A stretch of DNA of 64,000 bases from Acinetobacter tandoii DSM 14970 = CIP 107469 (GTDB lineage: Bacteria > Pseudomonadota > Gammaproteobacteria > Pseudomonadales > Moraxellaceae). Location: positions 11,146 to 75,145 of the forward strand of contig NZ_KE007367.1 of assembly GCF_000400735.1 (NCBI RefSeq), given 5' to 3'. Both the position numbers and the translations under genes were made by a program. Below the pieces are notes generated by a model that was given only the letters and a program-made list of their open reading frames with translations, did no database searches and was not told the origin of the DNA. Each line of letters opens with the position of its first letter. Positions within the stretch are counted from its first letter, which is position 1. This document shows positions 1-64,000 of this stretch, in pieces.

Positions 1-95
1 GAGCAGCCAGAGCAGCCAGAGCAGCCAGAGCAGCCAGAGCAGCCAGAGCAGCCAGAGCAGCCAGAGCAGCCAGAGCAGCCAGAGCAGCCAGAGCA
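1..95 (+). repeat. Nine-base tandem repeat encoding Glu-Gln-Pro
   Basis: Ten exact copies of GAGCAGCCA run from 1 to 90 and a partial copy (GAGCA) follows at 91-95. The array may begin before the window. Unit length is a multiple of three, so gain or loss of copies keeps the frame and only changes the length of the protein tail. Confidence 0.97.
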
Positions 96-177
96 AAAAC
101 CAAAAGCTAAACGTGGTGCAAAGGGTAAAGTAGATGAGCCAATTTCTGACGCTGGAACAGGTGAAGCTGAATCTTAA
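1..177 (+). CDS. C-terminal end of a phage head-region protein (partial)
   Basis: The frame is open from the first base and stops with TAA at 175-177; its start lies outside the window. The visible 58 residues are ten Glu-Gln-Pro repeats followed by a Lys/Gly/Ala-rich stretch and an acidic end. It lies directly before a gp6-like head-tail connector and overlaps it by 44 bases, which is where siphophages often keep small accessory head proteins or the capsid gene. The tail is low in complexity and probably disordered. The family cannot be named from this fragment. Confidence 0.75.
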   Translation, partial: EQPEQPEQPEQPEQPEQPEQPEQPEQPEQPEQKPKAKRGAKGKVDEPISDAGTGEAES

Positions 178-451
178 AGTTGATCATGATGAAGAAGACG
201 ATTTAATCCTTTCTTTAATCAGAGCAGCTTTTGATGCCTTTGAACAGGAAACCAACCGCAAGCTTTATGAAGTTGGAGCAGTAATTCCAGAAGATGTACT
301 AAATGGAATGATTGTCACTGATTCAATTATTCAAGGTGCCCATATGTTGATTGGGCACTGGTATAAGAATCGGGAATCGGTTGGCACAGGTACTGAACTT
401 CCAATGGCAACTGCTTGGCTTTGGAAAAAGCATCGATGGGTGAACACATGA
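134..451 (+). CDS. Head-tail connector protein, HK97 gp6-like
   Basis: This 105-residue protein has the pattern of the phage gp6-like connector family: an N-terminal 'FLTLEQVKLNLKVD' helix start, an acidic turn, then a helix ending 'AAFDAFEQETNRKL', and a C-terminal Trp-rich stretch. In HK97-like phages such proteins form a ring under the portal that joins head and tail. It starts inside the upstream gene and ends in an ATGA overlap with the next gene, so the connector genes look translationally coupled. Position just before a head-tail joining gene supports the call. Confidence 0.85.
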   Translation: MSQFLTLEQVKLNLKVDHDEEDDLILSLIRAAFDAFEQETNRKLYEVGAVIPEDVLNGMIVTDSIIQGAHMLIGHWYKNRESVGTGTELPMATAWLWKKHRWVNT

Positions 452-780
452 CATTAGCAGCAGGTGATCTATGCCACCGAGTCACGATCCAAAATAAAAC
501 CAGCACTTACGATGAAAACAACTACGAAACAGATCCAATCTGGACTGACTTCAAAAAGCTTTGGGCTAAGGTTGAGTTTTTATCAGTTAAAGACTCAATT
601 AATGCCAAGGCTGCTGGTTCACAAACTACAGCACGCTTAAAACTACGTAAACGTAGTGATATCACCACGGAAATGCGCGTGCTTTGGGATGGATACACCT
701 TTCAGATTGTTTCGCCGCCTAAGCCTGACAATGAGAACGGTAAGATCTACATGACGTTGGAGCTTGCAGTAATGGAGTAG
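448..780 (+). CDS. Phage head-tail joining (head closure) protein
   Basis: The product (110 residues from this start) opens 'MTLAAGDLCHRVTIQ' and continues with 'W.DFKKLWAKVEFLS', the typical pattern of the small beta-barrel head-tail joining family (SPP1 gp16-like, Pfam Phage_H_T_join). It closes the head and docks the tail. The ATG at 448 was preferred to the longer reading from 415 because it forms an ATGA overlap with the stop of the preceding gene and gives the usual N-terminus. A GGAG for the next gene lies across its stop. Confidence 0.85.
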   Translation: MTLAAGDLCHRVTIQNKTSTYDENNYETDPIWTDFKKLWAKVEFLSVKDSINAKAAGSQTTARLKLRKRSDITTEMRVLWDGYTFQIVSPPKPDNENGKIYMTLELAVME

Positions 781-783
781 GCT

Positions 784-1242
784 ATGGTTGTTGAGGTTGA
801 AATAACGGGGATGGGTGAAATTGAGCGAAAGCTCAGAGCCTTGGCTAATCCACGTTTAGCAAAAAATGCTGCAAGGCGTTCAGCGCGTAAAGCTATGGCA
901 ATTGTCCGTGATGCAGCACGTATGAATGCTAAAGGTATCGACAACAGGCTCACTGACGAAAAGATTTGGAAAAATATCGCAATTGCAGCAGGTAAATCGC
1001 GTGATGCGAACACAATTATGATGCGTGTAGGCGTGAGAGGCGGTGCATCATTTTCAAATCCAAATCCACCAAGTCTAAGTGGTGGCGATACTCGACATTG
1101 GCGCTGGATAGAGTTTGGATCGGCGCATAATCCACCTGTACCATTCATGCGACCCGCTTTAGAAAACAATATTCAGGCTGTGACTGATTCATTTGCACAA
1201 AACTTTAGTGCTGAACTCGATAAGGAACTTGCAAAACTATGA
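784..1242 (+). CDS. HK97 gp10-like tail completion protein
   Basis: The 152-residue product begins 'MVVEVEITGMGEIERKL' and has the Ala/Arg-rich helix and 'WIEFGSAHNPPVPFMRPAL' segment typical of the HK97 gp10 family, which completes the tail end at the neck. GGAG lies just upstream across the stop of the previous gene. It overlaps the next gene by ATGA at 1239-1242. Gene order (connector, joining protein, gp10, DUF3168) is the standard siphophage order. Confidence 0.85.
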   Translation: MVVEVEITGMGEIERKLRALANPRLAKNAARRSARKAMAIVRDAARMNAKGIDNRLTDEKIWKNIAIAAGKSRDANTIMMRVGVRGGASFSNPNPPSLSGGDTRHWRWIEFGSAHNPPVPFMRPALENNIQAVTDSFAQNFSAELDKELAKL

Positions 1243-1610
1243 ATATTCTCCCTGTAGTTCCAACGCTAAGAGCAGATCCAAATGTCACAGCGTTATTGGG
1301 AAATAATCCTTTAAAAGTTTTTGAAGATATTGCTCCCACTGGTACTGCATTTCCTTATGCAGTTTGGTCGGTTGTGACTGCAAATCCTGAAAACAACTTG
1401 GACTGTGCAGCAAATATTGATCATGTGTCTTTCCAGATTGTTGTTTATGACAGCAATCAAAAGCGAGCTTACGATATTCGAGCAGCCATTCGTACTTCGC
1501 TTGAACCATATTGTTATGTGACTAGTATTCACCCCAACCATTTTGAGCGAATTCTCGATACCAATGTTTTTGGACGTGGGTTTGATGCGAATTGGTGGTT
1601 GGATCGATAG
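1239..1610 (+). CDS. Tail terminator-like protein, DUF3168 family
   Basis: The product is 123 residues. The 'PLKVFEDIAPTGTAFPYAVWS' segment and the following 'D.VSFQIVVYDSNQKRAYDIRAAIRTSL' match DUF3168 (gp17-like tail completion) proteins, which cap the tail tube at the head side. It is coupled to the upstream gene by an ATGA overlap. A terminator follows within 55 bases of its stop, ending this connector block before the inserted antirepressor cassette. Confidence 0.82.
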   Translation: MNILPVVPTLRADPNVTALLGNNPLKVFEDIAPTGTAFPYAVWSVVTANPENNLDCAANIDHVSFQIVVYDSNQKRAYDIRAAIRTSLEPYCYVTSIHPNHFERILDTNVFGRGFDANWWLDR

Positions 1611-1662
1611 ATATTCAAAATAGGAAAACTGGACAAATCGCTATTTTTTTCGATGAAAGAAT

Positions 1663-1690
1663 AAGCCTTACAGAAATGTAGGGCTTTTTT
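1663..1690 (+). terminator. Rho-independent terminator after the connector genes
   Basis: AAGCC (1663-1667) pairs with GGCTT (1682-1686); an inner TAC/GTA extends the stem around a six-base loop, and a T run follows to 1690. It separates the connector genes from the antirepressor cassette. Confidence 0.75.
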
Positions 1691-1712
1691 AATGCCCGCA
1701 ATTTGGGCAAAC

Positions 1713-1789
1713 CACTGGCTAGGTTGATCCCCGAAAGGAAGATGGTCGTTTCGACTATTCATTGCATCTTCTTGCCAGTGTTTTTTTTT
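1713..1789 (+). ncRNA. Candidate C4-like antisense RNA controlling the AntA gene
   Basis: The segment folds as nested stems. CACTGGC (1713-1719) pairs with GCCAGTG (1774-1780), GAAGATG (1738-1744) pairs with CATCTTC (1765-1771), and GTCG (1745-1748) pairs with CGAC (1752-1755); nine T follow at 1781-1789. The unpaired ATTCATTG (1757-1764) is fully complementary to CAATGAAT (1810-1817), which spans the AntA start codon. TTGATC (1724-1729) is complementary to GATCAA (1807-1812). In P1/P7 the C4 RNA, about 77 nt, sits upstream of ant and blocks translation in this way. Assignment to C4 is inference; a covariance search with the Rfam C4 model would settle it. Confidence 0.62.
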
Positions 1790-1811
1790 AATGAGTAGTC
1801 GGAGCAGATCA

Positions 1812-2342
1812 ATGAATGCAGCAGTAAAGATTGAAGGTGGAACTCCGTTTATAGAAGTAGAATTAAATGGGAAGGTTCAACTGGGTGTGAATGCGCGTGA
1901 TTTACATAGAATGCTTGAAAGTAAGCAAGACTTTTCTACTTGGATAAAGCGCCGTATTGCACAGTGCGGTTTTGAAGAGAATTATGATTTTATCCTGATC
2001 CACCAAAAAGTGGAGCAGGTGTCTGGTGCAAAACATTTGGTTGAATACATTATTTCAGTAGATATGACTAAGCATCTAGGAATGATGGAGCGCAACCATA
2101 AAGGTCATGAGATTCGAAAATACTACATTGAACAAGAGGAAATGGCGCGCCACTTGAAAGATGGCATCCAATTGCAAATTGGAAAAATCACAGCTCAAGT
2201 AGAAGTCATTACTCAGTCACTATCTATTGCAGGACGCTTTCTTTCAGTTAATGGAAAGCAAACAAAACCAGCATTATTAAAAGAACTGGATGAGCTAATT
2301 AATCAGGCTCAACCAAGTTTGGATTTTGAGGGTGGAATTTGA
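1812..2342 (+). CDS. AntA-type phage antirepressor
   Basis: The product from this start is 176 residues. Its N-terminal half is an AntA/AntB domain: 'VNARDLHRMLESKQDFSTWIKRRI' followed by 'YDFILIHQKVE' and the 'ISVDMTKHLGMMERNHKGHEIRKYYIE' block. Such proteins bind and disable the prophage repressor and so promote induction. The ATG at 1812 has GGAG at 1801-1804 with seven bases between; an earlier in-frame ATG at 1791 follows a T run and has no such site. The gene stands between two terminators inside the head-tail operon, so it is a separately expressed cargo gene. The upstream RNA element probably represses its translation. Confidence 0.85.
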   Translation: MNAAVKIEGGTPFIEVELNGKVQLGVNARDLHRMLESKQDFSTWIKRRIAQCGFEENYDFILIHQKVEQVSGAKHLVEYIISVDMTKHLGMMERNHKGHEIRKYYIEQEEMARHLKDGIQLQIGKITAQVEVITQSLSIAGRFLSVNGKQTKPALLKELDELINQAQPSLDFEGGI

Positions 2343-2400
2343 AATGCGACCCTTTTAAATTCCGCATCTCAAATGCTGAAATTAGAAGTTTAAAACCAAT

Positions 2401-2422
2401 GCCACCTTCGGGTGGCTTTTTT
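2401..2422 (+). terminator. Rho-independent terminator after the AntA antirepressor
   Basis: GCCACC (2401-2406), TTCG loop, GGTGGC (2411-2416) and six T form a textbook terminator that closes the antirepressor cassette 27 bases before the tail tube gene. Confidence 0.9.
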
Positions 2423-2448
2423 ATGCCTAAAAAGAGGAGTAGCTACTC

Positions 2449-2916
2449 ATGGCACGTATTAAAGCGCAACGTACGCAAGTATTTGCTGTTATCGCAGGTG
2501 CAGTTGTACGCTTCAGTTGCCCTAAAGCATTTACTTTTGGAGATGATTCCTTTTCTAAGATTGATGCAACTTGCTTGGATTCTGACACGAAGGATTATGA
2601 GCGCGGTTTACGAGATCCTGGTGAAGGTTCCATTCAGATTGACCTAGATGATGAAAACGCAAGCCATTTACAGCTTATCGCGTTAGCTGATTCTGGTGAA
2701 AAGGTTGAGTGGTATGTTGGTTCCAGTCATAACCAAACACCGCCAACTTATGATGTTACGACAGGTATTGATCTACCTGAAACACGAATTTGGTGGTCTT
2801 TCCAAGGCTACTTAAACCCAGCAGCACCAACCGTTGAACAGGACTCATTAATTGGTTATACCTTCACCTTGGTACGTACATCCGCTGTCATCACAACCCC
2901 GCGAGTGATTCCATAA
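2449..2916 (+). CDS. Major tail tube protein
   Basis: The 155-residue product opens 'MARIKAQRTQVFAV' and has an acidic, beta-rich body with 'GLRDPGEGSIQIDLDDE', 'WYVGSS' and 'WWSFQGYLNPAAPTVEQDSL', the layout of siphophage tail tube subunits that stack as rings around the tape measure. GAGGAG precedes the ATG. The stop overlaps the next start (TAATG), so it is coupled to the tail chaperone gene. Position between connectors and the G/GT chaperone is standard. Confidence 0.82.
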   Translation: MARIKAQRTQVFAVIAGAVVRFSCPKAFTFGDDSFSKIDATCLDSDTKDYERGLRDPGEGSIQIDLDDENASHLQLIALADSGEKVEWYVGSSHNQTPPTYDVTTGIDLPETRIWWSFQGYLNPAAPTVEQDSLIGYTFTLVRTSAVITTPRVIP

Positions 2917-3446
2917 TGGCTAAAACAAATCTTAAAGCCCTTCGAAAAGTTACCCAAAGTGGTGCGCCAATTGAGCGAACAGTAACATGGAAGGTATTTG
3001 CTACAGAAGAGAACCTTGAAGACCTTAAAGAGCTTACGAGTAAATCGGAGATGACTGTCGGTGATGAAGTTGAACTTGAAGGACAGGTCTTTATTAAGCG
3101 ACTTTCATTCATTGCTCAGCAAGAAGTAGCAAAGGCTTTTGAATGGGATGTCGTGACAAACCCAGATGGCCCAGTGTTAAAAGAAATCAATGGTAGTCGT
3201 TTGGTCGCTTCACGTTTGATTGGTTCGATTTGTGAAGATGGGAAAGGAACGCCGTTTTTCACTTCACTTACTGATGTATATACTTCTGATCCAAAGTTCA
3301 TTGATGCGGTATATCAAGAAGCTGACAAGGTGAACAACTTTACGGGAAAGTCACCGAAGAAGAATTCGAGCGAAATGAATTCTGGTGCGAACTTGTCCTC
3401 AACGGAATCGGTGGAAGTACCATCGAAGAAGCGCAAGCAAACATAA
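2916..3446 (+). CDS. Tail assembly chaperone, gpG-like (zero-frame product)
   Basis: The zero-frame product is 176 residues, with a lysine-rich beginning, a beta-rich middle and a low-complexity Ser/Lys end after residue 145. In lambda, gpG and its frameshifted form gpGT load onto the tape measure protein and guide tail assembly. Here a GGGAAAG heptamer at 3344-3350 lies at codons 143-145 in the phase G GGA AAG, exactly as in lambda. The polar end after the slip site looks like read-through of the overlapping T frame. The tape measure gene lies downstream beyond the inserted immunity and cargo genes. Confidence 0.82.
   Translation: MAKTNLKALRKVTQSGAPIERTVTWKVFATEENLEDLKELTSKSEMTVGDEVELEGQVFIKRLSFIAQQEVAKAFEWDVVTNPDGPVLKEINGSRLVASRLIGSICEDGKGTPFFTSLTDVYTSDPKFIDAVYQEADKVNNFTGKSPKKNSSEMNSGANLSSTESVEVPSKKRKQT
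3344..3350 (+). promoter_or_regulatory. Programmed -1 frameshift site G GGA AAG
   Basis: In the gpG-like frame the codons are ACG GGA AAG from 3342, so the heptamer GGGAAAG is in the slippery phase. Shifting back one base gives GGG AAA and continues with GTC from 3350 into a long open frame. This is the same heptamer used by lambda G/T. Confidence 0.85.
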
Positions 3447-3661
3447 ACAATGCTGAACTAAACATTTGGAGAGCCTACCGTAAAAAGTATGGCTCTTTAT
3501 TTTTTGGGCGTAGGCTCGAACATGCTTTTGGTAACTGGACAGCGCATTACACTAGCTTGAAGATTCACAAGGAAGTAGATCCTTATGACTTCATGCCAAA
3601 TGAACAGCGTAAGGAAATATCTCTTGAAGAATATATGGAAGCTAATTTTGGTACTGGGTGA
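3350..3661 (+). CDS. Tail assembly chaperone gpT part, read by -1 frameshift
   Basis: From 3350 the -1 frame stays open for 103 codons to TGA at 3659-3661. It reads 'EEEFERNEFWCELVLNG', then 'IEEAQANINNAELNIWRAYRKKYGSL' and a Trp/Tyr-rich end, the pattern of gpT-type chaperone extensions (DUF4035-like). Joined at the slip site it would give a fusion of about 248 residues (145 plus 103). No ATG near its start suggests separate initiation, so frameshifting is the likely route. The next gene points the other way, ending 7 bases past this stop. Confidence 0.8.
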   Translation, partial: VTEEEFERNEFWCELVLNGIGGSTIEEAQANINNAELNIWRAYRKKYGSLFFGRRLEHAFGNWTAHYTSLKIHKEVDPYDFMPNEQRKEISLEEYMEANFGTG

Positions 3662-3667
3662 AGCACC

Positions 3668-4081
3668 TTAGGGTGCTTTATTGCTTTCAGGGATATCTAA
3701 AAATTGCAAAGATTTATATGTCTCCGCGTTGCTCTTTTTCAATCTATGCATTTCTGCTTTCAATACTTTATTCACTTGAAGTCGATGCTCTAAAAATTGA
3801 ATCATTTCAGGGTTTTTTGTTTTTGAAAGTGAATCCTCGATTTGAGATATAGCTTCATCGTAATTGCTTTCCAAGCCAGCACAATATGTTGCAAGAAACA
3901 TATGTAGATTTTTTTCAAAAAAATCGTGGTCGTAATTCTTTTTTTCAAAAGATTCTTCTAAGCGAGCAATAATTTCAGCATTAATTGAGCGGTTCTGCTC
4001 TTTGGCGGAATTCATTACCTTGTCCCTTAGGTCTTCAGGCCATCGCAATTTATATTGAGGCTCTTTCTGGTTTTCGCTCAT
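3668..4081 (-). CDS. Mnt/Arc-family ribbon-helix-helix repressor
   Basis: The 137-residue product begins with a ribbon-helix-helix domain: 'PQYKLRWPEDLRDKVMNSAKEQNRSINAEIIARLEESF', which closely follows the Arc/Mnt pattern (beta strand with alternating polar residues, then two helices around 'NRSINAEI'). The rest is helical and probably a coiled coil, as in Mnt, where it drives tetramer formation. It is transcribed away from the Arc-like and KilA-N genes and has a good promoter in the shared control region (TTGTCA, 17 bases, TATTAT on the minus strand). By analogy with P22 immI it would repress the antirepressor promoter during lysogeny. At 137 residues it is longer than P22 Mnt (about 82). 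Confidence 0.8.
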   Translation of the reverse strand: MSENQKEPQYKLRWPEDLRDKVMNSAKEQNRSINAEIIARLEESFEKKNYDHDFFEKNLHMFLATYCAGLESNYDEAISQIEDSLSKTKNPEMIQFLEHRLQVNKVLKAEMHRLKKSNAETYKSLQFLDIPESNKAP

Positions 4082-4114
4082 TTGGAGTGATTACACCTTA
4101 AAGTTGATAAATTT

Positions 4115-4186
4115 ATAATAAAGTACCTCTATGATGTTGACAATGACATAAGAGAGGTACATTATAAAACGTACCTAAATGATGTT
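4115..4186. promoter_or_regulatory. Divergent promoters with repeated GTACCT operators (immI-like)
   Basis: Minus-strand promoter: TTGTCA (4143-4138), 17 bases, TATTAT (4120-4115). Plus-strand promoter: TTGACA (4137-4142), 17 bases, CATTAT (4160-4165). The two -35 boxes overlap. Operator-like repeats are GTACCTCTATGATGTT (4123-4138) and GTACCTAAATGATGTT (4171-4186), 14 of 16 identical, plus an inverted copy AGAGAGGTAC (4151-4160). One copy lies in each promoter spacer and the third just past the plus -10, well placed for repression of both directions. Confidence 0.75.
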
Positions 4187-4197
4187 AAGGAGATACC

Positions 4198-4356
4198 ATG
4201 AGAGTACAACGAGGTCAGCAATACAAAATGCGGTTTTTAGACAACAAAGACCATGAAAAGCTAAAACTGAAAGGTGAGCAGGAAGATCGGTCGATTAATT
4301 ATTTAATTAATCAAGCCATTAAAGAGTTTTTAAATAAAGAGAGTGCGAAAGCATGA
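4198..4356 (+). CDS. Arc-like small ribbon-helix-helix repressor
   Basis: The 52-residue product reads 'GQQYKMRFLDNKDHEKLKLKGEQED' and then 'RSINYLINQAIKEFLNKE', a complete Arc-type ribbon-helix-helix fold and almost the same length as P22 Arc (53). AAGGAG lies a few bases before the ATG. It is the first gene of the transcript from the TTGACA promoter and precedes the KilA-N antirepressor, as arc precedes ant in P22. By analogy it would damp expression of the antirepressor and of its own promoter. It is too short for many gene finders. Confidence 0.78.
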   Translation: MRVQRGQQYKMRFLDNKDHEKLKLKGEQEDRSINYLINQAIKEFLNKESAKA

Positions 4357-4412
4357 AATCAACAGACAACAAAAAAGCCCCTAACTATCTTGGCGGATAC
4401 GGAGCTTGATTG

Positions 4413-4451
4413 ATGTCAAATCACAGTGAGCATTTAACATGTCTAATTTAA
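4413..4451 (+). CDS. Possible 12-codon leader peptide overlapping the KilA-N start
   Basis: ATG at 4413 follows GGAG (4401-4404) with eight bases between. Its frame runs twelve codons and stops with TAA at 4449-4451, thirteen bases past the first base of the KilA-N gene start. The KilA-N ATG itself has only a weak site (GTGAG). This could couple translation, as icd does for ant in P1, but a frame this short may be chance. Confidence 0.3.
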   Translation: MSNHSEHLTCLI

Positions 4452-5344
4452 CACAAAATTTCTTAAACCCAAACAATCAGCCTTTAGTTATTGGTGAATT
4501 TACTATTCGTCAAGATGATGAAGGGCGTTATTGCTTGAATGATTTCCATAAAGCGAGCGGTGGTCTGGATAAGCACTCGCCATTCCGTTTTATGCGTATA
4601 GAACAAACTAAGGAACTTATTGAGGAAATTGAGAAATATACTCAAACACCAGAAATGGTGCTTGGTGAAAATTCTCAAACCTCAAATATGAGGAGTGCTG
4701 CAAAAGTTATCCATGGTGGTAACAATCGAGGTACTTACGTTGTCAAAGAGCTTGTCTATTCATACGCCATGTGGATTTCTGCAAAATTCCATTTAATGGT
4801 GATTCGTGCATACGACTCATTGGTGATGCAATGGAAAATTAATGATCGCCAATCCATCTCACCAGAACAGTGTGGAATTTTATACAACATTGTGCATACA
4901 CGCGCAGGTGGCAATCAAAGCCTAATCAAACAAATGTGGAGTCGTTTAAAAAACCATTTTAAATATTCTGCAAGCTATCGTGAGTTACGTGCGATTCATT
5001 TTGAAGATGCTAAACACTACTTAGAGGTAATGGACTTAAAGGGTAATACTGGAAAGCATGAATCTAAAACCCCATCATCTTCGAACCGCTTGGAAGACCT
5101 TGCCTACAATGTTTCTATGAATATGCTATGGGCGAGTGGTTGGTGGCTATGCTACCGAGATGCTATTCAATTGCTTAATCCTCAAATGTTTTCTGAAATA
5201 GAAGATCGCTTTAAAAGTGGGTCTACTTATGCATGCCTAATACTAGGTGGAGAAAAAAGCAAAGAAACAAATGCACGTATTGCAGGGGTTTTTCCATTTA
5301 ACGTACCAGTACGAGACCGTTGCGCATTGTTGCGGTATAAGTGA
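4439..5344 (+). CDS. KilA-N domain phage antirepressor
   Basis: The 301-residue product has a KilA-N domain over about residues 20-130: 'IRQDDEGRYCLNDFHKASGG', then 'HGGNNRGTYVVKELVYSYAMWIS' and 'RAYDSLV'. A second domain follows ('SPEQCGILYNIVHTRAGGN' to 'HYLEVM'), resembling ORF6C/P22AR-type C-terminal domains of antirepressors. P22 Ant is about 300 residues. Such proteins bind the prophage repressor and trigger induction. It lies in an Arc-like plus antirepressor operon opposite a Mnt-like gene. A terminator follows 18 bases past the stop. Assignment of the second domain is less certain than the first. Confidence 0.82.
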   Translation: MSNLTQNFLNPNNQPLVIGEFTIRQDDEGRYCLNDFHKASGGLDKHSPFRFMRIEQTKELIEEIEKYTQTPEMVLGENSQTSNMRSAAKVIHGGNNRGTYVVKELVYSYAMWISAKFHLMVIRAYDSLVMQWKINDRQSISPEQCGILYNIVHTRAGGNQSLIKQMWSRLKNHFKYSASYRELRAIHFEDAKHYLEVMDLKGNTGKHESKTPSSSNRLEDLAYNVSMNMLWASGWWLCYRDAIQLLNPQMFSEIEDRFKSGSTYACLILGGEKSKETNARIAGVFPFNVPVRDRCALLRYK

Positions 5345-5362
5345 AAAACATTATTAAGACAG

Positions 5363-5385
5363 CCTCCTTCGGGAGGTTTCTTTTT
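5363..5385 (+). terminator. Rho-independent terminator after the KilA-N gene
   Basis: CCTCC (5363-5367), TTCG loop and GGAGG (5372-5376) are followed by TTTCTTTTT. It closes the immunity operon before the lipoprotein gene. Confidence 0.88.
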
Positions 5386-5422
5386 GACCAAATAATTAGT
5401 ATCTTACCCTTGCTTATAAAAA
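5375..5422 (+). repeat. Cargo-gene leader block, copy A
   Basis: This 48-base block starts in the terminator arm, contains TTTTTGACC, AATTAGTAT and TTATAAAAA, and lies just before the lipoprotein ribosome site. It matches copy B at 5873-5920 at 39 of 48 positions without gaps. It probably holds the gene's promoter, although TTGACC and TTATAA are 24 bases apart, too far for a standard sigma-70 pair. Confidence 0.7.
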
Positions 5423-5433
5423 GGGGTAACTTC

Positions 5434-5850
5434 ATGAAAAAATTATTAGTTTTGGCAGCAGTTGGGCTTGGGTTGTCATTAAGTGGCTGTGCGGTGCGAG
5501 TTGCGGATTTAACTGTAGCAAGTACGAAGAACTACAATTTAAACTCTAATCAGTTTGTGAAAGGTGAGCGAGTTTCCGCGGATGACTCAGTTCCAGTTAT
5601 TTTATTCCCGCTTGGCATTCCTGATATGAAAACAGCTATGGACAAGGCAATTGAAAAAAATAACTGTTCAGTAGCTTTAACTGATGTGGTCATTACTAGT
5701 CTTAATTATGCATTTTTAGTTGGTAAAATTGGGTATCGTGTTGAAGGGAATCAAGTTATCGATACCAATCAACCTAATTGTGGAAAAAGTAGAAATTTAG
5801 CTGATTTGAGCAATGAACGACCTTTGATTTTATCAAAGCCAGCATCATAA
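5434..5850 (+). CDS. Phage cargo lipoprotein
   Basis: From this ATG the product is 138 residues with a lipoprotein signal: 'MKKLLVLAAVGLGLSLSGC' and Cys at 19. The mature part has 'VADLTVASTKN' and 'VILFPLGIPDMKTAMDKAIEKNNC'. Small phage lipoproteins of this build are often made in the lysogen and can alter the cell surface or block superinfection; that role is inference here. The ATG at 5434 follows AAGGGG; an upstream in-frame start at 5341 would add residues before the signal peptide and has no support. It has its own terminator on each side. Confidence 0.75.
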   Translation: MKKLLVLAAVGLGLSLSGCAVRVADLTVASTKNYNLNSNQFVKGERVSADDSVPVILFPLGIPDMKTAMDKAIEKNNCSVALTDVVITSLNYAFLVGKIGYRVEGNQVIDTNQPNCGKSRNLADLSNERPLILSKPAS

Positions 5851-5857
5851 GAAGAGC

Positions 5858-5885
5858 AACCGCCTACATGGCGGTTTCTTTTTGA
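5858..5885 (+). terminator. Rho-independent terminator after the lipoprotein gene
   Basis: AACCGCC (5858-5864) pairs with GGCGGTT (5870-5876) around TACAT, followed by TCTTTTT. Confidence 0.87.
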
Positions 5886-5920
5886 CCGAAGAATTAGTAT
5901 GTTGTCTTGAATTATAAAAA
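5873..5920 (+). repeat. Cargo-gene leader block, copy B
   Basis: Second copy of the 48-base leader found at 5375-5422, again starting in a terminator arm and ending just before a ribosome site (GAGGG at 5923-5927). The shared TTTTTGACC, AATTAGTAT and TTATAAAAA parts suggest a common regulatory element. Confidence 0.7.
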
Positions 5921-5932
5921 TTGAGGGCAATC

Positions 5933-6460
5933 ATGCAGAAAATTTTAATACTTGTGCTGTCTCTATTGAACACTGTAACTTTTGCAAATGAAATATATGC
6001 AATAAAAGATGAGACTGGGGCGACATATTTCTCAGCCAATCCACCCAAAGATCCAAATCACACAATAGAAAAAGTCGAGTCGTATAAATCTTCTCCACTA
6101 TTGGATTGGAATATTAATTGTACTAAAGATAAATTTAATGGAAAGAAAATTTGTTCATTATCAAAGTATCACAGTGATTTGATGGTCAATATTATTAATG
6201 GAAAATACAGTGTTTATATTGGAAGGGATCATTATCCAAATTCACAAAGTGCAATAAAGATTGATGAAAATACACCAATTTATGGGGATGAAGGGTTAAG
6301 TCAAACACCTCAAAAAGCTATTGAGCAAATGAAAAAAGGTAAGGTCGCTTATACCCGATACAAAGAATGGCCATATGAATACAACCAAGACGGTGAAACC
6401 GATTTAACAGGTTTTTCTGAAAAATTTAGTGAAATGTTAGAGAATTACAAGAAGCTCTAA
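5933..6460 (+). CDS. Exported cargo protein of unknown function
   Basis: The product is 175 residues and starts with a signal peptide ('MQKILILVLSLLNTVTFANE'), so it is likely exported to the periplasm. The mature part has a 'WNINC...KICSL' pair of cysteines that may form a disulfide, and a C-terminal stretch rich in Tyr and acidic residues. No family is recognised. ATG at 5933 follows GAGGG; the TTG at 5921 is less likely. It is flanked by terminators and shares its leader with the lipoprotein gene, so the two form a pair of separately expressed cargo genes between the immunity region and the tape measure. Confidence 0.65.
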   Translation: MQKILILVLSLLNTVTFANEIYAIKDETGATYFSANPPKDPNHTIEKVESYKSSPLLDWNINCTKDKFNGKKICSLSKYHSDLMVNIINGKYSVYIGRDHYPNSQSAIKIDENTPIYGDEGLSQTPQKAIEQMKKGKVAYTRYKEWPYEYNQDGETDLTGFSEKFSEMLENYKKL

Positions 6461-6480
6461 CCAACCTATAAACACCCAAA

Positions 6481-6502
6481 CCTCGCAATAGCGGGGTTTT
6501 TT
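6481..6502 (+). terminator. Rho-independent terminator before the tape measure gene
   Basis: CCTCGC (6481-6486), AATA loop, GCGGGG (6491-6496) with one G-T pair, then six T. Confidence 0.85.
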
Positions 6503-6520
6503 ATTGCCTGAGGAAAAGTT

Positions 6521-9500
6521 ATGGCAGCAGCTTCACTGGGCAGACTAACCCTAGATTTAGTCGCAAAAATTGGTAACTTCATTGAGCCAATGACAAAGGC
6601 AGAGCGCCAAGCGCAAAAATCAGGTAAAGGAATTGCAGATAGCTTTAATGTGGCAACATTGGCAGCAACTGCATTTGGGGCTGTTGTAGCAGGCATGTCT
6701 ATTGGTGGTTTAGTAGCTTTTGCGGATCAAACCATCCAAACAGGAAGTGAAATAAAGAAATTTTCACAATTAGCAAATACTTCTTTTCGTGACTTTCAAT
6801 ACTACGCAAAAGGCGCTGAAACTGCAGGTATCTCAATGGAGTCCTTTGCGGACAAAATGAAAGACATGCAGGATCGTATTGGAGATTTTCAACAAACAGG
6901 TGGTGGACCATTAGCGGATTTCTTTACTAATATTGCACCATTGGTTGGGGTAACTATTCAACAATTCCAGAAACTATCAGGACCTCAGGCGCTACAGCTT
7001 TACTATGACTCCCTTAAGAAAGTTGGAGCCACTCAGAATGACATGAAGTTTTATATGGAGGCGATCATTTCTGATTCCTCTTTGCTTCTGCCATTATTAG
7101 AAAATGGTGGTGCAGGGTTTAAGAAATGGGGGGATGCTGCTGAACGTGCAAACGCAATTCTGTCAGATGAAATGGTTCAAAGCCTTGCATTAGCAAAAGA
7201 GAATGTACAGCTATTAAATTTACAATGGGAAGGTTTGCAAGCCACTTTTGTGAATGCTGTCGTGCCAGTGGTTCAAACTGTCTCAGACAACATGGGAGAT
7301 ATTAAGGCAGTAGCAGTTGCTGTTGCAGCTGCTATGGCGGTAAAGCTTGTGCCTACGGTGATTGCTACCAGTATTCAGTTAGCACAATTAACCGCATTTT
7401 CAGTCCGTGCAGGAATAGGCTTGGTTGGATTGTCTGGATCAATGGGCGCGCTGAGTGGAGCAATGGCTTTTCTTGGTGGTCCCGCTGGATTAGCGATGTT
7501 GGCTTTACAAGGTTTGGCTGCTGGGGCTGCATTCTTATACATGAAGAAATCTAGTGATTCATTAGACCCTTCTTTGAGCACCCAAGGCAAATCCATTGCT
7601 GATTTAACAGCAGAATATGAAAAGTTAGATGCCACACAAAAGCGTGTACTTACACGAAAAGCAACTGATGAACTTAATGAAGCCAATAAAGTTTATCGGG
7701 AACAAAAGAATGAGTTATTAGGGCTTATTGATGCTGTAACACGTAATTCACAAGTTTCTGAAAAAGAGCGAGGTGTGGCTGCGCAACTTTTTGAACAGTA
7801 TCGACAAGGTAAAATTAGTTCTAACGATTTGGCTACTGCCGTAAATAGCTTGGCTACTGTAAGCGATGCTGCGAAATCAAGTATTGATAGAAAGGCAGAG
7901 GCTGTTAGCAAAGAGTCAGATGCTGTCAATAATGCTAAGTCAATTCTCAATGTCTATAGCGGGAAGGTTAAAGAAAACACCAAGACCAATCGAGAAAATG
8001 CAAGATCGATATCAGAACAAGCCAGTGCATTATCAACACTTACTCAAAAGCAGCGAGAAGCCCTAAAGGATATTCAGGATCAAGTTGCTAAAGCTAATTA
8101 TATTGATGCGAATATGGCCGCAGGATGGAGTCGAGAAAAGGCTGAATACTATGCAGATTATCGTCAAAATGCTGGATTAAGTTTTACTGGCGCATCTTTA
8201 TCTGAATTAGAGAAGAAGCAAGTTGAAGCGGGTTATAAGCTTGAACAGCAAACCAAGGCACGGGAAGAGTCTGAAAAGAAAATTGAAGAGGCTAAGCGAA
8301 AACAGATTGAGCAAAGCCAAAAGCAATATTCTTATAGCGCTTCTGAGCTGAAGATGCTGCAAAAAGTGGCTGAAATTAATGCCAAGTTTGGATTGGATAA
8401 AATAGGCTCTAAATACGGTATTCCTGAGAATATGCTTGCGGCTGTCATGGCCCAAGAATCAAAAGGGAATATCAATGCTAAAAGCCAAACTGGTGCAATT
8501 GGACCATTTCAGACAACGAGTATCTATAGAAAACAACATGGTCTTTCAGTAAGTGACTCTTATGACGTATCAAAAGCGGCTGAAGCAGCTGCTAAAGATT
8601 TAGCTTCTTCTTATAAAATATTCGGAAATTGGACTGATGCTGTAACAGCTTACAATGCTGGTGTTAATGGAACTCAAAGCCTACTAGCAAAAGGTTTTAC
8701 TGGATCAGCGGCAAAAACCAAGGAGGCACTAGAGTATGCAGGAAAGGTTGATAAATGGTTAGTTGGTCTCAGCGGATCTTCTGAAAAAGGATCTAGTCTA
8801 TTAACAAAAGATGCTGCGACAGGATTAAAAGCATGGGGGGATTACTGGGCTGAAATCGAGGCAATCAAGGCTGAATCGCTGGAGCGCCAAAAGTCTGTTA
8901 CACAAACCTACTTCACTGCAGAAGAGCAAATGGCCGAAGACAATAAGGAGAAGTTACGCCTTATTAACGAAGCATTTGCAGGCGATAAAACTGCTATCGA
9001 GAAGTACACAAAACTTCAGCAGCTAGCCTATCAACAGGATGTTGAAAACTATCGCCGTGCCCAAAAGGAAAAGTTTGATGCCTCAAAAAATGACTTACTT
9101 GGACAATTGGCCAATGCTGAAGATGCAATTTCTCTATTTGGTGTTGCAAGCAAGTACGGCAAGAACTCACTTCAATATCAGAATGCAAGTTTAGGTATTA
9201 CTTCCAAGCAGGCTAAAGCTGCTGAATTTGATCGCTATACAAATAGCGTTAATCAAATTGGGAATGAATATGGTGCACCTGATGAAGTTGAAAAGCGCTA
9301 TGAGCTAATTGAGTTAGCCAAAAAACTTCATCTTGAAAACATGAAGATGATGGATGCGGAGTATTTTGCTAGCGCCAAGCAAATGTCTTTGGATCAATAT
9401 CAGCAACAGCTTGATATGTGGCAAGGGCTACTAGCCAACGGTCAAAACACCTTTTCCCAACTTACACAAGCTGTTCAAAGTAGTGCAGGGGAGCAATCTA

Positions 9501-10081
9501 CCGCTTACCAAATCATGTTTGCGGGGCAACAAGCCTTCTCGGTTGCTTCATCAATGATGGCTGCTTGGACTGCATACACTCAGGCGTTTGCAGATCCAAG
9601 TGCTATGACTCTACCTCAGAAGTTTGCAGGCGGTATGGCTGTAATGGCTGCTTTGGCACCCGCCCTGGCAACTATTTCATCCATAGCAATTGAAGGATTT
9701 GCTGACGGTGGCTTCACTGGTTACGGTGGTAAATATGATGTTGCAGGTTTGGTTCACCGTGGTGAAGGTGTCTTGACCCAAGAGGAAATTGCAGCATTGG
9801 GTGGTCCAGCAGGATTCTTTGCATTACGCCAGTCTATTAAAAATGGATTTGCAGATGGTGGATTGGCTTTGGATGCACCAAAAGTTCTGAATATGCAAAA
9901 TCCGAAAATGAGCGGATATATACAGCAGGCTCAACAATCATCACAAGCAAACGTTAATCTAAATCCAAACTTTGTGATTGTGGATGAGCGTCAGAATTTA
10001 AGTGATTATCTATTTAACCCAGATGGAACCAAAGCCTTTGTGAAATTCTTTAAACGTAATCGTGCAGCCTTGGGTGTATAA
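6521..10081 (+). CDS. Tape measure protein with lytic transglycosylase domain
   Basis: At 1186 residues this is by far the longest phage gene and sits where tape measures do. The N-terminal part is 'LGRLTLDLVAKIGNF..PMTKAERQAQKS', typical of the family. A hydrophobic region lies at about 260-340 and long helical, Gln/Lys-rich segments follow. Residues of about 630-750 form a soluble lytic transglycosylase (SLT) domain: 'YGIPENMLAAVMAQESKGN', with the likely catalytic Glu near 646, 'GAIGPFQ' and 'AVTAYNAG'. The tape measure sets tail length and, with this domain, could cut peptidoglycan during DNA entry. GAGG precedes the ATG. Confidence 0.92.
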   Translation: MAAASLGRLTLDLVAKIGNFIEPMTKAERQAQKSGKGIADSFNVATLAATAFGAVVAGMSIGGLVAFADQTIQTGSEIKKFSQLANTSFRDFQYYAKGAETAGISMESFADKMKDMQDRIGDFQQTGGGPLADFFTNIAPLVGVTIQQFQKLSGPQALQLYYDSLKKVGATQNDMKFYMEAIISDSSLLLPLLENGGAGFKKWGDAAERANAILSDEMVQSLALAKENVQLLNLQWEGLQATFVNAVVPVVQTVSDNMGDIKAVAVAVAAAMAVKLVPTVIATSIQLAQLTAFSVRAGIGLVGLSGSMGALSGAMAFLGGPAGLAMLALQGLAAGAAFLYMKKSSDSLDPSLSTQGKSIADLTAEYEKLDATQKRVLTRKATDELNEANKVYREQKNELLGLIDAVTRNSQVSEKERGVAAQLFEQYRQGKISSNDLATAVNSLATVSDAAKSSIDRKAEAVSKESDAVNNAKSILNVYSGKVKENTKTNRENARSISEQASALSTLTQKQREALKDIQDQVAKANYIDANMAAGWSREKAEYYADYRQNAGLSFTGASLSELEKKQVEAGYKLEQQTKAREESEKKIEEAKRKQIEQSQKQYSYSASELKMLQKVAEINAKFGLDKIGSKYGIPENMLAAVMAQESKGNINAKSQTGAIGPFQTTSIYRKQHGLSVSDSYDVSKAAEAAAKDLASSYKIFGNWTDAVTAYNAGVNGTQSLLAKGFTGSAAKTKEALEYAGKVDKWLVGLSGSSEKGSSLLTKDAATGLKAWGDYWAEIEAIKAESLERQKSVTQTYFTAEEQMAEDNKEKLRLINEAFAGDKTAIEKYTKLQQLAYQQDVENYRRAQKEKFDASKNDLLGQLANAEDAISLFGVASKYGKNSLQYQNASLGITSKQAKAAEFDRYTNSVNQIGNEYGAPDEVEKRYELIELAKKLHLENMKMMDAEYFASAKQMSLDQYQQQLDMWQGLLANGQNTFSQLTQAVQSSAGEQSTAYQIMFAGQQAFSVASSMMAAWTAYTQAFADPSAMTLPQKFAGGMAVMAALAPALATISSIAIEGFADGGFTGYGGKYDVAGLVHRGEGVLTQEEIAALGGPAGFFALRQSIKNGFADGGLALDAPKVLNMQNPKMSGYIQQAQQSSQANVNLNPNFVIVDERQNLSDYLFNPDGTKAFVKFFKRNRAALGV

Positions 10082-10105
10082 CCTGATGCTTTTTTTGAGG
10101 ACAAA

Positions 10106-11314
10106 ATGAAAATACAAACGTCATATGGTGAGGTGCATGTATTAACAAATTGCCCTCTGCTTGAATCCACAGAACGGCTTGAGTTCTTAACTGAAGTGCA
10201 TGAAGCCTTTGATGGTAGTGAAGAGCGTAATGCATTACGTGATGCACCGCGTCAGATCCTCAGTTTTAAGTATGTGCAAATGCAGAAAGTCATGGGTGAT
10301 CTATTCCATATGCTGTATGCAAATTTGCGTAAGTATTGGGGCATACCGCTGCGACAGGTGAAACGAAGCATTCCCGATATTGCCGATGATGATTTCATTA
10401 TCCTGGACACTACACCCACTCAAACCGACTTAAAAGTCGGTTTTGCTTTTATAGAGAGTAGTGAAGGTATCCAGGTGGTCGAAATTACCGAGATCGGGCG
10501 CTATATCATCACCCAAGAGGAAATCCGAGATCCTGAAACCAATGAAGTGATTCAGCCTATAGAAACTGAATATCAAGACGGCTTTCGACTTTCAGCAAAT
10601 ATCACGGTAACCAATGCTGTGATGATGCCTTTGCGGATCTGCATTATTGATGGCGATGCCTCAATCAATGCAGGTGGCTTCTGGTCCAATGCTTCAATGG
10701 TCTTTCGTGTGATTGCTGATGATTTACCAGAACATGATGGCGATGTGCCAACGCAGTACTTGGGCGATGATATTTACTTCAATCCTTTGGTTTTGGATGG
10801 TGATTCTTTAGAGATGACCTTGACCCAGCAGCAAAGCATTGTGGATGGCACGATTGGTGGATTTCAGCAATTTACCCATCATGCCAAGCCACGTTACATG
10901 AAGCCTTTTAAGTCAGTACTGAAAGACTGGTCAGAATTTCATGAATACCGACGTTTTCTGTTTCGACGCATGGGACGTTTAAAAGCATTTTGGATGCCGT
11001 TGTATGAAAAGCACATCCACATTGCAAACACAGGCATGGTTTATAACGTCCTGAATACTGATACAGCGTATTTCTTGGAAGCGGATCGAAAGCATTTAGC
11101 CATTAAGATCAATGATGTTTGGACAGCGCATGCCATTACTGCCAGAACAGCAACGACTTTGACAGTTTCACCCGCTTTGAATCTGCCTGTGAGCGATATT
11201 CAAAAGGTCTGTTATTTAGGTCTACATCGCTTTGATGCTGACCAAGTTGAATTTCAGTTTTTAGGTGCAGGAATCACACAAGTCACGGTGCCAATAACGG
11301 AGCTATCTTCATGA
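10106..11314 (+). CDS. Minor (distal) tail protein
   Basis: The 402-residue product lies directly after the tape measure and before a BR0599/DUF2163-type tail gene, the usual place for distal tail or baseplate proteins. It has many short beta segments and a 'YMKPFKSVLKDWSEFHEYRRFLFRRMGRLKAFWMPL' type block near residue 270-300, seen in phage minor tail proteins. GAGGA precedes the ATG. It overlaps the next gene by ATGA. A terminator-like hairpin lies inside the coding region near codon 106. The exact family is not certain. Confidence 0.68.
   Translation: MKIQTSYGEVHVLTNCPLLESTERLEFLTEVHEAFDGSEERNALRDAPRQILSFKYVQMQKVMGDLFHMLYANLRKYWGIPLRQVKRSIPDIADDDFIILDTTPTQTDLKVGFAFIESSEGIQVVEITEIGRYIITQEEIRDPETNEVIQPIETEYQDGFRLSANITVTNAVMMPLRICIIDGDASINAGGFWSNASMVFRVIADDLPEHDGDVPTQYLGDDIYFNPLVLDGDSLEMTLTQQQSIVDGTIGGFQQFTHHAKPRYMKPFKSVLKDWSEFHEYRRFLFRRMGRLKAFWMPLYEKHIHIANTGMVYNVLNTDTAYFLEADRKHLAIKINDVWTAHAITARTATTLTVSPALNLPVSDIQKVCYLGLHRFDADQVEFQFLGAGITQVTVPITELSS
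10422..10443 (+). other. Terminator-like hairpin inside a tail gene
   Basis: AAACCGACT (10422-10430), loop TAAA and AGTCGGTTT (10435-10443) form a perfect nine-base stem, followed by TGCTTTT. It lies in frame in the minor tail gene near codon 106-113 and resembles a terminator placed inside coding sequence. Confidence 0.55.
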
Positions 11315-12228
11315 AAACACGTGTCGAACTGTATCAGCTTAAGCATGGGGATAAGACTTGGAATTTTACCAGTGCACGTAAAACTGTGACTCACAACAGT
11401 ATTGAATATTTACCAGTTCGCGGCTTACAGCGTACTGTGATTGAAGATGAAAGCATTGATAAATGTGATACCGAAGTGACTTTTCCGCAAATTAATTTGC
11501 TTAATGCAGATGGGGATGATCTGAAAGCTGTATTCATTAACAAGATATTCTATGGCGGGGTAACGATCACCATTTTAGAGCTGTTGAATGATGAAACACT
11601 TGTACTGCATAAAGGTCGAGTAACACAGCCAAAGTTTGATGAATCTGCAGATACGATGACTTTGGTCTGTGAGACTGGGGAGTCTTACTTAAACCGCAAT
11701 ATTCTAACGCGGAAGTTTCAGGCCACATGCCCAAATTCAATTTATGACCGCTTCTGTGGTCTTTCTTTTGAACAATGGTCCTTTGATGTGACCGTTACTG
11801 CGATTAGCGGTTTGAATATCACATTCACAGTGAACCCGACTCAAGTTGTCGATGAGAATGGCGACCTCGTGTTTGAACAAGTACCTGTACTTGATGGTGA
11901 GGGTAACCCAGTTCTGGATGGTGAAGGCAATCCGACATATGAAAATGGTGATCCAGTGATGGAAACAAAGACTTATGCAGACGGCTATCTGTATCTTGGC
12001 TTGCTGGTCAAAGATGGTGTGCATACGCTGTTGACCACAGGGTCTGGAATTGGTGCAAAACTCTTTCGGCAGTATGTCGGGTTGCAAGTAGGTGATGTGG
12101 TGCGTGTTGCACCTGGTTGCGATCAATCCTTGAAAACCTGCCATGAGAAATTTGCCAATAATTTACGGTTTGCTGGGCATCCATTTATTCCGAATAGCAA
12201 CCCAATTTATACGCAATTAATTAAATGA
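11311..12228 (+). CDS. Phage BR0599 / DUF2163-like tail protein
   Basis: The 305-residue product has the conserved 'CPNSIYDRFCGL' cysteine segment (near residue 147) and a downstream Cys-containing end ('CDQSLKTCHEKFANNLRFAGHP'), both typical of the BR0599/DUF2163 family found between the distal tail protein and the host-specificity protein. Residues of about 190-215 hold two near-identical 'VLDGEGNP' units encoded by a 24-base tandem repeat (about 11886-11933). It is coupled by ATGA to the gene before. It probably forms part of the tail-tip hub. Confidence 0.8.
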   Translation: MKTRVELYQLKHGDKTWNFTSARKTVTHNSIEYLPVRGLQRTVIEDESIDKCDTEVTFPQINLLNADGDDLKAVFINKIFYGGVTITILELLNDETLVLHKGRVTQPKFDESADTMTLVCETGESYLNRNILTRKFQATCPNSIYDRFCGLSFEQWSFDVTVTAISGLNITFTVNPTQVVDENGDLVFEQVPVLDGEGNPVLDGEGNPTYENGDPVMETKTYADGYLYLGLLVKDGVHTLLTTGSGIGAKLFRQYVGLQVGDVVRVAPGCDQSLKTCHEKFANNLRFAGHPFIPNSNPIYTQLIK

Positions 12229-12238
12229 GGAGAGTCAA

Positions 12239-12484
12239 ATGGTTATTGCACCTTGGGTAATTTACGCCATGCTTGCGTTGATGGTGGCTACGGCAGCATA
12301 TAGCTACTACACCATGCGCAAAATGCAAAAGAAAAATAAGCAAGAGGCTAATCAACTGGATGGAACGATTGCAGATGAAGGCACTTCATTTTCTGACATT
12401 GCAGGCAGTCCGCACATGTATGGCAACATGACGCATATTTGGGGGCAGCGAACTACGCCAATTAAATCCAAGTCAGGTAAGTAA
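12239..12484 (+). CDS. Small tail-region membrane protein
   Basis: The 81-residue product has one N-terminal membrane helix ('VIYAMLALMVATAAYSYY'), a basic stretch (KMQKKNK) and a polar C-terminal domain with 'IAGSPHMYGNMTHIWGQRTTP'. AGGAGAG precedes the ATG. The stop overlaps the next start (TAATG). Position between the BR0599-like and host-specificity genes suggests a role in tail-tip assembly, but no function is known to me. Confidence 0.65.
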   Translation: MVIAPWVIYAMLALMVATAAYSYYTMRKMQKKNKQEANQLDGTIADEGTSFSDIAGSPHMYGNMTHIWGQRTTPIKSKSGK

Positions 12485-12675
12485 TGAAAATCTATATGTC
12501 TGATTTACGCAAAACCCAGATGTGTGCTCGCGGATCGCGGGCATTTTTTTTGTCCAAAGGTTGGGATTGGAAAGACTTTCTAGAAAATGGAATTGATCTC
12601 GAAATTGTCGAGCAGACCAATGATGCAATGGCGCAGCAAGTTGTGGAGTATGTAAAAAATGGGCGGGAGCAGTAA
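12484..12675 (+). CDS. Conserved small phage protein near the tail-tip gene
   Basis: The 63-residue product opens 'MKIYMSDLRKTQMCARGSRAFF', continues with 'GWDWKDFLENGI' and ends in a helix with 'DAMAQQVVEY'. Short phage proteins of this pattern recur next to tail genes, but their function is unknown. It overlaps the upstream stop (TAATG) and overlaps the host-specificity gene by 17 bases, so it is part of the tail operon. Confidence 0.65.
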   Translation: MKIYMSDLRKTQMCARGSRAFFLSKGWDWKDFLENGIDLEIVEQTNDAMAQQVVEYVKNGREQ

Positions 12676-15391
12676 GCAAGTCACAGGCTATCAATACTTT
12701 GCCAATTTTCTTTTGTTTATTGGTAATCCGATTGAAAAATTGCTGGGCATTAATTTTGATAAGCGTGGATGGGCGATCCCATTACTTGATGATCAGGGTA
12801 ATCCGCTGGATGTTGGAATGATCAATAAACCAAATTTATTTGGGGAAAATGAGGGCGGTGTTACTGGGCAAATCCATGCACGTTATGGCACAGCCAATCC
12901 TATGCCAGTCTCTTTTTATACAGATTATCTTGCTGAAAATGACTTACCACCATTGGCTTATCCGTTTCAATCCTATCTTGCATTTGAAGATTTTTATCTA
13001 GGCAATTCAGGCTACATGAAAGAAATGTTGCTTTGGCCAAAGCGAATTCACATTAAGAATGATTACGGCCTGCAATGGTATGACGCTAAAGCAGAAGTTC
13101 CAGATTTAACCAATATTGTAGATTATCAAAATAACTTTGAAATCAATAATGATGTGCCATATCAACCTTTTACTTACTATTTTGCTGATCTTGAAATTGG
13201 ATATTTGAGAGATGAATTATTTAGGGGATTACCTTTAAGTGATGGTTCAGGTTCAAACGATGCCCAAGGCGATGTGAGTAACTATAAGCAATCTATTTTG
13301 AATCGCGTGCAAGGCTCTGGATTTTTACAATTCGAGTTTATAAAAGTAAGCTATTTGATTACGTATCACACAGTTGAAATGGATACCAATTTTCCGCCTG
13401 GACTCGAGATTTTTGAACATACAGAAGAAGATGTAAGTAGTGAATATCCAAATACTTCTGGATTTAAAGCAAGACGGGTGACCTATATTTGTCGTTCATC
13501 TGCGACTGATATTGGTTTAGATATGCATGGGAAATATGGTTTTGATGGTCGCTTTAAGTTTAATTATGATTTTGTGATCAATAATCTAGATAACCATCAA
13601 ACCCCAATTTATGCCAATTCTGGTGACATCAATCCGATCCATAAAATCCGTGAGATCCTGACCGACGATACAGCAATGAATAAGCCTGAACATAATGTCA
13701 ATGTTGCTAATTTCGTTAAAGCTGCTGATCGAGTTTGGGATGAAGGTTTGGGAATTTCATGGGCGATTACTGAAAAATCATGCATTGATGCCATTAATGA
13801 ATTGTGTTCGCACATTGAAGCGGGGATTCGAGTCAATCGTCAAACAGGCTTATATGAAATGGTACTGTTTCGTGACGACTGGTTTAAAGAAGATGAAATT
13901 CACACACTTGCTGAAAGTAAGATTAAATCTATCTCATTTGAAGTCCAAAATGCAGATGATGTTGTGAATCAACTCAATGTGAGTTATTACGATCGCAATA
14001 ATATTAAAAATGCATCATTTTCAATTTCTGAAAATGCATCCATCAAAAATATGCAAGGTCGGGTCAATGCTGAGAGTTCAGATTTTCCATATTTTATGAA
14101 TCAGCGTAATGCTGCAGTCGTAGCGCAATGGAAGCTCAAACAATTCACAACACCGTGTTGGAAAGGTTCTTTTACGACTGGCCATAATCAGGCACGTAAG
14201 TGGAACCGCTATGACATCGTAAAATTGAATTGGTCCAGAAAAGGCATTGCTGATCTGCCGGTACGGATTATGAATATTAATCTGGGTGATGGGATAGACA
14301 ATACAGTCAGTATTGATTTTGTTGAAGTTGTACCATTTTCTGATGAATTAACATCTAGTGTGGTCATTGATGACAAGATTGATGTGACACCATTGCCACC
14401 GCAACCCATTTTATTTAAAGCTTTTGAGTTATCGTATTTTGAAGCTGTACAAGCTCATGGGCAACGTACAGTAGATGATGAGTTAGCTTTTAATCCATAT
14501 TCTGGCTATGTTGCTGTCGTAGCACAACGTTCTCAAAATAACTCATTGAATGCTCAAATGCATACAGATGCTGGCACTGGATATGAAAATTCAGCAGTAA
14601 TTCAGTACTGTGAAACAGCTCAACTTGATCAATCAATAGACAGACTTGCATCATCATTTATTGTCAAAAAAGTTGGAGACTTGGCTTCTGTTCGAATTGG
14701 AAGTCAAATCTTTATAAACAATGAAATTATGGTGTTTCAAGGTTTTGATGCAGCATCTAAGTTATTAACAGTAAAGCGCGGTGCGTTGGATACAATCCCG
14801 AAAATCCATGCTGATAATAGTGTTTTATTCTTTGCTGATGATTTTGTTGCTGTAGATTCGACTGAGTATGCCTTGGGAGAAGCCATTGATGTAAAAGCAT
14901 TGAGTACGACACCAAGTGGCATTTTAGATTTATCTGGCTCTGATACTCAAACAGTCACTATACATTCACGTGCTATACGACCATACCCACCAGCAAATGT
15001 GAAAATTAATGGTCAATATTTCCCAATAGAAATTGAGACGGATCTAATTTTGACATGGGTGGACCGAAATCGATCACAACAAACAGGTGGTGAAATTCTT
15101 GGTTGGTTTGAGAGTGGAGTTGCGATAGAGGCAAATACACAGACCTATTTAACCTTGATTGAGTTAGATGAAGCCAATCTGGTTCTTGCAAGTAATGCCG
15201 TCAATGTAACAGGGTCGAGCAGTTATACACTGCCAATGTCCTCGATGCAGCCAGCCACGAGATCGGTGCAAATTGTTTTAAAAACAACGAGAGAGGGATA
15301 TGACTCGTACCAATATTTCAATCATATTGTTGAGCTTTCTACTTTCTTCAGTGCCCCTTATAACTTAACTGCGATAGTGAATGAAATATGA
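12659..15391 (+). CDS. Host-specificity (gpJ-like) tail-tip protein
   Basis: The 910-residue product is the large tail-tip protein. Residues of about 325-430 ('IREILTD', 'ADRVWDEGLGISWAI', 'CIDAINELCSHIEAGIRVNRQTGLYEMVLFRDDW') match the Phage-tail_3 domain that forms the hub of lambda gpJ-like proteins. The C-terminal part is beta-rich with an FN3-like ending. It would contact the host receptor. The ATG at 12659 lies inside the preceding gene. It ends in an ATGAG overlap with the next gene. Confidence 0.85.
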   Translation: MGGSSKQVTGYQYFANFLLFIGNPIEKLLGINFDKRGWAIPLLDDQGNPLDVGMINKPNLFGENEGGVTGQIHARYGTANPMPVSFYTDYLAENDLPPLAYPFQSYLAFEDFYLGNSGYMKEMLLWPKRIHIKNDYGLQWYDAKAEVPDLTNIVDYQNNFEINNDVPYQPFTYYFADLEIGYLRDELFRGLPLSDGSGSNDAQGDVSNYKQSILNRVQGSGFLQFEFIKVSYLITYHTVEMDTNFPPGLEIFEHTEEDVSSEYPNTSGFKARRVTYICRSSATDIGLDMHGKYGFDGRFKFNYDFVINNLDNHQTPIYANSGDINPIHKIREILTDDTAMNKPEHNVNVANFVKAADRVWDEGLGISWAITEKSCIDAINELCSHIEAGIRVNRQTGLYEMVLFRDDWFKEDEIHTLAESKIKSISFEVQNADDVVNQLNVSYYDRNNIKNASFSISENASIKNMQGRVNAESSDFPYFMNQRNAAVVAQWKLKQFTTPCWKGSFTTGHNQARKWNRYDIVKLNWSRKGIADLPVRIMNINLGDGIDNTVSIDFVEVVPFSDELTSSVVIDDKIDVTPLPPQPILFKAFELSYFEAVQAHGQRTVDDELAFNPYSGYVAVVAQRSQNNSLNAQMHTDAGTGYENSAVIQYCETAQLDQSIDRLASSFIVKKVGDLASVRIGSQIFINNEIMVFQGFDAASKLLTVKRGALDTIPKIHADNSVLFFADDFVAVDSTEYALGEAIDVKALSTTPSGILDLSGSDTQTVTIHSRAIRPYPPANVKINGQYFPIEIETDLILTWVDRNRSQQTGGEILGWFESGVAIEANTQTYLTLIELDEANLVLASNAVNVTGSSSYTLPMSSMQPATRSVQIVLKTTREGYDSYQYFNHIVELSTFFSAPYNLTAIVNEI

Positions 15392-16371
15392 GTAAAAAAG
15401 TTGATTTAAGTTGGCATGTCGATGGTCTAGTTCATAGCTTCAATTACTATAGATATGAAATTTCTACGCCTATAAATGGACTTCCACCTCCAATTGTTAC
15501 AGGGATAACTGAAACAAGTTATTCAGACTCAACAATTGAGGAGAATAAAAACTATTTCTTTAGGATTGGAGCTGTTCGAGGTAGTAATGAAAAGATTAGT
15601 TCGGAGTCAACGTTTACAACAGTCGATTGGTTAAAGAATTGGATATTATCAAATGCATCAGTAGGTGATGCATGGATAGTAAAAGATGCCATACTTGATG
15701 GTAGCGGCAATGTATTATCGATACCAAGTAAGGCAGGAAAAGAAGCTGCAATGCTGGTTACATCTTCAACCAAGCCACCAAAAACAGGTAACCATCTAAC
15801 CAGTGCAAATTCAGTATTAAAGCTGAATGATACAAACAAAACAAAGTGGAGATTTTTACACGAGAGGGATAAAAATAAATACATTGTTTTGGCGATAAAA
15901 GTAACAGGTCCATCAACAGCTCAAGTAATAGCTTCAACAGGAGAGCCATCAACTGCCGCGAATGTTGCATGTGCTATATATTTCGACTATAGAACAACAG
16001 TTCCTTTTAAAAATACGACATTATTTCAATGCTCAAGAAGTCTCTCATCTGGAACAACTTATACATCGAAATATTTATCTGCAGCACCACCAACATTAAA
16101 TAAGAATATTGTTTTTGTAATTTCTCAAACCCCTTCTGTCACTAACAATATCCCTGTAATTAAGGAGGATTTGACATCAATTAGTAATAGAGAATTTGAA
16201 GCGAATACTATTGATTTTAATGATCCAGCTAGTGTTTTAACCTTGCTAAATTCACCTTCAGGATCAAATCCATTTGTAGGAAATTTCTATGGTGCTATGG
16301 TGGTTGATAAAATACCAAACGCAACTGATCAGCAGCTTATATTTGAATATATGAGTGGTCTTTTTGAGTAA
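15388..16371 (+). CDS. Tail-tip/fibre protein with N-terminal FN3-like domain
   Basis: The 327-residue product starts with an FN3-like domain of about 85 residues ('VDLSWHVDG', 'YRYEIST', 'ETSYSDSTIEENKNYFFRIGAV'), followed by a Ser/Thr/Asn-rich beta domain of about 240 residues without a family I recognise. It overlaps the stop of the gpJ-like gene and is the last tail gene, so it is the best candidate for the receptor-binding or specificity tip. FN3-like domains are common in such proteins. A terminator follows. Confidence 0.65.
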   Translation: MSKKVDLSWHVDGLVHSFNYYRYEISTPINGLPPPIVTGITETSYSDSTIEENKNYFFRIGAVRGSNEKISSESTFTTVDWLKNWILSNASVGDAWIVKDAILDGSGNVLSIPSKAGKEAAMLVTSSTKPPKTGNHLTSANSVLKLNDTNKTKWRFLHERDKNKYIVLAIKVTGPSTAQVIASTGEPSTAANVACAIYFDYRTTVPFKNTTLFQCSRSLSSGTTYTSKYLSAAPPTLNKNIVFVISQTPSVTNNIPVIKEDLTSISNREFEANTIDFNDPASVLTLLNSPSGSNPFVGNFYGAMVVDKIPNATDQQLIFEYMSGLFE

Positions 16372-16403
16372 TTGAATCTTTTATACGAGCCAAAACTATG
16401 CAG

Positions 16404-16425
16404 GCCCCACATCGGGGCTTTTTTT
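16404..16425 (+). terminator. Rho-independent terminator at the end of the tail operon
   Basis: GCCCC (16404-16408) pairs with GGGGC (16414-16418) around ACATC, followed by seven T. It separates tail and lysis genes. Confidence 0.88.
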
Positions 16426-16448
16426 ATGTCAAAAATTCGGGGAATAAC

Positions 16449-16724
16449 ATGTCTGAAACAACAACTGCAGTTGCTGAAACTTCAGCAGCGATTGCAGGAA
16501 AAGTTACTACAGCAACAGGCATAGGGGTAACACTTGTGTCCTGGGCAGCAACATGGGACTGGGGGTTCTTAATTGGTGTAGGTATTGGTCTGGCAGGTTT
16601 AATTATCAGCTTTATGAACTTTTTATCGAATCGCCAATTTCAGAAGCGTAAAGATCAACGTGAGCAAGAAATACATGAACTAGAAAAGCGCAAACTTAAT
16701 GGGGAGTGCAATGTCAAAGACTAA
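16449..16724 (+). CDS. Phage holin
   Basis: The 91-residue product has two membrane helices ('GVTLVSWAATWDWGFLIGVG' region and 'GLAGLIISFMNFL') and a highly charged C-terminal tail with 'KRKDQREQEIHELEKRK', the layout of class II (HP1/lambdoid 2-3 type) holins. It would open the inner membrane and time lysis. The ATG at 16449 follows GGGGAA; the longer reading from 16398 begins in the terminator. It overlaps the endolysin gene by 14 bases. Confidence 0.82.
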   Translation: MSETTTAVAETSAAIAGKVTTATGIGVTLVSWAATWDWGFLIGVGIGLAGLIISFMNFLSNRQFQKRKDQREQEIHELEKRKLNGECNVKD

Positions 16725-17214
16725 ATATTGGGTGATGGGATTAGCAGCTTCGGCTGCTTTTTTTACGTCTTTAGAAGTTAAAGAGGGCTATTCAGCCAAG
16801 CCATATAAAGACAGTGGCGGGGTGGTGACCCAAGGTATTGGCTCAACCACAAAACCGAATGGCCAATCGATCAAAATGACAGATCCACCGATCACACGCA
16901 AAACTGCATTGGAATGGGCAAAAGCGCATGTGGCTCAAGATGAAATTGCATTCCGAAAATCTATGCCGGGAGTGAAATTGTCCCAAGTTGAATATGACGT
17001 GTATCTAGACTTCACCTACAACTTTGGCCAAGCCAATTGGAATCAATCTTCCATGCTTCGAAACTTGAAAGCGGGGCAGTACGTGCAAGCGTGCAAGTCA
17101 CTTTTGAAGTGGAAGTATGTTGCAAAGCGAGACTGCAGTATTCGGTCCAATAATTGTTATGGCGTTTGGACTCGACAAGTTGAGCGTTATGAAAAATGCA
17201 TGGGGGCGCAGTAA
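16711..17214 (+). CDS. Endolysin, GH24 lysozyme with SAR-type N-terminus
   Basis: The 167-residue product carries the GH24 catalytic triad: Glu25, Asp34 and Thr40 in 'EGYSAKPYKDSGGVVTQGIG', with the E-8-D-5-T spacing of T4 and P21 lysozymes. Residues 7-21 are weakly hydrophobic (Ala/Ser/Gly-rich), like a signal-arrest-release segment, so it may be exported by Sec and held inactive at the membrane until the holin acts. Cysteines near the C-terminus could stabilise the fold. GGGGAG precedes the ATG at 16711. Confidence 0.88.
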   Translation: MSKTKYWVMGLAASAAFFTSLEVKEGYSAKPYKDSGGVVTQGIGSTTKPNGQSIKMTDPPITRKTALEWAKAHVAQDEIAFRKSMPGVKLSQVEYDVYLDFTYNFGQANWNQSSMLRNLKAGQYVQACKSLLKWKYVAKRDCSIRSNNCYGVWTRQVERYEKCMGAQ

Positions 17215-17532
17215 ATGGGTGAGTTTTGGAAAAAAGTAAGTCCGTATTTAGAAAAAAGCGATAATGGTGCTTACTACTTTAAATGTCCTGGCTGCAAGTA
17301 TCTGCATCCTTTTCATACCAACAAGAATGCACATCCAAATGGCAGTACATGGAACTTCAATGGCGATGTAAATAAGCCAACTTTCACGCCATCTCTTTTA
17401 GTGAATGATCATTATCCAGCCAGTCGCTGTCATCTATTTTTAACTGATGGAAAGATCCAGTTCTTGTCTGACTGCCACCATGAATTGGCTGGTCAAACAG
17501 TGGATATGATTGAGATTGAGGAGTTTGATTAA
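17215..17532 (+). CDS. DUF6527-family protein in the lysis cassette
   Basis: The 105-residue product has 'CPGCKYLHPFHTN', 'WNFNGDVNKPTFTPSLL', 'RCHLFLTDGKIQFLSDCHHELAGQTV', the full pattern of DUF6527, a small likely metal-binding protein common in phages (two CxxC/His sets). Its function is unknown. It sits between the endolysin and the spanin genes and is coupled to both (ATG right after the endolysin stop; TAATG overlap with Rz), so it is co-expressed with lysis genes. Confidence 0.8.
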   Translation: MGEFWKKVSPYLEKSDNGAYYFKCPGCKYLHPFHTNKNAHPNGSTWNFNGDVNKPTFTPSLLVNDHYPASRCHLFLTDGKIQFLSDCHHELAGQTVDMIEIEEFD

Positions 17533-17948
17533 TGCAAGCATTCTTAGCCAAATTTTATGAAGCCGTCATTGTTGCAATGGCGGTTTTTTTATTACTGACA
17601 TTGATTGGGTTAGGTGTTCAATCGTGGCGCGCTACTCATTACAAAACCCAGCTCGATAACGCAGAACTCAAATGTAATCAGCAAAAAACCGACATTCATG
17701 CTGACTATCAAGCCAAGGCAGTTAAAGCAGCCAAAGATTATCAAGAAGCATTGGCAAAACAGCAATCTACTATCAATCAACTGAGTTCAGATTATGAATC
17801 AGAAAAAGCAAAGTACAAAGTTAAAGTCGAAACAGTCACAAAGTTTGTCGATAAAATTGTTGAGCGTGATGTTTATCGTAATGTTTGTTCCGATGATGAC
17901 GGCTTGCAGTCCATCAACTCGCTTATCAAAAGTCGCAATACCAGCTAA
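17532..17948 (+). CDS. Rz-like inner-membrane spanin
   Basis: The 138-residue product has one N-terminal membrane helix ('VIVAMAVFLLLTLIGLGV') and a long periplasmic coiled coil rich in Lys, Gln and Ala, the build of i-spanins. With the outer-membrane partner it disrupts the outer membrane in the last step of lysis. TAATG overlap couples it to the gene before. The o-spanin gene is nested in another frame over its 3' end. Confidence 0.82.
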   Translation: MQAFLAKFYEAVIVAMAVFLLLTLIGLGVQSWRATHYKTQLDNAELKCNQQKTDIHADYQAKAVKAAKDYQEALAKQQSTINQLSSDYESEKAKYKVKVETVTKFVDKIVERDVYRNVCSDDDGLQSINSLIKSRNTS

Positions 17949-18096
17949 TTTGATGCAGCCATGCCCGCAGCTTAATGAAATTCAGGGAAATACTGGTAAG
18001 GATTGGATGATCTGGGGCGTGGACACAATAGCAAAGCATAATGAATGTGCATTGCAAAATGATGCTTGGATTAAGATAGGGAAAGCCCTCAAGTGA
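17869..18096 (+). CDS. Rz1-like outer-membrane spanin lipoprotein (overlaps Rz)
   Basis: This frame starts inside Rz and runs past its end. The product from 17869 is 75 residues: a very short lipoprotein signal ending 'MMTAC' (Cys13) and a mature part with 'PCPQLNEIQG'. Short lipoproteins overlapping Rz in another frame are the Rz1 o-spanins, which bind the Rz coiled coil. An in-frame upstream ATG (17794) would add a charged stretch before the signal and is unlikely. Confidence 0.78.
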   Translation: MFIVMFVPMMTACSPSTRLSKVAIPANLMQPCPQLNEIQGNTGKDWMIWGVDTIAKHNECALQNDAWIKIGKALK

Positions 18097-18103
18097 GGGC
18101 TTT
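18082..18103. terminator. Hairpin between convergent prophage genes
   Basis: AAAGCCCTC (18082-18090) pairs with GAGGGCTTT (18095-18103) around AAGT. It overlaps the Rz1 stop and lies between convergent genes; the T tract is poor, so termination may be partial. Confidence 0.6.
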
Positions 18104-18110
18104 AGCAAAT

Positions 18111-18335
18111 TCAAAGAATCGGATTTTTTTTGGCCTCATCAATGTAGCTTTTTAAATGATCAGTACTTTGGAATTTCCAATTTGCATTAGCTCCAGAGAT
18201 TTTGTTGTCCAAAATTTGGTTTTCGTATTCTTTGAAAATTTGATCTAAGTCATGTCCGTGCAATTTTAAAGAATTAACTAATGCTGATAAGGCAACTTCT
18301 GAAAGCTGTAATTTTGTTGGGTTTTCTAATGACAT
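18111..18335 (-). CDS. Small hypothetical prophage protein
   Basis: The 74-residue product opens 'MSLENPTKLQLSEVALSALVNSLKLHG' and ends in 'STDHLKSYIDEAKKNPIL'. It is mostly helical and acidic, with no family recognised. It is the first of several minus-strand genes after the lysis cassette, where phages often keep cargo genes expressed in the lysogen. The ribosome site is weak, which lowers confidence. Confidence 0.5.
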   Translation of the reverse strand: MSLENPTKLQLSEVALSALVNSLKLHGHDLDQIFKEYENQILDNKISGANANWKFQSTDHLKSYIDEAKKNPIL

Positions 18336-18385
18336 GTTTTACTCTATTAATATAAAAATTGAGATTAAATTTTATATCAACAATT

Positions 18386-18610
18386 TTACTCCTCTACAAC
18401 CTTTGCATTCCGCCAAAACTCCCCACGCTTCATGGCCAAGTAACTTTCTGCTCTCATACGATCAATAAACGTATCAGCCAAATCAGGATCATCTACCCAT
18501 GCCACACCTGTCGTCATTTGAGCCGTGATTTCAGAAGGTTCCCAATAGTCATCTTCATGAACAATAGTTTTACTTGATAAATACAAACCATTCTTTTTGA
18601 TGTACCACAT
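18386..18610 (-). CDS. Small hypothetical prophage protein
   Basis: The 74-residue product begins 'MWYIKKNGLYLSSKTIVHEDDYWEPSE' and contains 'FIDRMRAESYLAMKRGEFW', with high aromatic and charged content. It reads like a small soluble phage protein, and no function can be assigned. TGAG lies before the ATG. It starts a few bases after the stop of the DUF1232 gene on the same strand, so the two are probably cotranscribed. Confidence 0.55.
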   Translation of the reverse strand: MWYIKKNGLYLSSKTIVHEDDYWEPSEITAQMTTGVAWVDDPDLADTFIDRMRAESYLAMKRGEFWRNAKVVEE

Positions 18611-18614
18611 AGTT

Positions 18615-19004
18615 TCATCTCAGTGAATGATAAAAATACATCCCCAAATACGCCAATAAAAATAACCATACTAATATGATGAAACCTGCTGCCCAAAGGT
18701 TTATTGGTTTCTCAGCTAATCCTGCTGCAATCACTTTACAATCGTCTTTTATGTACTGAGGGGTAAGTTTCATCACTAGTAACAGACCTAATGGCACAAT
18801 AATAATATCGTCCAAATACCCCAAGATAGGTATAAAATCTGGAATTAAATCAATTGGTGATAAAGCATAAGCAGCAATAATTAAAGCTAAAAACTTAACA
18901 AGTATTGGTGTTCGTTTATCTTTTGCGATCAACCAAACTACAATAACATCCTTTTTTATTTCTTTAGCCCATTGCTTAGATTTTTTGTATAGGATAGAGA
19001 ACAT
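18615..19004 (-). CDS. YkvA/DUF1232-family membrane protein
   Basis: From this start the product is 129 residues and carries the DUF1232 signature 'DKRTPILVKFLALIIAAYALSPIDLIPDFIPILGYLDDIIIVPLGL', with two or three membrane helices around it. Family members are widespread small membrane proteins without a settled role. The ATG at 19004 has GAGG about ten bases upstream, while the longer reading from 19058 lacks support. Presence in the prophage edge suggests a cargo gene or a host gene beside the insertion point. Confidence 0.72.
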   Translation of the reverse strand: MFSILYKKSKQWAKEIKKDVIVVWLIAKDKRTPILVKFLALIIAAYALSPIDLIPDFIPILGYLDDIIIVPLGLLLVMKLTPQYIKDDCKVIAAGLAEKPINLWAAGFIILVWLFLLAYLGMYFYHSLR

Positions 19005-19132
19005 TAGCTTCGCACCTCGGTCAAAACCATATAACTGTCTGAAAAGCCCAATGACCAACCTGGATACTCGTGGAACGGTTCGGCAATACTGAGTAAGAAT
19101 TTGATATAGACGTAAGGCCAGTCATTCATAAC

Positions 19133-19399
19133 TTAAATCTCATTTCCAAGCTTCTTCTCAATAAAACATTTCACCACTGCTTCTATCGCATTATCACCAA
19201 CCTGTTCGGCTTCTCTACTATCAGAACGTGGGCCAACATAGAATGCATTCCATCTGGAGTATGAACGAACAATACTAATTTTCTCTTTTTCTACAAGCTT
19301 TCCGCAAAGCTCCCAATCAATTACAGGTGTAGTTTTTACTTTCATTGCGATTGCAAGAATACTGGGAAGCTGCTCAAAAGATAATTCTGATACTTTCAT
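19133..19399 (-). CDS. DUF2591-like phage protein
   Basis: From ATG at 19399 the product is 88 residues: 'MKVSELSFEQLPSILAIAMK', a central 'WELCGKLVEKEKISIVRSY', then 'WNAFYVGP' and 'AIEAVVKCFIEKKLG'. This follows the pattern of DUF2591 phage proteins (KVSEL start, Trp/Tyr middle, A-x-AxxxC end). Function is unknown. It is the last gene that looks phage-derived before the chromosomal part. Confidence 0.6.
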   Translation of the reverse strand: MKVSELSFEQLPSILAIAMKVKTTPVIDWELCGKLVEKEKISIVRSYSRWNAFYVGPRSDSREAEQVGDNAIEAVVKCFIEKKLGNEI

Positions 19400-19988
19400 T
19401 GTCATTCTTATTGTATGGTTAGGTATTAGGGGTAAATATAGCAATTTTTACACGTCAAAAAAGTCAATCTTTTCTATATTTCCGATAATAATATTGCAGG
19501 AATTTTGCCAAAGTGTTGTAGGCTCTTTTACCTATGCTAATAGTTCACTCAGACTACAAGTTATAGAGTTTTAAAAAAGTAGACTTATAGTAGACCGTAA
19601 ATAGACCGATTATTAATTTTAAATATTGCTTAATAGGGTTTATAATTTTCAAGATATTGTTTTAACTACATTAGTTTTTGTATTTTGTTTTTCATTATTG
19701 CTTGTTGTTGCTTGATTTTATATAAGTTGTAGAATTTGAAATTCGAATTTATTCGCCATGATAGTGTTCCATGTCTAGATTTAATATGGTGTTTCGAAGC
19801 CCGTGCTTGTCCAAAGCTGCGTAGAATAATTGCAGGTACAATGGGGCTGAGTCATGAGCTAGGTAATGCCATGAAGTTTAGCAGTTTGAAATGACCGTCC
19901 AATGGCACAAGATTTCAATCTGAAAATGGATGAGGTTAAGTTTGAATAATAAAAATGGATATTTCGATTTACATTTTTTGGGGGAAAG
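19400..19988. other. Gene-free stretch holding the probable prophage-chromosome junction
   Basis: No supported gene lies here. The first half is very AT-rich and has close repeats of a TAGACC/TAGACT motif around 19577-19607. From about 19750 base composition changes and several short frames with in-frame stops appear. No tRNA and no integrase gene were seen. The right attachment site is probably in this stretch, but the matching left end is outside the window. Confidence 0.5.
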
Positions 19989-20561
19989 ATGAGCCGTCGA
20001 GCCTATTTAATTTGGTTGATTGTGATTATTACAGGACTCATTTACTGGTGGAAGCCTAGTCCTACGATTGAAAATGCTAAAGATCATCAACGAGTTAGTG
20101 ACACAGTTCAAACCTTTAATGGTTATACCATGACCAATTTAGCGAATTATGAGGGACAATTTCGGGTTTTATCACGGGAAAACTACCGTTCTGGACGTGA
20201 AGCAGAGCTTAGCCCTGTCGATTTTGCCTTGGGATGGGGCGCGATGGCAGATCCATCCGTTTATAAACAGCTTTCGATACGCCAAAGTAATCGCTGGTAT
20301 TACTGGCGTTATGAAAATCAGCCACCGATTCCACGCCATGAAATTGAAACGCATAGTGCCAATACACATTTAATTCCTGCCAATGAAACGATTGCCAAAC
20401 AATTGGCTGATGTGGATCAAGATGACTTGATTTACTTAAAAGGACATTTAGTCGAAGTAAAATCGGCAGATGGCTGGATGTGGCGTAGTTCACTGAGTCG
20501 TGAAGATACAGGCAACGGGGCATGTGAGTTAATGTTGGTGGAAGAGGTGAGGGAACTGTAA
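19989..20561 (+). CDS. Conserved hypothetical membrane-anchored protein
   Basis: The 190-residue product has one N-terminal membrane helix ('AYLIWLIVIITGLIYWW') and a periplasmic part with 'LANYEGQFRVLSRENYRSGREAELSPVDFALGWGAM', 'QSNRWYYWRY' and 'YLKGHLVEV.SADGW.WRSS.SREDTGNGACELM'. The ending looks like a conserved bacterial domain seen in chromosomal proteins of this group, and I cannot name it. GGGGGAAAG precedes the ATG. It is the first clearly chromosomal gene after the prophage. Confidence 0.7.
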   Translation: MSRRAYLIWLIVIITGLIYWWKPSPTIENAKDHQRVSDTVQTFNGYTMTNLANYEGQFRVLSRENYRSGREAELSPVDFALGWGAMADPSVYKQLSIRQSNRWYYWRYENQPPIPRHEIETHSANTHLIPANETIAKQLADVDQDDLIYLKGHLVEVKSADGWMWRSSLSREDTGNGACELMLVEEVREL

Positions 20562-20626
20562 ATTATTGCTTTATCTTGATCTAGACTTCGCAGGAGTGGG
20601 GTGATGATCGAACGCATTTTGAATTG

Positions 20627-20652
20627 AAAGGTGATCTATATAGATCACCTTT
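20627..20652. terminator. Palindromic bidirectional terminator
   Basis: AAAGGTGATCTAT and ATAGATCACCTTT make a perfect 26-base palindrome between convergent genes, with A and T ends for both directions. Confidence 0.75.
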
Positions 20653-20678
20653 TGTCATATTATTTTAATTCGCGTTTT

Positions 20679-22022
20679 TCATTTAGATGCTGTCGATTGG
20701 CTTTGTATTTGATTGGCAAATTTAGGGTAGTCTTGAATAAAACGAATATGGAGTTCTACACCTGTTTTTAGGGTGGCATCATCCACGCTAAAATAAGGAT
20801 TATGATTCGGAGCAGCCTGATCCATTTTTTGGGATGGAGGCGTTGCCCCTAAAAAAACAAAAAGAGAAGGCATGAGTTGACCATAATATGAAAAGTCTTC
20901 ACTTGCACTCGCATTATGCGCCAGCACATGTAGTTTATCTTCACCTGCAACCTGTTTGAGTGTCGGTTGCATCAGTCTGGTTAGGGTTGGGTTGTTTGAC
21001 GTGACAGGTGCATAGGCAGCAATTTCGACTTTTGCCTGTACATCATTGGCTAAAGCATTGTGCTCTAACATGATTGGAATGTTTTTTAATAGGTTCTGGC
21101 GAATGTCTTCATTGTTAGAGCGGATGGTACCCACCATATTGACTTGTTCAGGGATAACATTGCCTGTTGTTCCAGCCTGAAAACTACCAATACTAATCAC
21201 GCCCATACCTTGCGTTAGATTGGATCTGCGGCTAATCAGGCTTTGTAAATTGTTAATCATTTGTGAAGCGGCATAAATTGGATCACGACCATCCCAAGGC
21301 ATTGAACCATGCACTTGTTTTCCATTGACTTGAATGCGCAGGTGATCCGCGCTGTTAAGCATCACACCTTCTTTATAAAATAAGTTATTACTTGGCATTC
21401 CAGCCATCACATGCAAGCCAAAAATTACTTCTGGTTTTGGGTTTTTAAGTGCGCCATCCGTAATCATTTTACGTGAACCAATTTCAGCACCTTGCGTGAA
21501 ATTATCTACGTCAGCACCACCTTCTTCGGCTGGTTGGAAAATAAACATGACCGTACCCGCCAATTTATCGCGATTTTCTGCTAAAACTTTGGCAGCACCC
21601 AGCAACATCGCCGTATGTGCATCATGTCCACAGGCATGCATGACAGGGACTTCTTTACCTTGATAAATGGCTTTCGTTTTGCTGGCAAAAGCAAGCTGCG
21701 TTTTTTCTTCTATAGGCAAGGCATCCATATCTGCGCGTAATGCCATAGTCGGACCAGATTTTTTGCCTTTCAATACGCCAATCACGCCTGTTTTAGCAAA
21801 TCCCGTTTTCACTTCTATGCCATAAGATTTAAGTTGCTGCTGCACTAGTTTAGAAGTCTGAAACTCCATGTTTCCTAGTTCTGGATGCTGATGAATGTGA
21901 TGACGTAACTGAATAGTTTGTGCTTCATTTTTTTCGACTGCAGTATTAATCCAATCGGCAAAACTTATGGGGCTACAAAGTAGAAGCGATGTAAAAACAC
22001 AGGATAATTGGAATGGTTTCAT
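20679..22022 (-). CDS. Secreted M20-family amidohydrolase/peptidase
   Basis: From this start the product is 447 residues with a signal peptide ('MKPFQLSCVFTSLLLCSPISFAD'). The mature enzyme has the M20D amidohydrolase motifs: 'IHQHPELGNMEF', 'RADMDALPIEE', 'HACGHDAHTAMLLGAA', 'FQPAEEGG', 'GLHV' and C-terminal 'SASEDFSYY'. The family removes acyl or aminoacyl groups from amides (IAA-amino acid hydrolase/hippurate hydrolase type) with two metal ions. Upstream in-frame starts would add up to 23 residues. It ends at a palindromic terminator. Confidence 0.85.
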   Translation of the reverse strand: MKPFQLSCVFTSLLLCSPISFADWINTAVEKNEAQTIQLRHHIHQHPELGNMEFQTSKLVQQQLKSYGIEVKTGFAKTGVIGVLKGKKSGPTMALRADMDALPIEEKTQLAFASKTKAIYQGKEVPVMHACGHDAHTAMLLGAAKVLAENRDKLAGTVMFIFQPAEEGGADVDNFTQGAEIGSRKMITDGALKNPKPEVIFGLHVMAGMPSNNLFYKEGVMLNSADHLRIQVNGKQVHGSMPWDGRDPIYAASQMINNLQSLISRRSNLTQGMGVISIGSFQAGTTGNVIPEQVNMVGTIRSNNEDIRQNLLKNIPIMLEHNALANDVQAKVEIAAYAPVTSNNPTLTRLMQPTLKQVAGEDKLHVLAHNASASEDFSYYGQLMPSLFVFLGATPPSQKMDQAAPNHNPYFSVDDATLKTGVELHIRFIQDYPKFANQIQSQSTASK

Positions 22023-22190
22023 GCAATACACAGCCTTGTGATAATTCATTATTGAGCTGTAAAACATGCCATTGTGCTGAAGATAAGGCAAAAACCCTAT
22101 AGGTATATTTAATTGATTAAAAAGTATGAGTCAAAGTAATAAGAATCAAGTTAAAAGATTGAAAGGAAAATGGTCTTATCTGACTAATTA

Positions 22191-22217
22191 AAAAAGGGAG
22201 ACTAAATCTCCCTTTTT
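22191..22217 (-). terminator. Terminator of ruvB
   Basis: AAAAAGGGAG (22191-22200) and CTCCCTTTTT (22208-22217) form a ten-base stem just past the ruvB stop; on the minus strand it ends in a T run. Confidence 0.85.
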
Positions 22218-22225
22218 AATTATTT

Positions 22226-23227
22226 TTATTTCTGTTCTGGTGGTGTCATCCCAAACTGTAAATACGCCATATTGGTGGCAATACGACCCCGCGCAGTCCG
22301 CATGACATAACCTTGTTGAATTAAATATGGCTCAATCACATCTTCTAATGTGCCTGAATCTTCAGCCATGGCAGCAGCTAAAGCTTCAATACCTGCGGGA
22401 CCACCATCAAATCGCTCAAGCAGCATGCTTAAATAACGACGGTCTAGAGTATCTAAACCGTCTTTATCAACATTTAGCATATCGAGTGCACGTTGTGCCA
22501 TGTCTTGCGTTACTTCGCCTGTACCTTTCACTTGGGCATAATCACGAACTCGACGTAATAATCGGTTAGCAATACGTGGTGTTCCGCGTGCGCGGCGTGC
22601 AATTTCTGCCGAGCCTTCACGGGTAATCGGTACATCCATTAAATTGGCAGAACGCGTGACAATATGGGTTAAATCGGACACCGAGTAAAATTCAAGACGT
22701 TGTACAATCCCAAAACGGTCACGTAGTGGAGACGTCAATAAGCCTGCACGTGTAGTCGCTGCGACAAGGGTAAAAGGGGGTAAATCCAATTTAATTGAGC
22801 GGGCTGCTGGACCTTCACCAATCATGATATCGAGTTGGTAATCTTCCATTGCAGGGTACAGAATTTCTTCAATTACAGGTGAAAGACGATGAATTTCATC
22901 AATGAACAGCACATCGCCTTCTTCAAGATTGGTCAGCATAGCAGCCAAATCACCTGCACGTTCTAATACAGGTCCTGAAGTCGATTTTAAGTTGCCACCC
23001 ATTTCACGCGCAATAATATTGGCCAGTGTGGTTTTACCCAAACCTGGTGGACCAAAAATCAAAGTATGGTCGAGTGCTTCGGCACGACCACGCGCGGCAC
23101 CAATAAAGATTTCCATTTGTTCGCGTACCACTGGTTGACCAATATAGTCATCCAGTGAGGTAGGGCGAATGGCTCGATCGATATGATCTTCGGGTTTTTC
23201 GGAACCACCGATGAGACGGTCTTGCAT
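22226..23227 (-). CDS. ruvB: Holliday junction branch migration ATPase RuvB
   Basis: The 333-residue product is a full-length RuvB: '[18 protein letters not shown]', Walker A 'GPPGLGKTT', Walker B 'LFIDEIHRL', sensor 1 'AATTRAG', arginine-finger region 'PLRDRFG', and the C-terminal winged helix with '[13 protein letters not shown]' and 'YVMRTARGR'. RuvB hexamers drive branch migration with RuvA in recombination repair. It lies downstream of ruvA on the same strand with a 285-base gap, wider than the close ruvAB spacing of many bacteria. Confidence 0.97.
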
Positions 23228-23343
23228 ATATTATTTAAACTTTAAGTGAATAGGCTTCGTAGCAAAATGTCAGAAAAGAAATTGTGTACCTTGGTGCAGT
23301 ATTTCCAGCTTCGAGCGAAATTCAGGCATAACCTGCGGTTCGC

Positions 23344-23369
23344 CTTACTTTTGTTTTGGCAAAAGTAAG
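23344..23369. repeat. Long hairpin in the ruvA-ruvB spacer
   Basis: CTTACTTTTG (23344-23353) pairs with CAAAAGTAAG (23360-23369) around TTTTGG. It is not followed by a T run in either direction, so it looks more like a dispersed palindromic repeat or RNA-processing hairpin than a terminator. Flanking ATCGAATGA repeats occur at about 23398 and 23479. Confidence 0.55.
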
Positions 23370-23512
23370 CAAAACCATTGTCATTCGCAAAACTCATCGA
23401 ATGAAAGTTCGTATCGACTATATCGCAGAAACATTGTTGTGCAAATGTCTCCTGATTCGAACAGTTGCGAATGACGTTTACGTGTATCGAATGACGTCTT
23501 AGAGGAAGTACT

Positions 23513-24115
23513 TTATTTATTCATCGACTTGAGTGCAGCACGGATGATGTCACTGGCTTCAGTAAAATCACCTTTTGCCGCATTTACGAGTTTTTGAGCT
23601 TCTAAAGGTTTATAACCCAAAGATTGTAAAGCGGCCTCGGCTTCGGCAACGGCAGAGTTGCCTGTAAATTGAATTTGTTCCACTGTAGAATTGCTTGGAA
23701 CTGTACCTGTAGACATGGCTTTAAAACGGTCACGTAATTCAATCATTAGGCGTTCAGCAGTCTTTTTACCCACACCAGGGACTTTAACCAGTGTATTCAC
23801 ATCTTCATGTTCAACGGTATGAATCAGCATATCTACGCTTAAAGTCGAAAGAATCCCCAAAGCCATTTTGGGGCCGACACCATTCACTTTTAACAGTGTA
23901 CGGAAGATGAGTTTTTCTTGCTGATGTAAAAAACCATACAATAATTGTGCATCTTCACGAACTGCCAAATGCGTCCATAACGTGACTTTTTGTCCTTTTT
24001 GTAATTGGCAAAATGTCGATAAAGGTGTGTCAATCTCATAGCCAACGCCGTTGACATTGAGCAGTACGGTCGGGGCTTCGAGGGCAAACACTTCGCCAAT
24101 TAAACATCCAATCAT
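23513..24115 (-). CDS. ruvA: Holliday junction DNA-binding protein RuvA
   Basis: The 200-residue product is a full RuvA: N-terminal OB-fold domain ('MIGCLIGEVFALEAPTVLLNVNGVGYEI'), two helix-hairpin-helix motifs ('LLKVNGVGPKMALGIL' and 'LVKVPGVGKKTAERLMIELRDR'), and domain III ('EAEAALQSLGYKPLEAQKLV') that contacts RuvB. It binds four-way junctions as a tetramer and guides RuvB. ruvC is not beside it. Confidence 0.97.
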   Translation of the reverse strand: MIGCLIGEVFALEAPTVLLNVNGVGYEIDTPLSTFCQLQKGQKVTLWTHLAVREDAQLLYGFLHQQEKLIFRTLLKVNGVGPKMALGILSTLSVDMLIHTVEHEDVNTLVKVPGVGKKTAERLMIELRDRFKAMSTGTVPSNSTVEQIQFTGNSAVAEAEAALQSLGYKPLEAQKLVNAAKGDFTEASDIIRAALKSMNK

Positions 24116-24224
24116 TTTTAAAGCTTCACTATTTTAGGTGTATACGGTTGCCAGTAGGAAAGTTGTGCTTTTAAGCTTACTTATTTAAAAGTCATGTTAA
24201 AAGCATGTTTATCTTTAATATGGG

Positions 24225-25562
24225 TTACATCAAACCAGACTTATTGCCTTGCAATTCTTGTGAAAGATTATAGGCTTGATGATCTGAAAACTTTGAAATA
24301 ATATCCAGTACTTGCATAATATTTTCATAATGATTGTTGCCAAAACGCGCACCTGAACGCTGTAAAATAGTAAACAGGCGTTGCTCCTTAAAACTTAATG
24401 TTTTATGTGGCGTCGTAAGCGGAATGAAAGCATCTAAAATATTCTGCAAACTTTGATGCGCGATAATTTCCAAACCTGCTTTTTGTGGATGTTCAAAAAT
24501 CTTATCTCGAGCCAGTTCTTTGGCTCGGTTGATTCCCAACTCAATATCTTCGGCACAGTATTGTAATAGGCTGCCTTTGAGCTGTCCTGTCAGAATTTCA
24601 TAATGATGTTTGGCAAAAGCTGTGGTCACTTCATCGACCAAACGTTTCATTACCCGACCACGCAATGCAGCAATTTTTTGTTGCCAAGTTGTATCCATCG
24701 AGAGTTCGGAAGGCTTGCCATAGTCCGCAATTAAGTCAAGAAAAATGGGTTCAACTTCTTCATAGCTGAGCATATTTAAAATAATGCCATCTTCTAAATC
24801 AATTAGGGCATAGCAAATATCGTCTGCAGCTTCTAATAGATAGGTCAGTGGATGACGGCAGTAACGATCTTTTGCCAATTGAATGAGTCCAAGTTGCTCT
24901 GCAATTTGCCCCAATATTTCTTTTTCAGACTGATAACAACCAAATTTAGCACGCATGCTGGCTGGGGTATTGCCTTGTTCGGCAATGGTTTTGGATAACC
25001 ACGGATACTTTAGATATGCACCTAAAGTAGCGTAAGTTAAACGCATACCACCATCATTGGGATGATAGTCAATTTTAGTCAGTAAGCGTAAACCTTGCGC
25101 ATTACCTTCAAATTGACGGACATCCGCTTCTTCTTCTGGAGTGAGTTTCGCCAAAAAATTGCCATGTGAAGCATCATCAAACCATTCACGAATGGCATAT
25201 TCCCCTGCATGTCCAAAAGGGGGGTTGCCAATATCATGTGCTAAACATGCAGCTTGAATGATGGCACCAACATCGGCAGGAGAAATCCAGACAGGAAGTT
25301 CGTCTTTTATTTTCTCTGCTGCGAGCATGCCGAGAGAGCGGCCTATACACGATACTTCAAGTGAATGTGTGAGGCGCGTATGGATGCCATCATGTTGCGT
25401 TAGTGGGTGGACTTGGGTTTTACGGTTGAGCTGTCTAAAACTTTGCGAAAAAATAATACGATCATAATCTTTATGAAAAGGGCTTCGAGCTTGTTCTGTA
25501 CTTTGTTTTTTACTACCAATCCGAACTGTGGAAAGCAGTTCTAACCAACGCATTTGTTCCAT
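24225..25562 (-). CDS. dgt: Deoxyguanosinetriphosphate triphosphohydrolase family enzyme
   Basis: The 445-residue product has an HD-type metal site: 'RLTHSLEVSCIGRSLG', 'AACLAHDIGNPPFGHAGE' with the His-Asp pair, and 'EAADDICYALIDLEDGI' later. 'SPFHKDYDRIIFSQSFRQLNRKTQVHPL' near the N-terminus is the usual dNTPase opening. It would cut dGTP (or other dNTPs) to the nucleoside and triphosphate, shaping nucleotide pools. Starts at 25562 or 25553 both fit; neither has a strong ribosome site. Confidence 0.93.
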   Translation of the reverse strand: MEQMRWLELLSTVRIGSKKQSTEQARSPFHKDYDRIIFSQSFRQLNRKTQVHPLTQHDGIHTRLTHSLEVSCIGRSLGMLAAEKIKDELPVWISPADVGAIIQAACLAHDIGNPPFGHAGEYAIREWFDDASHGNFLAKLTPEEEADVRQFEGNAQGLRLLTKIDYHPNDGGMRLTYATLGAYLKYPWLSKTIAEQGNTPASMRAKFGCYQSEKEILGQIAEQLGLIQLAKDRYCRHPLTYLLEAADDICYALIDLEDGIILNMLSYEEVEPIFLDLIADYGKPSELSMDTTWQQKIAALRGRVMKRLVDEVTTAFAKHHYEILTGQLKGSLLQYCAEDIELGINRAKELARDKIFEHPQKAGLEIIAHQSLQNILDAFIPLTTPHKTLSFKEQRLFTILQRSGARFGNNHYENIMQVLDIISKFSDHQAYNLSQELQGNKSGLM

Positions 25563-25987
25563 TTATTATGTTTCATAGAAGGATTGCTTAAATCATGCCA
25601 AAAAATGTTGGGTTGCACTAGAGCAGTGCGACACGATTTGTCGGTTGTAAGGTAAATAAAGTCGCGCTGAGGTTTAAATTGAAGGCTAAAAGAATGATGC
25701 AGAATCTTGAGTTGAAGTTTTGTATGTATTTTAAGCAACAATAAATATTTTTTTTGAAAAAATCTCACTATTTCAGCTTTAGTGGTCAATCTAGTTATTT
25801 ATTTTTAAGTCATTTTATCTAAAAAAGCGTAATAAAACGGTTGTAAGTGAAATTCTTGCAGGATTAGGTTACATAATCAGGGTTATCCATCTAGCTGATT
25901 TGACCTTTTCACAGTAGAATATGTGACTCTCTTCAAAGTCACATTGCGGTAAAGTTCAAAAGACTTGCCCGTGGAGCCAAAATCAGC
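25563..25987. other. Intergenic region between divergent dgt and purL
   Basis: This 425-base gap must hold the purL and dgt promoters. The purL leader (about 25920-25987) has CGTGGAGCC near the start. No riboswitch-like fold and no supported small gene were seen; an 82-codon minus-strand frame lacks protein-like character. Confidence 0.5.
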
Positions 25988-28900
25988 ATGTTTATCGTGG
26001 CCGGTGCACCAGCACATTCTTCTTTTAAGAAAACTCAACTATTATCACGTCTAGCGTCAATTAGTTCTGTTCAATCAATAGAAAGCCAATGGGTCTATCT
26101 GTTTGACCAAGCGCTCAACGAGCAACAGCAGCAATCTGCTTTACAATTATTAAATGAAGGCGAAGTCTTCCAAATTCGTCAAGCTGCGAATGATGAAGTC
26201 CAAATTTTAGTGACGCCTCGCGTGGGTACAATTTCACCGTGGTCTTCTAAAGCGACGGATATTTTTGCCAACTGTAATACCCCGATACACCGCCTTGAAC
26301 GCGGTGTTTTGTTTACTTTAAAAGGTATTTCTGAAGTATCGAATGAAGTAAAGCTGGCGTTACATGACCGCATGACTGAGAGCGTATTTAGCAGCATTGA
26401 AGATGCTACGGCATTATTTCAAGAAACTGCGCCAAAACCTTTAAATTCAATTGATATTTTGGGTCAGGGTAAACAGGCATTGGTTCAAGCCAACTCTGAA
26501 TTTGGTTTTGCTTTGTCTGATGAAGAAATCGACTACTTAACTGAAGCGTTTATCAAGCTTGGTCGTAACCCGCATGACATCGAATTGATGATGTTTGCTC
26601 AAGCGAACTCTGAGCACTGTCGTCACAAAATTTTCGGTTCTGAATGGACGATTGATGGTGAAGTTCAACCATTATCATTGTTCCAAATGATTAAAAATAC
26701 CTATAAAGAATCACCAACTGACGTTTTATCTGCCTATAAAGATAACGCATCAGTGATTGTGGGTTATGACACACAACGTTTCTACCCGAAAAAAGACGAA
26801 GACACAGGTCACTATACATATAAGTATAAGAGTCAAGCGGCTCACATCCTGATGAAAGTGGAAACCCACAACCACCCAACAGCGATTGCACCATTTGCAG
26901 GCGCAGCAACAGGTTCGGGCGGTGAAATTCGTGATGAAGGTGCGACAGGTCGTGGTGGTAAGCCAAAAGCAGGCTTAACAGGCTTTACTGTATCGAACTT
27001 GAATATTCCTGGTTTTGAACAACCTTGGGAAGAAAATTACGGTAAACCATCGCGCATGGCATCTCCACTTCAAATCATGATTGAAGGTCCATTGGGTGGT
27101 GCGGCGTTTAACAACGAATTTGGTCGTCCTGCCTTAAATGGTTATTTCCGTACTTTCGAACAGAATATAAACGGTGAAGTGAAAGGCTTCCATAAGCCAA
27201 TCATGATTGCAGGTGGTTACGGTAATATCCGTCCTGACCATGTAGAAAAAGATGCGATTCAACCGGGCGACTTGCTTATCGTTTTAGGTGGTCCTGCGAT
27301 GCTGATCGGTCTTGGTGGTGGTGCTGCATCATCTGTAGATAGCGGTACGATGGGTGAAAGCCTAGACTTCGCTTCGGTACAACGTGAAAATCCAGAAATG
27401 GAGCGCCGTTGCCAAGAAGTGATTGATACCTGCTGGCGCATGGAAAATGAAAACCCAATCGTGTCTGTACATGACGTAGGTGCGGGTGGTATTTCCAATG
27501 CCATGCCTGAATTGGTGAATGACCATGAGCTCGGCGCTATTTTAGACCTTCGTAAGATTCCTTCACTTGAACCTGGTATGTCTCCAATGGAGATTTGGTC
27601 AAACGAAGCGCAAGAACGTTATGTACTCGCAATTAAGCCTGAGTCTTTAGAATTATTTGAATCGATTTGTGCGCGTGAACGCTGCCCATTCGCTGTATTA
27701 GGCGAAGCGACAGAAGCTCGTCAATTGACTGTAAATGATCCATTGTTCGATAACAAAGCAGTGGATATGCCAATGCAAGTCATGCTTGGTGGTACACCAC
27801 GTATGAGCCGTTCATACGAAACCATCGAGCGTAAGGGCGATGATTTTGATGCTGCTCAAGTGGACTTGAAAGATGCGATTTTCCGTGTATTAAAGAACCC
27901 AACAGTTGCGTCTAAATCATTCTTAATCACGATTGGTGACCGTTCAATTACAGGTATGGTTGCACGTGATCAGCTCGTAGGTCGTTGGCAGGTTCCTGTT
28001 GCTGATGCAGCAGTAACCACGACAAGTTTACAAGGTTATACAGGGGAAGCGATGGCAATGGGTGAACGTCCACCTGTGGCATTGTTAAACCCAGCAGCAT
28101 CTGCACGTTTGGCAGTGGCTGAATCCATTTCAAACATCATGTGTGCCAATATCGAACAGATCAGTGACATTAAATTGTCAGCAAACTGGATGGCAGCAGC
28201 AGGGCAAAAAGGTGAAGACCAAGCCTTGTTTGAAGGTGTCAAAGCGATTGGTATGGAAATGTGTCCTGCTTTAGGTATTGCAATTCCAGTAGGTAAAGAC
28301 TCACTTTCGATGCGTACCACTTGGAATGACGAAGGTCAGGACAAGTCAGTGACTTCGCCAATGAGTGGTGTGATTACCGCATTTGCACCTGTAAATGATG
28401 TACGTAAGACCTTAACGCCTGAATTGAAAAATACTGATTCTGTATTGGTTCGTATTGATTTATCTAAAGGTCAATTCCGTTTAGGTGGTTCGATCCTTGC
28501 GCAAGTCTATAAAGCGATTGGTTCAGTTACTCCAGATGTTGACAGTTTTGCGGATTTCAAAGCATTCTTTGATTTGGTACAAGACTGGAACAACCGTGGC
28601 TTAATTCAAGCTTACCATGACATTGGTGATGGTGGTTTATTGGCAACTGTTGCAGAAATGATGTTCGCTTCACGTTTAGGTGTAGCACTAGAAAATCAAT
28701 CTACAGCAGCGTTGTTCGCAGAAGAAATTGGCGCAGTCCTTCAAATCAGTACTTCTGACTGGGCGACTCTTGCAGCCGAAGTTGCTGCATCAAGCTTAAA
28801 AGACGCCATTTCAGTTGTAGGTTCAGTCAATAACACAGATCAGTTAACGATCAATGGTTTGACTTTACCTCGTGTTGACTTACAACATGCTTGGGCTGAA

Positions 28901-29821
28901 GTATCACACCAAATTCAACGTTTACGTGATAACTCTGAAACTGCTGATCAAGAGTTTGCCTTAATCGCAGACAATTCACACCAAGGCATCATTGCACAGC
29001 CTACTTTTGATTTGAATGAGCCAGTCGAAGCGCCGTTTATTAATTTACGCCGCCCAAGTATGGTGATTTTGCGTGAACAAGGTGTCAATGGCCAAACTGA
29101 AATGGCGGCTGCATTTGACAAAGTTGGCTTTAACACAACCGATGTGCACATGAGTGATTTGCTTGCAGGTCGAGTGGATTTAAATGACTTCGAAGGCTTG
29201 GTAGCTTGTGGTGGTTTCTCTTATGGTGACGTTCTAGGTGCTGGTGGTGGTTGGGCAAAATCAGTCCTATTTAACCCACGCTTACGTGACCAGTTCGAGA
29301 AATTCTTTAACCGTCAAGAAACATTCACTTTAGGTGTGTGTAACGGTTGTCAAATGATGTCACAACTTGCGCCGTTAATTCCTGGTGCAGATGCTTGGCC
29401 ACGTTTCCATCGCAATACTTCAGAAGTATTTGAAGCACGTGCAGTGAACGTTCGTATTGAAAAATCACATTCTGTATTGCTTGAAGGTATGGAAGGTTCG
29501 ATTCTTCCGATTGCAGTAGCACATGGTGAAGGTCGTGTGGTGGCAACTGCGGATCAACTTGCTGCGTTAAATGCAGGCAACCAAGTGACTTTACGTTATG
29601 TAGATAGTCATGGGAACCCAACTCAGCACTATCCATTGAACCCGAACGGTTCTCCAGAAGCGATTACAGGTGTAACTTCTAAAGATGGTCGTGCAACGAT
29701 TATGATGCCGCATCCAGAGCGTAATTTCCGCGCTATTCAGCATTCTTGGAAACCTGAAGAGTGGACTGAAGATGGTGCATGGTTACGTATGTTCCGTAAT
29801 GCACGTAAGTTTATCGGTTAA
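25988..29821 (+). CDS. purL: Phosphoribosylformylglycinamidine synthase PurL
   Basis: The 1277-residue product is the large single-chain FGAM synthase of gammaproteobacteria, which makes FGAM from FGAR, glutamine and ATP in purine synthesis. In order it has an N-terminal PurS-like region, the AIRS-type ATP-binding halves ('[15 protein letters not shown]', '[13 protein letters not shown]', '[15 protein letters not shown]', '[16 protein letters not shown]', '[10 protein letters not shown]'), and a C-terminal glutaminase with nucleophile Cys in '[10 protein letters not shown]' and '[10 protein letters not shown]'. Length is normal for the family. A strong terminator follows. Confidence 0.98.
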
Positions 29822-29839
29822 TTGAAAAATTAATCTTTG

Positions 29840-29871
29840 AGAATGCCACTTTTAAGTGGCATTCTTTTTTT
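29840..29871 (+). terminator. Terminator of purL
   Basis: AGAATGCCACT (29840-29850), loop TTTA and AGTGGCATTCT (29855-29865), then a T run. Confidence 0.92.
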
Positions 29872-29915
29872 ATAAACATAAGAAATTCTAATTATCAAAT
29901 ATAAGAGGATCTAAA

Positions 29916-30569
29916 TTGAAGAAAGTTATCTTATCAATGATTTCTACAGCAGTAGTATCAGGGTTTGGTATTTATTGTTTGTTAAATGGATTATTAGAAG
30001 GTGCAGAATCAGTTGTATTAATTTTAGGTGGGGTGTTTGTTGGTTTTATTGTTTATTTTTCTTCTGAAATACAGGAATTCACGATAGCCGGCAATGCTGT
30101 CAAATTTAAAGATTTAAAAAATGAAGCTGCACAGACAATTGAAGAATTAAAAGATGCTAGAACAGAATTGTTTCGTTTATTGTTACCACAGGCACTAAAA
30201 TTAGATGGAAATTTAGGCGGCGGTTCAATAGTTGATGGGCGAGTAAATTACTTTATTAAATTATATGGAAAAATTAAAGAATTTAGATGCGTTGCAGATT
30301 TAAAAGATGAAATTATAAAGGTTTTGAGAGTATTAATAACATCACAATACAATAGTTTGAATTTTATACATAAGTCAGAATATCTATATCCTAGAGATAG
30401 TTTAGAAAGCTTATGGTTACCCCGAGATTTATCAATCCATTTAAAAGATGAAATGATTCAGAATTTGATAAACCCTCAAGGAAGTCAATCTAGTTATAAA
30501 ACCGCTAAGGAAGATATTTTCAATGCTATTGAAGCGTATACACAGCTTTATGGTATTTATAAAAAATAG
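29916..30569 (+). CDS. Hypothetical membrane protein with coiled coil, TTG start
   Basis: The 217-residue product has two N-terminal membrane helices ('VILSMISTAVVSGFGIYCLL' and 'VVLILGGVFVGFIVYF'), a coiled-coil stretch ('LKNEAAQTIEELKDARTELFRLLL') and a C-terminal helical domain ending 'AIEAYTQLYGIYKK'. No family is recognised. The start is TTG at 29916 with AAGAGGAT five bases upstream, a clear site. It is markedly AT-rich compared with purL and stands alone between a terminator and an esterase gene on the other strand, so it may be a recent arrival. Confidence 0.68.
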   Translation: MKKVILSMISTAVVSGFGIYCLLNGLLEGAESVVLILGGVFVGFIVYFSSEIQEFTIAGNAVKFKDLKNEAAQTIEELKDARTELFRLLLPQALKLDGNLGGGSIVDGRVNYFIKLYGKIKEFRCVADLKDEIIKVLRVLITSQYNSLNFIHKSEYLYPRDSLESLWLPRDLSIHLKDEMIQNLINPQGSQSSYKTAKEDIFNAIEAYTQLYGIYKK

Positions 30570-30606
30570 AATAAAGTCAATAATCTAATATTTGTCTACC
30601 GTAAGA

Positions 30607-31476
30607 TTATTTAACATTTTGCTGCATAAATTGATCAACTTGACGGGTATAGTCATTATCTTGCCCCAAGTTTCGATTAATTTCGGCATGCGACAAGGGC
30701 AGAGGTAAATAGGCTGTCGATGCACCTAAAGCTTTGGCTTGTTGAATAAATGAATGTGCTTGTATACAAGGTTGATCAGGACGAATGGTGGAGCAGACCG
30801 CCAGAAAAGCAGGCGAGGAATGTTTTAACTGAACTTTGGGTGAAACCAAACGCCAGTTTTCTTTAGAAGACCCAAAAACACGATCATAAAATTGAGCATG
30901 TTGATTGGACATGATGGTTTCTATGTCATAGGCAGCACTATCTAAGGAAATCGTTGCTTTCCATGGTTTGGGAAAATTTGAAATCCATTCTGGGTGAGTA
31001 GAAAGTAAGGTGACCAAATGTGCACCAGCAGAATGCCCCATAATCATGATTTTGTGACTATCAGCTTGCCAATTTGAGGCATTCTTTTGCACAAAATTCA
31101 GTGCATCGGCAATATCTTGAGTTTGCTGTTGCACTGTGACTTTAGGAACTAAGCGATAATTCACTGAAATCACGACCCAACCTTGTTGATTCCAATAGGT
31201 CGCTTTATGCTGTATTAAGCCTTGATGAGACTTATCTCCAATACTCCAAGCTCCACCATGTACAATCATTAAAATGGGTGCAAGTTTTTGATTCGGCAGA
31301 TTAGATTGTGGGAGATAGAGATCTAATTTTTGTAATGTATTGGGCCCATAAGCAATATTACGTATTGTATTTTTTGCTCGAAAAATCTCTAGATTTTGAA
31401 AAAAGTTAGCATAGCTAGTTTGCATATTAAACAATACGAGCAGACAAAAAGTAACAAGGGAAAGAGGACGTTTCAT
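30607..31476 (-). CDS. Exported alpha/beta hydrolase (esterase-like)
   Basis: The 289-residue product has a signal peptide ('MKRPLSLVTFCLLVLFNMQTSYA') and an alpha/beta hydrolase fold: oxyanion-hole 'HGGAWSIGDKS', nucleophile elbow 'MGHSAGAHL', and a late acid/His pair near 'LSHAEINR'. It resembles the BD-FAE/carboxylesterase group that cuts esters outside the cytoplasm. ATG at 31476 was chosen because it gives the signal peptide; the upstream reading from 31515 adds a basic stretch. Confidence 0.82.
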   Translation of the reverse strand: MKRPLSLVTFCLLVLFNMQTSYANFFQNLEIFRAKNTIRNIAYGPNTLQKLDLYLPQSNLPNQKLAPILMIVHGGAWSIGDKSHQGLIQHKATYWNQQGWVVISVNYRLVPKVTVQQQTQDIADALNFVQKNASNWQADSHKIMIMGHSAGAHLVTLLSTHPEWISNFPKPWKATISLDSAAYDIETIMSNQHAQFYDRVFGSSKENWRLVSPKVQLKHSSPAFLAVCSTIRPDQPCIQAHSFIQQAKALGASTAYLPLPLSHAEINRNLGQDNDYTRQVDQFMQQNVK

Positions 31477-31668
31477 TATTATCCCAACTCTTTTTTTGTG
31501 TTGATATTTTAGCACCGCTATAGATGCAGTTGTACGACTTTAAAATCATCAGGATATAGTTTGAAAAATCTGAACGGTATAAAGCGCTAAAAAGTTGGTG
31601 TAAAATTTGCTTAATAAATAATCGAAATATGCAGTTTATTAAAATGATAATAGTGTTGGAGATAGCAA

Positions 31669-31794
31669 ATGATAAAAACAGCAACATATCCAAATAAGAT
31701 GGTGCTTAAGCAAAAGGGCTGGAAGTGGTTCGTGGTTGTGGTCAGTCTGCAATTGAGTTTAATACTCGGTTATGTCATTGCACAAAATCTGTAA
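31669..31794 (+). CDS. Forty-one-residue single-pass membrane protein
   Basis: ATG at 31669 follows TTGGAG with seven bases between. The product has a basic N-terminal part ('YPNKMVLKQKGWKW') and one membrane helix ('FVVVVSLQLSLILGYVIAQ'), ending 'AQNL'. Terminator-like hairpin follows 17 bases past the stop. Function is unknown. The good ribosome site, positive-inside topology and closing hairpin argue for a real small gene. Confidence 0.6.
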   Translation: MIKTATYPNKMVLKQKGWKWFVVVVSLQLSLILGYVIAQNL

Positions 31795-31810
31795 TGTCTA
31801 AAATAAGACA

Positions 31811-31837
31811 TTAAGAGCCATCAAATCTGGCTCTTAA
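31811..31837. terminator. Bidirectional hairpin between the small membrane gene and the PcaC-like gene
   Basis: TTAAGAGCCA (31811-31820) pairs with TGGCTCTTAA (31828-31837) between two convergent genes. Confidence 0.7.
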
Positions 31838-31847
31838 TCGTTGTAAA

Positions 31848-32246
31848 TTATGAGTTGTTATTTTGGTATTCGGTAATGACTTCTAATGCTGCGCGGAAGG
31901 CTTCTTGTGTTGCAGGCGCGCCACAATAGGGCAAGCTGTGTAGTAACACTTCCTGAATTTCTTCAACTGTCGCTCCATTGTTGAGTGCACCACGGACATG
32001 TCCTTTAAGTTCGGTGGGACTTTTGAGTGCAGTTAAAAAGGCAAGGGTAATTAGCGAGCGATATTTACGAGGTAACACACCTTCACGTTGCCAAGTCGAG
32101 CCCCAAGCATGTTCATTAATCCAATCTTGTAGCGGTTGAGTAAAAGGTACAGTATTGTCTTGAGCACGTTTGACAAAACTTTCACCCATTACTTCAGTGC
32201 GTACTTTTAATCCATTTTCATAATCTTGCTGAGACATTTGAGTCAC
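31848..32246 (-). CDS. 4-carboxymuconolactone decarboxylase-like (PcaC-family) protein
   Basis: The 132-residue product matches PcaC along its length: 'YENGLKVRTEVMGESFV..A', 'FTQPLQDWINEHAWGSTW', 'LPRKYRSLITLAFLTALKSPTELKGHVRGALNNGATVEEIQEVLLHSLPYCGAPA'. PcaC decarboxylates 4-carboxymuconolactone in the protocatechuate branch. No other protocatechuate genes are seen here; the neighbours are acetoacetate genes. It may be a PcaC paralogue with another substrate, so pcaC is not assigned. A 13-base hairpin separates it from the thiolase gene. Confidence 0.78.
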   Translation of the reverse strand: MTQMSQQDYENGLKVRTEVMGESFVKRAQDNTVPFTQPLQDWINEHAWGSTWQREGVLPRKYRSLITLAFLTALKSPTELKGHVRGALNNGATVEEIQEVLLHSLPYCGAPATQEAFRAALEVITEYQNNNS

Positions 32247-32259
32247 TCTTCCTCATTAA

Positions 32260-32291
32260 AAAGTGATAAAAGTTTAACCTTTTATCACTTT
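32260..32291 (-). terminator. Hairpin between thiolase and PcaC-like genes
   Basis: AAAGTGATAAAAG (32260-32272) pairs with CTTTTATCACTTT (32279-32291) around TTTAAC. On the minus strand it follows the thiolase stop and precedes a T run, so it terminates or attenuates transcription into the PcaC-like gene. Confidence 0.8.
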
Positions 32292-32320
32292 GATCTGTAT
32301 GATTTTTTAAAACTTGACAG

Positions 32321-33502
32321 TTAATCAACAAGTTCTACGGCAATTGCTGTTGCCTCACCACCGCCAATACAGAGTGTAGCTACGCCTTTGGTTTTACCTA
32401 AACGCTTTAATGCATAGATTAAGGTTAAAATGATGCGTGAGCCTGATGAACCCAATGGGTGACCCAATGCACATGCACCACCGTTTACATTAACTTTTTC
32501 AGGGTCTAGATTGAAAGCATCAATAGCTGCCATGGTTACAATAGCAAAGGCTTCATTGATCTCCCATAAATCTACATCTTCTATAGACCATCCCGCTTTT
32601 TTCAGGACTTTTTCAATTGCAGCCACAGGCGCAATGGTAAATTCTGAAGGATGTTGAGAGTTAGTTACTGTAGCGCGAATATGGGCCAGTGGGGTTAAAC
32701 TGCGAGCTGCCGCCTGTTCAGCCGACATCACCAACATGGCAGATGCACCATCTGAAATGGAACTTGAATTGGCTGCGGTGATGGTGCCATCTTTGGCAAA
32801 GGCAGGACGTAGGTTTGGAATTTTATCAATATTGGCATGAAACGGATTTTCATCTTGTGCCACAATTACTTCACCTTTGCGGCTCGACACGGTAATTGGT
32901 GCAATTTCAGCTTGTAAAAAACCATTTTGAATAGCAGCTTGCGCACGAGTTAAAGAACGAATTGCAAACGCGTCTTGTTGCTCGCGAGTGTAGCCTTTTT
33001 TATCGGCCATTTTTTGTGCCAGAACACCCATTGAAAGTCCAGTTTCGGCATCTTCTAGACCTTCTTGGAACATGTGATCTTTAATTTCACCATGCCCCAT
33101 ACGGTAACCTGAACGTGCTTTTGGTAGTAAGTAAGGTGCATTACTCATGGATTCCATACCACCTGCCATGATAATTTCTGCATTACCAGCGCAAATAGCA
33201 TCGGCAGCCTGCATCACAGCTTTCATACCTGAACCGCAAATTTTATTGATAGTGGTTGCACCAACATGATCAGGTACACCTGCAAGGCGCATTGCTTGGC
33301 GAGCAGGAGCTTGTTTTAAGCCCGCAGGCAAAACACAGCCCATAATGACTTCATCAATATCCTGAGCGGCAACATTTGCGCGGTTTAAAGTCTCTTGAAT
33401 AACGGCTGCGCCAAGTTCAGGGGCTGAAAGACTTGATAGTGCGCCTTGAAAACTTCCCATTGCAGTTCGGCTACCAGCAACAATGACGATGTCTTTATTC
33501 AT
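32321..33502 (-). CDS. atoB: Acetyl-CoA acetyltransferase (thiolase)
   Basis: The 393-residue product (from ATG 33502 with GGAG) is a biosynthetic/degradative thiolase: nucleophile Cys in 'INKICGSGMKA', 'GGMESMSNAPYLL', 'NEAFA', 'GGACALGHPLGSSGSRI' with the catalytic His, and the second Cys in 'ATLCIGGGEA'. It would split acetoacetyl-CoA to two acetyl-CoA, the last step after the CoA-transferase next to it. The sequence does not look like PcaF. The start at 33547 would add a charged non-conserved stretch. Confidence 0.88.
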   Translation of the reverse strand: MNKDIVIVAGSRTAMGSFQGALSSLSAPELGAAVIQETLNRANVAAQDIDEVIMGCVLPAGLKQAPARQAMRLAGVPDHVGATTINKICGSGMKAVMQAADAICAGNAEIIMAGGMESMSNAPYLLPKARSGYRMGHGEIKDHMFQEGLEDAETGLSMGVLAQKMADKKGYTREQQDAFAIRSLTRAQAAIQNGFLQAEIAPITVSSRKGEVIVAQDENPFHANIDKIPNLRPAFAKDGTITAANSSSISDGASAMLVMSAEQAAARSLTPLAHIRATVTNSQHPSEFTIAPVAAIEKVLKKAGWSIEDVDLWEINEAFAIVTMAAIDAFNLDPEKVNVNGGACALGHPLGSSGSRIILTLIYALKRLGKTKGVATLCIGGGEATAIAVELVD

Positions 33503-33549
33503 GTTTATCTCCGTGTATTTATACCTGTTCCGTTCTTGTTGAATCAAAA

Positions 33550-33573
33550 TTAAAGCAGCCGAAGCTGCTTTAA
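33550..33573 (-). terminator. Hairpin between CoA-transferase B and thiolase genes
   Basis: TTAAAGCAGC and GCTGCTTTAA around CGAA, followed on the minus strand by AATTTT. It may reduce read-through from the CoA-transferase genes into the thiolase. Confidence 0.7.
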
Positions 33574-33583
33574 CTCATCTGAT

Positions 33584-34240
33584 TTATGCACTTACCGTTT
33601 CTTGAACGTTATCGACAATCAATTGTACGCCAGTAACCGCTTGAATTTGTTCTAAGCTAACATCTTTCGCCAGCTCAATGAGTTTCACACCTTCAGGCGT
33701 AATGTCCATTACACCTAAATCACTGATAATACGATTGACTACACCTTGACCAGTCAGTGGTAGGGTACATTGTTCTACAATTTTGGGACTACCATCTTTA
33801 GCACAGTGTTCCATCAGCACAACGACTTTTTGCACACCAGCAACCAAGTCCATCGCACCGCCCATACCTTTAACTTTCTTGCCTGGAATCATCCAGTTGG
33901 CAAGGTCACCTTGTTCAGAAACTTCCATCGCACCCAAAATGGCAATATTCACGTGACCACCACGGATCATGGCAAAAGATTCTGAACTTGAGAAAAATGC
34001 AGCGCCTTTGCGTGCAGTTACGGTTTGTTTACCTGCATTAATCAGGTCGGCATCTACGGTTGCTTCGGTTGGAAATTCACCTATACCCAATAAACCATTT
34101 TCAGACTGTAACCAGACATTGATATTCTCTGGAATATAGTTGGCGACCAACGTCGGTAAACCAATACCAAGATTGACATAAAATCCATCTTCAAGTTCTA
34201 GTGCAGCGCGTGCAGCCATTTCATTGCGTGTCCAAGCCAT
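33584..34240 (-). CDS. 3-oxoacid CoA-transferase subunit B
   Basis: The 218-residue product has '[19 protein letters not shown]' and '[14 protein letters not shown]', where the Glu of 'SENG' is the catalytic residue that forms the CoA thioester. '[23 protein letters not shown]' and '[14 protein letters not shown]' are typical SCOT beta parts. It pairs with the A subunit gene two bases upstream to move CoA from succinyl-CoA to acetoacetate (3-oxoadipate transferases are close relatives). Neighbouring genes favour acetoacetate. Confidence 0.88.
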
Positions 34241-34242
34241 GA

Positions 34243-34944
34243 TTAAGCCTCCTGCTTAATGGTTAATTGTTCAATGCGTTTTTCAGGGGTGGCATTCAAG
34301 ATAATACGATTGACATAGATGCCTGGCAAATGAATGTCATCAGGATCGAGTTCGCCAATTTCAACCACGTGTTCTACTTCAACTACGGTAAATTTACCTG
34401 CCATTGCACATTCTGGATTGAAGTTACGTGCGGTTTTACGGAAGATCAAATTACCCGCTTTATCCGCTTTGTAGGCTTTGACTAATGCAACATCTGCCGT
34501 TAATGAGTTTTCGAGAATATACGGTTTACCGTCAAAATCGCGTTGTTCTTTGCCTTCGGCAATTAGCGTGCCGACACCGGTTTGAGTAAAGAAAGCAGGA
34601 ATACCTGCACCGCCAGCGCGTAATTTTTCTGCCAGTGTGCCTTGTGGGGTAAGTTCAACTTCGAGTTCACCATTTAAATATTGGCGTTCAAATTCTTTAT
34701 TTTCACCGACATAAGATGAAATCATTTTTTTAATTTGTTTGGTTTGTAAGAGTTTGCCTAAACCAAAATCATCGACACCTGCATTGTTGGAAATACAAGT
34801 AAGTTCGTTAACCCCAGTTTGTTTAAGTGCTTCAATCAGCGCTTCTGGAATACCGCATAAGCCAAAACCACCGACTGCAATCGTTTGTCCATTTTTAACT
34901 ACATCTTGCAATGCAAGTGTTGCACTTGAATAGAGCTTATTCAT
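34243..34944 (-). CDS. 3-oxoacid CoA-transferase subunit A
   Basis: The 233-residue product from ATG 34944 has the alpha-subunit pattern: '[17 protein letters not shown]', '[17 protein letters not shown]', '[15 protein letters not shown]', '[21 protein letters not shown]' and '[12 protein letters not shown]'. It forms the CoA-transferase with the B subunit encoded two bases downstream. The start was chosen by the conserved N-terminus; the longer reading from 35028 enters the intergenic region. Confidence 0.88.
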
Positions 34945-35154
34945 ATTAACTTCTCTAAATCCCTTAGTTATCTTGAATCCATTATTAGCACTGCTTTGAC
35001 AGATAATGAAGTTGAAATTTTCAAACAATTAATCAGAAAAACTCAATAATGGGGCGAAAAATAGGCAAAATTCAGCACAGTCCACGGGTTGAACACCTTG
35101 TAATGAGCTAAGCTGAATAGTTTAGAAATTGTTTTTTAATTTTAAGTATTTATT

Positions 35155-36048
35155 TTATATGTGTTTTTTGTAATTGTATTGCTTAAGTGTTTCAATAAAC
35201 TGAGCTGTGATGTTGGAAATTTCAAAATTCTTTTTATAAATAATTCCAACAGGTTTAATCAAATCTTGATCTTGTAATTCAATCAGTACATTTTTTTCAG
35301 TATCAATAAACTGTTGGAAATGCCGTGGAATTACACTTACTCCAATGCCTAATGCAACAAAACTTGATAAAGAGCTGATTTGATGACATTCAACTTTTAA
35401 GTCCAATTGAATGTTATTTTTTTTGCAATTTTCTTCAATCAGATAGCGCACAATCGAAGGCTGTTGCAAGGTCACGAAAGGATTGGCACAGAGGTCTTTC
35501 CATGTAATTGAAGTTGTATGCGCTAATGGATGTGCTTTGGGTAATAAGGCAAGAAAATCTTCATTGAATAACGGTAAGAATTCAAGCGTATCGATTTGTT
35601 GTGGTTCGAAACATATACCGAGTTCAAAAATACCATCGAGCACATTCTCAATAATTTTTTCATTGGTAATGTCATGAATTGAAAAATTAATATTCGGGTG
35701 TAAGCCTAAGAAGTTTTGAATTACATTCGGCATGATGGCATGCGTGACAAAAGGCATAGAGGCAATATTGAGTGTCCCACGCTGTAATTTAAAACGTTGT
35801 TTGACATCTTTTTCCATATCTTCCCAATTTGCCAATAGTTTTTTGGCATAAGGAATCAGGGATTTACCCTCGAAAGTTAACTCTACACGGCGTGTGTTGC
35901 GCTTAAAAAGTTTTCCACCCAGTTCTTCTTCTAAAGTTTTAATGGTGAGGCTTAATGCAGATTGACTGAGATGAAGTTCATTCGATGCATTGGCATAGTT
36001 CAAACTGCGGGCTAGGGCTAAGAAGGCTTTTAGTTGTTTTAAAGTCAT
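35155..36048 (-). CDS. LysR-family transcriptional regulator
   Basis: The 297-residue product (from ATG 36048) has the N-terminal winged helix-turn-helix 'MTLKQLKAFLALARSLNYANASNELHLSQSALSLTIKTLEEELGGKLFKR' and a periplasmic-binding-like effector domain ('LNIASMPFVTHAIMPNVI', 'FELGICFEP', 'GIGVSVIPRHFQ'). It lies between the CoA-transferase operon and the divergent permease-dehydrogenase genes, so it probably regulates one or both. An in-frame ATG at 36114 would add 22 residues before the usual LysR start. Confidence 0.88.
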   Translation of the reverse strand: MTLKQLKAFLALARSLNYANASNELHLSQSALSLTIKTLEEELGGKLFKRNTRRVELTFEGKSLIPYAKKLLANWEDMEKDVKQRFKLQRGTLNIASMPFVTHAIMPNVIQNFLGLHPNINFSIHDITNEKIIENVLDGIFELGICFEPQQIDTLEFLPLFNEDFLALLPKAHPLAHTTSITWKDLCANPFVTLQQPSIVRYLIEENCKKNNIQLDLKVECHQISSLSSFVALGIGVSVIPRHFQQFIDTEKNVLIELQDQDLIKPVGIIYKKNFEISNITAQFIETLKQYNYKKHI

Positions 36049-36549
36049 AACTAGATGCGTACCATGCGGGCTGAGTGAAATATGAGGTCTGGTTTGATTT
36101 TGATCCTTTTTCACATGAAATGCAAAAAAACAATGAAGTTACAGATAATTAAATTTATTTTAATTCTATTTTTTATAATAATTTTAAATATTATTTGGTG
36201 TTTAATTTTATTATAATAAAAGAGATTAATGAGTTTTTTAAAATAATTAATCATTTTTTTAAATATATTAAATTTTGTTTATTTTTATTTTATAAATTAT
36301 TGATATTTATGTTTTAATTTTTAATTAACGATTATTTATAATATTTAAATGTTGTTTTTTGAATTTTTGGTGTTATTTTTTTAAATACTAAAAGTGGTAT
36401 TAAAAAATTTTCTGCTTGTTGTTTTTATATAGAGTTTAGGATAACTCTTAATAAAATTGAGCATTTTTTCGGTCAAAAAATAAAGGTCTATCACATTGTC
36501 TAACGCAATGTGTGCGCCCTTATGTATTCTTTATCAGGGAGAAAAGAAT
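36049..36549. other. Very AT-rich control region between LysR and permease genes
   Basis: From about 36120 to 36480 the DNA is almost wholly A and T, with runs such as T7 and repeated TTTAATTTT and ATTATTTATA words. No gene is supported. Such tracts attract H-NS-like proteins and are often curved; here it lies between a LysR gene and the divergent operon it may control. The permease ribosome site (GGGAGAA) is at its right end. Confidence 0.6.
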
Positions 36550-37977
36550 ATGTGGGATTTATTTGTCATCCTACTGTCTTTAGGTTTGTTGATGTACACA
36601 GCCTATAAGGGATTTTCGGTCATTCTCATGGCACCCCTCTGTGCCTTACTCGCGGTATTTTTAATTGCACCCAACCATGTTTTACCATTCTATTCAGGCG
36701 TATTTATGCCCAAAATGGTGAATTTCATTAAAGACTATTTTTTGGTCTTTTTATTGGGTGCAATTTTCGGCAAAGTTGTGGAAATGTCGGGGATTGCCTC
36801 CTCGATTGCAAAAACCATTGTCAGTTTAATTGGGGCTAAACGTGCAATTTTAACGGTTGTATTGTTAGGTGCAATTTTGACTTATAGTGGTGTGAGCTTG
36901 TTTGTGGTGGTGTTTGCGGTATATCCATTTGCGAATCAACTGTTCCAAGAAGCGAATATTCCAAAACGTTTAATTCCAGGCACAATTGCACTCGGTGCAT
37001 TTACCTTTACCATGGATGCCCTGCCAGGCACACCACAAATTCAAAATGTGATTCCAACCACGTTCTTTGGCACCAATATTTATGCAGCGCCTTTTTTAGG
37101 GATTATTGGTGCAATTTTTGTGCTATGTATGGGGCTGCTTTATCTACAATGGCGTTGTCGTGCTGCTGAACAAGCAGGTGAGGGTTATGCAGGGTTCGCG
37201 AATGAACAAGTACAAGCTACAGATTCGACTACGACAGTAAATCTTTTAGATAGTCAAAATGGTTCTAGAGCACGTCAGGCACTGGCTTTTGTACCGCTTA
37301 TTTTAGTTGCGGTCACGAACAAGTTTTTATCTACCGCAATTCCAAAATGGTATCCAAATGGCTTCGATTTTAATGCAATTGGTTTGGCCAATTACACTGT
37401 AGATGTAGCGAAAACAGGTGCAATCTGGGCGGTCGGTTTGGCATTAATTGTCGGCATAATCACTGCATTTTTATATGACTATCAGCGTGTAATTGTGCAG
37501 TTTAAAGAAGGTGTGAATACCAGTATTAGCGGTGCTTTACTTGCAGTCATGAATACCGCTTCGGAATATGGTTTTGGTGCCATTATTGCGGCATTACCAG
37601 GCTTCGCTTTGATCAGTCACGGTTTAAGTTCAACTTTTACCAATCCTTTGGTGAATGGTGCCGTGACCACGACTGTGCTGGCGGGGATTACAGGTTCGGC
37701 ATCAGGTGGTATGAGTATTGCCCTGAGTGCGATGGCGGAACAATACAATGCGGCTATTCTCGCGGCAGGTATTCCACCAGAAGTCATGCACCGTGTAGTG
37801 TCTATGGCATCGGGGGGGATGGATACCTTACCGCATAATGGCGCAGTAATTACCCTACTTGCGGTGACTGGTTTAACCCACAAGCAGTCTTATAAAGATA
37901 TTTTTGCTGTCACTATCATTAAAACCACTGCGGTATTTGTTGTGATTGCAGCATTTACAATTTTCGGTATTGTCTAA
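36550..37977 (+). CDS. GntP-family permease, probable hydroxybutyrate carrier
   Basis: The 475-residue product has about twelve membrane helices and the GntP pattern: 'LLMYTAYKGFSVILMAPLCALLAV', 'GAIFGKVVEMSGIASSIAKTIV', 'AFTFTMDALPGTPQIQNVIPT', 'TTVLAGITGSASGGMSIALSAM' and 'GGMDTLPHNGAVITLL'. The family carries gluconate and other hydroxy acids. With the 3-hydroxybutyrate dehydrogenase gene next to it, the likely substrate is 3-hydroxybutyrate or acetoacetate. ATG at 36550 follows GGGAGAA; the reading from 36496 is less likely. Confidence 0.85.
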   Translation: MWDLFVILLSLGLLMYTAYKGFSVILMAPLCALLAVFLIAPNHVLPFYSGVFMPKMVNFIKDYFLVFLLGAIFGKVVEMSGIASSIAKTIVSLIGAKRAILTVVLLGAILTYSGVSLFVVVFAVYPFANQLFQEANIPKRLIPGTIALGAFTFTMDALPGTPQIQNVIPTTFFGTNIYAAPFLGIIGAIFVLCMGLLYLQWRCRAAEQAGEGYAGFANEQVQATDSTTTVNLLDSQNGSRARQALAFVPLILVAVTNKFLSTAIPKWYPNGFDFNAIGLANYTVDVAKTGAIWAVGLALIVGIITAFLYDYQRVIVQFKEGVNTSISGALLAVMNTASEYGFGAIIAALPGFALISHGLSSTFTNPLVNGAVTTTVLAGITGSASGGMSIALSAMAEQYNAAILAAGIPPEVMHRVVSMASGGMDTLPHNGAVITLLAVTGLTHKQSYKDIFAVTIIKTTAVFVVIAAFTIFGIV

Positions 37978-38035
37978 AATTACGTTAAGGACTAGGCCTG
38001 TGCAAGTTGCAGGCTAGATGTAAAAGGAGTAAGTC

Positions 38036-38821
38036 ATGAGCTTGCAATTAGAAAATAAAGTTGCATTTATTACAGGTTCAGCCAGTGGCATTGGTTTAGA
38101 AATTGCCAAAAAATTTGCACAAGAAGGTGCAAAAGTTGTGATCTCCGACATGAATGCTGAAAAATGTCAGGAAACGGCTGAAGCACTAAAAGCACAAGGT
38201 TTTCAGGCACTTTCAGCCCCTTGTGATGTGACGGATGAAGCCCAGTATCAGGCAGCAATTGAATTAACGCAAAACACTTTTGGTACTTTGGATATCTTGA
38301 TTAATAACGCGGGCTTTCAACACGTTGCGCCAATTGAAGAATTTCCAACATCGGTGTATCAAAAACTGGTTCAAGTGATGTTGACAGGTTCTTTTATTGG
38401 AATCAAACATGCCTTTCCAATTATGAAAGCACAGAAATCAGGTCGTATTATTAATATGGCATCGATTAATGGCTTAATTGGATTTGCGGGTAAAGCGGGT
38501 TATAACAGTGCCAAACATGGTGTGATTGGGCTAACAAAAGTTGCTGCTTTAGAATGTGCTCGTGATGGTATTACCGTAAATGCACTGTGTCCAGGTTATG
38601 TGGATACGCCATTGGTACGTGGTCAAATTGCGGATTTGGCTAAAACACGCAATGTGAGTTTGGACTCTGCACTTGAAGATGTGATTTTAGCGATGGTGCC
38701 ACAAAAGCGTTTACTTCGTGTTGAAGAAATTGCTGATTATGCAATTTTCTTGGCCAGTGACAAAGGTGCTGGTATTACGGGGCAGGCTGTAGTTATGGAT
38801 GGAGGATACACTGCACAATAA
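38036..38821 (+). CDS. bdhA: 3-hydroxybutyrate dehydrogenase
   Basis: The 261-residue product is a short-chain dehydrogenase: cofactor site 'ITGSASGIGLEIAKKFA', 'NNAGFQHVAPIEEFP', catalytic Ser-Tyr-Lys in 'INMASINGL' and 'YNSAKHG', and a C-terminal 'NALCPGYVDTPLV' that closely fits D-3-hydroxybutyrate dehydrogenases. It oxidises 3-hydroxybutyrate to acetoacetate, feeding the CoA-transferase and thiolase. AAAGGAG precedes the ATG. It is cotranscribed with the permease and followed by two terminators. Confidence 0.9.
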   Translation: MSLQLENKVAFITGSASGIGLEIAKKFAQEGAKVVISDMNAEKCQETAEALKAQGFQALSAPCDVTDEAQYQAAIELTQNTFGTLDILINNAGFQHVAPIEEFPTSVYQKLVQVMLTGSFIGIKHAFPIMKAQKSGRIINMASINGLIGFAGKAGYNSAKHGVIGLTKVAALECARDGITVNALCPGYVDTPLVRGQIADLAKTRNVSLDSALEDVILAMVPQKRLLRVEEIADYAIFLASDKGAGITGQAVVMDGGYTAQ

Positions 38822-38840
38822 CAATACTTATAAATTGAGA

Positions 38841-38898
38841 GACGACTCTATCCAGCCATAAAAGAATCGCTATTCTTTAGATGGAGTCGTCGCTTTTT
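38841..38898 (+). terminator. Two-part terminator after bdhA
   Basis: GACGACTCTATC (38841-38852) pairs with GATGGAGTCGTC (38880-38891), enclosing AAAGAAT (38861-38867) and ATTCTTT (38872-38878); a T run follows. Confidence 0.85.
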
Positions 38899-38903
38899 TC
38901 CTT

Positions 38904-38931
38904 AACCAGTCGGAAACGACTGGTTCTTTTT
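38904..38931. terminator. Second terminator after bdhA
   Basis: AACCAGTCG, GAAA and CGACTGGTT (38904-38925) make a perfect nine-base stem followed by CTTTTTT. Confidence 0.88.
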
Positions 38932-38961
38932 TAGAAGGTGAGTGTCTATTCGTTTGGCTCT

Positions 38962-39249
38962 TTATTTTTCGCTTTTAAAAAAAAGTAAGAGTGTAGAAAC
39001 GAAAGTGAGCATAAAAATAACCGGCCAAATAATCAGTAAGTCTATACGAATATCTGCTTGTGGCGTTTTGAATTGAACCCAAAATTCCCAACATGCATAA
39101 AGTAACCATAAAATTGCGGTAAGCCCTAAATATTTCGCACTACGCCGATGGCTAAAATTACGTACGATTAAATAGCCAATAAAAAATACGCAGGCAATCC
39201 CAAAAATGAAAAGAGGTTTTGCGACCAATAAATTTGTCAGAAAATTCAT
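38962..39249 (-). CDS. Small three-helix membrane protein
   Basis: The 95-residue product has three membrane helices ('PLFIFGIACVFFIGYLIV', 'YLGLTAILWLLYACWEFWV' and 'LLIIWPVIFMLTFVSTLLLFF') joined by short charged loops. AGGAGGTTGAT precedes the ATG, a very strong ribosome site. No function is known to me. It stands alone. Confidence 0.72.
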   Translation of the reverse strand: MNFLTNLLVAKPLFIFGIACVFFIGYLIVRNFSHRRSAKYLGLTAILWLLYACWEFWVQFKTPQADIRIDLLIIWPVIFMLTFVSTLLLFFKSEK

Positions 39250-39698
39250 ATCAACCTCCTATAAAACCTTCCTAGGCGCAAACTTACAGTACTTGAATGA
39301 TACTTTAAGCAGGATATATTCAGATCAGAATTGAGTCGAGCATTTAAAAGACTTTGAGTTTCAGGGGTAATTAGGCTTTTCGAAACAGATCAATTCGCTC
39401 TAACTTACCTGAGATCGAAAATTGTAACTGGCTTAAATTATCTGGGCATCCTTATCGTTAAGTACGCGAAGGGTTTGAATCCTGTCATTATTGTTATCCT
39501 CTAGCTTATATAAATAGTTTATGACTTTGAGGATTTTTTAATCAATGATTTGACGTATAAATGTGGTGATGAGATGTAAACAACGGTGAATTTAAACTGG
39601 TGTAATGGGTACGAGAACCGCCTCTGTCCATTGTATTGAAACTATTTATTCAGTGAAGGCGATTGTGCAATCACCTTCATTTTCAGTTTAAGGATTCG
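39250..39698. other. Intergenic region without a supported gene
   Basis: No convincing reading frame was found. Near 39655-39678 an imperfect hairpin (GAAGGCGATTG with CAATCACCTTC) lies just past the end of the formamidase-like gene and may stabilise or end its transcript. Confidence 0.5.
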
Positions 39699-40931
39699 TT
39701 ATTTGTTAGGATTGGTTGGCTCAAACTCTTTAAAATCAGCTTTGCGGATTTTGGCATGAATACCTTTAGTGCGGTCAACCACTTGTGAAACTTCAAAATC
39801 TGTTGCAGCACTTAAGTAAGCATAGGCAGTCGCTTCATCAATACCATATTCTTGATGTAAAAAACGGATTGCTTCACGGGTAGATTTTTTCATCGCTTCA
39901 TCTAGATCGGCATCTAAACCAGGAGTAATCCAAAACTCTGCATTTTCGGCTAAAGGTTGTTTAATTTCTTGACCTGGAATCTTGTCCTTACCTGCCTTTA
40001 ATAAGGTAAATTTGAGGGTTGCACGCGCTGATGCTTCCAATGCTGTCAGTGCGACTTCACCATCACCTTGCGAGAAATGGCTATCGCCTGTGTAAAAAAG
40101 TGCACCTTTGACTTGTACTGGATAATAGGCAGTTGCACCCGCACCAAGCTCATTAATATCAATATTTCCACCATACAAGGCTGGTGGTACAGAGTGAACA
40201 GGTTCAGAAGTATTTGCAGCTACCCCCATAATGCCCATAAAAGGATAAAGCGGGAAACGAATCGCTTTACCTGATGCAGTTTTTAATACGCCTTCATATT
40301 CACCTTGAGCATTCTTTTCAATTGGGGTGAAAATTGAAACATTGCCGAAACGTTCAGGATGTTCAGCAGATGGATTATCTTGTTGAGGTGTCTTTGGAAA
40401 CTCTCCGACCAATGCTCCTTTTCCATGTCGATTCGAAATTACACCATAGGGTACACGTGGTTCGACCTTAATCACCTCGACTTTTAAAATATCCCCAGGC
40501 TCAGCACCTGCAATGGCAACTGGCCCTGTAACAATGTGGGGGCCATCTTTATGGAAGTCATGTGCTAGTTTGGATTGGGTAATTTTTTTGGCTTCATCTA
40601 GAATATATTCAGACTTGACCCCTTTAGATTGGAAATATTTGTCTGCATCACGGCCTTGATCTTCAAGTAAACCTTCATGGGAGACCGTATCGAATGTGAC
40701 AATACTTCCAGAATTTACCGTCAAAACTGCTTTTGCATCTCGATTAGGTAAATAACCCCAAGTAATAGTATTTAGCGTGGATGGTACATAGTAGTTGCCT
40801 TTATATGCACCCTCTTTAAGTAAGGTTGGTTTTTCAGATATTTGTTTAAGAATTTTGAAATCATCGGCATAGGTGAATGCTGAGCTCAATGTCGTTAATA
40901 CAGCCAATGAAATAAGTTTAATTTTCAACAT
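39699..40931 (-). CDS. Exported acetamidase/formamidase family protein
   Basis: The 410-residue product matches the FmdA/AmdA family: 'VLTVNSGSIVTFDTVSHEG', 'GPHIVTGPVAIAGAEPGDILKVEV', 'GVISNRHGKGALVGEFP', 'PFMGIMGVAANTSE', 'GGNIDINELGAGATAYYPVQVKGALFYTGDSHFSQGDGEVALTALE'. The enzymes cut formamide or acetamide to ammonia and the acid. Unlike the usual cytosolic forms it begins with a signal peptide ('MLKIKLISLAVLTTLSSAFTYAD'), so it probably works in the periplasm. It stands alone. Confidence 0.85.
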   Translation of the reverse strand: MLKIKLISLAVLTTLSSAFTYADDFKILKQISEKPTLLKEGAYKGNYYVPSTLNTITWGYLPNRDAKAVLTVNSGSIVTFDTVSHEGLLEDQGRDADKYFQSKGVKSEYILDEAKKITQSKLAHDFHKDGPHIVTGPVAIAGAEPGDILKVEVIKVEPRVPYGVISNRHGKGALVGEFPKTPQQDNPSAEHPERFGNVSIFTPIEKNAQGEYEGVLKTASGKAIRFPLYPFMGIMGVAANTSEPVHSVPPALYGGNIDINELGAGATAYYPVQVKGALFYTGDSHFSQGDGEVALTALEASARATLKFTLLKAGKDKIPGQEIKQPLAENAEFWITPGLDADLDEAMKKSTREAIRFLHQEYGIDEATAYAYLSAATDFEVSQVVDRTKGIHAKIRKADFKEFEPTNPNK

Positions 40932-41293
40932 AAGTTTAACCTTTACTTAATCTATCTCCAATCTATGTATTTGATATATAGCAATCCTTATGCCAATTTT
41001 GATTTCTTAATCAATTCAATACTTCTAATAAATTATGTGAAAATTAAATTAGTTAATTTGACTTATGATGATGCAATTCATTGGAGGGTTATTTACTCAT
41101 AGGTAAAATATGCTTAGTTTTAGAGCAACTTTTGAATTGGTCATATTTCTATACAATCACCTCATCATCCCAGTTTTTGAAAATAGATCATGTTAGAAAT
41201 TTAAAGATAAAAATCTGTACAATTTTTCAACTTTATCTCTATTCTGTTTGCTATGATCAAAAGAAATAATTCATCAATACCAAGAGAACAAGA
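40932..41293. other. Intergenic region with a likely promoter
   Basis: AT-rich and without a supported gene. An extended -10 element TGCTATGAT (41249-41257) lies about 40 bases before the start of the 85-residue gene, a plausible promoter for it. A 62-codon frame at 41081 lacks a ribosome site and normal composition. Confidence 0.45.
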
Positions 41294-41551
41294 ATGAGCT
41301 TTATTACAGCCGAACATGCCAAAATTCTTACGGCAACCGCCAAATTGGATATCAACCTCTATAAAGAGCGTTTAGCAAAATTAATTGAAGAAAGTGCTCA
41401 GCAGGGGAATACAGCAGTATTTGCTGTTTTACCTAAGCATTTGCCGCTTAGTGAAATTCGGGAGCTTTCGGCTGAATTGACCCAGTTGGGTTATCAAGTT
41501 CGTTTCGAAGTAAATGAGTTCTTTTATAGTTTTAGCGTGTACTGGATATAG
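41294..41551 (+). CDS. Conserved small hypothetical protein
   Basis: The 85-residue product is soluble and helix-rich: 'MSFITAEHAKILTATAKLDINLYKERLAKLIEESAQQGNTAVFAVLP' then 'IRELSAELTQLGYQVRFEV' and an aromatic end. The central 'YKERLAKLIEESAQQGNT' part resembles small proteins that bind nucleic acid or act as phage-like chaperones, but no family is named. AAGAG precedes the ATG. A strong terminator follows. Confidence 0.65.
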   Translation: MSFITAEHAKILTATAKLDINLYKERLAKLIEESAQQGNTAVFAVLPKHLPLSEIRELSAELTQLGYQVRFEVNEFFYSFSVYWI

Positions 41552-41583
41552 CGTAATCGCTTTAATTGATGTTCATGACAATA

Positions 41584-41618
41584 AAAAACCCTTTAAATTA
41601 TGTATTTAAAGGGTTTTT
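41584..41618. terminator. Bidirectional terminator
   Basis: AAAAACCCTTTAAAT (41584-41598) and ATTTAAAGGGTTTTT (41604-41618) make a perfect 15-base stem between convergent genes (the small gene and lipA). Confidence 0.92.
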
Positions 41619-41634
41619 AAAATCAAAGACTTAA

Positions 41635-42648
41635 TTAAGCTTCAATTGTTTGCACTGCAATTTTCTTTGCTGGATCTACTTTACGACGCACTGCGGGTAC
41701 AGGTTCGCCATAGTATTGGCGGTCAGCAAAGTAACTTGATCGAACCATTGGTGCAGACCAGATGTTTCTAAAACCAAGTTTACGACCATGTTCGGCGTAA
41801 CGCTCGAATTCTTCTGGGCTGACAAAACGGTCAATCGGTGCATGTTCTTTAGATGGCTGTAAATACTGACCGATGGTTACATAGTCTACATCATGGGCAC
41901 GTAAGTCATCTAATAGTGCAATCACTTCTTCTTCAGTTTCACCAATACCAACCATCAAACCACATTTGGTTGGAACATCAGGGCAGTACTCTTTAAACAT
42001 TTTCAGTAGGGTTAAAGAGTGCTGGTAGTCTGAACCTGGACGCATAGCTTTATATAAGCGTGGCACAGTTTCAATATTGTGGTTAAACACATCAGGCGGA
42101 CATTCCGTCATGATGCGTAAGGCAATATCCATACGACCACGGAAGTCGGGCACCAAAATTTCGAGTAGAGTTTTCGGGCTTAAGTTACGTGCTTCTTTAA
42201 TACAATCCACAAAGTGCTGAGCACCACCATCCAGTAGATCATCACGGTCTACCGAAGTAATCACAGCATATTTCAAACCTAAGTTTGCAATGGTTTCTGC
42301 CATATGGCGTGGTTCATCTGGGTCTAACGCATTTGGACGGCCATGGGCAACATCACAGAATGGACAACGACGAGTACAGATGTCACCCATAATCATAAAG
42401 GTTGCAGTACCACCGCCAAAACATTCTGGTAAATTTGGGCAGGCAGCTTCTTCACATACAGTATGTAATTTTTGTGCGCGTAAAGTTGTTTTAATGCGTT
42501 GAACTTCCTCTGGCGCTGTCATCTTGACACGAATCCAGTCTGGCTTACGAGGCACTTCAACCGTAGGTACAACTTTGACAGGAATACGTGAAACTTTTTC
42601 TGCACCACGAAGTTTGACACCCTGTTCAGGTTTACGGCTTTCAGACAT
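41635..42648 (-). CDS. lipA: Lipoyl synthase
   Basis: The 337-residue product has both iron-sulfur sites of LipA: the radical-SAM CxxxCxxC in '[18 protein letters not shown]' and the N-terminal auxiliary set in '[24 protein letters not shown]'. It inserts two sulfurs into octanoyl-carrier protein to make lipoate. '[19 protein letters not shown]' and the C-terminal 'SSY.ADRQY' are also typical. ATG at 42648 was preferred to the in-frame GTG at 42663. Confidence 0.97.
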
Positions 42649-42843
42649 ATTCAACTTTTCCACTGTTTACACGGAGAGATATTTAAACATTATAACGGAA
42701 TTGCACATTGATAGGGCGAAAACACTATTCATTTTCTAAATGTCGTTATCATTCAATATATGACTATGAAATACAGCAAAGTCAGCTATTTTCAGTCATA
42801 ATAGAGTGAAAATAGACACAAATTTATAGAAAAGGAGCGTTGA

Positions 42844-44259
42844 ATGGCACGTAAGAAAGAGGTCGTTAGTGGAACTTTCTTGAAATATGATGCGGTCGTT
42901 CTAGGTTCGGGCCCAGCTGGTGAAGGCGCGGCAATGAAACTTGCCAAATCTGGTAAGCGCGTTGCAATTATTGATATGCGAGAGCAACTGGGGGGAAACT
43001 GTACTCACGTTGGCACAATTCCGAGTAAGGCATTGCGTCAAACAGTATCGAGCATTATTCGCTATCAACGCGATCCAATGTTCCAAAAAGTGGGGGATTG
43101 GAAACAATTCACCATGAAACAAGTACTGCGCAATGCACATAAAGTCATTCAACAACAGGTAGAAACACATTCGCGTTTTTACGATCGTAACAAGATTGAT
43201 ATTTATCATGGGCGTGCTTATATCCAAGATCAAAACACAGTATTGGTCTTTACGCCTGATGGGATTAAAGAAACCATCATGTTCAAGCAGTTGGTGATTG
43301 CGACAGGTAGCCGTCCTTATCGTCCTGCGATGCTTGATTTTAATCATCCGCGTGTATTTGATTCAGATAAAATTTTGGATTTGGATTTCTCGATTCAGAA
43401 AATCATCATTTATGGTGCAGGTGTAATTGGCTGCGAATATGCGTCAATTTTCATTGGATTGGATCATAAAGTTGATCTGATCAATACCCAAATGAAATTG
43501 CTCAGCTATTTAGATGATGAAATTTCAGATGCCTTGTCATATCACTTGCGTGAGCAGGGTGTATTGATTCGTCATAACGAACAGATTGATCATCTTGAAA
43601 CTTTCGATGATCACGTGGTGATGCATTTGCTCAGTGGTAAGAAAATTAAGGCTGATGCGATTTTATGGTGTAATGGCCGTTCTGGTAATACAGATGGTCT
43701 TGGACTAGAGAATGTCGGTATTACGCCAAACAGCCGCGGTCAAATTACTGTAAATGATCAATATCAAACTGAAGTTGAGAATATTTACGCTGCAGGTGAT
43801 GTAATTGGTTGGCCATCTTTGGCTTCTGCTGCTTATGACCAAGGTCGTTGTGCAGGGGCAAATATGAGTGGTGAAGAAGGTATTGAACCTGTAGTTGATA
43901 TTCCTACAGGGATTTACACCATTCCAGAAATTTCTTCGATTGGTAAGAATGAACAGCAATTAACGGAAGAAAAAATTCCCTATGAAGTGGGGCAGGCATC
44001 TTTCCGTCATTTAGCTCGTGCGCAAATTACAGGCGATACCGTCGGTGAATTGAAGATTTTGTTCCACCGCGATACTTTGGAAATTTTGGGCGTACATTGC
44101 TTTGGTAATAACGCTGCGGAAATTATTCACATTGGTCAAGCAGTGATGAACAGTCCAAATAATACGATCAAGTATTTTGTGGAAACGACATTTAACTACC
44201 CAACAATGGCTGAAGCCTACCGTGTAGCGACTTTGAATGGTATGAACCGTTTGTTCTAA
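42844..44259 (+). CDS. sthA: Soluble pyridine nucleotide transhydrogenase
   Basis: The 471-residue product is a flavoprotein of the disulfide reductase fold: FAD site '[17 protein letters not shown]', '[17 protein letters not shown]', NAD site '[17 protein letters not shown]' and '[24 protein letters not shown]'. The usual redox CxxxxC pair is replaced by 'CTHVGT', as in SthA, which moves hydride between NADPH and NAD without a disulfide. It balances the two cofactor pools. AAAGGAG precedes the ATG. Confidence 0.95.
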
Positions 44260-44277
44260 ACATTCAGTGAAGTGAAT

Positions 44278-44307
44278 AAAAAGCCCATTTTAATTAATGG
44301 GCTTTTT
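44278..44307. terminator. Bidirectional terminator after sthA
   Basis: AAAAAGCCCATT (44278-44289) and AATGGGCTTTTT (44296-44307), between convergent genes. Confidence 0.9.
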
Positions 44308-44334
44308 TATGCGCTGAGGAATGATGAATATCGT

Positions 44335-45291
44335 TTAGAAAGGTCGAGCACCTGCCAAGCTAATACGTTTTAATAAGCGACGTTGTTCTGCGGGAAAGGG
44401 TGTTCTTGAATGTAATGTGACTTGATTGTCCCAAAACACGATATCTCCTGTTTCCCAATGATGTTCGTAACGGAACTCTGATTTTAGAATATGTGCGCGT
44501 AACTCTGCGATGAGATCACTCCCTTCAATATCACTCACATTGACCAATTCAACTTCCGAACGCGTATTCAGCCACAATGCTTTACGTCCTGTTTCAGGGT
44601 GAATGCGTACAAGTGGATGTGGATAGGCATGTCCTAAAATAGGTTGATCTTTAAAGCGGTAGTAAGGTGAATCTGCATAACCACTTGTCCCTGTATTACT
44701 TTGTGCACGGACAAAGGGGTTATAGGTAATGAGCTGTAACGAGTCGATTTTCTTTTTAATCTCATCTGAGAGGGCATCATAGGCTTTAATGGTATTGAAC
44801 CAAGTGGTTTGTCCACCGTTTTGTGGAAGTTCAATGGCATAAAGCAGTGAGCCGAAAGAGGGAAGAGGTGTCCATTGGTGATCGGCATGTGGGCTTAGCT
44901 CGCCGTGACCTGTATAGTCTCCTTGCCCCACTGCATTTGACACAGGGACAACATCAGGTGGGACACCAGTATCCGATTGGCTGGCAAGTACGGGATTATC
45001 TGCGCTTGGGCGGAAAATGGAACCAAAGTAGCTGGCAAAAGCTAGATACTGTAAATCATCTAACCTTTGTTGTTTAAAGATCAAAACTAAATGCTCTGCT
45101 AGGGCTTGTTTAAGACGGAAAATGGTTTCGCCTGACTGTGCTTTACGTGCATCTAAGCCTGTCACAATCGCGCCTAAAGCTTGATCTTTCAATGGGGTAA
45201 TTTGAATTTCATTTGGATGTTGAAGAGCTTCAGCTAAATGCCACTGCGGTGCATCATGAATGGCTTGAGAAAGTTGTGTAAGACTGGTCAT
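44335..45291 (-). CDS. TauD/TfdA-family alpha-ketoglutarate dioxygenase
   Basis: The 318-residue product has the Fe(II) site: HxD in 'SPHADHQW', distal His in 'VTLHSRTPF' and the 2-oxoglutarate Arg in 'RRLLKRISL'. 'EHLVLIFKQQRLDDLQYLAFASYFG' and 'GGQTTWFN' are typical of taurine/2,4-D type enzymes. The substrate cannot be told from the sequence. It lies about 240 bases downstream of the MFS carrier gene on the same strand, so the two may act on the same compound. Confidence 0.87.
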   Translation of the reverse strand: MTSLTQLSQAIHDAPQWHLAEALQHPNEIQITPLKDQALGAIVTGLDARKAQSGETIFRLKQALAEHLVLIFKQQRLDDLQYLAFASYFGSIFRPSADNPVLASQSDTGVPPDVVPVSNAVGQGDYTGHGELSPHADHQWTPLPSFGSLLYAIELPQNGGQTTWFNTIKAYDALSDEIKKKIDSLQLITYNPFVRAQSNTGTSGYADSPYYRFKDQPILGHAYPHPLVRIHPETGRKALWLNTRSEVELVNVSDIEGSDLIAELRAHILKSEFRYEHHWETGDIVFWDNQVTLHSRTPFPAEQRRLLKRISLAGARPF

Positions 45292-45398
45292 TGTTATTAC
45301 TCTAAATTTCTTGTTGTTTTAAACTAAGAAAAACCCAGCATTTTTTGAAATAAGAATAAATGCTGAGTTTATGAAAACTAGAGCCAGTCTTGAAGAGA

Positions 45399-45536
45399 TT
45401 AGTGTGGGCAGAATGCTTGATTAAAGTACTCGAAGAGTTGCGGTGTTTGTAGCCAGAGTGCAATGGCAGCAATAATCAGTCCCAGTACAACCGCGCTAAT
45501 CGATGTCTTAAGCCAAAACAGAGATGAATTATTCAT
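45399..45536 (-). CDS. Forty-five-residue membrane protein overlapping the MFS gene
   Basis: ATG at 45536 lies inside the last codons of the MFS gene; the 45 residues hold one membrane helix ('ISAVVLGLIIAAIALWL') and end 'FNQAFCPH'. The 8-base overlap suggests translational coupling, so it may be an accessory subunit of the carrier. Small one-helix partner proteins of some MFS carriers are known. Assignment is inference. Confidence 0.62.
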   Translation of the reverse strand: MNNSSLFWLKTSISAVVLGLIIAAIALWLQTPQLFEYFNQAFCPH

Positions 45537-46743
45537 GGACCACCGCCTTTTCATCGACAAAGAAATGAACCAGTACACCTAAAACACTGAGCGCAATTGA
45601 AATCATCCAAACTGCTTGATAATTTCCTGTCATGTCATGATTCACGCCACCGAGCCATCCACCAAAAAAAGATCCGACTTGATGGGTAAAAAATACAATA
45701 CCGCTGAGCATAGACAAATAGCGAATGCCGAACATATTGGCGACAATCCCGTTGGTTAATGGCACGGTAGATAACCATAATAAACCCATAATCACGCCGA
45801 AACTATAGATTGTCCATGTACTTAACGGTAAGGCTAAAAAAGCAATAATAGTGATGCCGCGCAGTGCATATAAACCCATGAGCAGTTTAGGTTTGGAAAA
45901 TTTACCTCCTAACCAGCCCGCGCCGTACGTGCCAAAGATATTGAATAACCCAACAAGGGCTAAAAACACCGTGCCCGTGGTCGCATCAAAACCATGATCA
46001 ATCAGATAACCAGGCAGGTGAATACCAATAAAGACCACTTGGAAGCCACACACCATAAAACCTAAAGATAAAAACCAGAAAGGTTTATGTGCTTTTGCAA
46101 TGTTCAAAATTTGTTTAAAACTGAGGGCAGGTGCACTACTTGTGGTTTGGCTATTTGGTGCTACATACATGGGTGCTTTTAGCATCCAAGCGAGCGGAAC
46201 GATAAAGGCAATTAAAATCGCACTGACAATTAAAGCGGCTGACCAACCAATATTTTGCAATAGCAATAAGGTTGACGGCAGCATAATAAATTGTCCAAAC
46301 GAGCCTGCTGCACTGGCAATGCCCATAGCCAAACTACGTTTTTCAGGTGGGGCTGCACGCCCAACCGCAGAAAGTAACACAGGAAAAGAGGTTGCAGATA
46401 AAGCTAAACCTAAAATCAGACCAACACTGACATTCAGCATAAAGCCAGTTGAGCTGACGGACATGAGTAATAAGCCAATCGCGTAGAGAATACCTCCTAC
46501 CGTGACAACAACTTTACTGCCATATTTGTCGGCAAAAGCTCCCGTAATTGGCTGTACAGCACCCCAAATCAGGTTTTGTAATGCGATTGCTAAACTAAAG
46601 ACGTTATGCCCCCAACCAAATTCATGGCTCATAGGAACCAAATAGAGTCCAAATGCATGTCGAACACCTAGCGAAAGCGCCAAAATGATAGCGCTGCCAA
46701 TCAGCATATAAATAAGGGGTTTTGAAAATTGACTTTGGGTCAT
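45529..46743 (-). CDS. MFS transporter (anion or organic-acid type)
   Basis: From ATG 46743 the product is 404 residues with twelve membrane helices and MFS loops ('GAFADKYGSKVVVTVGG' motif A in the first half, 'LGGKFSKPKLLMGLYALRG' in the second). 'ALSLGVRHAFGLYLVPMSHEFGWGHNVFSLAIALQNLIWGAVQPITG' resembles oxalate/formate- or monocarboxylate-type carriers. The substrate is unknown. Its 3' end overlaps a 45-residue membrane protein gene. The reading from 46788 starts with TTG and is not preferred. Confidence 0.85.
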   Translation of the reverse strand: MTQSQFSKPLIYMLIGSAIILALSLGVRHAFGLYLVPMSHEFGWGHNVFSLAIALQNLIWGAVQPITGAFADKYGSKVVVTVGGILYAIGLLLMSVSSTGFMLNVSVGLILGLALSATSFPVLLSAVGRAAPPEKRSLAMGIASAAGSFGQFIMLPSTLLLLQNIGWSAALIVSAILIAFIVPLAWMLKAPMYVAPNSQTTSSAPALSFKQILNIAKAHKPFWFLSLGFMVCGFQVVFIGIHLPGYLIDHGFDATTGTVFLALVGLFNIFGTYGAGWLGGKFSKPKLLMGLYALRGITIIAFLALPLSTWTIYSFGVIMGLLWLSTVPLTNGIVANMFGIRYLSMLSGIVFFTHQVGSFFGGWLGGVNHDMTGNYQAVWMISIALSVLGVLVHFFVDEKAVVHE

Positions 46744-47114
46744 TGCCGCATTCGTCTTGAAATATGAGTTTGGCTGTATTGTACGCAATATATCGATTAA
46801 TTTCGATATTTGATTAAAACATTTGAAAAGTGACGTAATGATTGGGGGATTGGTGCAGCATTATGAATGTGTGAAAACTAATGAAACCGTCATTATTTGC
46901 ATATTTAGGACATTGTTGGATTAGAAATAGTTCAACATTTGATGCCGTGGATTTGTCATTTATCAGGATTTATACATTCAAGAATTAATTCTATATGCAT
47001 GAGTGATTTTTGGTTCTACGAATCAAGTGAATATTTTACATAAGAAAGAGTAGGTTATTTTGATCAGGTACAGAGAGTGAATACACCCTCATTTGTACCT
47101 GAGGATTTAAAGTT
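46744..47114. other. Intergenic region without a supported gene
   Basis: It contains the probable MFS promoter (several TATATT and TTGAAA words near 46780-46830) and, at its other end, the narK-type terminator. No reading frame stands out. Confidence 0.45.
47066..47100 (-). terminator. Terminator of the NarK-type gene
   Basis: AGGTACA (47066-47072) pairs with TGTACCT (47094-47100), with a further CTC/GAG stem inside, 15 to 49 bases past the stop on the minus strand. The T run is modest. Confidence 0.6.
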
Positions 47115-48461
47115 TTACGCTAAACTATTTCGTTCTAATACAGCTTGATCAAAAAGTTGTTTTTCTTTGGTTTTATGTTCAACTGAAAAGCGAATTAAAA
47201 TGACACTAAAGGCTGCAACTGTGACTAAACCGCCAAGGATGAATAGACAAGTTTGTACATCTAATACGCCTTTCAATAAAAAGCCAGCGGCTACTGCACC
47301 TACATTACCCCCAGCACCAATAATCCCTGCAACACCTCCTAAAGCATCACGGTCAATAAAAGGCACCAGTGCATAAGTAGCCCCACATGCCATATGGGTA
47401 AAGAGTGCAAATACAGTCATGCTGATAATAGCGAGTGTGACGGTATTCATTTGAGAGAATACGATTAAGAATAAACCTTCAAGTAAGACTAGCGTGAATA
47501 ACACTTTGGTGCGTCCATCTAGGCCTTTTGCGATTGCAATTTTATCTGAAACAATGCCACCCAAAGCACGAGCGAAAAGTGCCAATAGACCAAAGATACC
47601 CGCAGTTAAACCTGCCTCTTTAAGGCCCATATTGAAGTGGTCTACATAATACATTGCAGCAACATTATGAATGAAAATTTCAATACCAAAACATGCAGCA
47701 TAAGATACAAATAGAATCCAAACGCGGTAATTGCGTGCAGCTTGCAGCAAAATTGCTGTACCGCCTTTTTTACCGCTTCCCACTTCAATGCCTTCTTTAC
47801 GAAGTTCTTTAAAATTTCCTTGAGGGCAATCTTGAGTGAGCTTCCAATATAAGATGCCCACAATCACCATCATGATGCCTGGTACAAGCAGAGAAATGCG
47901 CCATCCCATGCTTTGTTCTACACCAAACATTACAATTGCTCCAAGAATAAGTGGCATGAGAGCTTGTGTTGCACCGCCGCCTGCATTACCCCAACCAGCC
48001 GCTGCCGCGTTTGCTGTACCTACTACGTTGGGTGCAAACATAACACTGGTATGATATTGGGTAATGACAAAACTCGCGCCAATGGCACCAATCAGTAAAC
48101 GGAAAAATAAAAAAGATTCGTAGGTATTGGCAGCGGCAACGCCAAATACAGGAATACTGCCGAGTAATAAAAGGGCTGTATAGGTCTTTCTGGGGCCATA
48201 TTTATCACACAATGGACCGACAATCAGGCGAATTAAAATAGTAATCGCAACGGCTGCAATATTAATGTTGGCAATTTGATCTTTGGTTAAATTGAATTCG
48301 CCTTTAATTACAGGCATAAGCGGTGCGCAAGCAAACCATGCGAAGAAGCAGACAAAGAATGCGAGCCAAGTCATATGGAAAGCACGCATGGCGGGTGTAG
48401 AAAAATTAAAAAGTTTAATTTGTGTCGCTTTTTTTGCATCGCTATTTATTGCTGAAGACAT
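47115..48461 (-). CDS. narK: NarK-type nitrate/nitrite MFS transporter
   Basis: The 448-residue product (from ATG 48461 with GGGGATGG) has the NarK pattern: 'MTWLAFFVCFFAWFACAPLMPVIKGEF', 'RLIVGPLCDKYGPRKTYTALLL', the nitrate signature 'AAGWGNAGGGATQALMPLI', and the second signature 'GAGGNVGAVAAGFLL'. It would import nitrate or exchange it for nitrite. Nitrate-reductase genes are not in the window. Confidence 0.9.
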   Translation of the reverse strand: MSSAINSDAKKATQIKLFNFSTPAMRAFHMTWLAFFVCFFAWFACAPLMPVIKGEFNLTKDQIANINIAAVAITILIRLIVGPLCDKYGPRKTYTALLLLGSIPVFGVAAANTYESFLFFRLLIGAIGASFVITQYHTSVMFAPNVVGTANAAAAGWGNAGGGATQALMPLILGAIVMFGVEQSMGWRISLLVPGIMMVIVGILYWKLTQDCPQGNFKELRKEGIEVGSGKKGGTAILLQAARNYRVWILFVSYAACFGIEIFIHNVAAMYYVDHFNMGLKEAGLTAGIFGLLALFARALGGIVSDKIAIAKGLDGRTKVLFTLVLLEGLFLIVFSQMNTVTLAIISMTVFALFTHMACGATYALVPFIDRDALGGVAGIIGAGGNVGAVAAGFLLKGVLDVQTCLFILGGLVTVAAFSVILIRFSVEHKTKEKQLFDQAVLERNSLA

Positions 48462-48890
48462 AACCATCCCCTGAACTGAGCGTCATTTTGTTTACAAGTT
48501 TTTTAAGTTGCTTGTAATCCGATCAGAACGGACATCGTTGGCCGTCTATGTACTATGTGAATCGACGTTGATTCATCTTATAAATTATAAAGTGCAAGCA
48601 ATATGCCAAAAGTGCGGATTTTGCATTGATTCAACAGATACAGTGATTAAACACTTGAGTCTATTGGTTAATATGAGTTCAGAGATCATGAAATTCTGAG
48701 AAAATGCTACTAGATAAAAAGGATAAAATCTGATCAAAAATAATTCATTCTTTAAATCATTCAATAAAAGTGCATCAGAACAATGCACTTTAGATGAGAA
48801 GTTGGTTGGATAAAACTCAGGAGTTATTCCACGGTCTTCATACTATTTTAATGAATACCGTGAAGAGAAATCCGAGTGAGTTTTAGTATT
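48462..48890. other. Intergenic region between narK-type and ompW-type genes
   Basis: Must hold the narK promoter. A hairpin of CACGGT (about 48829) with ACCGTG (about 48857) lies just past the porin gene end and could be its terminator. Two small frames (48508 and 48585) overlap each other on opposite strands and look accidental. Confidence 0.45.
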
Positions 48891-49961
48891 TTAGAAGCGA
48901 TAGCCAATACCGGCATAAGCGAGAATTGGATTGATCTCAATATCGGCTTTGGAGCGGATAAGTTCACCGAGTTTGGCATCGGTCACGGTAATGGTGGTGT
49001 CATTACTCAGTTGAGCATAACTGACCGAACCGACAGCAAACCAATTGCTATTAAAATCGTAGGTAAATCCAACTGTGGCAATCGGTGCAAAGGCATCAGA
49101 TGCTTCAAGATCCACTTGAGGATTGGCTGAACTGGTTTTACCTTCTAAAGATCCGCCAGCATGACCTTCTTTAATATTGGCAATCATATGACCAGCGGCA
49201 ATTAAATCTTGCTCAATACGTGGGTTCATTTCTAATTCATTAAAATAAGCATACATGACGCCTAAACCAACATAGGGACGAAATTTATTCACCCCAGTTT
49301 TGCCAAAGTGATATTGCAATTCAAATGCAGGTGTCCATGCCCGAGCCGAAGCAGCAGCGCCGTGAGCAGACAAATCGGTAATCAAAATATCATTTTCAAG
49401 TTCCAGTTGACCCAAAACACTGCCTAAAGGACTGGCAATAGCAGAAAAGGGCGCATAGATTTTTCCTTGACCTTGTAAATCGACCTTAGGGGGAATCCCA
49501 GCTTTGACCTCAACTGAAACATGGTCGGTAAAGAAATAATTGCTCATGATGCCTAAAGTTGTAACATCATCTGCTTGAAGTCCAGTACCTGCATTATCCC
49601 ATTGGCTTAAGCCGTGTATTTCGGCAGTACCACTGAGACTTGAAGGGACGGGAGCATCAATTGCAGCCAATCCTTTAAGAGCTGCCTTTAACAGTGGATT
49701 AACGTCACTGCCTGGCCGAATATTGTCTAAAACAGTTTGTGCCTGAATATTGCCGACCTTTGCGGTTTCACCTTCCTTGACTGCTGTATTGACTCGAAAC
49801 GGTTGAACTTGACCTTGTGGCATAACATGTAATGCACCCACAGAAATGGAAAAACGTTTAAAGCCATCACCATCTTCTAGGCTGAAATAGGGGGATTTAG
49901 CATGGCTAAATGTAGGAATAAGGGTAATCGCAATTGAAAATGCTAATCCTGTTTTTTGCAT
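48891..49961 (-). CDS. ompW: OmpW-family outer membrane protein
   Basis: The 356-residue product has a signal peptide ('MQKTGLAFSIAITLIPTFSHA') and an OmpW-like C-terminal barrel: 'LGIMSNYFFTDHVSVEVKAGIPP', 'WTPAFELQYHFGKTGVNKFRPYVGLGVMYAYFNE', 'ATVGFTYDFNSNWFAVGSVSYAQL' and the closing 'NPILAYAGIGYRF' with terminal Phe. A long extra N-terminal region of about 100 residues precedes it, making it longer than typical OmpW (about 210). ATG at 49961 follows GGAG. Confidence 0.85.
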   Translation of the reverse strand: MQKTGLAFSIAITLIPTFSHAKSPYFSLEDGDGFKRFSISVGALHVMPQGQVQPFRVNTAVKEGETAKVGNIQAQTVLDNIRPGSDVNPLLKAALKGLAAIDAPVPSSLSGTAEIHGLSQWDNAGTGLQADDVTTLGIMSNYFFTDHVSVEVKAGIPPKVDLQGQGKIYAPFSAIASPLGSVLGQLELENDILITDLSAHGAAASARAWTPAFELQYHFGKTGVNKFRPYVGLGVMYAYFNELEMNPRIEQDLIAAGHMIANIKEGHAGGSLEGKTSSANPQVDLEASDAFAPIATVGFTYDFNSNWFAVGSVSYAQLSNDTTITVTDAKLGELIRSKADIEINPILAYAGIGYRF

Positions 49962-50266
49962 AGGGGACTCCATGTCCATTTTCATCATTTTTATTCAGGG
50001 CATTATTCAATAGCGCGGCGAAAGAAAACTGTTGTTTTAAAACAGGCATAGTTTTAAAAAATTGTGAAAATTACCGTAATTTTTTTATGGTTCTGTTACT
50101 TATCAATCAATCATGTTATTTATAAAAAGCGTGATAGGGCGTGATAAATCTTGTTTGAGTATTTTTTAAGTTGTTATTAATTAAAAATAAAATAGTTAGG
50201 GGATGTTGTTTTTGGATATAAAAAAAGATCACCCGAAGGTGACCTTTTTGACAACTGACTTAGATT
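49962..50266. other. Intergenic region between ompW-type and map genes
   Basis: AT-rich, no supported gene. The map terminator is near its end. Repeated GCGTGATA words occur at 50128 and 50139. Confidence 0.45.
50222..50249 (-). terminator. Terminator of map
   Basis: AAAAAGATCACC (50222-50233), loop CGAA and GGTGACCTTTTT (50238-50249) with one mismatch, then a T run on the minus strand. Confidence 0.85.
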
Positions 50267-51112
50267 TTAAGCCAATGACACTGCTTCAGTCTGAAAACGA
50301 GATAAATCTTCTTCAGGACGTGCAGTCAAAATTTCAACACCATCTTTAGTCACTAAAATGGTATGTTCATATTGCGCAGACAATTTATGATCTTTGGTCA
50401 CAACTGTCCATTTGTCACCCAGTAACTTGGTTTGCCATACGCCTGCATTGACCATTGGTTCAATGGTAAAGGTCATGCCTTCTTCAAGAATCATACCGCT
50501 GTTGCCTTGACCATAATGCAATACTTGTGGTTCATCATGGAACACCGTACCAATACCGTGACCACAGTATTCACGTACAACACTAAAACGTTCAGATTCA
50601 ACATATTTTTGAATAGCCAGACCAATATCACCAATGGTCGAACCTGGTTTAACTGTCGCAATACCACGATACATTGCTTCTTGAGCAACTTTACATAAGC
50701 GGTCAGCAAGAATCGAAGTCTCTTCACCCACCACGTACATCATATTGGTATCGCCGTGATAACCATCTTTAATCACAGTGACATCAATATTTAAGATATC
50801 GCCTTTCTTTAAGATTTTACTTTCAGATGGAATACCGTGACACACAACATGGTTCACTGAAGTACAAATGGTGTGCTGAAACGCTGGACGACCAGGTGCC
50901 GCACCATAACCTAAACATGCAGGGATCGCATTTTGTACGTTCACAATATAATCGTGACAAATCGTGTCTAATTCGAGGGTCGTTACCCCTGGTTTGATAT
51001 GCGGTTTGATCATATCCAACACTTCTGCCGCCAGTCGTCCTGCCACGCGCATTTTTTCAATTTCATCGGCAGTTTTAATTAATCGACGGGGAGCTTGATA
51101 AGTTGTATTCAT
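50267..51112 (-). CDS. map: Methionine aminopeptidase, type I
   Basis: The 281-residue product carries the metal ligands of type I MetAP: Asp in 'LNIDVTV', Asp in 'YHGDTNMM', His in 'YCGHGIGTVFHDEP', Glu in 'FTIEPMV' and Glu in 'SAQYEHTILV', plus the substrate His in 'VVCHGIP'. It removes the first Met from new proteins. It is divergent from rpsB, the same neighbour as in many gammaproteobacteria. TAGAG precedes the ATG. Confidence 0.96.
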   Translation of the reverse strand: MNTTYQAPRRLIKTADEIEKMRVAGRLAAEVLDMIKPHIKPGVTTLELDTICHDYIVNVQNAIPACLGYGAAPGRPAFQHTICTSVNHVVCHGIPSESKILKKGDILNIDVTVIKDGYHGDTNMMYVVGEETSILADRLCKVAQEAMYRGIATVKPGSTIGDIGLAIQKYVESERFSVVREYCGHGIGTVFHDEPQVLHYGQGNSGMILEEGMTFTIEPMVNAGVWQTKLLGDKWTVVTKDHKLSAQYEHTILVTKDGVEILTARPEEDLSRFQTEAVSLA

Positions 51113-51127
51113 GATCTCTAAAAACTT

Positions 51128-51157
51128 TTGGAAATTTGTATGTGACTATGGTATAAA
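51128..51157 (+). promoter_or_regulatory. Promoter of the rpsB-tsf operon
   Basis: TTGGAA (51128-51133), 18 bases, TATAAA (51152-51157) with TGG before it (extended -10 like). It lies in the map-rpsB divergent gap and fits a transcript with a leader of about 150 bases. Confidence 0.7.
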
Positions 51158-51226
51158 TAGCCGCCCATTTTATCAAATGCTTTTTCGTGAATATATTTAC
51201 GAGTCGTTTGATTGAAATTGGTAAAA

Positions 51227-51320
51227 ATCCGCACATATATCGACACATTACTCTGGGTGCCCTAAAAGGGTGGAGAATGCGGATATATGGAGGCCTAACC
51301 CAAACTTTAAGGTAAAGAAA
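51227..51320 (+). promoter_or_regulatory. Structured 5' leader of rpsB
   Basis: ATCCGCA (51227-51233) pairs with TGCGGAT (51278-51284) and encloses CCCT (51260-51263) paired with AGGG (51267-51270). This long-range stem with an inner hairpin precedes the S2 start by 36 bases. Ribosomal protein S2 is known to regulate rpsB-tsf through its leader in gammaproteobacteria; this fold is a fair candidate site. Confidence 0.55.
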
Positions 51321-52073
51321 ATGGCAGATTACAACGTAAGCATGCGCGACCTTCTTCAAGCAGGTGCGCACTTTGGTCACCAAACTCGTTTCTGGAACCC
51401 AAAAATGCGTCAATACATTTTTGGCGCGCGTAACAAAATTCACATCATCAACCTTGAGCACACTGTTCCTGCGTTAAATGATGCTTTGAACTTTGTTAAC
51501 AATCTTGCAAGCAAAAAGAACAAAGTGTTGTTCGTTGGTACTAAACGTGCTGCTTCTAACATCATCCGTGAACAAGCTCAACGCGCTGGTCAACCATATG
51601 TAGATCACCGTTGGTTAGGTGGTATGTTGACGAACTGGAAAACACTTCGCCAATCTATCAACCGTTTAAAAGACCTTCAAACTCAATCTCAAGACGGTAC
51701 TTTCGCTAAGCTTACTAAACGTGAAGCTTTAGAGCGTACTCGTGAGATGGAAAAACTTGAGCGTGCTTTAGGCGGCGTGAAAAACATGGGTGGTTTACCT
51801 GACGCATTATTCGTAATCGACGTTGACCACGAATCAATCGCGATTAAAGAAGCTAAAAACCTTGGTATTCCTGTAATCGGTATCGTTGATACAAATTCTA
51901 ACCCAGACAACGTTGATTTCGTTATCCCGGGTAATGACGATGCGATCCGTGCAGTAACACTTTACGCTTCTGCTATGGCTGATGCGATCCTTGCTGGTAA
52001 AGAGTACGCTCAAACTCAAGCAAATGCACAAGCAAAAGGCGACGAAGCTGCTAAAGAAGCTCCTGAGGCTTAA
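51321..52073 (+). CDS. rpsB: Ribosomal protein S2
   Basis: The 250-residue product is S2: '[29 protein letters not shown]', 'IHIINLEHT', '[16 protein letters not shown]', '[16 protein letters not shown]', '[18 protein letters not shown]' and '[15 protein letters not shown]'. It belongs to the small subunit head. AAGG lies before ATG 51321; the longer frame from 51270 includes the leader and is not coding. Confidence 0.98.
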
Positions 52074-52141
52074 TGCGTTTTGACGCAAGCTTGTCATTTT
52101 TGCGACATGTGATGGTGGCAAAGTAAGCGTCATGTATGCAG

Positions 52142-52169
52142 ACGGCCCATGAGCATCCCTCTGGGCCGT
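52142..52169 (+). terminator. Attenuator hairpin between rpsB and tsf
   Basis: ACGGCCCA (52142-52149) pairs with TGGGCCGT (52162-52169), followed by TTCTGTTCT. It may lower read-through so that EF-Ts and S2 are made in different amounts. Confidence 0.7.
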
Positions 52170-52217
52170 TTCTGTTCTAAAAAGAATTCATTTTCTACCG
52201 ATTTTTAGGAGATACAC

Positions 52218-53093
52218 ATGACTGCTATTACTGCAAGCATGGTTAAAGAATTGCGTGACCGTACTGGTTTAGCAATGATGGAATGTAAAAAAGCATTAAC
52301 AGAAGCGAACGGTGACATCGAATTAGCGATTGATAACCTACGTAAATCTGGTCAAGCTAAAGCTGCTAAAAAAGCGGGTAACATCGCTGCTGACGGCGCG
52401 ATTACTATCGCTCAAGAAGGCAACAAAGCTATTCTTTTAGAAGTAAACTGCCAAACTGACTTCGTTGCTAAAGACGAAAACTTTGCTGGCTTCTCTGCTA
52501 AAGTTGCTGCTGCTGCACTTGCTGCTGGCGAAACTGATGCTGCTAAAATTGCTGAACTTAAACTTGAAGATGGCACGACTGTTGAAGAAGCGCGTATTGC
52601 TCTTGTTCAAAAAATCGGTGAAAACATCCAAGTACGTCGTGCTAAAATTGTTGAAGGTGAAAACCTTGCAGTTTACAAACACGGTTTAAAAATTGGTGTT
52701 GTAGTTGCTTATACTGGTCAAGCTGACACTGGTAAAGGTGTTGCAATGCACGTTGCTGCGTTCAACCCAGTTGCTGTAACTGCTGAAGGCGTTTCTGCTG
52801 AGCTTATCGCGAAAGAGAAAGAAATTGCTGAAGCGAAAGCGATTGAGTCTGGCAAGCCAGCAAACATCGTTGAGAAGATGGTTACTGGTTCAGTTGAGAA
52901 ATACTTGAACGAAGTTGTTCTTGAGCGTCAAATGTACGTAATCGACAACGATAAGAAAGTTGCTGACGTATTAAAAGCGACTGGTACAACTGTTGCTCAA
53001 TTCGTACGTTTCGAAGTGGGTGAAGGCATTGAGAAAAAAGCTGAACTTTCTTTTGCTGAAGAAGTTGCTGCTGCTCAAGCTGCTGCAAAATAA
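52218..53093 (+). CDS. tsf: Elongation factor Ts
   Basis: The 291-residue product begins 'VKELRDRTGLAMMECKKALTEANGDIELAIDNLRKSGQAKAAKKAG' and has 'EVNCQTDFVAKDENF' and 'VKYIDN-like' core parts typical of EF-Ts. It recycles EF-Tu by releasing GDP. It is the second gene of the rpsB operon. AGGAG precedes the ATG. A terminator with T run follows. Confidence 0.98.
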   Translation: MTAITASMVKELRDRTGLAMMECKKALTEANGDIELAIDNLRKSGQAKAAKKAGNIAADGAITIAQEGNKAILLEVNCQTDFVAKDENFAGFSAKVAAAALAAGETDAAKIAELKLEDGTTVEEARIALVQKIGENIQVRRAKIVEGENLAVYKHGLKIGVVVAYTGQADTGKGVAMHVAAFNPVAVTAEGVSAELIAKEKEIAEAKAIESGKPANIVEKMVTGSVEKYLNEVVLERQMYVIDNDKKVADVLKATGTTVAQFVRFEVGEGIEKKAELSFAEEVAAAQAAAK

Positions 53094-53106
53094 TTTTATT
53101 TTGCAA

Positions 53107-53132
53107 AAAAAAAGCCCCCAAAGGGGCTTTTT
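53107..53132 (+). terminator. Terminator of tsf
   Basis: AAAAAAAGCCCC and GGGGCTTTTTTT around CAAA, with A and T runs on both sides; it lies 14 bases past the stop. Confidence 0.92.
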
Positions 53133-53157
53133 TTATATCGAATAAAAAGGATAAAAA

Positions 53158-53634
53158 ATGATGAATAAAACAAATTTTAGAATTGTTGTGGTGATTCTGG
53201 TTCTTATTGCTGCATATCTTGGCATAAATCAACAACAGCAGACGCCTCCTAAAAATGAATCTCCAATTGCAACTTCTCCGGAATCAGTATCTACGGTTGA
53301 TGACCATCAGAAAATACAACAGGCATTTCAACAGCAACAAAATAATGTGCAAGTCCGTGCGAGTGGCGTAGTTAAAGCAATTCTGGCTGATGATCATGAA
53401 GGCTCCAGACACCAGAAATTTATATTGTTATTAAAGGATGGATTAACAGTATTGGTTGCACATAATATTGATTTGGCACCGAGAATAGAAAATCTGCAAA
53501 AAGGCGATACGGTTGAGTTTTATGGTGAATATGAATACAACTCAAAGGGAGGTGTTATTCATTGGACGCATCATGATCCGCAGCGGCAGCATATTGATGG
53601 CTGGTTAAAATATCAGGGCAGAATGTACCAATAG
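53158..53634 (+). CDS. DUF3465-family exported protein
   Basis: The 158-residue product has an N-terminal membrane segment ('FRIVVVILVLIAAYLGI') and a DUF3465 domain: 'VQVRASGVVKAILADDHEGSRHQKFILLL', 'VLVAHNIDLAPRIENLQKGDTVEFYGEYEYNSKGGVIHWTHHDP' and 'DGWLKYQGRMYQ'. It probably acts in the periplasm; function is unknown. AAAGGAT precedes the ATG. Confidence 0.9.
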   Translation: MMNKTNFRIVVVILVLIAAYLGINQQQQTPPKNESPIATSPESVSTVDDHQKIQQAFQQQQNNVQVRASGVVKAILADDHEGSRHQKFILLLKDGLTVLVAHNIDLAPRIENLQKGDTVEFYGEYEYNSKGGVIHWTHHDPQRQHIDGWLKYQGRMYQ

Positions 53635-53729
53635 GGAATTAGAGAGCAATTTTGTTCTATACAGTAAAAATAAACATGATATTTTGCATGTGAAATAGAT
53701 TTGACTGGCATGAATAAAGAATTGATTGT

Positions 53730-54560
53730 ATGAGCGAAGTGAAGCATGAGTTTGTTAAATTTAAGCATGTCCAAGAATTGGGTGGCTTGGAATTACTGAA
53801 TGCTTCTTATGTACAAAAACAATTTTCTAAACATGTGCATGAAGGCTATTGCATAGGGGTAATAGAAGAAGGGGCACAGTCGTTTTATCGGACAGGTGCA
53901 CTGCATATCGCACCTAAAGGGCATATCATTTTGGTGAATGCTGATGAAGTGCATACAGGTTCATCTGCAGTAGAAACAGGGTGGCGCTATCGTGCTATTT
54001 ATCCAACACCTGAAATGTTAAGGGATGTGAGTCAGGATTTTTTTCAACCTTCAGGAACCATGCCGTGGTTTCCCCACGCAGTGATTCAGGATGAAGGCTT
54101 GGCACAACAACTTAGCTTGCTGTTCGATTTACTAGAAAATAAAGATAATCAACTATTTAAACAGACTTTATATCTATCTACGCTGGCTTATTTAATGTCA
54201 CATCACAGCCGCACTAAGCTAGGTGAGTTGCCATTACCTGAAGCTCAGAATCGTATATTGATGATTAAAGATTTATTAGCGAGTGCACCTGAAAAAGATT
54301 ATTCCCTGAATGAGTTGGCTGAAACAGCAGGTTTAAGCCCTTGGCATTTTTTGCGACAATTTAAAAAATATACAGGTCTTCCACCCCACGCATGGCTCAT
54401 TCAGTTTCGTTTGCACCAAGCGAAACAGCTTTTAAAACGTGGTGAAAATATTGCTTTGGTGGCAGATTTATGTGGCTTTTCAGATCAGAGTCACTTTAAT
54501 CGGCATTTCAAAAAATCGGTAGGTGTGACACCTTTGCAATACGTGATGACCCTACGTTAG
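53730..54560 (+). CDS. AraC-family regulator beside azlC and azlD
   Basis: The 276-residue product has an N-terminal cupin effector domain ('FSKHVHEGYCIGVIEEGAQSFYRTGALHIAPKGHIILVNADEVHTG') and a C-terminal pair of helix-turn-helix motifs ('SLNELAETAGLSPWHFLRQFKKYTGLPPHAWLIQFRLHQAKQLL' and 'IALVADLCGFSDQSHFNRHFKKSVGVTP'). It lies upstream of azlC/azlD and probably regulates them in response to an amino acid. Confidence 0.9.
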   Translation: MSEVKHEFVKFKHVQELGGLELLNASYVQKQFSKHVHEGYCIGVIEEGAQSFYRTGALHIAPKGHIILVNADEVHTGSSAVETGWRYRAIYPTPEMLRDVSQDFFQPSGTMPWFPHAVIQDEGLAQQLSLLFDLLENKDNQLFKQTLYLSTLAYLMSHHSRTKLGELPLPEAQNRILMIKDLLASAPEKDYSLNELAETAGLSPWHFLRQFKKYTGLPPHAWLIQFRLHQAKQLLKRGENIALVADLCGFSDQSHFNRHFKKSVGVTPLQYVMTLR

Positions 54561-54736
54561 AAGAAGTGACTCTCACTTTAATGTGTTATTTAAATAATTC
54601 AAATTTATAAAGTTAATGAAGATTATTTGCTTCGTTCTATGTCTTGATTATTTCATGATTATTCAGCAATTTTGTACAAGATCAGCATGCTGCAAAACAC
54701 CTATTTTATTGGTGTGTTTATTTAGTAGATGTTGTT

Positions 54737-55450
54737 ATGGATCTTTCTCAACAGCAATTAAGGGCTAGGGCCTATAATAAGTCACAAGATTTTATCCAGG
54801 GTGCAATCGATATCGTTCCTTTATCGATTGCGGTACTACCATGGGGAATTTTGGCGGGTTCAGTTGCCATTGATGCAGGATTGAGCATTCCACAGGCAGT
54901 AGCGATGTCGGCGGTTGTGTTTGCGGGTGCAGCACAACTGGTAAGTTTGGGAATGTGGTCTGCGGATGCAACAGTACTTACAATTGCAATTACAGTATTT
55001 TTTTTAACCAGTCAGCATTTTATTTATGCCTTAACCTTGCGCAAAGATATTTCGGTTTTGGCGAGTTATTACCGAATTCCTTTGGGATTTTTATTGACGG
55101 ATGAGTTATTTGCTGTCGCGATGACCAAACAACTGCATCGTCCATATTATTTATTGGGTGCAGGCTTATGTTTTTATCTCGCGTGGGTGCTATTTAGCCT
55201 ATTGGGAATTTATTTGGCTTCGACAGTTCCTAATTTGTCGAGCTTGCATTTAGATTTTTCTATCGTTGCTGTTTTGGTGGCGATTATTGTTCCTTTTATT
55301 AAAAATTGGAGGAGTTTGATCGGTGTCATCACTACAATTCTAAGCTCATTGTGTTTAACCGCATTGCATGTAGAAGCCTCAATTTTACTCTCAGGCATGT
55401 TGGGAATGTTTGTTGCGGTGTGTCTGGAGCGTTGGGAGCAAAAAACATGA
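54737..55450 (+). CDS. azlC: AzlC-type branched-chain amino acid exporter, large subunit
   Basis: The 237-residue product has five or more membrane helices and the AzlC pattern: 'FIQGAIDIVPLSIAVLPWGILAGSVAIDAGLSIPQAVAMSAVVFAGAAQLVSLGMW' and 'FFLTSQHFIYALTLRKDI'. With AzlD it exports branched-chain amino acids. Its stop overlaps the azlD start by ATGA, so the two are coupled. Confidence 0.92.
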   Translation: MDLSQQQLRARAYNKSQDFIQGAIDIVPLSIAVLPWGILAGSVAIDAGLSIPQAVAMSAVVFAGAAQLVSLGMWSADATVLTIAITVFFLTSQHFIYALTLRKDISVLASYYRIPLGFLLTDELFAVAMTKQLHRPYYLLGAGLCFYLAWVLFSLLGIYLASTVPNLSSLHLDFSIVAVLVAIIVPFIKNWRSLIGVITTILSSLCLTALHVEASILLSGMLGMFVAVCLERWEQKT

Positions 55451-55761
55451 GTTGGTCATTTATTTTTTTATTGGCTGCAATTGTATTTTTTAATCGTTAT
55501 CTATTTTTAGAACCTAAAGTTGCCATTCAGTTTCCAATGTTTTTTGAACGCATGTTGAAATATTCAGCACCGTGTTTATTGAGCGCAATTTGTATGCCGA
55601 TTATATTTTTTGATCACGGTGAATGGAGAGTATTGCAGGGGAATAGTTATTTTTATGCCACGATATTTTGTATTCTTGCGTCTTTATTTTTAAGAAAAAT
55701 TTTAGTGAGTTTGGCTTTGAGTTTGCTGTTTTTTTATGCATTGGAAGCTTGGGTGTTTTAA
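55447..55761 (+). CDS. azlD: AzlD-type branched-chain amino acid exporter, small subunit
   Basis: The 104-residue product from ATG 55447 has three or four membrane helices ('WSFIFLLAAIVFFNRYLFLEP', 'YSAPCLLSAICMPIIFF', 'FYATIFCILASLFLRKILVSLALSLLFFYALEAWV') in the AzlD arrangement. The ATG in the azlC stop (ATGA) is preferred; the long reading from 55306 runs inside azlC. It forms the exporter with AzlC. Confidence 0.9.
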   Translation: MSWSFIFLLAAIVFFNRYLFLEPKVAIQFPMFFERMLKYSAPCLLSAICMPIIFFDHGEWRVLQGNSYFYATIFCILASLFLRKILVSLALSLLFFYALEAWVF

Positions 55762-55823
55762 TCGAGTTCACAGTGGAAAACATCTAAAAGATCAAATTCC
55801 ACTGTGAAAATTGGACATGTACG

Positions 55824-56279
55824 CTAAATGGCGTTCATTTGCGCTCTAGCATGGGTTTCTAATTTGGGTACCAGTTTATTTAGATATGCATCCATACACC
55901 AAATTGGGCCAATGAGGAGGAATTGGAGGTCTTTGAAGAAAGATGGTTTCTTTCCTTCAATTTTATGCCCATAAAATTGTCCAATCCAAGCAAAAATGAA
56001 CAATGCAATATAAAAACCTACACCGACAGGTAAAATCAAAATCAGCCATGCCATTACAAAAATTAGGGCTGCCATTGCCACGGCTAAAACAAGATCCAGT
56101 CGACTATAAAAAATAAGAGTGAGGGTCACAATAAGGGCGGTAAGTAGCACACTGAAATGCGCCAAAATACCAATAATGGAAAATAAAATTGTGGGGACAC
56201 AAAGCCAGTGAATCATTTTATTGGTTTTATTTTGGTGGCTTTCACCGTATTCATCGAACCATTGATTTATTGTTTTCAT
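55824..56279 (-). CDS. Mpo1-like (DUF962) membrane protein
   Basis: The 151-residue product starts 'MKTINQWFDEYGESHQNKTNKMIHWLCVPTILFSIIGIL' and has 'VGFYIALFIFAWIGQFYGHKIEGKKPSFFKDLQFLLIGPIW', the Mpo1/YGL010w family pattern with conserved His residues. The yeast member is a dioxygenase in 2-hydroxy fatty acid breakdown; whether the bacterial ones do this is not known. CAGGAGC precedes ATG 56279; the track start at 56360 is not preferred. Confidence 0.88.
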   Translation of the reverse strand: MKTINQWFDEYGESHQNKTNKMIHWLCVPTILFSIIGILAHFSVLLTALIVTLTLIFYSRLDLVLAVAMAALIFVMAWLILILPVGVGFYIALFIFAWIGQFYGHKIEGKKPSFFKDLQFLLIGPIWCMDAYLNKLVPKLETHARAQMNAI

Positions 56280-56459
56280 GTGTTGCTCCTGCAAATGCTT
56301 ATTGTATTTTTTATATCCTTGTTCCTGAGAGACTATAAAATAGAAAACAAAAGAGGTCAAAATTTGAAATTAAATTTTAGTTCATTTCTATCATTTGTTT
56401 TGTTATGCATTAACGCAGCTCAATGATTTTGAACTGCGTTTAGGTATGTATTTACAAAT

Positions 56460-58238
56460 CTAATTTCTTGCGTGAAAAACTTCTTTGCCTTCTTTGAAAG
56501 TAGCAAGCACTTTAATATTTTTAATTTGATTACTCGGTACGGTCATGGGGTTCTGATCCAGAATGACAAAATCAGCTAATTTCCCAGCAGCCAGTGTACC
56601 TTTGCTGTCTTCTTCAAAATATTGATAGGCAGCCCAACTGGTCATGCTTTTCAGCGCAAGATAAGGACTGACACGTTGATCTTCACCTAAAATTTTACCG
56701 CTACGGGTCACGCGGTTTACGGTGGTATCCAAAGTCATCATGCTATTTGGAGGAATGACGGGTGCATCATGATGTTCAGTAAATAAAACTCCTTTTCTTA
56801 AGGCAGAGCCTGTAGGGGAAATATTTTGAGCGCGTTCTAAACCTAAAGTTTCATGAACGTGCCAATCTCCCCAGTAATAAGTATGTAGTGAGAAGAAAGA
56901 AGGAATGAGTTTTAGTTCTTTGGCTTTGTCTAGTTGGTCTTCACGCATGGTTTGTGCATGAATAATCACATTACGTCGATCTTGGATTGGAAATTTAGCA
57001 GTAGCTTTTTCAATGGTGTTCAAATACTGATCAATAGCAGCATCACCATTGGCATGCGCTAAAATTTGCCAATTATTCTGGAAAGCCAAGTCAATCAGAT
57101 TTTGTACTGTGCTCTGTTGTGGAAAAGCGGCATAGCCACGGTAAGATTTTTTTTGACCTTCAGGTGGTATGACATAGGGTTTGGTTAGCCAAGCAGTTTT
57201 ACCTTGTGGAGATCCATCTAGGCTAATTTTAACGCCCCCAATTCTATAGTGGTGTTTATATTCTCGATTGGTTCCGTGTTGCAGCATATAGTTTTTTTCT
57301 GTGCTGATGTCTGGGTAGACCACCAAATCGATAGGTAATTTTCCATTTTGGGCTAAATTGCGCCACATTTCTGAAGTGCCAGCATCGGCTCGGCCTTCCT
57401 GAATGGTGGTATAACCATTTTGGGCATAGGTTTGTACCGCAGTGAGTGCCATTTTTTCCATGGTTTCGGGCGGCATATGCTGGAAAATTTGAATCATGGC
57501 TTTAAAAACCACACTTTCTTCAAGTACACCATTTGGTTCTTTAGAGTTTGCTTTACGACGGATAACACCGCCAGTTGGGTTTGGTGTTTTGGCATCAATT
57601 TTGAGTAGTTCGAGTGCTTTGGTGTTGACCGTAGCCAAATGACCAGATTGATGCAAAATAATGACAGGTTGGTCGGTTGAGATTTTATCTAGTTCAGTCG
57701 CGGTAGGGTGGCGCTTTTCAGTTAATTGGGCATCATCATATCCGTTGCCGATAATCCAGCCTGAAGCTTGTTGGATGAAAGTAGGATTATTATTTTTCCA
57801 TGCTTGCATTGCTTGAATCAGGGAGGGGATGTCTGTAACTTTGCCATCGGGTGGTGAATAAAGATTAGCAACGGTTTGTTGTAATCCAACGCTGTTGGCA
57901 TGGCTATGTGCATCGATGAGCCCTGGAATAACGGTGTGGTTTTTTAAATTAAAGCGCTGTGCAAGTGGATTGATTTGTTTTGCATTGGCAAGAGTGCCTG
58001 TAAATTTGATTACGCCATTTTCGACTAGCATGGCTTCTACGTATGTTGGGGTATCTCCCTGCATTGTAAGAATAGGCCCACCATGTAAAATAAATGTGGA
58101 ATTCTGTCTAGGGTCTATTTTTTGACCACGATGAGTGTGTTTGGAAATGGAGTAGCTACAAGCTGACAATAAAACCGTACTTAGCAGTGCAAAAGTTTTT
58201 AAATGTGAAGTTGTTAAATATTGGGTTGATTTTGTCAT
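56460..58238 (-). CDS. Lipoprotein amidohydrolase, YtcJ-like
   Basis: The 592-residue product has a lipoprotein signal with 'LLSAC' near residue 27 and an amidohydrolase fold: metal HxH in 'IPGLIDAHSHAN', then 'GWIIGNGYDD', 'HQSGHLATVN', 'IQEGRADAGT', 'VKISLDGSPQGKTAWLTKPY', 'ILAHANGDAAIDQYL' and 'ADFVILDQNPM'. Enzymes of this group hydrolyse amides or formimino bonds, but the substrate is unknown. It probably sits at the periplasmic face of a membrane. Confidence 0.88.
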   Translation of the reverse strand: MTKSTQYLTTSHLKTFALLSTVLLSACSYSISKHTHRGQKIDPRQNSTFILHGGPILTMQGDTPTYVEAMLVENGVIKFTGTLANAKQINPLAQRFNLKNHTVIPGLIDAHSHANSVGLQQTVANLYSPPDGKVTDIPSLIQAMQAWKNNNPTFIQQASGWIIGNGYDDAQLTEKRHPTATELDKISTDQPVIILHQSGHLATVNTKALELLKIDAKTPNPTGGVIRRKANSKEPNGVLEESVVFKAMIQIFQHMPPETMEKMALTAVQTYAQNGYTTIQEGRADAGTSEMWRNLAQNGKLPIDLVVYPDISTEKNYMLQHGTNREYKHHYRIGGVKISLDGSPQGKTAWLTKPYVIPPEGQKKSYRGYAAFPQQSTVQNLIDLAFQNNWQILAHANGDAAIDQYLNTIEKATAKFPIQDRRNVIIHAQTMREDQLDKAKELKLIPSFFSLHTYYWGDWHVHETLGLERAQNISPTGSALRKGVLFTEHHDAPVIPPNSMMTLDTTVNRVTRSGKILGEDQRVSPYLALKSMTSWAAYQYFEEDSKGTLAAGKLADFVILDQNPMTVPSNQIKNIKVLATFKEGKEVFHARN

Positions 58239-58312
58239 TTGATCGTTTTCCCCCACAGGTTGTCGATTTCTTATCTTTTTTAAAATAACATATTAATTAA
58301 ATTAGAAAATAA

Positions 58313-58337
58313 AAAAAGCCACTTAAACGTGGCTTTT
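58313..58337 (-). terminator. Terminator of rlpA
   Basis: AAAAAGCCAC and GTGGCTTTTT around TTAAA-type loop, past the rlpA stop on the minus strand. Confidence 0.88.
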
Positions 58338-58363
58338 TGTCAAATGTGTTTTGCACTCGTGAA

Positions 58364-58975
58364 TTAAGAGTTAGGACCTGCAACGCGTTCAATGCTTACT
58401 TTTGCTGTCCCTGCATTGGTGATACCAAGTTGTTTAGCAGCACCATAAGAAAGATCGACTACACGGTTGCCATGGAATGGACCACGATCATTCACTTTTA
58501 CAACCACACTTTTGCCGTTATTTTTATTGGTCACACGAATGTAGCAGTTTAATGGCAGGCTACGATGAGCTGCCGTTAATGCGTTCATGTCAAACGTTTC
58601 ACCGTTTGCTGTTTTACGACCATGAAACTGACGACCATACCATGAAGCCACACCAGTTTGGCTAAATTGGCGGACAGTGTTGGATGCAACATCATTTAAC
58701 TTGTCAATGACTGAAGGCTCATTTGCTGGGATTTCGATTTTCGCTGCAATCGTTTCGCGACGAATTTTATCTCCAGAACTCTCAGTAATTGAAAGGCTAT
58801 TTAGATTTGAAAAGTGAGAGTTAAAGCTCTGAGCATCTTTGTTTAATACACGTGCTGCTAGACGTGAATTATCATTGTCATTGTTTAATGACGATGATTG
58901 AACCAATTCGGCCTGTGACTGTGTCAGGGCGAACGTGGTCGCTATGGCAAGAATATATTTCATTGAAGAATGCAT
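58364..58975 (-). CDS. rlpA: RlpA-like septal ring lytic transglycosylase
   Basis: The 203-residue product has a signal-like start and the RlpA double-psi barrel: 'GVASWYGRQFHGRKTANGETFDMNALTAAHRSLPL', 'VRVTNKNNGKSVVVKVNDRGPF' (here 'IRVTNKNNGK') and 'VVDLSYGAAKQLGI'. The conserved His and Asp (in 'AAHRSLP' and 'NDRGPF') are the catalytic pair of this family, which cleaves denuded glycan strands at the septum. No SPOR domain is present, so it is the short form. GGAG precedes ATG 58975. Confidence 0.9.
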   Translation of the reverse strand: MHSSMKYILAIATTFALTQSQAELVQSSSLNNDNDNSRLAARVLNKDAQSFNSHFSNLNSLSITESSGDKIRRETIAAKIEIPANEPSVIDKLNDVASNTVRQFSQTGVASWYGRQFHGRKTANGETFDMNALTAAHRSLPLNCYIRVTNKNNGKSVVVKVNDRGPFHGNRVVDLSYGAAKQLGITNAGTAKVSIERVAGPNS

Positions 58976-59260
58976 AAAATCTCCTAAAGACGGGTTTGCG
59001 GAGTAGTAATTCAGCAGTAAAACATTGAATTACAAGCAAACGGGTCGATTTATTCACTTGTGCAACTACATTTGACGAGATGGATAATATTCATGCCGAA
59101 GTAAAGGTGTCTAGTCTTTATACCGAAATCTTTACAAAAAGTAGGTAATTAAATTGCTTTGTGATTAAAAAATATACAATATTGTAACATTATGTGTAAC
59201 TTGATTGTTTTATATACTTTTTTATTAAAAAAAAGATTGACTTATTTGTTTTTGAAAAAA

Positions 59261-59279
59261 GCTAGCCTTAGCGGCTAGC
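59261..59279 (-). terminator. Terminator overlapping the mltB stop codon
   Basis: GCTAGCC (59261-59267) and GGCTAGC (59273-59279) form a seven-base stem whose loop contains the mltB stop codon (59268-59270); on the minus strand it is followed by TTTTTT. The 5' arm encodes the last residues of the protein. Confidence 0.85.
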
Positions 59280-60269
59280 AATTTCAGTGCCTAATTGCCA
59301 CACAGCGGTGGCATACATACGGCTCTTATTATAGGTAGTAATCACTTGAAAATTCGGGTAAGTAATATAGTAAATTGAGCCATAATTCTCTTGAAGTTGA
59401 ATGACGTTAACCATATCTAAATCATCAATTTTTACCACTGGATTGATGGGTGAAATACCCTGCGGTTTTAACACACCATAAGGTGTAGGTTGTTCAAGGT
59501 TCTTGGCAATAACGGCATCAGGTGTCGAACCTGTGTAGCGCGCCGCAAAACCAATAGGTTGATTTCTTTGCCAACCATGTTGAGCGAGATAGTTGGCAAT
59601 AGAACCAATCGCATCGACTGCTGAATTTCTTAGGTCAACATGCCCATTACCATCGTAGTCCATACCGTATTTAGGAATGTTGCTAGGCATGAATTGTGGA
59701 TAGCCAATTGCACCCGCATAAGACCCTACAATAGAGTTAGTCGGTACACCATCTTTATATGTCCATGCAATCAGTGCAGACAGCTCGTCTTGGAAATAAG
59801 CAGCACGACGTTCATAGCCAAATGCAAGGGTTGCTAAGGCATCTCGGGTGATGAAATTGCCTTTATTTGCACCAAAACCTGTTTCTACCCCCAAAATGCC
59901 TAAAATCACAGATTGTGGAACACCAAATTGCTGTTCCGCACGGTTTAAGGTATCGGCATATTGATTTTTGAATCGAACTCCACGCTGAATGGTACTTTCA
60001 GACATGAAATTGGTTTTATAGTCATACCATGGCTTACTTTCACCAGGTCGGTTCATAATATTGATAATATTGGGAAGATTACGTGAGCCATTCATTGCCC
60101 AGTCAACTTGTTCTGCTGTGAGACCATAGCTCCGCATGGTTTTTTCTTTAAAACTGGAATATTGAGGATCATTTGCAAAATCATTGGCTTGGCAAAAACT
60201 GGTAGCTGAAAATGTACCAATAAGTAAAAATAAACGCTTCAGTTTTTTATTAATAGACAAATGTGTCAT
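59268..60269 (-). CDS. mltB: Lytic murein transglycosylase B
   Basis: The 333-residue product has a signal peptide ('LKRLFLLIGTFSATSFCQAND') and the MltB fold: 'GVPQSVILGILGVETGFGANKGNF' with the catalytic Glu in 'VETGFG', 'RDALATLAFGYERRAAYFQDEL', 'GSYAGAIGYPQFMPSN' and 'DYDGNGHVDLRNSAVDAIGSIANYL'. It cuts peptidoglycan glycan strands to 1,6-anhydro products. No lipobox is seen, so it may be the soluble form. It lies between rodA and rlpA in a cell-envelope cluster. Confidence 0.93.
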   Translation of the reverse strand: MTHLSINKKLKRLFLLIGTFSATSFCQANDFANDPQYSSFKEKTMRSYGLTAEQVDWAMNGSRNLPNIINIMNRPGESKPWYDYKTNFMSESTIQRGVRFKNQYADTLNRAEQQFGVPQSVILGILGVETGFGANKGNFITRDALATLAFGYERRAAYFQDELSALIAWTYKDGVPTNSIVGSYAGAIGYPQFMPSNIPKYGMDYDGNGHVDLRNSAVDAIGSIANYLAQHGWQRNQPIGFAARYTGSTPDAVIAKNLEQPTPYGVLKPQGISPINPVVKIDDLDMVNVIQLQENYGSIYYITYPNFQVITTYNKSRMYATAVWQLGTEIASR

Positions 60270-60289
60270 ATAGGTTAAATCCTAAAAAA

Positions 60290-61432
60290 TTATCGATGTG
60301 TATGAATTGACATCACAACGCCAAAAGTGGCCATTAAAGTAATAATTGCAGTACCGCCATAACTCATAAAAGGTAAAGGCACACCCACCACTGGTAAAAT
60401 ACCACTGACCATGCCTGCATTGACAAAGACATATACAAAAAATGACAAAGCAAAACTGCTTGCCACTAAACGGCCAAAGTTATGAAAACTGTTTAATCCA
60501 ATTTGAAACGTTCGGCTAATGATCGCAAAGTACAATACAATCAATATGATAATGCCAATTAGCCCAAATTCCTCAGAAAATGCTGCAATAATAAAATCGG
60601 TATGACCTTCTGGTAAAAAATGCAGATGAGATTGTGTGCCTAAGAGATAACCTTTGCCTGAAATACCCCCAGAACCAATCGCAGTTTCTGATTGAATAAT
60701 ATTCCAACCTGTACCGAGTGCATCAGCTTCGGGATGGATCAAAGTTAACACCCGTTGTCGTTGATAATCATGCAGTAAAAATTGCCAAGCAATAGGGATA
60801 ATCAGTACTGCGAGTCCGATTGCAGTTGCAATTAAACGCCAAGACAAGCCACTGAGGAATAAAACAAAAATCCCACTGGAAAGCACCAGTAATGAAGTCC
60901 CAAGATCGGGCTGTTCAGCAATTAAAATAAAGGGAATACCAATAAAGATCAGACAAATGCCAATCTGCCCAATTTTTGGAGGCAGAGGGCGTCTTGCTAA
61001 AAACCATGCAATCATCAAGGGCATGGCAATTTTCATAAATTCGCTGGGTTGTACACTGCCCAGTCCTGGAATATCAATCCAACGCTGTGCACCTAAACGA
61101 ACTTCCCCAAAGAGTTTGACCCCAATAAGTGACAACAGTGCCACTATATATAGATAAGGTGCAAAAGATTGATAAACTTTCGGAGGAACTTGTGCCAAAC
61201 CTAACATGGTGAAAAAACCAATGGTGAAACTAATCGCTTGTTTCGACACTAAACCCCAGTCTTGCTCCGAAGCGCTATACAGCACGGTTAAACCTAATAG
61301 GGCTGTAAGCAATAAATAGAGGCATAACCATGGATCGAGGTGTAATTTATGCCACTTCGATGGCAATAAAGTGGTGCTTAAACCATCACGGGGTGCATGT
61401 CGTAAGAATTTGGACTGAGGAGGAGTAGTCAT
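60290..61432 (-). CDS. rodA: Rod-shape peptidoglycan polymerase RodA
   Basis: The 380-residue product is a SEDS protein with about ten membrane helices: '[25 protein letters not shown]', '[27 protein letters not shown]', '[27 protein letters not shown]' and '[23 protein letters not shown]'-type ending ('[21 protein letters not shown]'). RodA polymerises glycan in lateral wall growth. mltB starts 20 bases past its stop. Confidence 0.95.
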   Translation of the reverse strand: [380 protein letters not shown]

Positions 61433-61523
61433 GGAAGATATTTGTAGAATAAAGTCTTAGGCCGTATTTTGCGCCTGCTACCTTATACCTGTGTATGGAT
61501 GCTGTATATCAATATTTTGCAAT

Positions 61524-61549
61524 AAAAAAACCTAGCAAAAGCTAGGTTT
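61524..61549 (-). terminator. Terminator of the 216-residue gene
   Basis: AAACCTAGC (61528-61536), AAAA loop and GCTAGGTTT (61541-61549), followed on the minus strand by a T run (61530-61524). Confidence 0.88.
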
Positions 61550-61568
61550 CCGATAGTGTAAATTTCTA

Positions 61569-62219
61569 TCAATAATGGAATAGAGTATCGTGATACTCAG
61601 CCAAAATAATCAATTCTTCCTTGGTTAAATGTGGGAAGATTTTATCAATTGCGATATGTACGGCTTTAATTACGGCCGCAGAGCCGATATCCGCTGCTTT
61701 ACGCTTAATCATGCCCAAATCGAGGGTTTTATTAAAATCATTCATGAAATGACGTACAGTGGCTTCTGCGAACTGTTTGTATAATTCGATTAAAACGGCT
61801 TTATTGGTATCACCACCTGCACGAATATCAGCAAATGTGGTTTTTAAATTAGTCACCAAGCTGGCATCTAAACTTTCACCTACGCGATATTGACCTTGAG
61901 CATCTTTGAACAAGCTTTTTTCAGAAAACTCAATTGATTGTTTCACCACATCATTTGGAGCTTTACTTAAAAGTTGTTTCAATAACACTGCGACAGTTGA
62001 TTTAATGTAACCTGCTAATTTTTCCGCAGTATCACGTTTATCACTTGGCGGAAAACGACGAACTAACTCCGTTAAAATGGCGTCAATAATTTCATCGTTA
62101 ATCAATAAAGCAGTTTGATCGCGCAAAGGGTAGAGAGCTTCACTTGAATTTTTTTTCTGCTGACCTGTTTGAATACTATTTAATAGTGTTTCAGAAGGGA
62201 CAAAACCAAAAAAAGGCAT
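61569..62219 (-). CDS. Conserved hypothetical protein
   Basis: The 216-residue product is soluble and mainly helical, with 'ALLINDEIIDAILTELVRRFPPSDKRDTAEKLAGYIKSTVAVLLKQLL' and 'FNKTLDLGMIKRKAADIGSAAVIKAVHIAIDKIFPHL'. It has no signal peptide or membrane helix. No family is recognised. It lies between queF and rodA on the same strand, with its own terminator, and is probably transcribed with queF. Confidence 0.75.
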   Translation of the reverse strand: MPFFGFVPSETLLNSIQTGQQKKNSSEALYPLRDQTALLINDEIIDAILTELVRRFPPSDKRDTAEKLAGYIKSTVAVLLKQLLSKAPNDVVKQSIEFSEKSLFKDAQGQYRVGESLDASLVTNLKTTFADIRAGGDTNKAVLIELYKQFAEATVRHFMNDFNKTLDLGMIKRKAADIGSAAVIKAVHIAIDKIFPHLTKEELIILAEYHDTLFHY

Positions 62220-62246
62220 TGTTATTTAACCTCAATATTATTCATT

Positions 62247-63062
62247 TTATTGTCGCGCCAAGCGAATTGGGCGAGGCATCCATGTTAAATCCGATACACG
62301 ACAAGGGTTGATATCTAAACCACCTCGGCGAGTATAAGCCGCATAAACCATAAGCTTTTCGGGTTGCAGATTTTGCCAGATATCGGCATAGATCTGTTCC
62401 ACGCATTGCTCATGAAAGCCATTATGCTGACGGTAGGAGATAATATAGGCTAAAAGTGAGCGATAACAAGGCTTTTTACCCTGATAACGGATAAAAACTG
62501 TACCCCAATCGGGTTGACCTGTTACAGGGCAGTTACTGCGCAGTAAATGTGAATAGAGTTGGATTTCCAGATTATCCGTATTTTCACGATCTAAACTGAG
62601 TAACGATGCATCAGGTTGATTTTCTAAGCGATCAGGAACCAAGTCATCGATACAGATGCCCTCAGGTTGATCAATAGTCAAAGCATCTACTTGGAACAAT
62701 TGAATCGTTACTGTAGCGCCCGCAGCTGCGGATAAATCTTTTTCTACAGTGGCGACAAATGCAGATTCAGAATCGAATTGGGTAAAGTTAAGGCTATTAA
62801 AGTAAAGCTTGAGTGATTTGGACTCAATTAAATTGGGTGAAGAAGCAGGTAGGGTTAAACGACCAATTGCAACTTGTGGAATACCCTGAGCATTAAGCCA
62901 AGAAATTTCAAACACATGCCACCAGTCTTTACCTTGTTGAATGCCCTCAATATGAGCATAGCTTGAACGTGCCTGAGCACGCGCAATTGGAAAAAGAATA
63001 TCTGGTTGATATGTTGATGGATATTGGGTGTCTTTACCAAGTAAAGAATGTTCTACACTCAT
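62247..63062 (-). CDS. queF: NADPH-dependent preQ0 reductase QueF
   Basis: The 271-residue product has the long (two-half) QueF form: C-terminal 'LLRSNCPVTGQPDWGTVFIRYQG' with the catalytic Cys, 'SYRQHNGFHEQCVEQIY' with the conserved Glu/His, and 'YTRRGGLDINP'. It reduces preQ0 to preQ1 in queuosine synthesis. Its start overlaps the stop of the ABC permease gene by one base (TAATG). Confidence 0.95.
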   Translation of the reverse strand: MSVEHSLLGKDTQYPSTYQPDILFPIARAQARSSYAHIEGIQQGKDWWHVFEISWLNAQGIPQVAIGRLTLPASSPNLIESKSLKLYFNSLNFTQFDSESAFVATVEKDLSAAAGATVTIQLFQVDALTIDQPEGICIDDLVPDRLENQPDASLLSLDRENTDNLEIQLYSHLLRSNCPVTGQPDWGTVFIRYQGKKPCYRSLLAYIISYRQHNGFHEQCVEQIYADIWQNLQPEKLMVYAAYTRRGGLDINPCRVSDLTWMPRPIRLARQ

Positions 63063-63835
63063 TATTCACGCATTCCTGAGCCACGAGAAAGTAAATAATA
63101 CGCTATACCGTAAAGCACAGCACAACATAAAGTAATCACGGTGAGTGAAATCGAAACGTTCACATCACTATGACCAAGAATTCCGAAACGGAAGGCATTA
63201 ACCATATAGACAATGGGGTTAATTAAAGACAAATTTTGCCAAAATGGGCTAAGTGCGCTAATCGCATAAAATACACCGCCTAAATAGGTCAGTGGAGTCA
63301 GTACGAATGTTGGAATAATAGAAATATCGTCAAAAGATTTGGCATAAACAGCATTAATAAAGCCACCCAATGAAAATAATAACGATGTCACAATGACGGT
63401 ATATATAGTCACAAACCAATTGGTGATATATAAGTCAGTAAAAAACAGACTCATAGCCGTCACAATAATCCCAACCAAGACCCCGCGACATAATCCACCC
63501 AAGACATAGCCCCAAAGAACTAAATGTAAAGGGACTGGGCTCATAATCAATTCTTCAATACTTTTTTGGAATTTGGCACTGAAGAAACTAGACGAAACAT
63601 TTGCATAGCTATTGGTAATCACCGCCATCATGATTAAGCCAGGCACAATGAATTGCATATAGCTAAAACCACCCATTTGCCCAATACGAGAACCGACTAA
63701 GTTACCAAAAATCACAAAATATAGACTCATGGTAATGGCAGGTGGTAATAGGGTTTGTGGCCAGATGCGCATAAAGCGGCGAACTTCTTTATGCACTAAT
63801 GTGAAAAGAGCAACACGCATTTGAGTCATATTCAT
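63062..63835 (-). CDS. ABC-2 type exporter permease
   Basis: The 257-residue product has six membrane helices and the ABC-2 pattern: 'QTLLPPAITMSLYFVIFGNLVGSRIG', 'FIVPGLIMMAVITNSYANVSSSFFSAKFQKSIEELIMSPV', 'VLTPLTYLGGVFYAISALSPFWQNLSLINPIVYMVNAFRFGILG'. It resembles YadH-type exporters. It overlaps the upstream ATPase gene by ATGA, so both form one exporter; the substrate is unknown. Confidence 0.9.
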   Translation of the reverse strand: MNMTQMRVALFTLVHKEVRRFMRIWPQTLLPPAITMSLYFVIFGNLVGSRIGQMGGFSYMQFIVPGLIMMAVITNSYANVSSSFFSAKFQKSIEELIMSPVPLHLVLWGYVLGGLCRGVLVGIIVTAMSLFFTDLYITNWFVTIYTVIVTSLLFSLGGFINAVYAKSFDDISIIPTFVLTPLTYLGGVFYAISALSPFWQNLSLINPIVYMVNAFRFGILGHSDVNVSISLTVITLCCAVLYGIAYYLLSRGSGMRE

Positions 63836-64000
63836 GGTGTAGTTCCCTCCAAATTTTTCTCCACAAGTCTGACAAACAATTCTTCAAGGCGGTTGGATTT
63901 ATTGCGCATACTACGCACTTGAATGCCTTGTGCTTCAAGTAACTGGAATAATTGATTTAAGGTATGCGCTTTGTCCATGGTGACTTCAAGCGTGACAGGA
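63832..64000 (-). CDS. ABC transporter ATP-binding protein, C-terminal end (partial)
   Basis: The minus frame is open to the window edge and ends with TGA at 63834-63832. The 55 residues seen ('VTLEVTMDKAHTLNQLFQLLEAQGIQVRSMRNKSNRLEELFVRL' type) are the usual C-terminal part after the ATPase core of ABC-2 exporters, with the 'NRLEELF' ending. It is coupled to the permease gene by ATGA. The ATP site is outside the window. Confidence 0.8.
   Translation of the reverse strand, partial: PVTLEVTMDKAHTLNQLFQLLEAQGIQVRSMRNKSNRLEELFVRLVEKNLEGTTP

Follow-up and report, generated by a model that had tools for sequence, protein, structure and literature searches.

C4 antisense RNAs control antirepressor synthesis in phage P1 (PMC8201110) and are reported to act as free, processed RNAs (PMC5320573). 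The two antisense segments of C4 are a', located in the P3 loop, and b', located in the 3' linker; both have an upstream and a downstream target, and Rfam holds a separate record of C4 targets, c4-a1b1 (RF03163). Maturation by RNase P to about 77 nt is a further hallmark of C4. Group 1 sRNAs of Acinetobacter baumannii AB5075 belong to the C4 family and are described as phage-derived, of antisense type and several per genome (PMC5320573). A positive control with nine C4 RNAs (seven of the genome studied here, P1 and P4; matches of at least 7 bases) recovers this design. Complements of the P3 loop lie both upstream and 29-35 bases downstream in 7/9 RNAs, the exceptions being L005 (upstream only) and L004 (downstream only). 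For the 3' linker, complements lie on both sides in 7/9 (upstream only in L003 and L005). These results agree with the a' and b' terms in PMC5320573 and with a1b1 of Rfam c4-a1b1. In phage P4 (L194), positions 1921-2206 hold a C4-family RNA (74.9 bits) beside overlapping matches to isrK (60.8 bits) and c4-a1b1, the latter at 44.1 bits and just under its cut-off of 46.7.

The int-alpA family (RF02996) reportedly goes back to a 2017 paper by Weinberg and others. To judge from the family name, its RNAs presumably lie behind an integrase gene. The family is named without a function in a genome listing (PMC12370729). Neither a function for int-alpA RNAs nor an int-alpA-like RNA with a C4-like mechanism was found in the open-licence literature; earlier notice elsewhere is possible. 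The main text of PMC5320573 contains no occurrence of int-alpA, AntA, antirepressor or anti-repressor.

The locus described here lies in a 64,000-nucleotide stretch of the genome of Acinetobacter tandoii DSM 14970 (the window; contig NZ_KE007367.1, 11,146-75,145), where a putative RNA element sits directly 5' of an AntA antirepressor gene placed between a tail completion gene and a tail tube gene. The features are as follows.

1239-1610: tail completion gene (PF11367)
1663-1686, plus strand: terminator-like hairpin 3' of the tail completion gene
1693-1709, plus strand: imperfect palindrome TGCCCGCAATTTGGGCA just 5' of the element; several relatives also have a palindrome here
1712-1789, plus strand: putative int-alpA-like antisense RNA element with a P1/P2/P3 fold and a nine-T end
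1713-1719, plus strand: 5' arm of P1, CACTGGC, pairing with 1774-1780 (pairing probability at least 0.97)
1722-1732, plus strand: P2 hairpin region, stem 1722-1723/1731-1732
1738-1771, plus strand: P3 hairpin GAAGATG/CATCTTC, seven pairs (1738-1744/1765-1771) and a 20-base loop with the antisense segment
1748-1764, plus strand: predicted antisense segment GTTTCGACTATTCATTG, 17 contiguous pairs with 1789-1805
1774-1780, plus strand: 3' arm of P1, GCCAGTG, followed by nine T (1781-1789), a terminator-like end
1789-1805, plus strand: predicted target site 1 in the antA leader, complementary to 1748-1764 and including the Shine-Dalgarno GGAG (1801-1804)
1810-1817, plus strand: predicted target site 2, CAATGAAT in the start codon region, which complements 1757-1764
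1812-2342, plus strand: AntA antirepressor gene, 176 aa (PF08346, E 6.2e-24)
2449-2916: tail tube gene (PF16460)

Of the original prediction, an RNA-like element with a nine-T end and the AntA gene behind it are borne out by these features. An alternative in-frame ATG for the gene at 1791 falls inside the T-tail of the RNA and lacks a Shine-Dalgarno; because of this, and because homologs align from 1812, the start is placed at 1812. The fold differs from the three nested stems first proposed. The shared fold computed from an alignment of relatives has an outer P1 (1714-1719/1774-1779, extendable to 1713/1780) around two side-by-side hairpins, P2 and P3; just two bases, 1772-1773, remain unpaired where P3 meets P1. 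In the relatives L199, L210 and L245, P1 has other letters and retains its pairing. The minimum-energy fold of the window sequence is not the family fold (-23.6 versus -16.6 kcal/mol for a family-type fold) and buries most of the antisense segment, leaving about 1760-1765 mostly open. The claim that ATTCATTG is unpaired thus holds for 1760-1764, whereas 1757-1759 are mostly paired. Taken as a single sequence, the element has unremarkable stability (z -1.76; 12/200 shuffles fold equally well). A consensus scan of 1560-1860, including the interval between the hairpin at 1663-1686 and the element, yields no consensus promoter. The palindrome at 1693-1709, which has other letters in several relatives (e.g. 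TGCCTGAAATTCAGGCA), may be an operator, part of a promoter or a processing signal. A match to isrJ (RF01393) at 1622-1687 (26.9 bits, below the cut-off of 37) is taken as the terminator of the tail gene.

The element was originally proposed to be a C4-like RNA, and an Rfam scan together with conservation of the complementary bases was proposed as the check. The bases are conserved in relatives, but a scan against all Rfam families finds no match to RF01695 (cut-off 45 bits) in 1600-1900 up to E 10. The best Rfam match over the element is int-alpA, at 25.3 bits against a cut-off of 35.8. Both models work on the source genome, because seven C4 RNAs above cut-off are detected elsewhere in it, along with one int-alpA RNA (L011, 37.8 bits). 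Five phage records match the element, all of them Acinetobacter phages, and the relative in phage Ab105-2phi reaches 33.5 bits for int-alpA. Three loci of the same class with CATGTTCA-type loops exceed the RF02996 cut-off, L085 (42.2 bits), L091 (37.6) and L094 (36.1), and L095-L102 of this class fall below it (32.0-35.6). A covariance model, R1, built from 15 relatives (alignment A3, close ones included and the window left out), scores the window at 96.6 bits (E 1.5e-23, the only match in 64 kb) and recovers 20/40 int-alpA loci (E<=0.0035) and 0/9 C4 loci. Because R1 finds the window and int-alpA loci but no C4, and because the consensus fold is P1, P2 and P3, the element is, as judged from its sequence, an int-alpA-like RNA: a divergent relative of RF02996 and not a member by the strict cut-off.

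Comparison with the two families supports this placement. With int-alpA the element shares the P1/P2/P3 fold, the CUAG and CGAAA letters and a P3 loop matching two sites just downstream, the last a property found here rather than an Rfam criterion. It differs in its score and in an enlarged P3 with an inner hairpin. Its setting differs too, since it lies among tail genes before an antirepressor gene and is preceded by the tail completion gene, whereas the upstream ORFs of int-alpA loci are integrases in 32/49 scanned (alignment A5, which holds 49/111 upstream ORFs and leaves out antirepressor-type and most short-flank loci). With the C4 RNAs of P1 and P7 and the C4-family RNA of P4 it shares a size class, an outer stem with two hairpins and a P3 loop that complements the ribosome-binding site of the next gene, and with the RNA of P1 also the presumed control of an antirepressor. 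This similar length, position and loop are what favor a true C4 RNA, a reading that is now very unlikely. Unlike C4, the element has one antisense segment with two targets, both downstream. The second segment in the 3' linker is absent, and no target lies upstream (the longest match to the loop complement is 5 bases upstream and 8 downstream). Duplicated target sites are a theme shared with c4-a1b1, although those sites lie upstream of C4 and both window sites downstream of the RNA. The covariance scan, R1, the missing linker segment and the missing upstream target together lead to the rejection of C4 membership, which also separates the element from the Group 1 sRNAs of AB5075 (PMC5320573).

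The complementarity to the antA leader is more extensive than first described. The exact 8-base match between ATTCATTG (1757-1764) and the start codon region (1810-1817) exists as originally claimed, yet such a match is not rare: some 8-base match between element and leader arises in 166/2000 dinucleotide-shuffled leaders. The strongest pairing, absent from the original prediction, joins 1748-1764 to 1789-1805 in 17 contiguous pairs (13 Watson-Crick and 4 G-U, -21.2 kcal/mol), spans the entire Shine-Dalgarno of antA and has a score equalled by 1/2000 shuffles. When 77 bases are compared with the next 37 at each of 2552 plus-strand positions, the element has the top score (15), tied with one place; that place lies at about 41526. 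The second pairing first proposed, a six-base match of 1724-1729 with 1807-1812, is probably chance: the computed duplex has only five pairs (-4.4 kcal/mol), P2 varies independently of the target and, across 79 int-alpA-type loci, P2 matches other leaders as well as its own (own 3.95 versus swapped 4.01; 3925/5000 permutations as good).

Relatives in the genus retain the pairing while its letters change. In a pattern-selected set of 35 records comprising six types, some of them one place fetched twice, the core of the site-1 pairing is 11/11 in every record. The RNA/target letters at site 1 are CGACTATTCAT/ATGAGTAGTCG in the window, TGACTGTTCAT/ATGAGCAGTCG in Ab105 (a two-sided change), CGACTACTCAT/ATGGGTAGTCG in L023 and TGACTGTTCAT/ATGGACAGTCG in L065. 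Site 2 retains 8/8 or 7/8 pairs across these types, and the letter just ahead of the ATG covaries with the RNA (A/T in the window, T/A in Ab105, C/G in L065). Because the search pattern itself demands such motifs, less selected sets carry more weight. An R1 search of 175 genomes of the genus gives 37 matches in 33 genomes, of which 30 loci were read and 29 with an ORF entered alignment A4; alignment A2 left out L031/L254 and L052, which have no neighboring target or are too different. Among the 30 loci, 27 pair with their leader over 8-18 bases and L260 over 6, while L254 (the same place as L031) and L255 retain the RNA without a neighboring target. Across 18 distinct loop types, the score is 10.8 with the own leader versus 7.5 with swapped leaders (0/20,000 permutations equal). 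In G047 (L211, L256), matched one-base losses in RNA and target leave a nine-base pairing in place, and in L257 the loop and both sites read CATATTCA/TGAATATG versus CATGTTCA/TGAACATG in its neighbors. The proteins behind the 29 loci, counted per family, are AntA (14), P22_AR_N (5), Rha (4) and KilA-N (4). P2 occurs in a few fixed versions (e.g. CTGATCCCC, CGACGGTTC and GTAGCTCCC), which are swapped between RNAs independently of loop and target.

Computed duplex energies give a less uniform picture. For 10 loops, the own target ranks first for 5 (those of the window, Ab105, L211, L206 and L205); in 4 cases it comes second and in 1 third, so the types cannot all be told apart by duplex energy alone. 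Those of the window and Ab105 can, reaching -14.8 and -15.3 with their own targets and -10.2 and -10.4 across. That the RNA has switched its main target to messages of other phages or of the host, with the adjoining match a leftover, is an improbable reading to which the RNAs without a neighboring target lend some support. Against it, local matches are kept by compensatory change, and the 16-base target pattern occurs without mismatch in its own genome only at antA and once more with two mismatches.

A survey starting from the AntA protein avoids choosing loci by their RNA. An AntA query has matches in 29 of the same 175 genomes, and 30 places were read together with the 120 bases 5' of each. 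Element-type RNAs precede the start in 14/20 close homologs (58-100% identity); four of the remaining six carry another hairpin RNA and two (L212, L219) carry neither. No element-type RNA is seen before the 10 distant homologs (35-46%), some of whose leaders are only partly in view because the match starts inside the gene. The other hairpin, found before the antA homologs L205, L230, L217 and L216 (genomes G120, G014 and G026), is a simpler terminator hairpin with a loop, CTCGTTACC (TTCGTTACC in L216), complementary to GGTAACGAG at the Shine-Dalgarno. Its exact pattern occurs at three places in 2/175 genomes, and in G026 (L254) and G014 an int-alpA-like RNA lies upstream of it. From these letters, the simpler hairpin looks like an independent solution to the task of the int-alpA-like RNA.

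The coupling of loop and leader extends to the int-alpA family at large. RF02996 loci were sampled in 175 genomes belonging to the genus and in 398 belonging to the phylum (presumably Proteobacteria), giving 121 distinct matches. Of these, 120 were taken as loci (G106:C1:1104027 was left out), and six more were dropped for parsing (L173, L157, L168, L177, L181, L192) and one because it is cut off (L125), which leaves 113 loci with 111 distinct loop-plus-leader pairs and 79 distinct loops. Each P3 loop was compared with the 38 bases behind P1, site 1 being 3-18 and site 2 15-38 bases behind. The longest Watson-Crick match is 5.80 with the own leader versus 4.20 with swapped leaders, and the difference holds for site 1 alone (5.39 versus 3.63) and site 2 alone (4.90 versus 3.87), with 0/20,000 permutations equal in each case. 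At least 5 matched bases are present at site 1 in 64/79 loops (swapped 18%) and at site 2 in 42/79 (swapped 21%). Coding sequence 40-70 bases behind shows no such coupling (3.67 versus 3.61; 5730/20,000 as good), and four upstream stretches show no clear excess (551 to 8693 of 10,000 as good), the lowest value being a weak hint confined to -170 to -130. The result holds with 24 loops differing by at least 4 edits and with the genus removed (66 loops), both of which reduce relatedness and do not remove it. The match is therefore specific to the leader beside each loop and more than a general anti-Shine-Dalgarno.

These results bear on the notion that the element is a plain intrinsic terminator of the tail operon, its complementarity arising by chance or forced by a shared Shine-Dalgarno-like sequence. 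P1 followed by nine T is indeed terminator-like. A separate terminator-like hairpin is already present at 1663-1686, however, and the coupling of each loop to its target, at site 1 before the Shine-Dalgarno too, greatly exceeds that of swapped partners; with compensatory changes and permutation results likewise against it, the plain terminator is highly improbable.

There is moderate support for a tendency of site 2 to occupy the loop of a small hairpin in the mRNA. A stem score of at least 4 is found in 73/96 loci (mean 48.6 and largest 66 in 100 shuffle rounds), at least 5 in 37 (shuffle largest 31) and at least 6 in 13 (mean 5.8, largest 16). The genes behind int-alpA loci are mostly unnamed, with Pfam matches totaling at most 19 of 97 scanned (alignment A1, 97/112 predicted ORFs, with 15 short or doubtful ones left out).

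The element is probably a small antisense RNA of C4-like design that would block antirepressor translation in the lysogen. The C4-like working first proposed gains support in this form, because the P3 loop complements the Shine-Dalgarno and start codon sites, because relatives keep these matches while the letters change and because the P3 loop of C4 RNAs behaves alike in the positive control. Most transcripts would stop at the nine-T end, freeing an RNA of about 77 nt, and a few would read through into antA. The P3 loop of the freed RNA might then pair with the leader of antA and exclude ribosomes, the open part of the loop (about 1760-1765) likely making first contact before the small inner hairpin is displaced. 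The antirepressor would thereby be kept off and the prophage would stay dormant; a superinfecting phage that carries the same target would have its antA silenced as well. Several observations count against this scheme: the lack of a consensus promoter, the 6/20 close and 10 distant AntA homologs without the RNA, the minimum-energy fold that hides most of the antisense segment, the loci L254 and L255 without a neighboring target, the many int-alpA loci without a clear T-tract, and the 5/10 loops for which another target outranks their own.

An element that acts in cis, on the transcript it belongs to, is a serious though less likely rival to an antisense RNA. Here the P3 loop would pair with its own leader as a pseudoknot, or the terminator would attenuate transcription, and no free RNA would matter. 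Since the RNA and its two sites share a strand and span about 105 bases, every read-through transcript contains them all, and several int-alpA loci have no clear T-tract. By a rough count a clear T-tract is missing in 85/106 int-alpA loci, and because so many lack one, release by a terminator cannot be general in the family. Against cis action, L254 and L255 keep the RNA without a neighboring target, which fits action in trans or decay, and the RNA closest to the element in design, C4, reportedly acts as a free processed molecule (PMC5320573).

Beyond this locus, it is rather likely that int-alpA-type RNAs make up, next to C4 and distinct from it, a second class of immunity antisense RNA that is widespread in mobile elements. 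An exchangeable P3 loop would read twin downstream sites, of which the second mostly falls on the Shine-Dalgarno or start codon and frequently sits within a small mRNA hairpin. This loop would silence the first gene behind the integrase in genomic islands or the antirepressor in Acinetobacter-type prophages, with loop and targets co-evolving into immunity types. The C4-like mechanism is already known; an int-alpA-like RNA doing likewise is the new part, within the open-licence literature searched. Translation block by loop pairing gives a testable function to a widespread RNA family that has none in that literature. The genes found in the genus suggest that one exchangeable RNA module would silence unrelated antirepressor families (AntA, Rha, P22-type and KilA-N) in its prophages. 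Loop and target types might foretell, for a given incoming phage, which resident prophages are able to silence its antirepressor, with bearing on induction and superinfection.

Elsewhere in the window, a second immunity-like module lies among the tail genes at 3668-5344, where an Arc-like repressor gene on the minus strand accompanies a KilA-N antirepressor gene. Positions 51212-51299 hold a t44 RNA (RF00127, 69.9 bits), the window's only Rfam match above cut-off. At 1-95, the 9-base unit GAGCAGCCA is repeated perfectly 10.6 times and encodes a Glu-Gln-Pro repeat.
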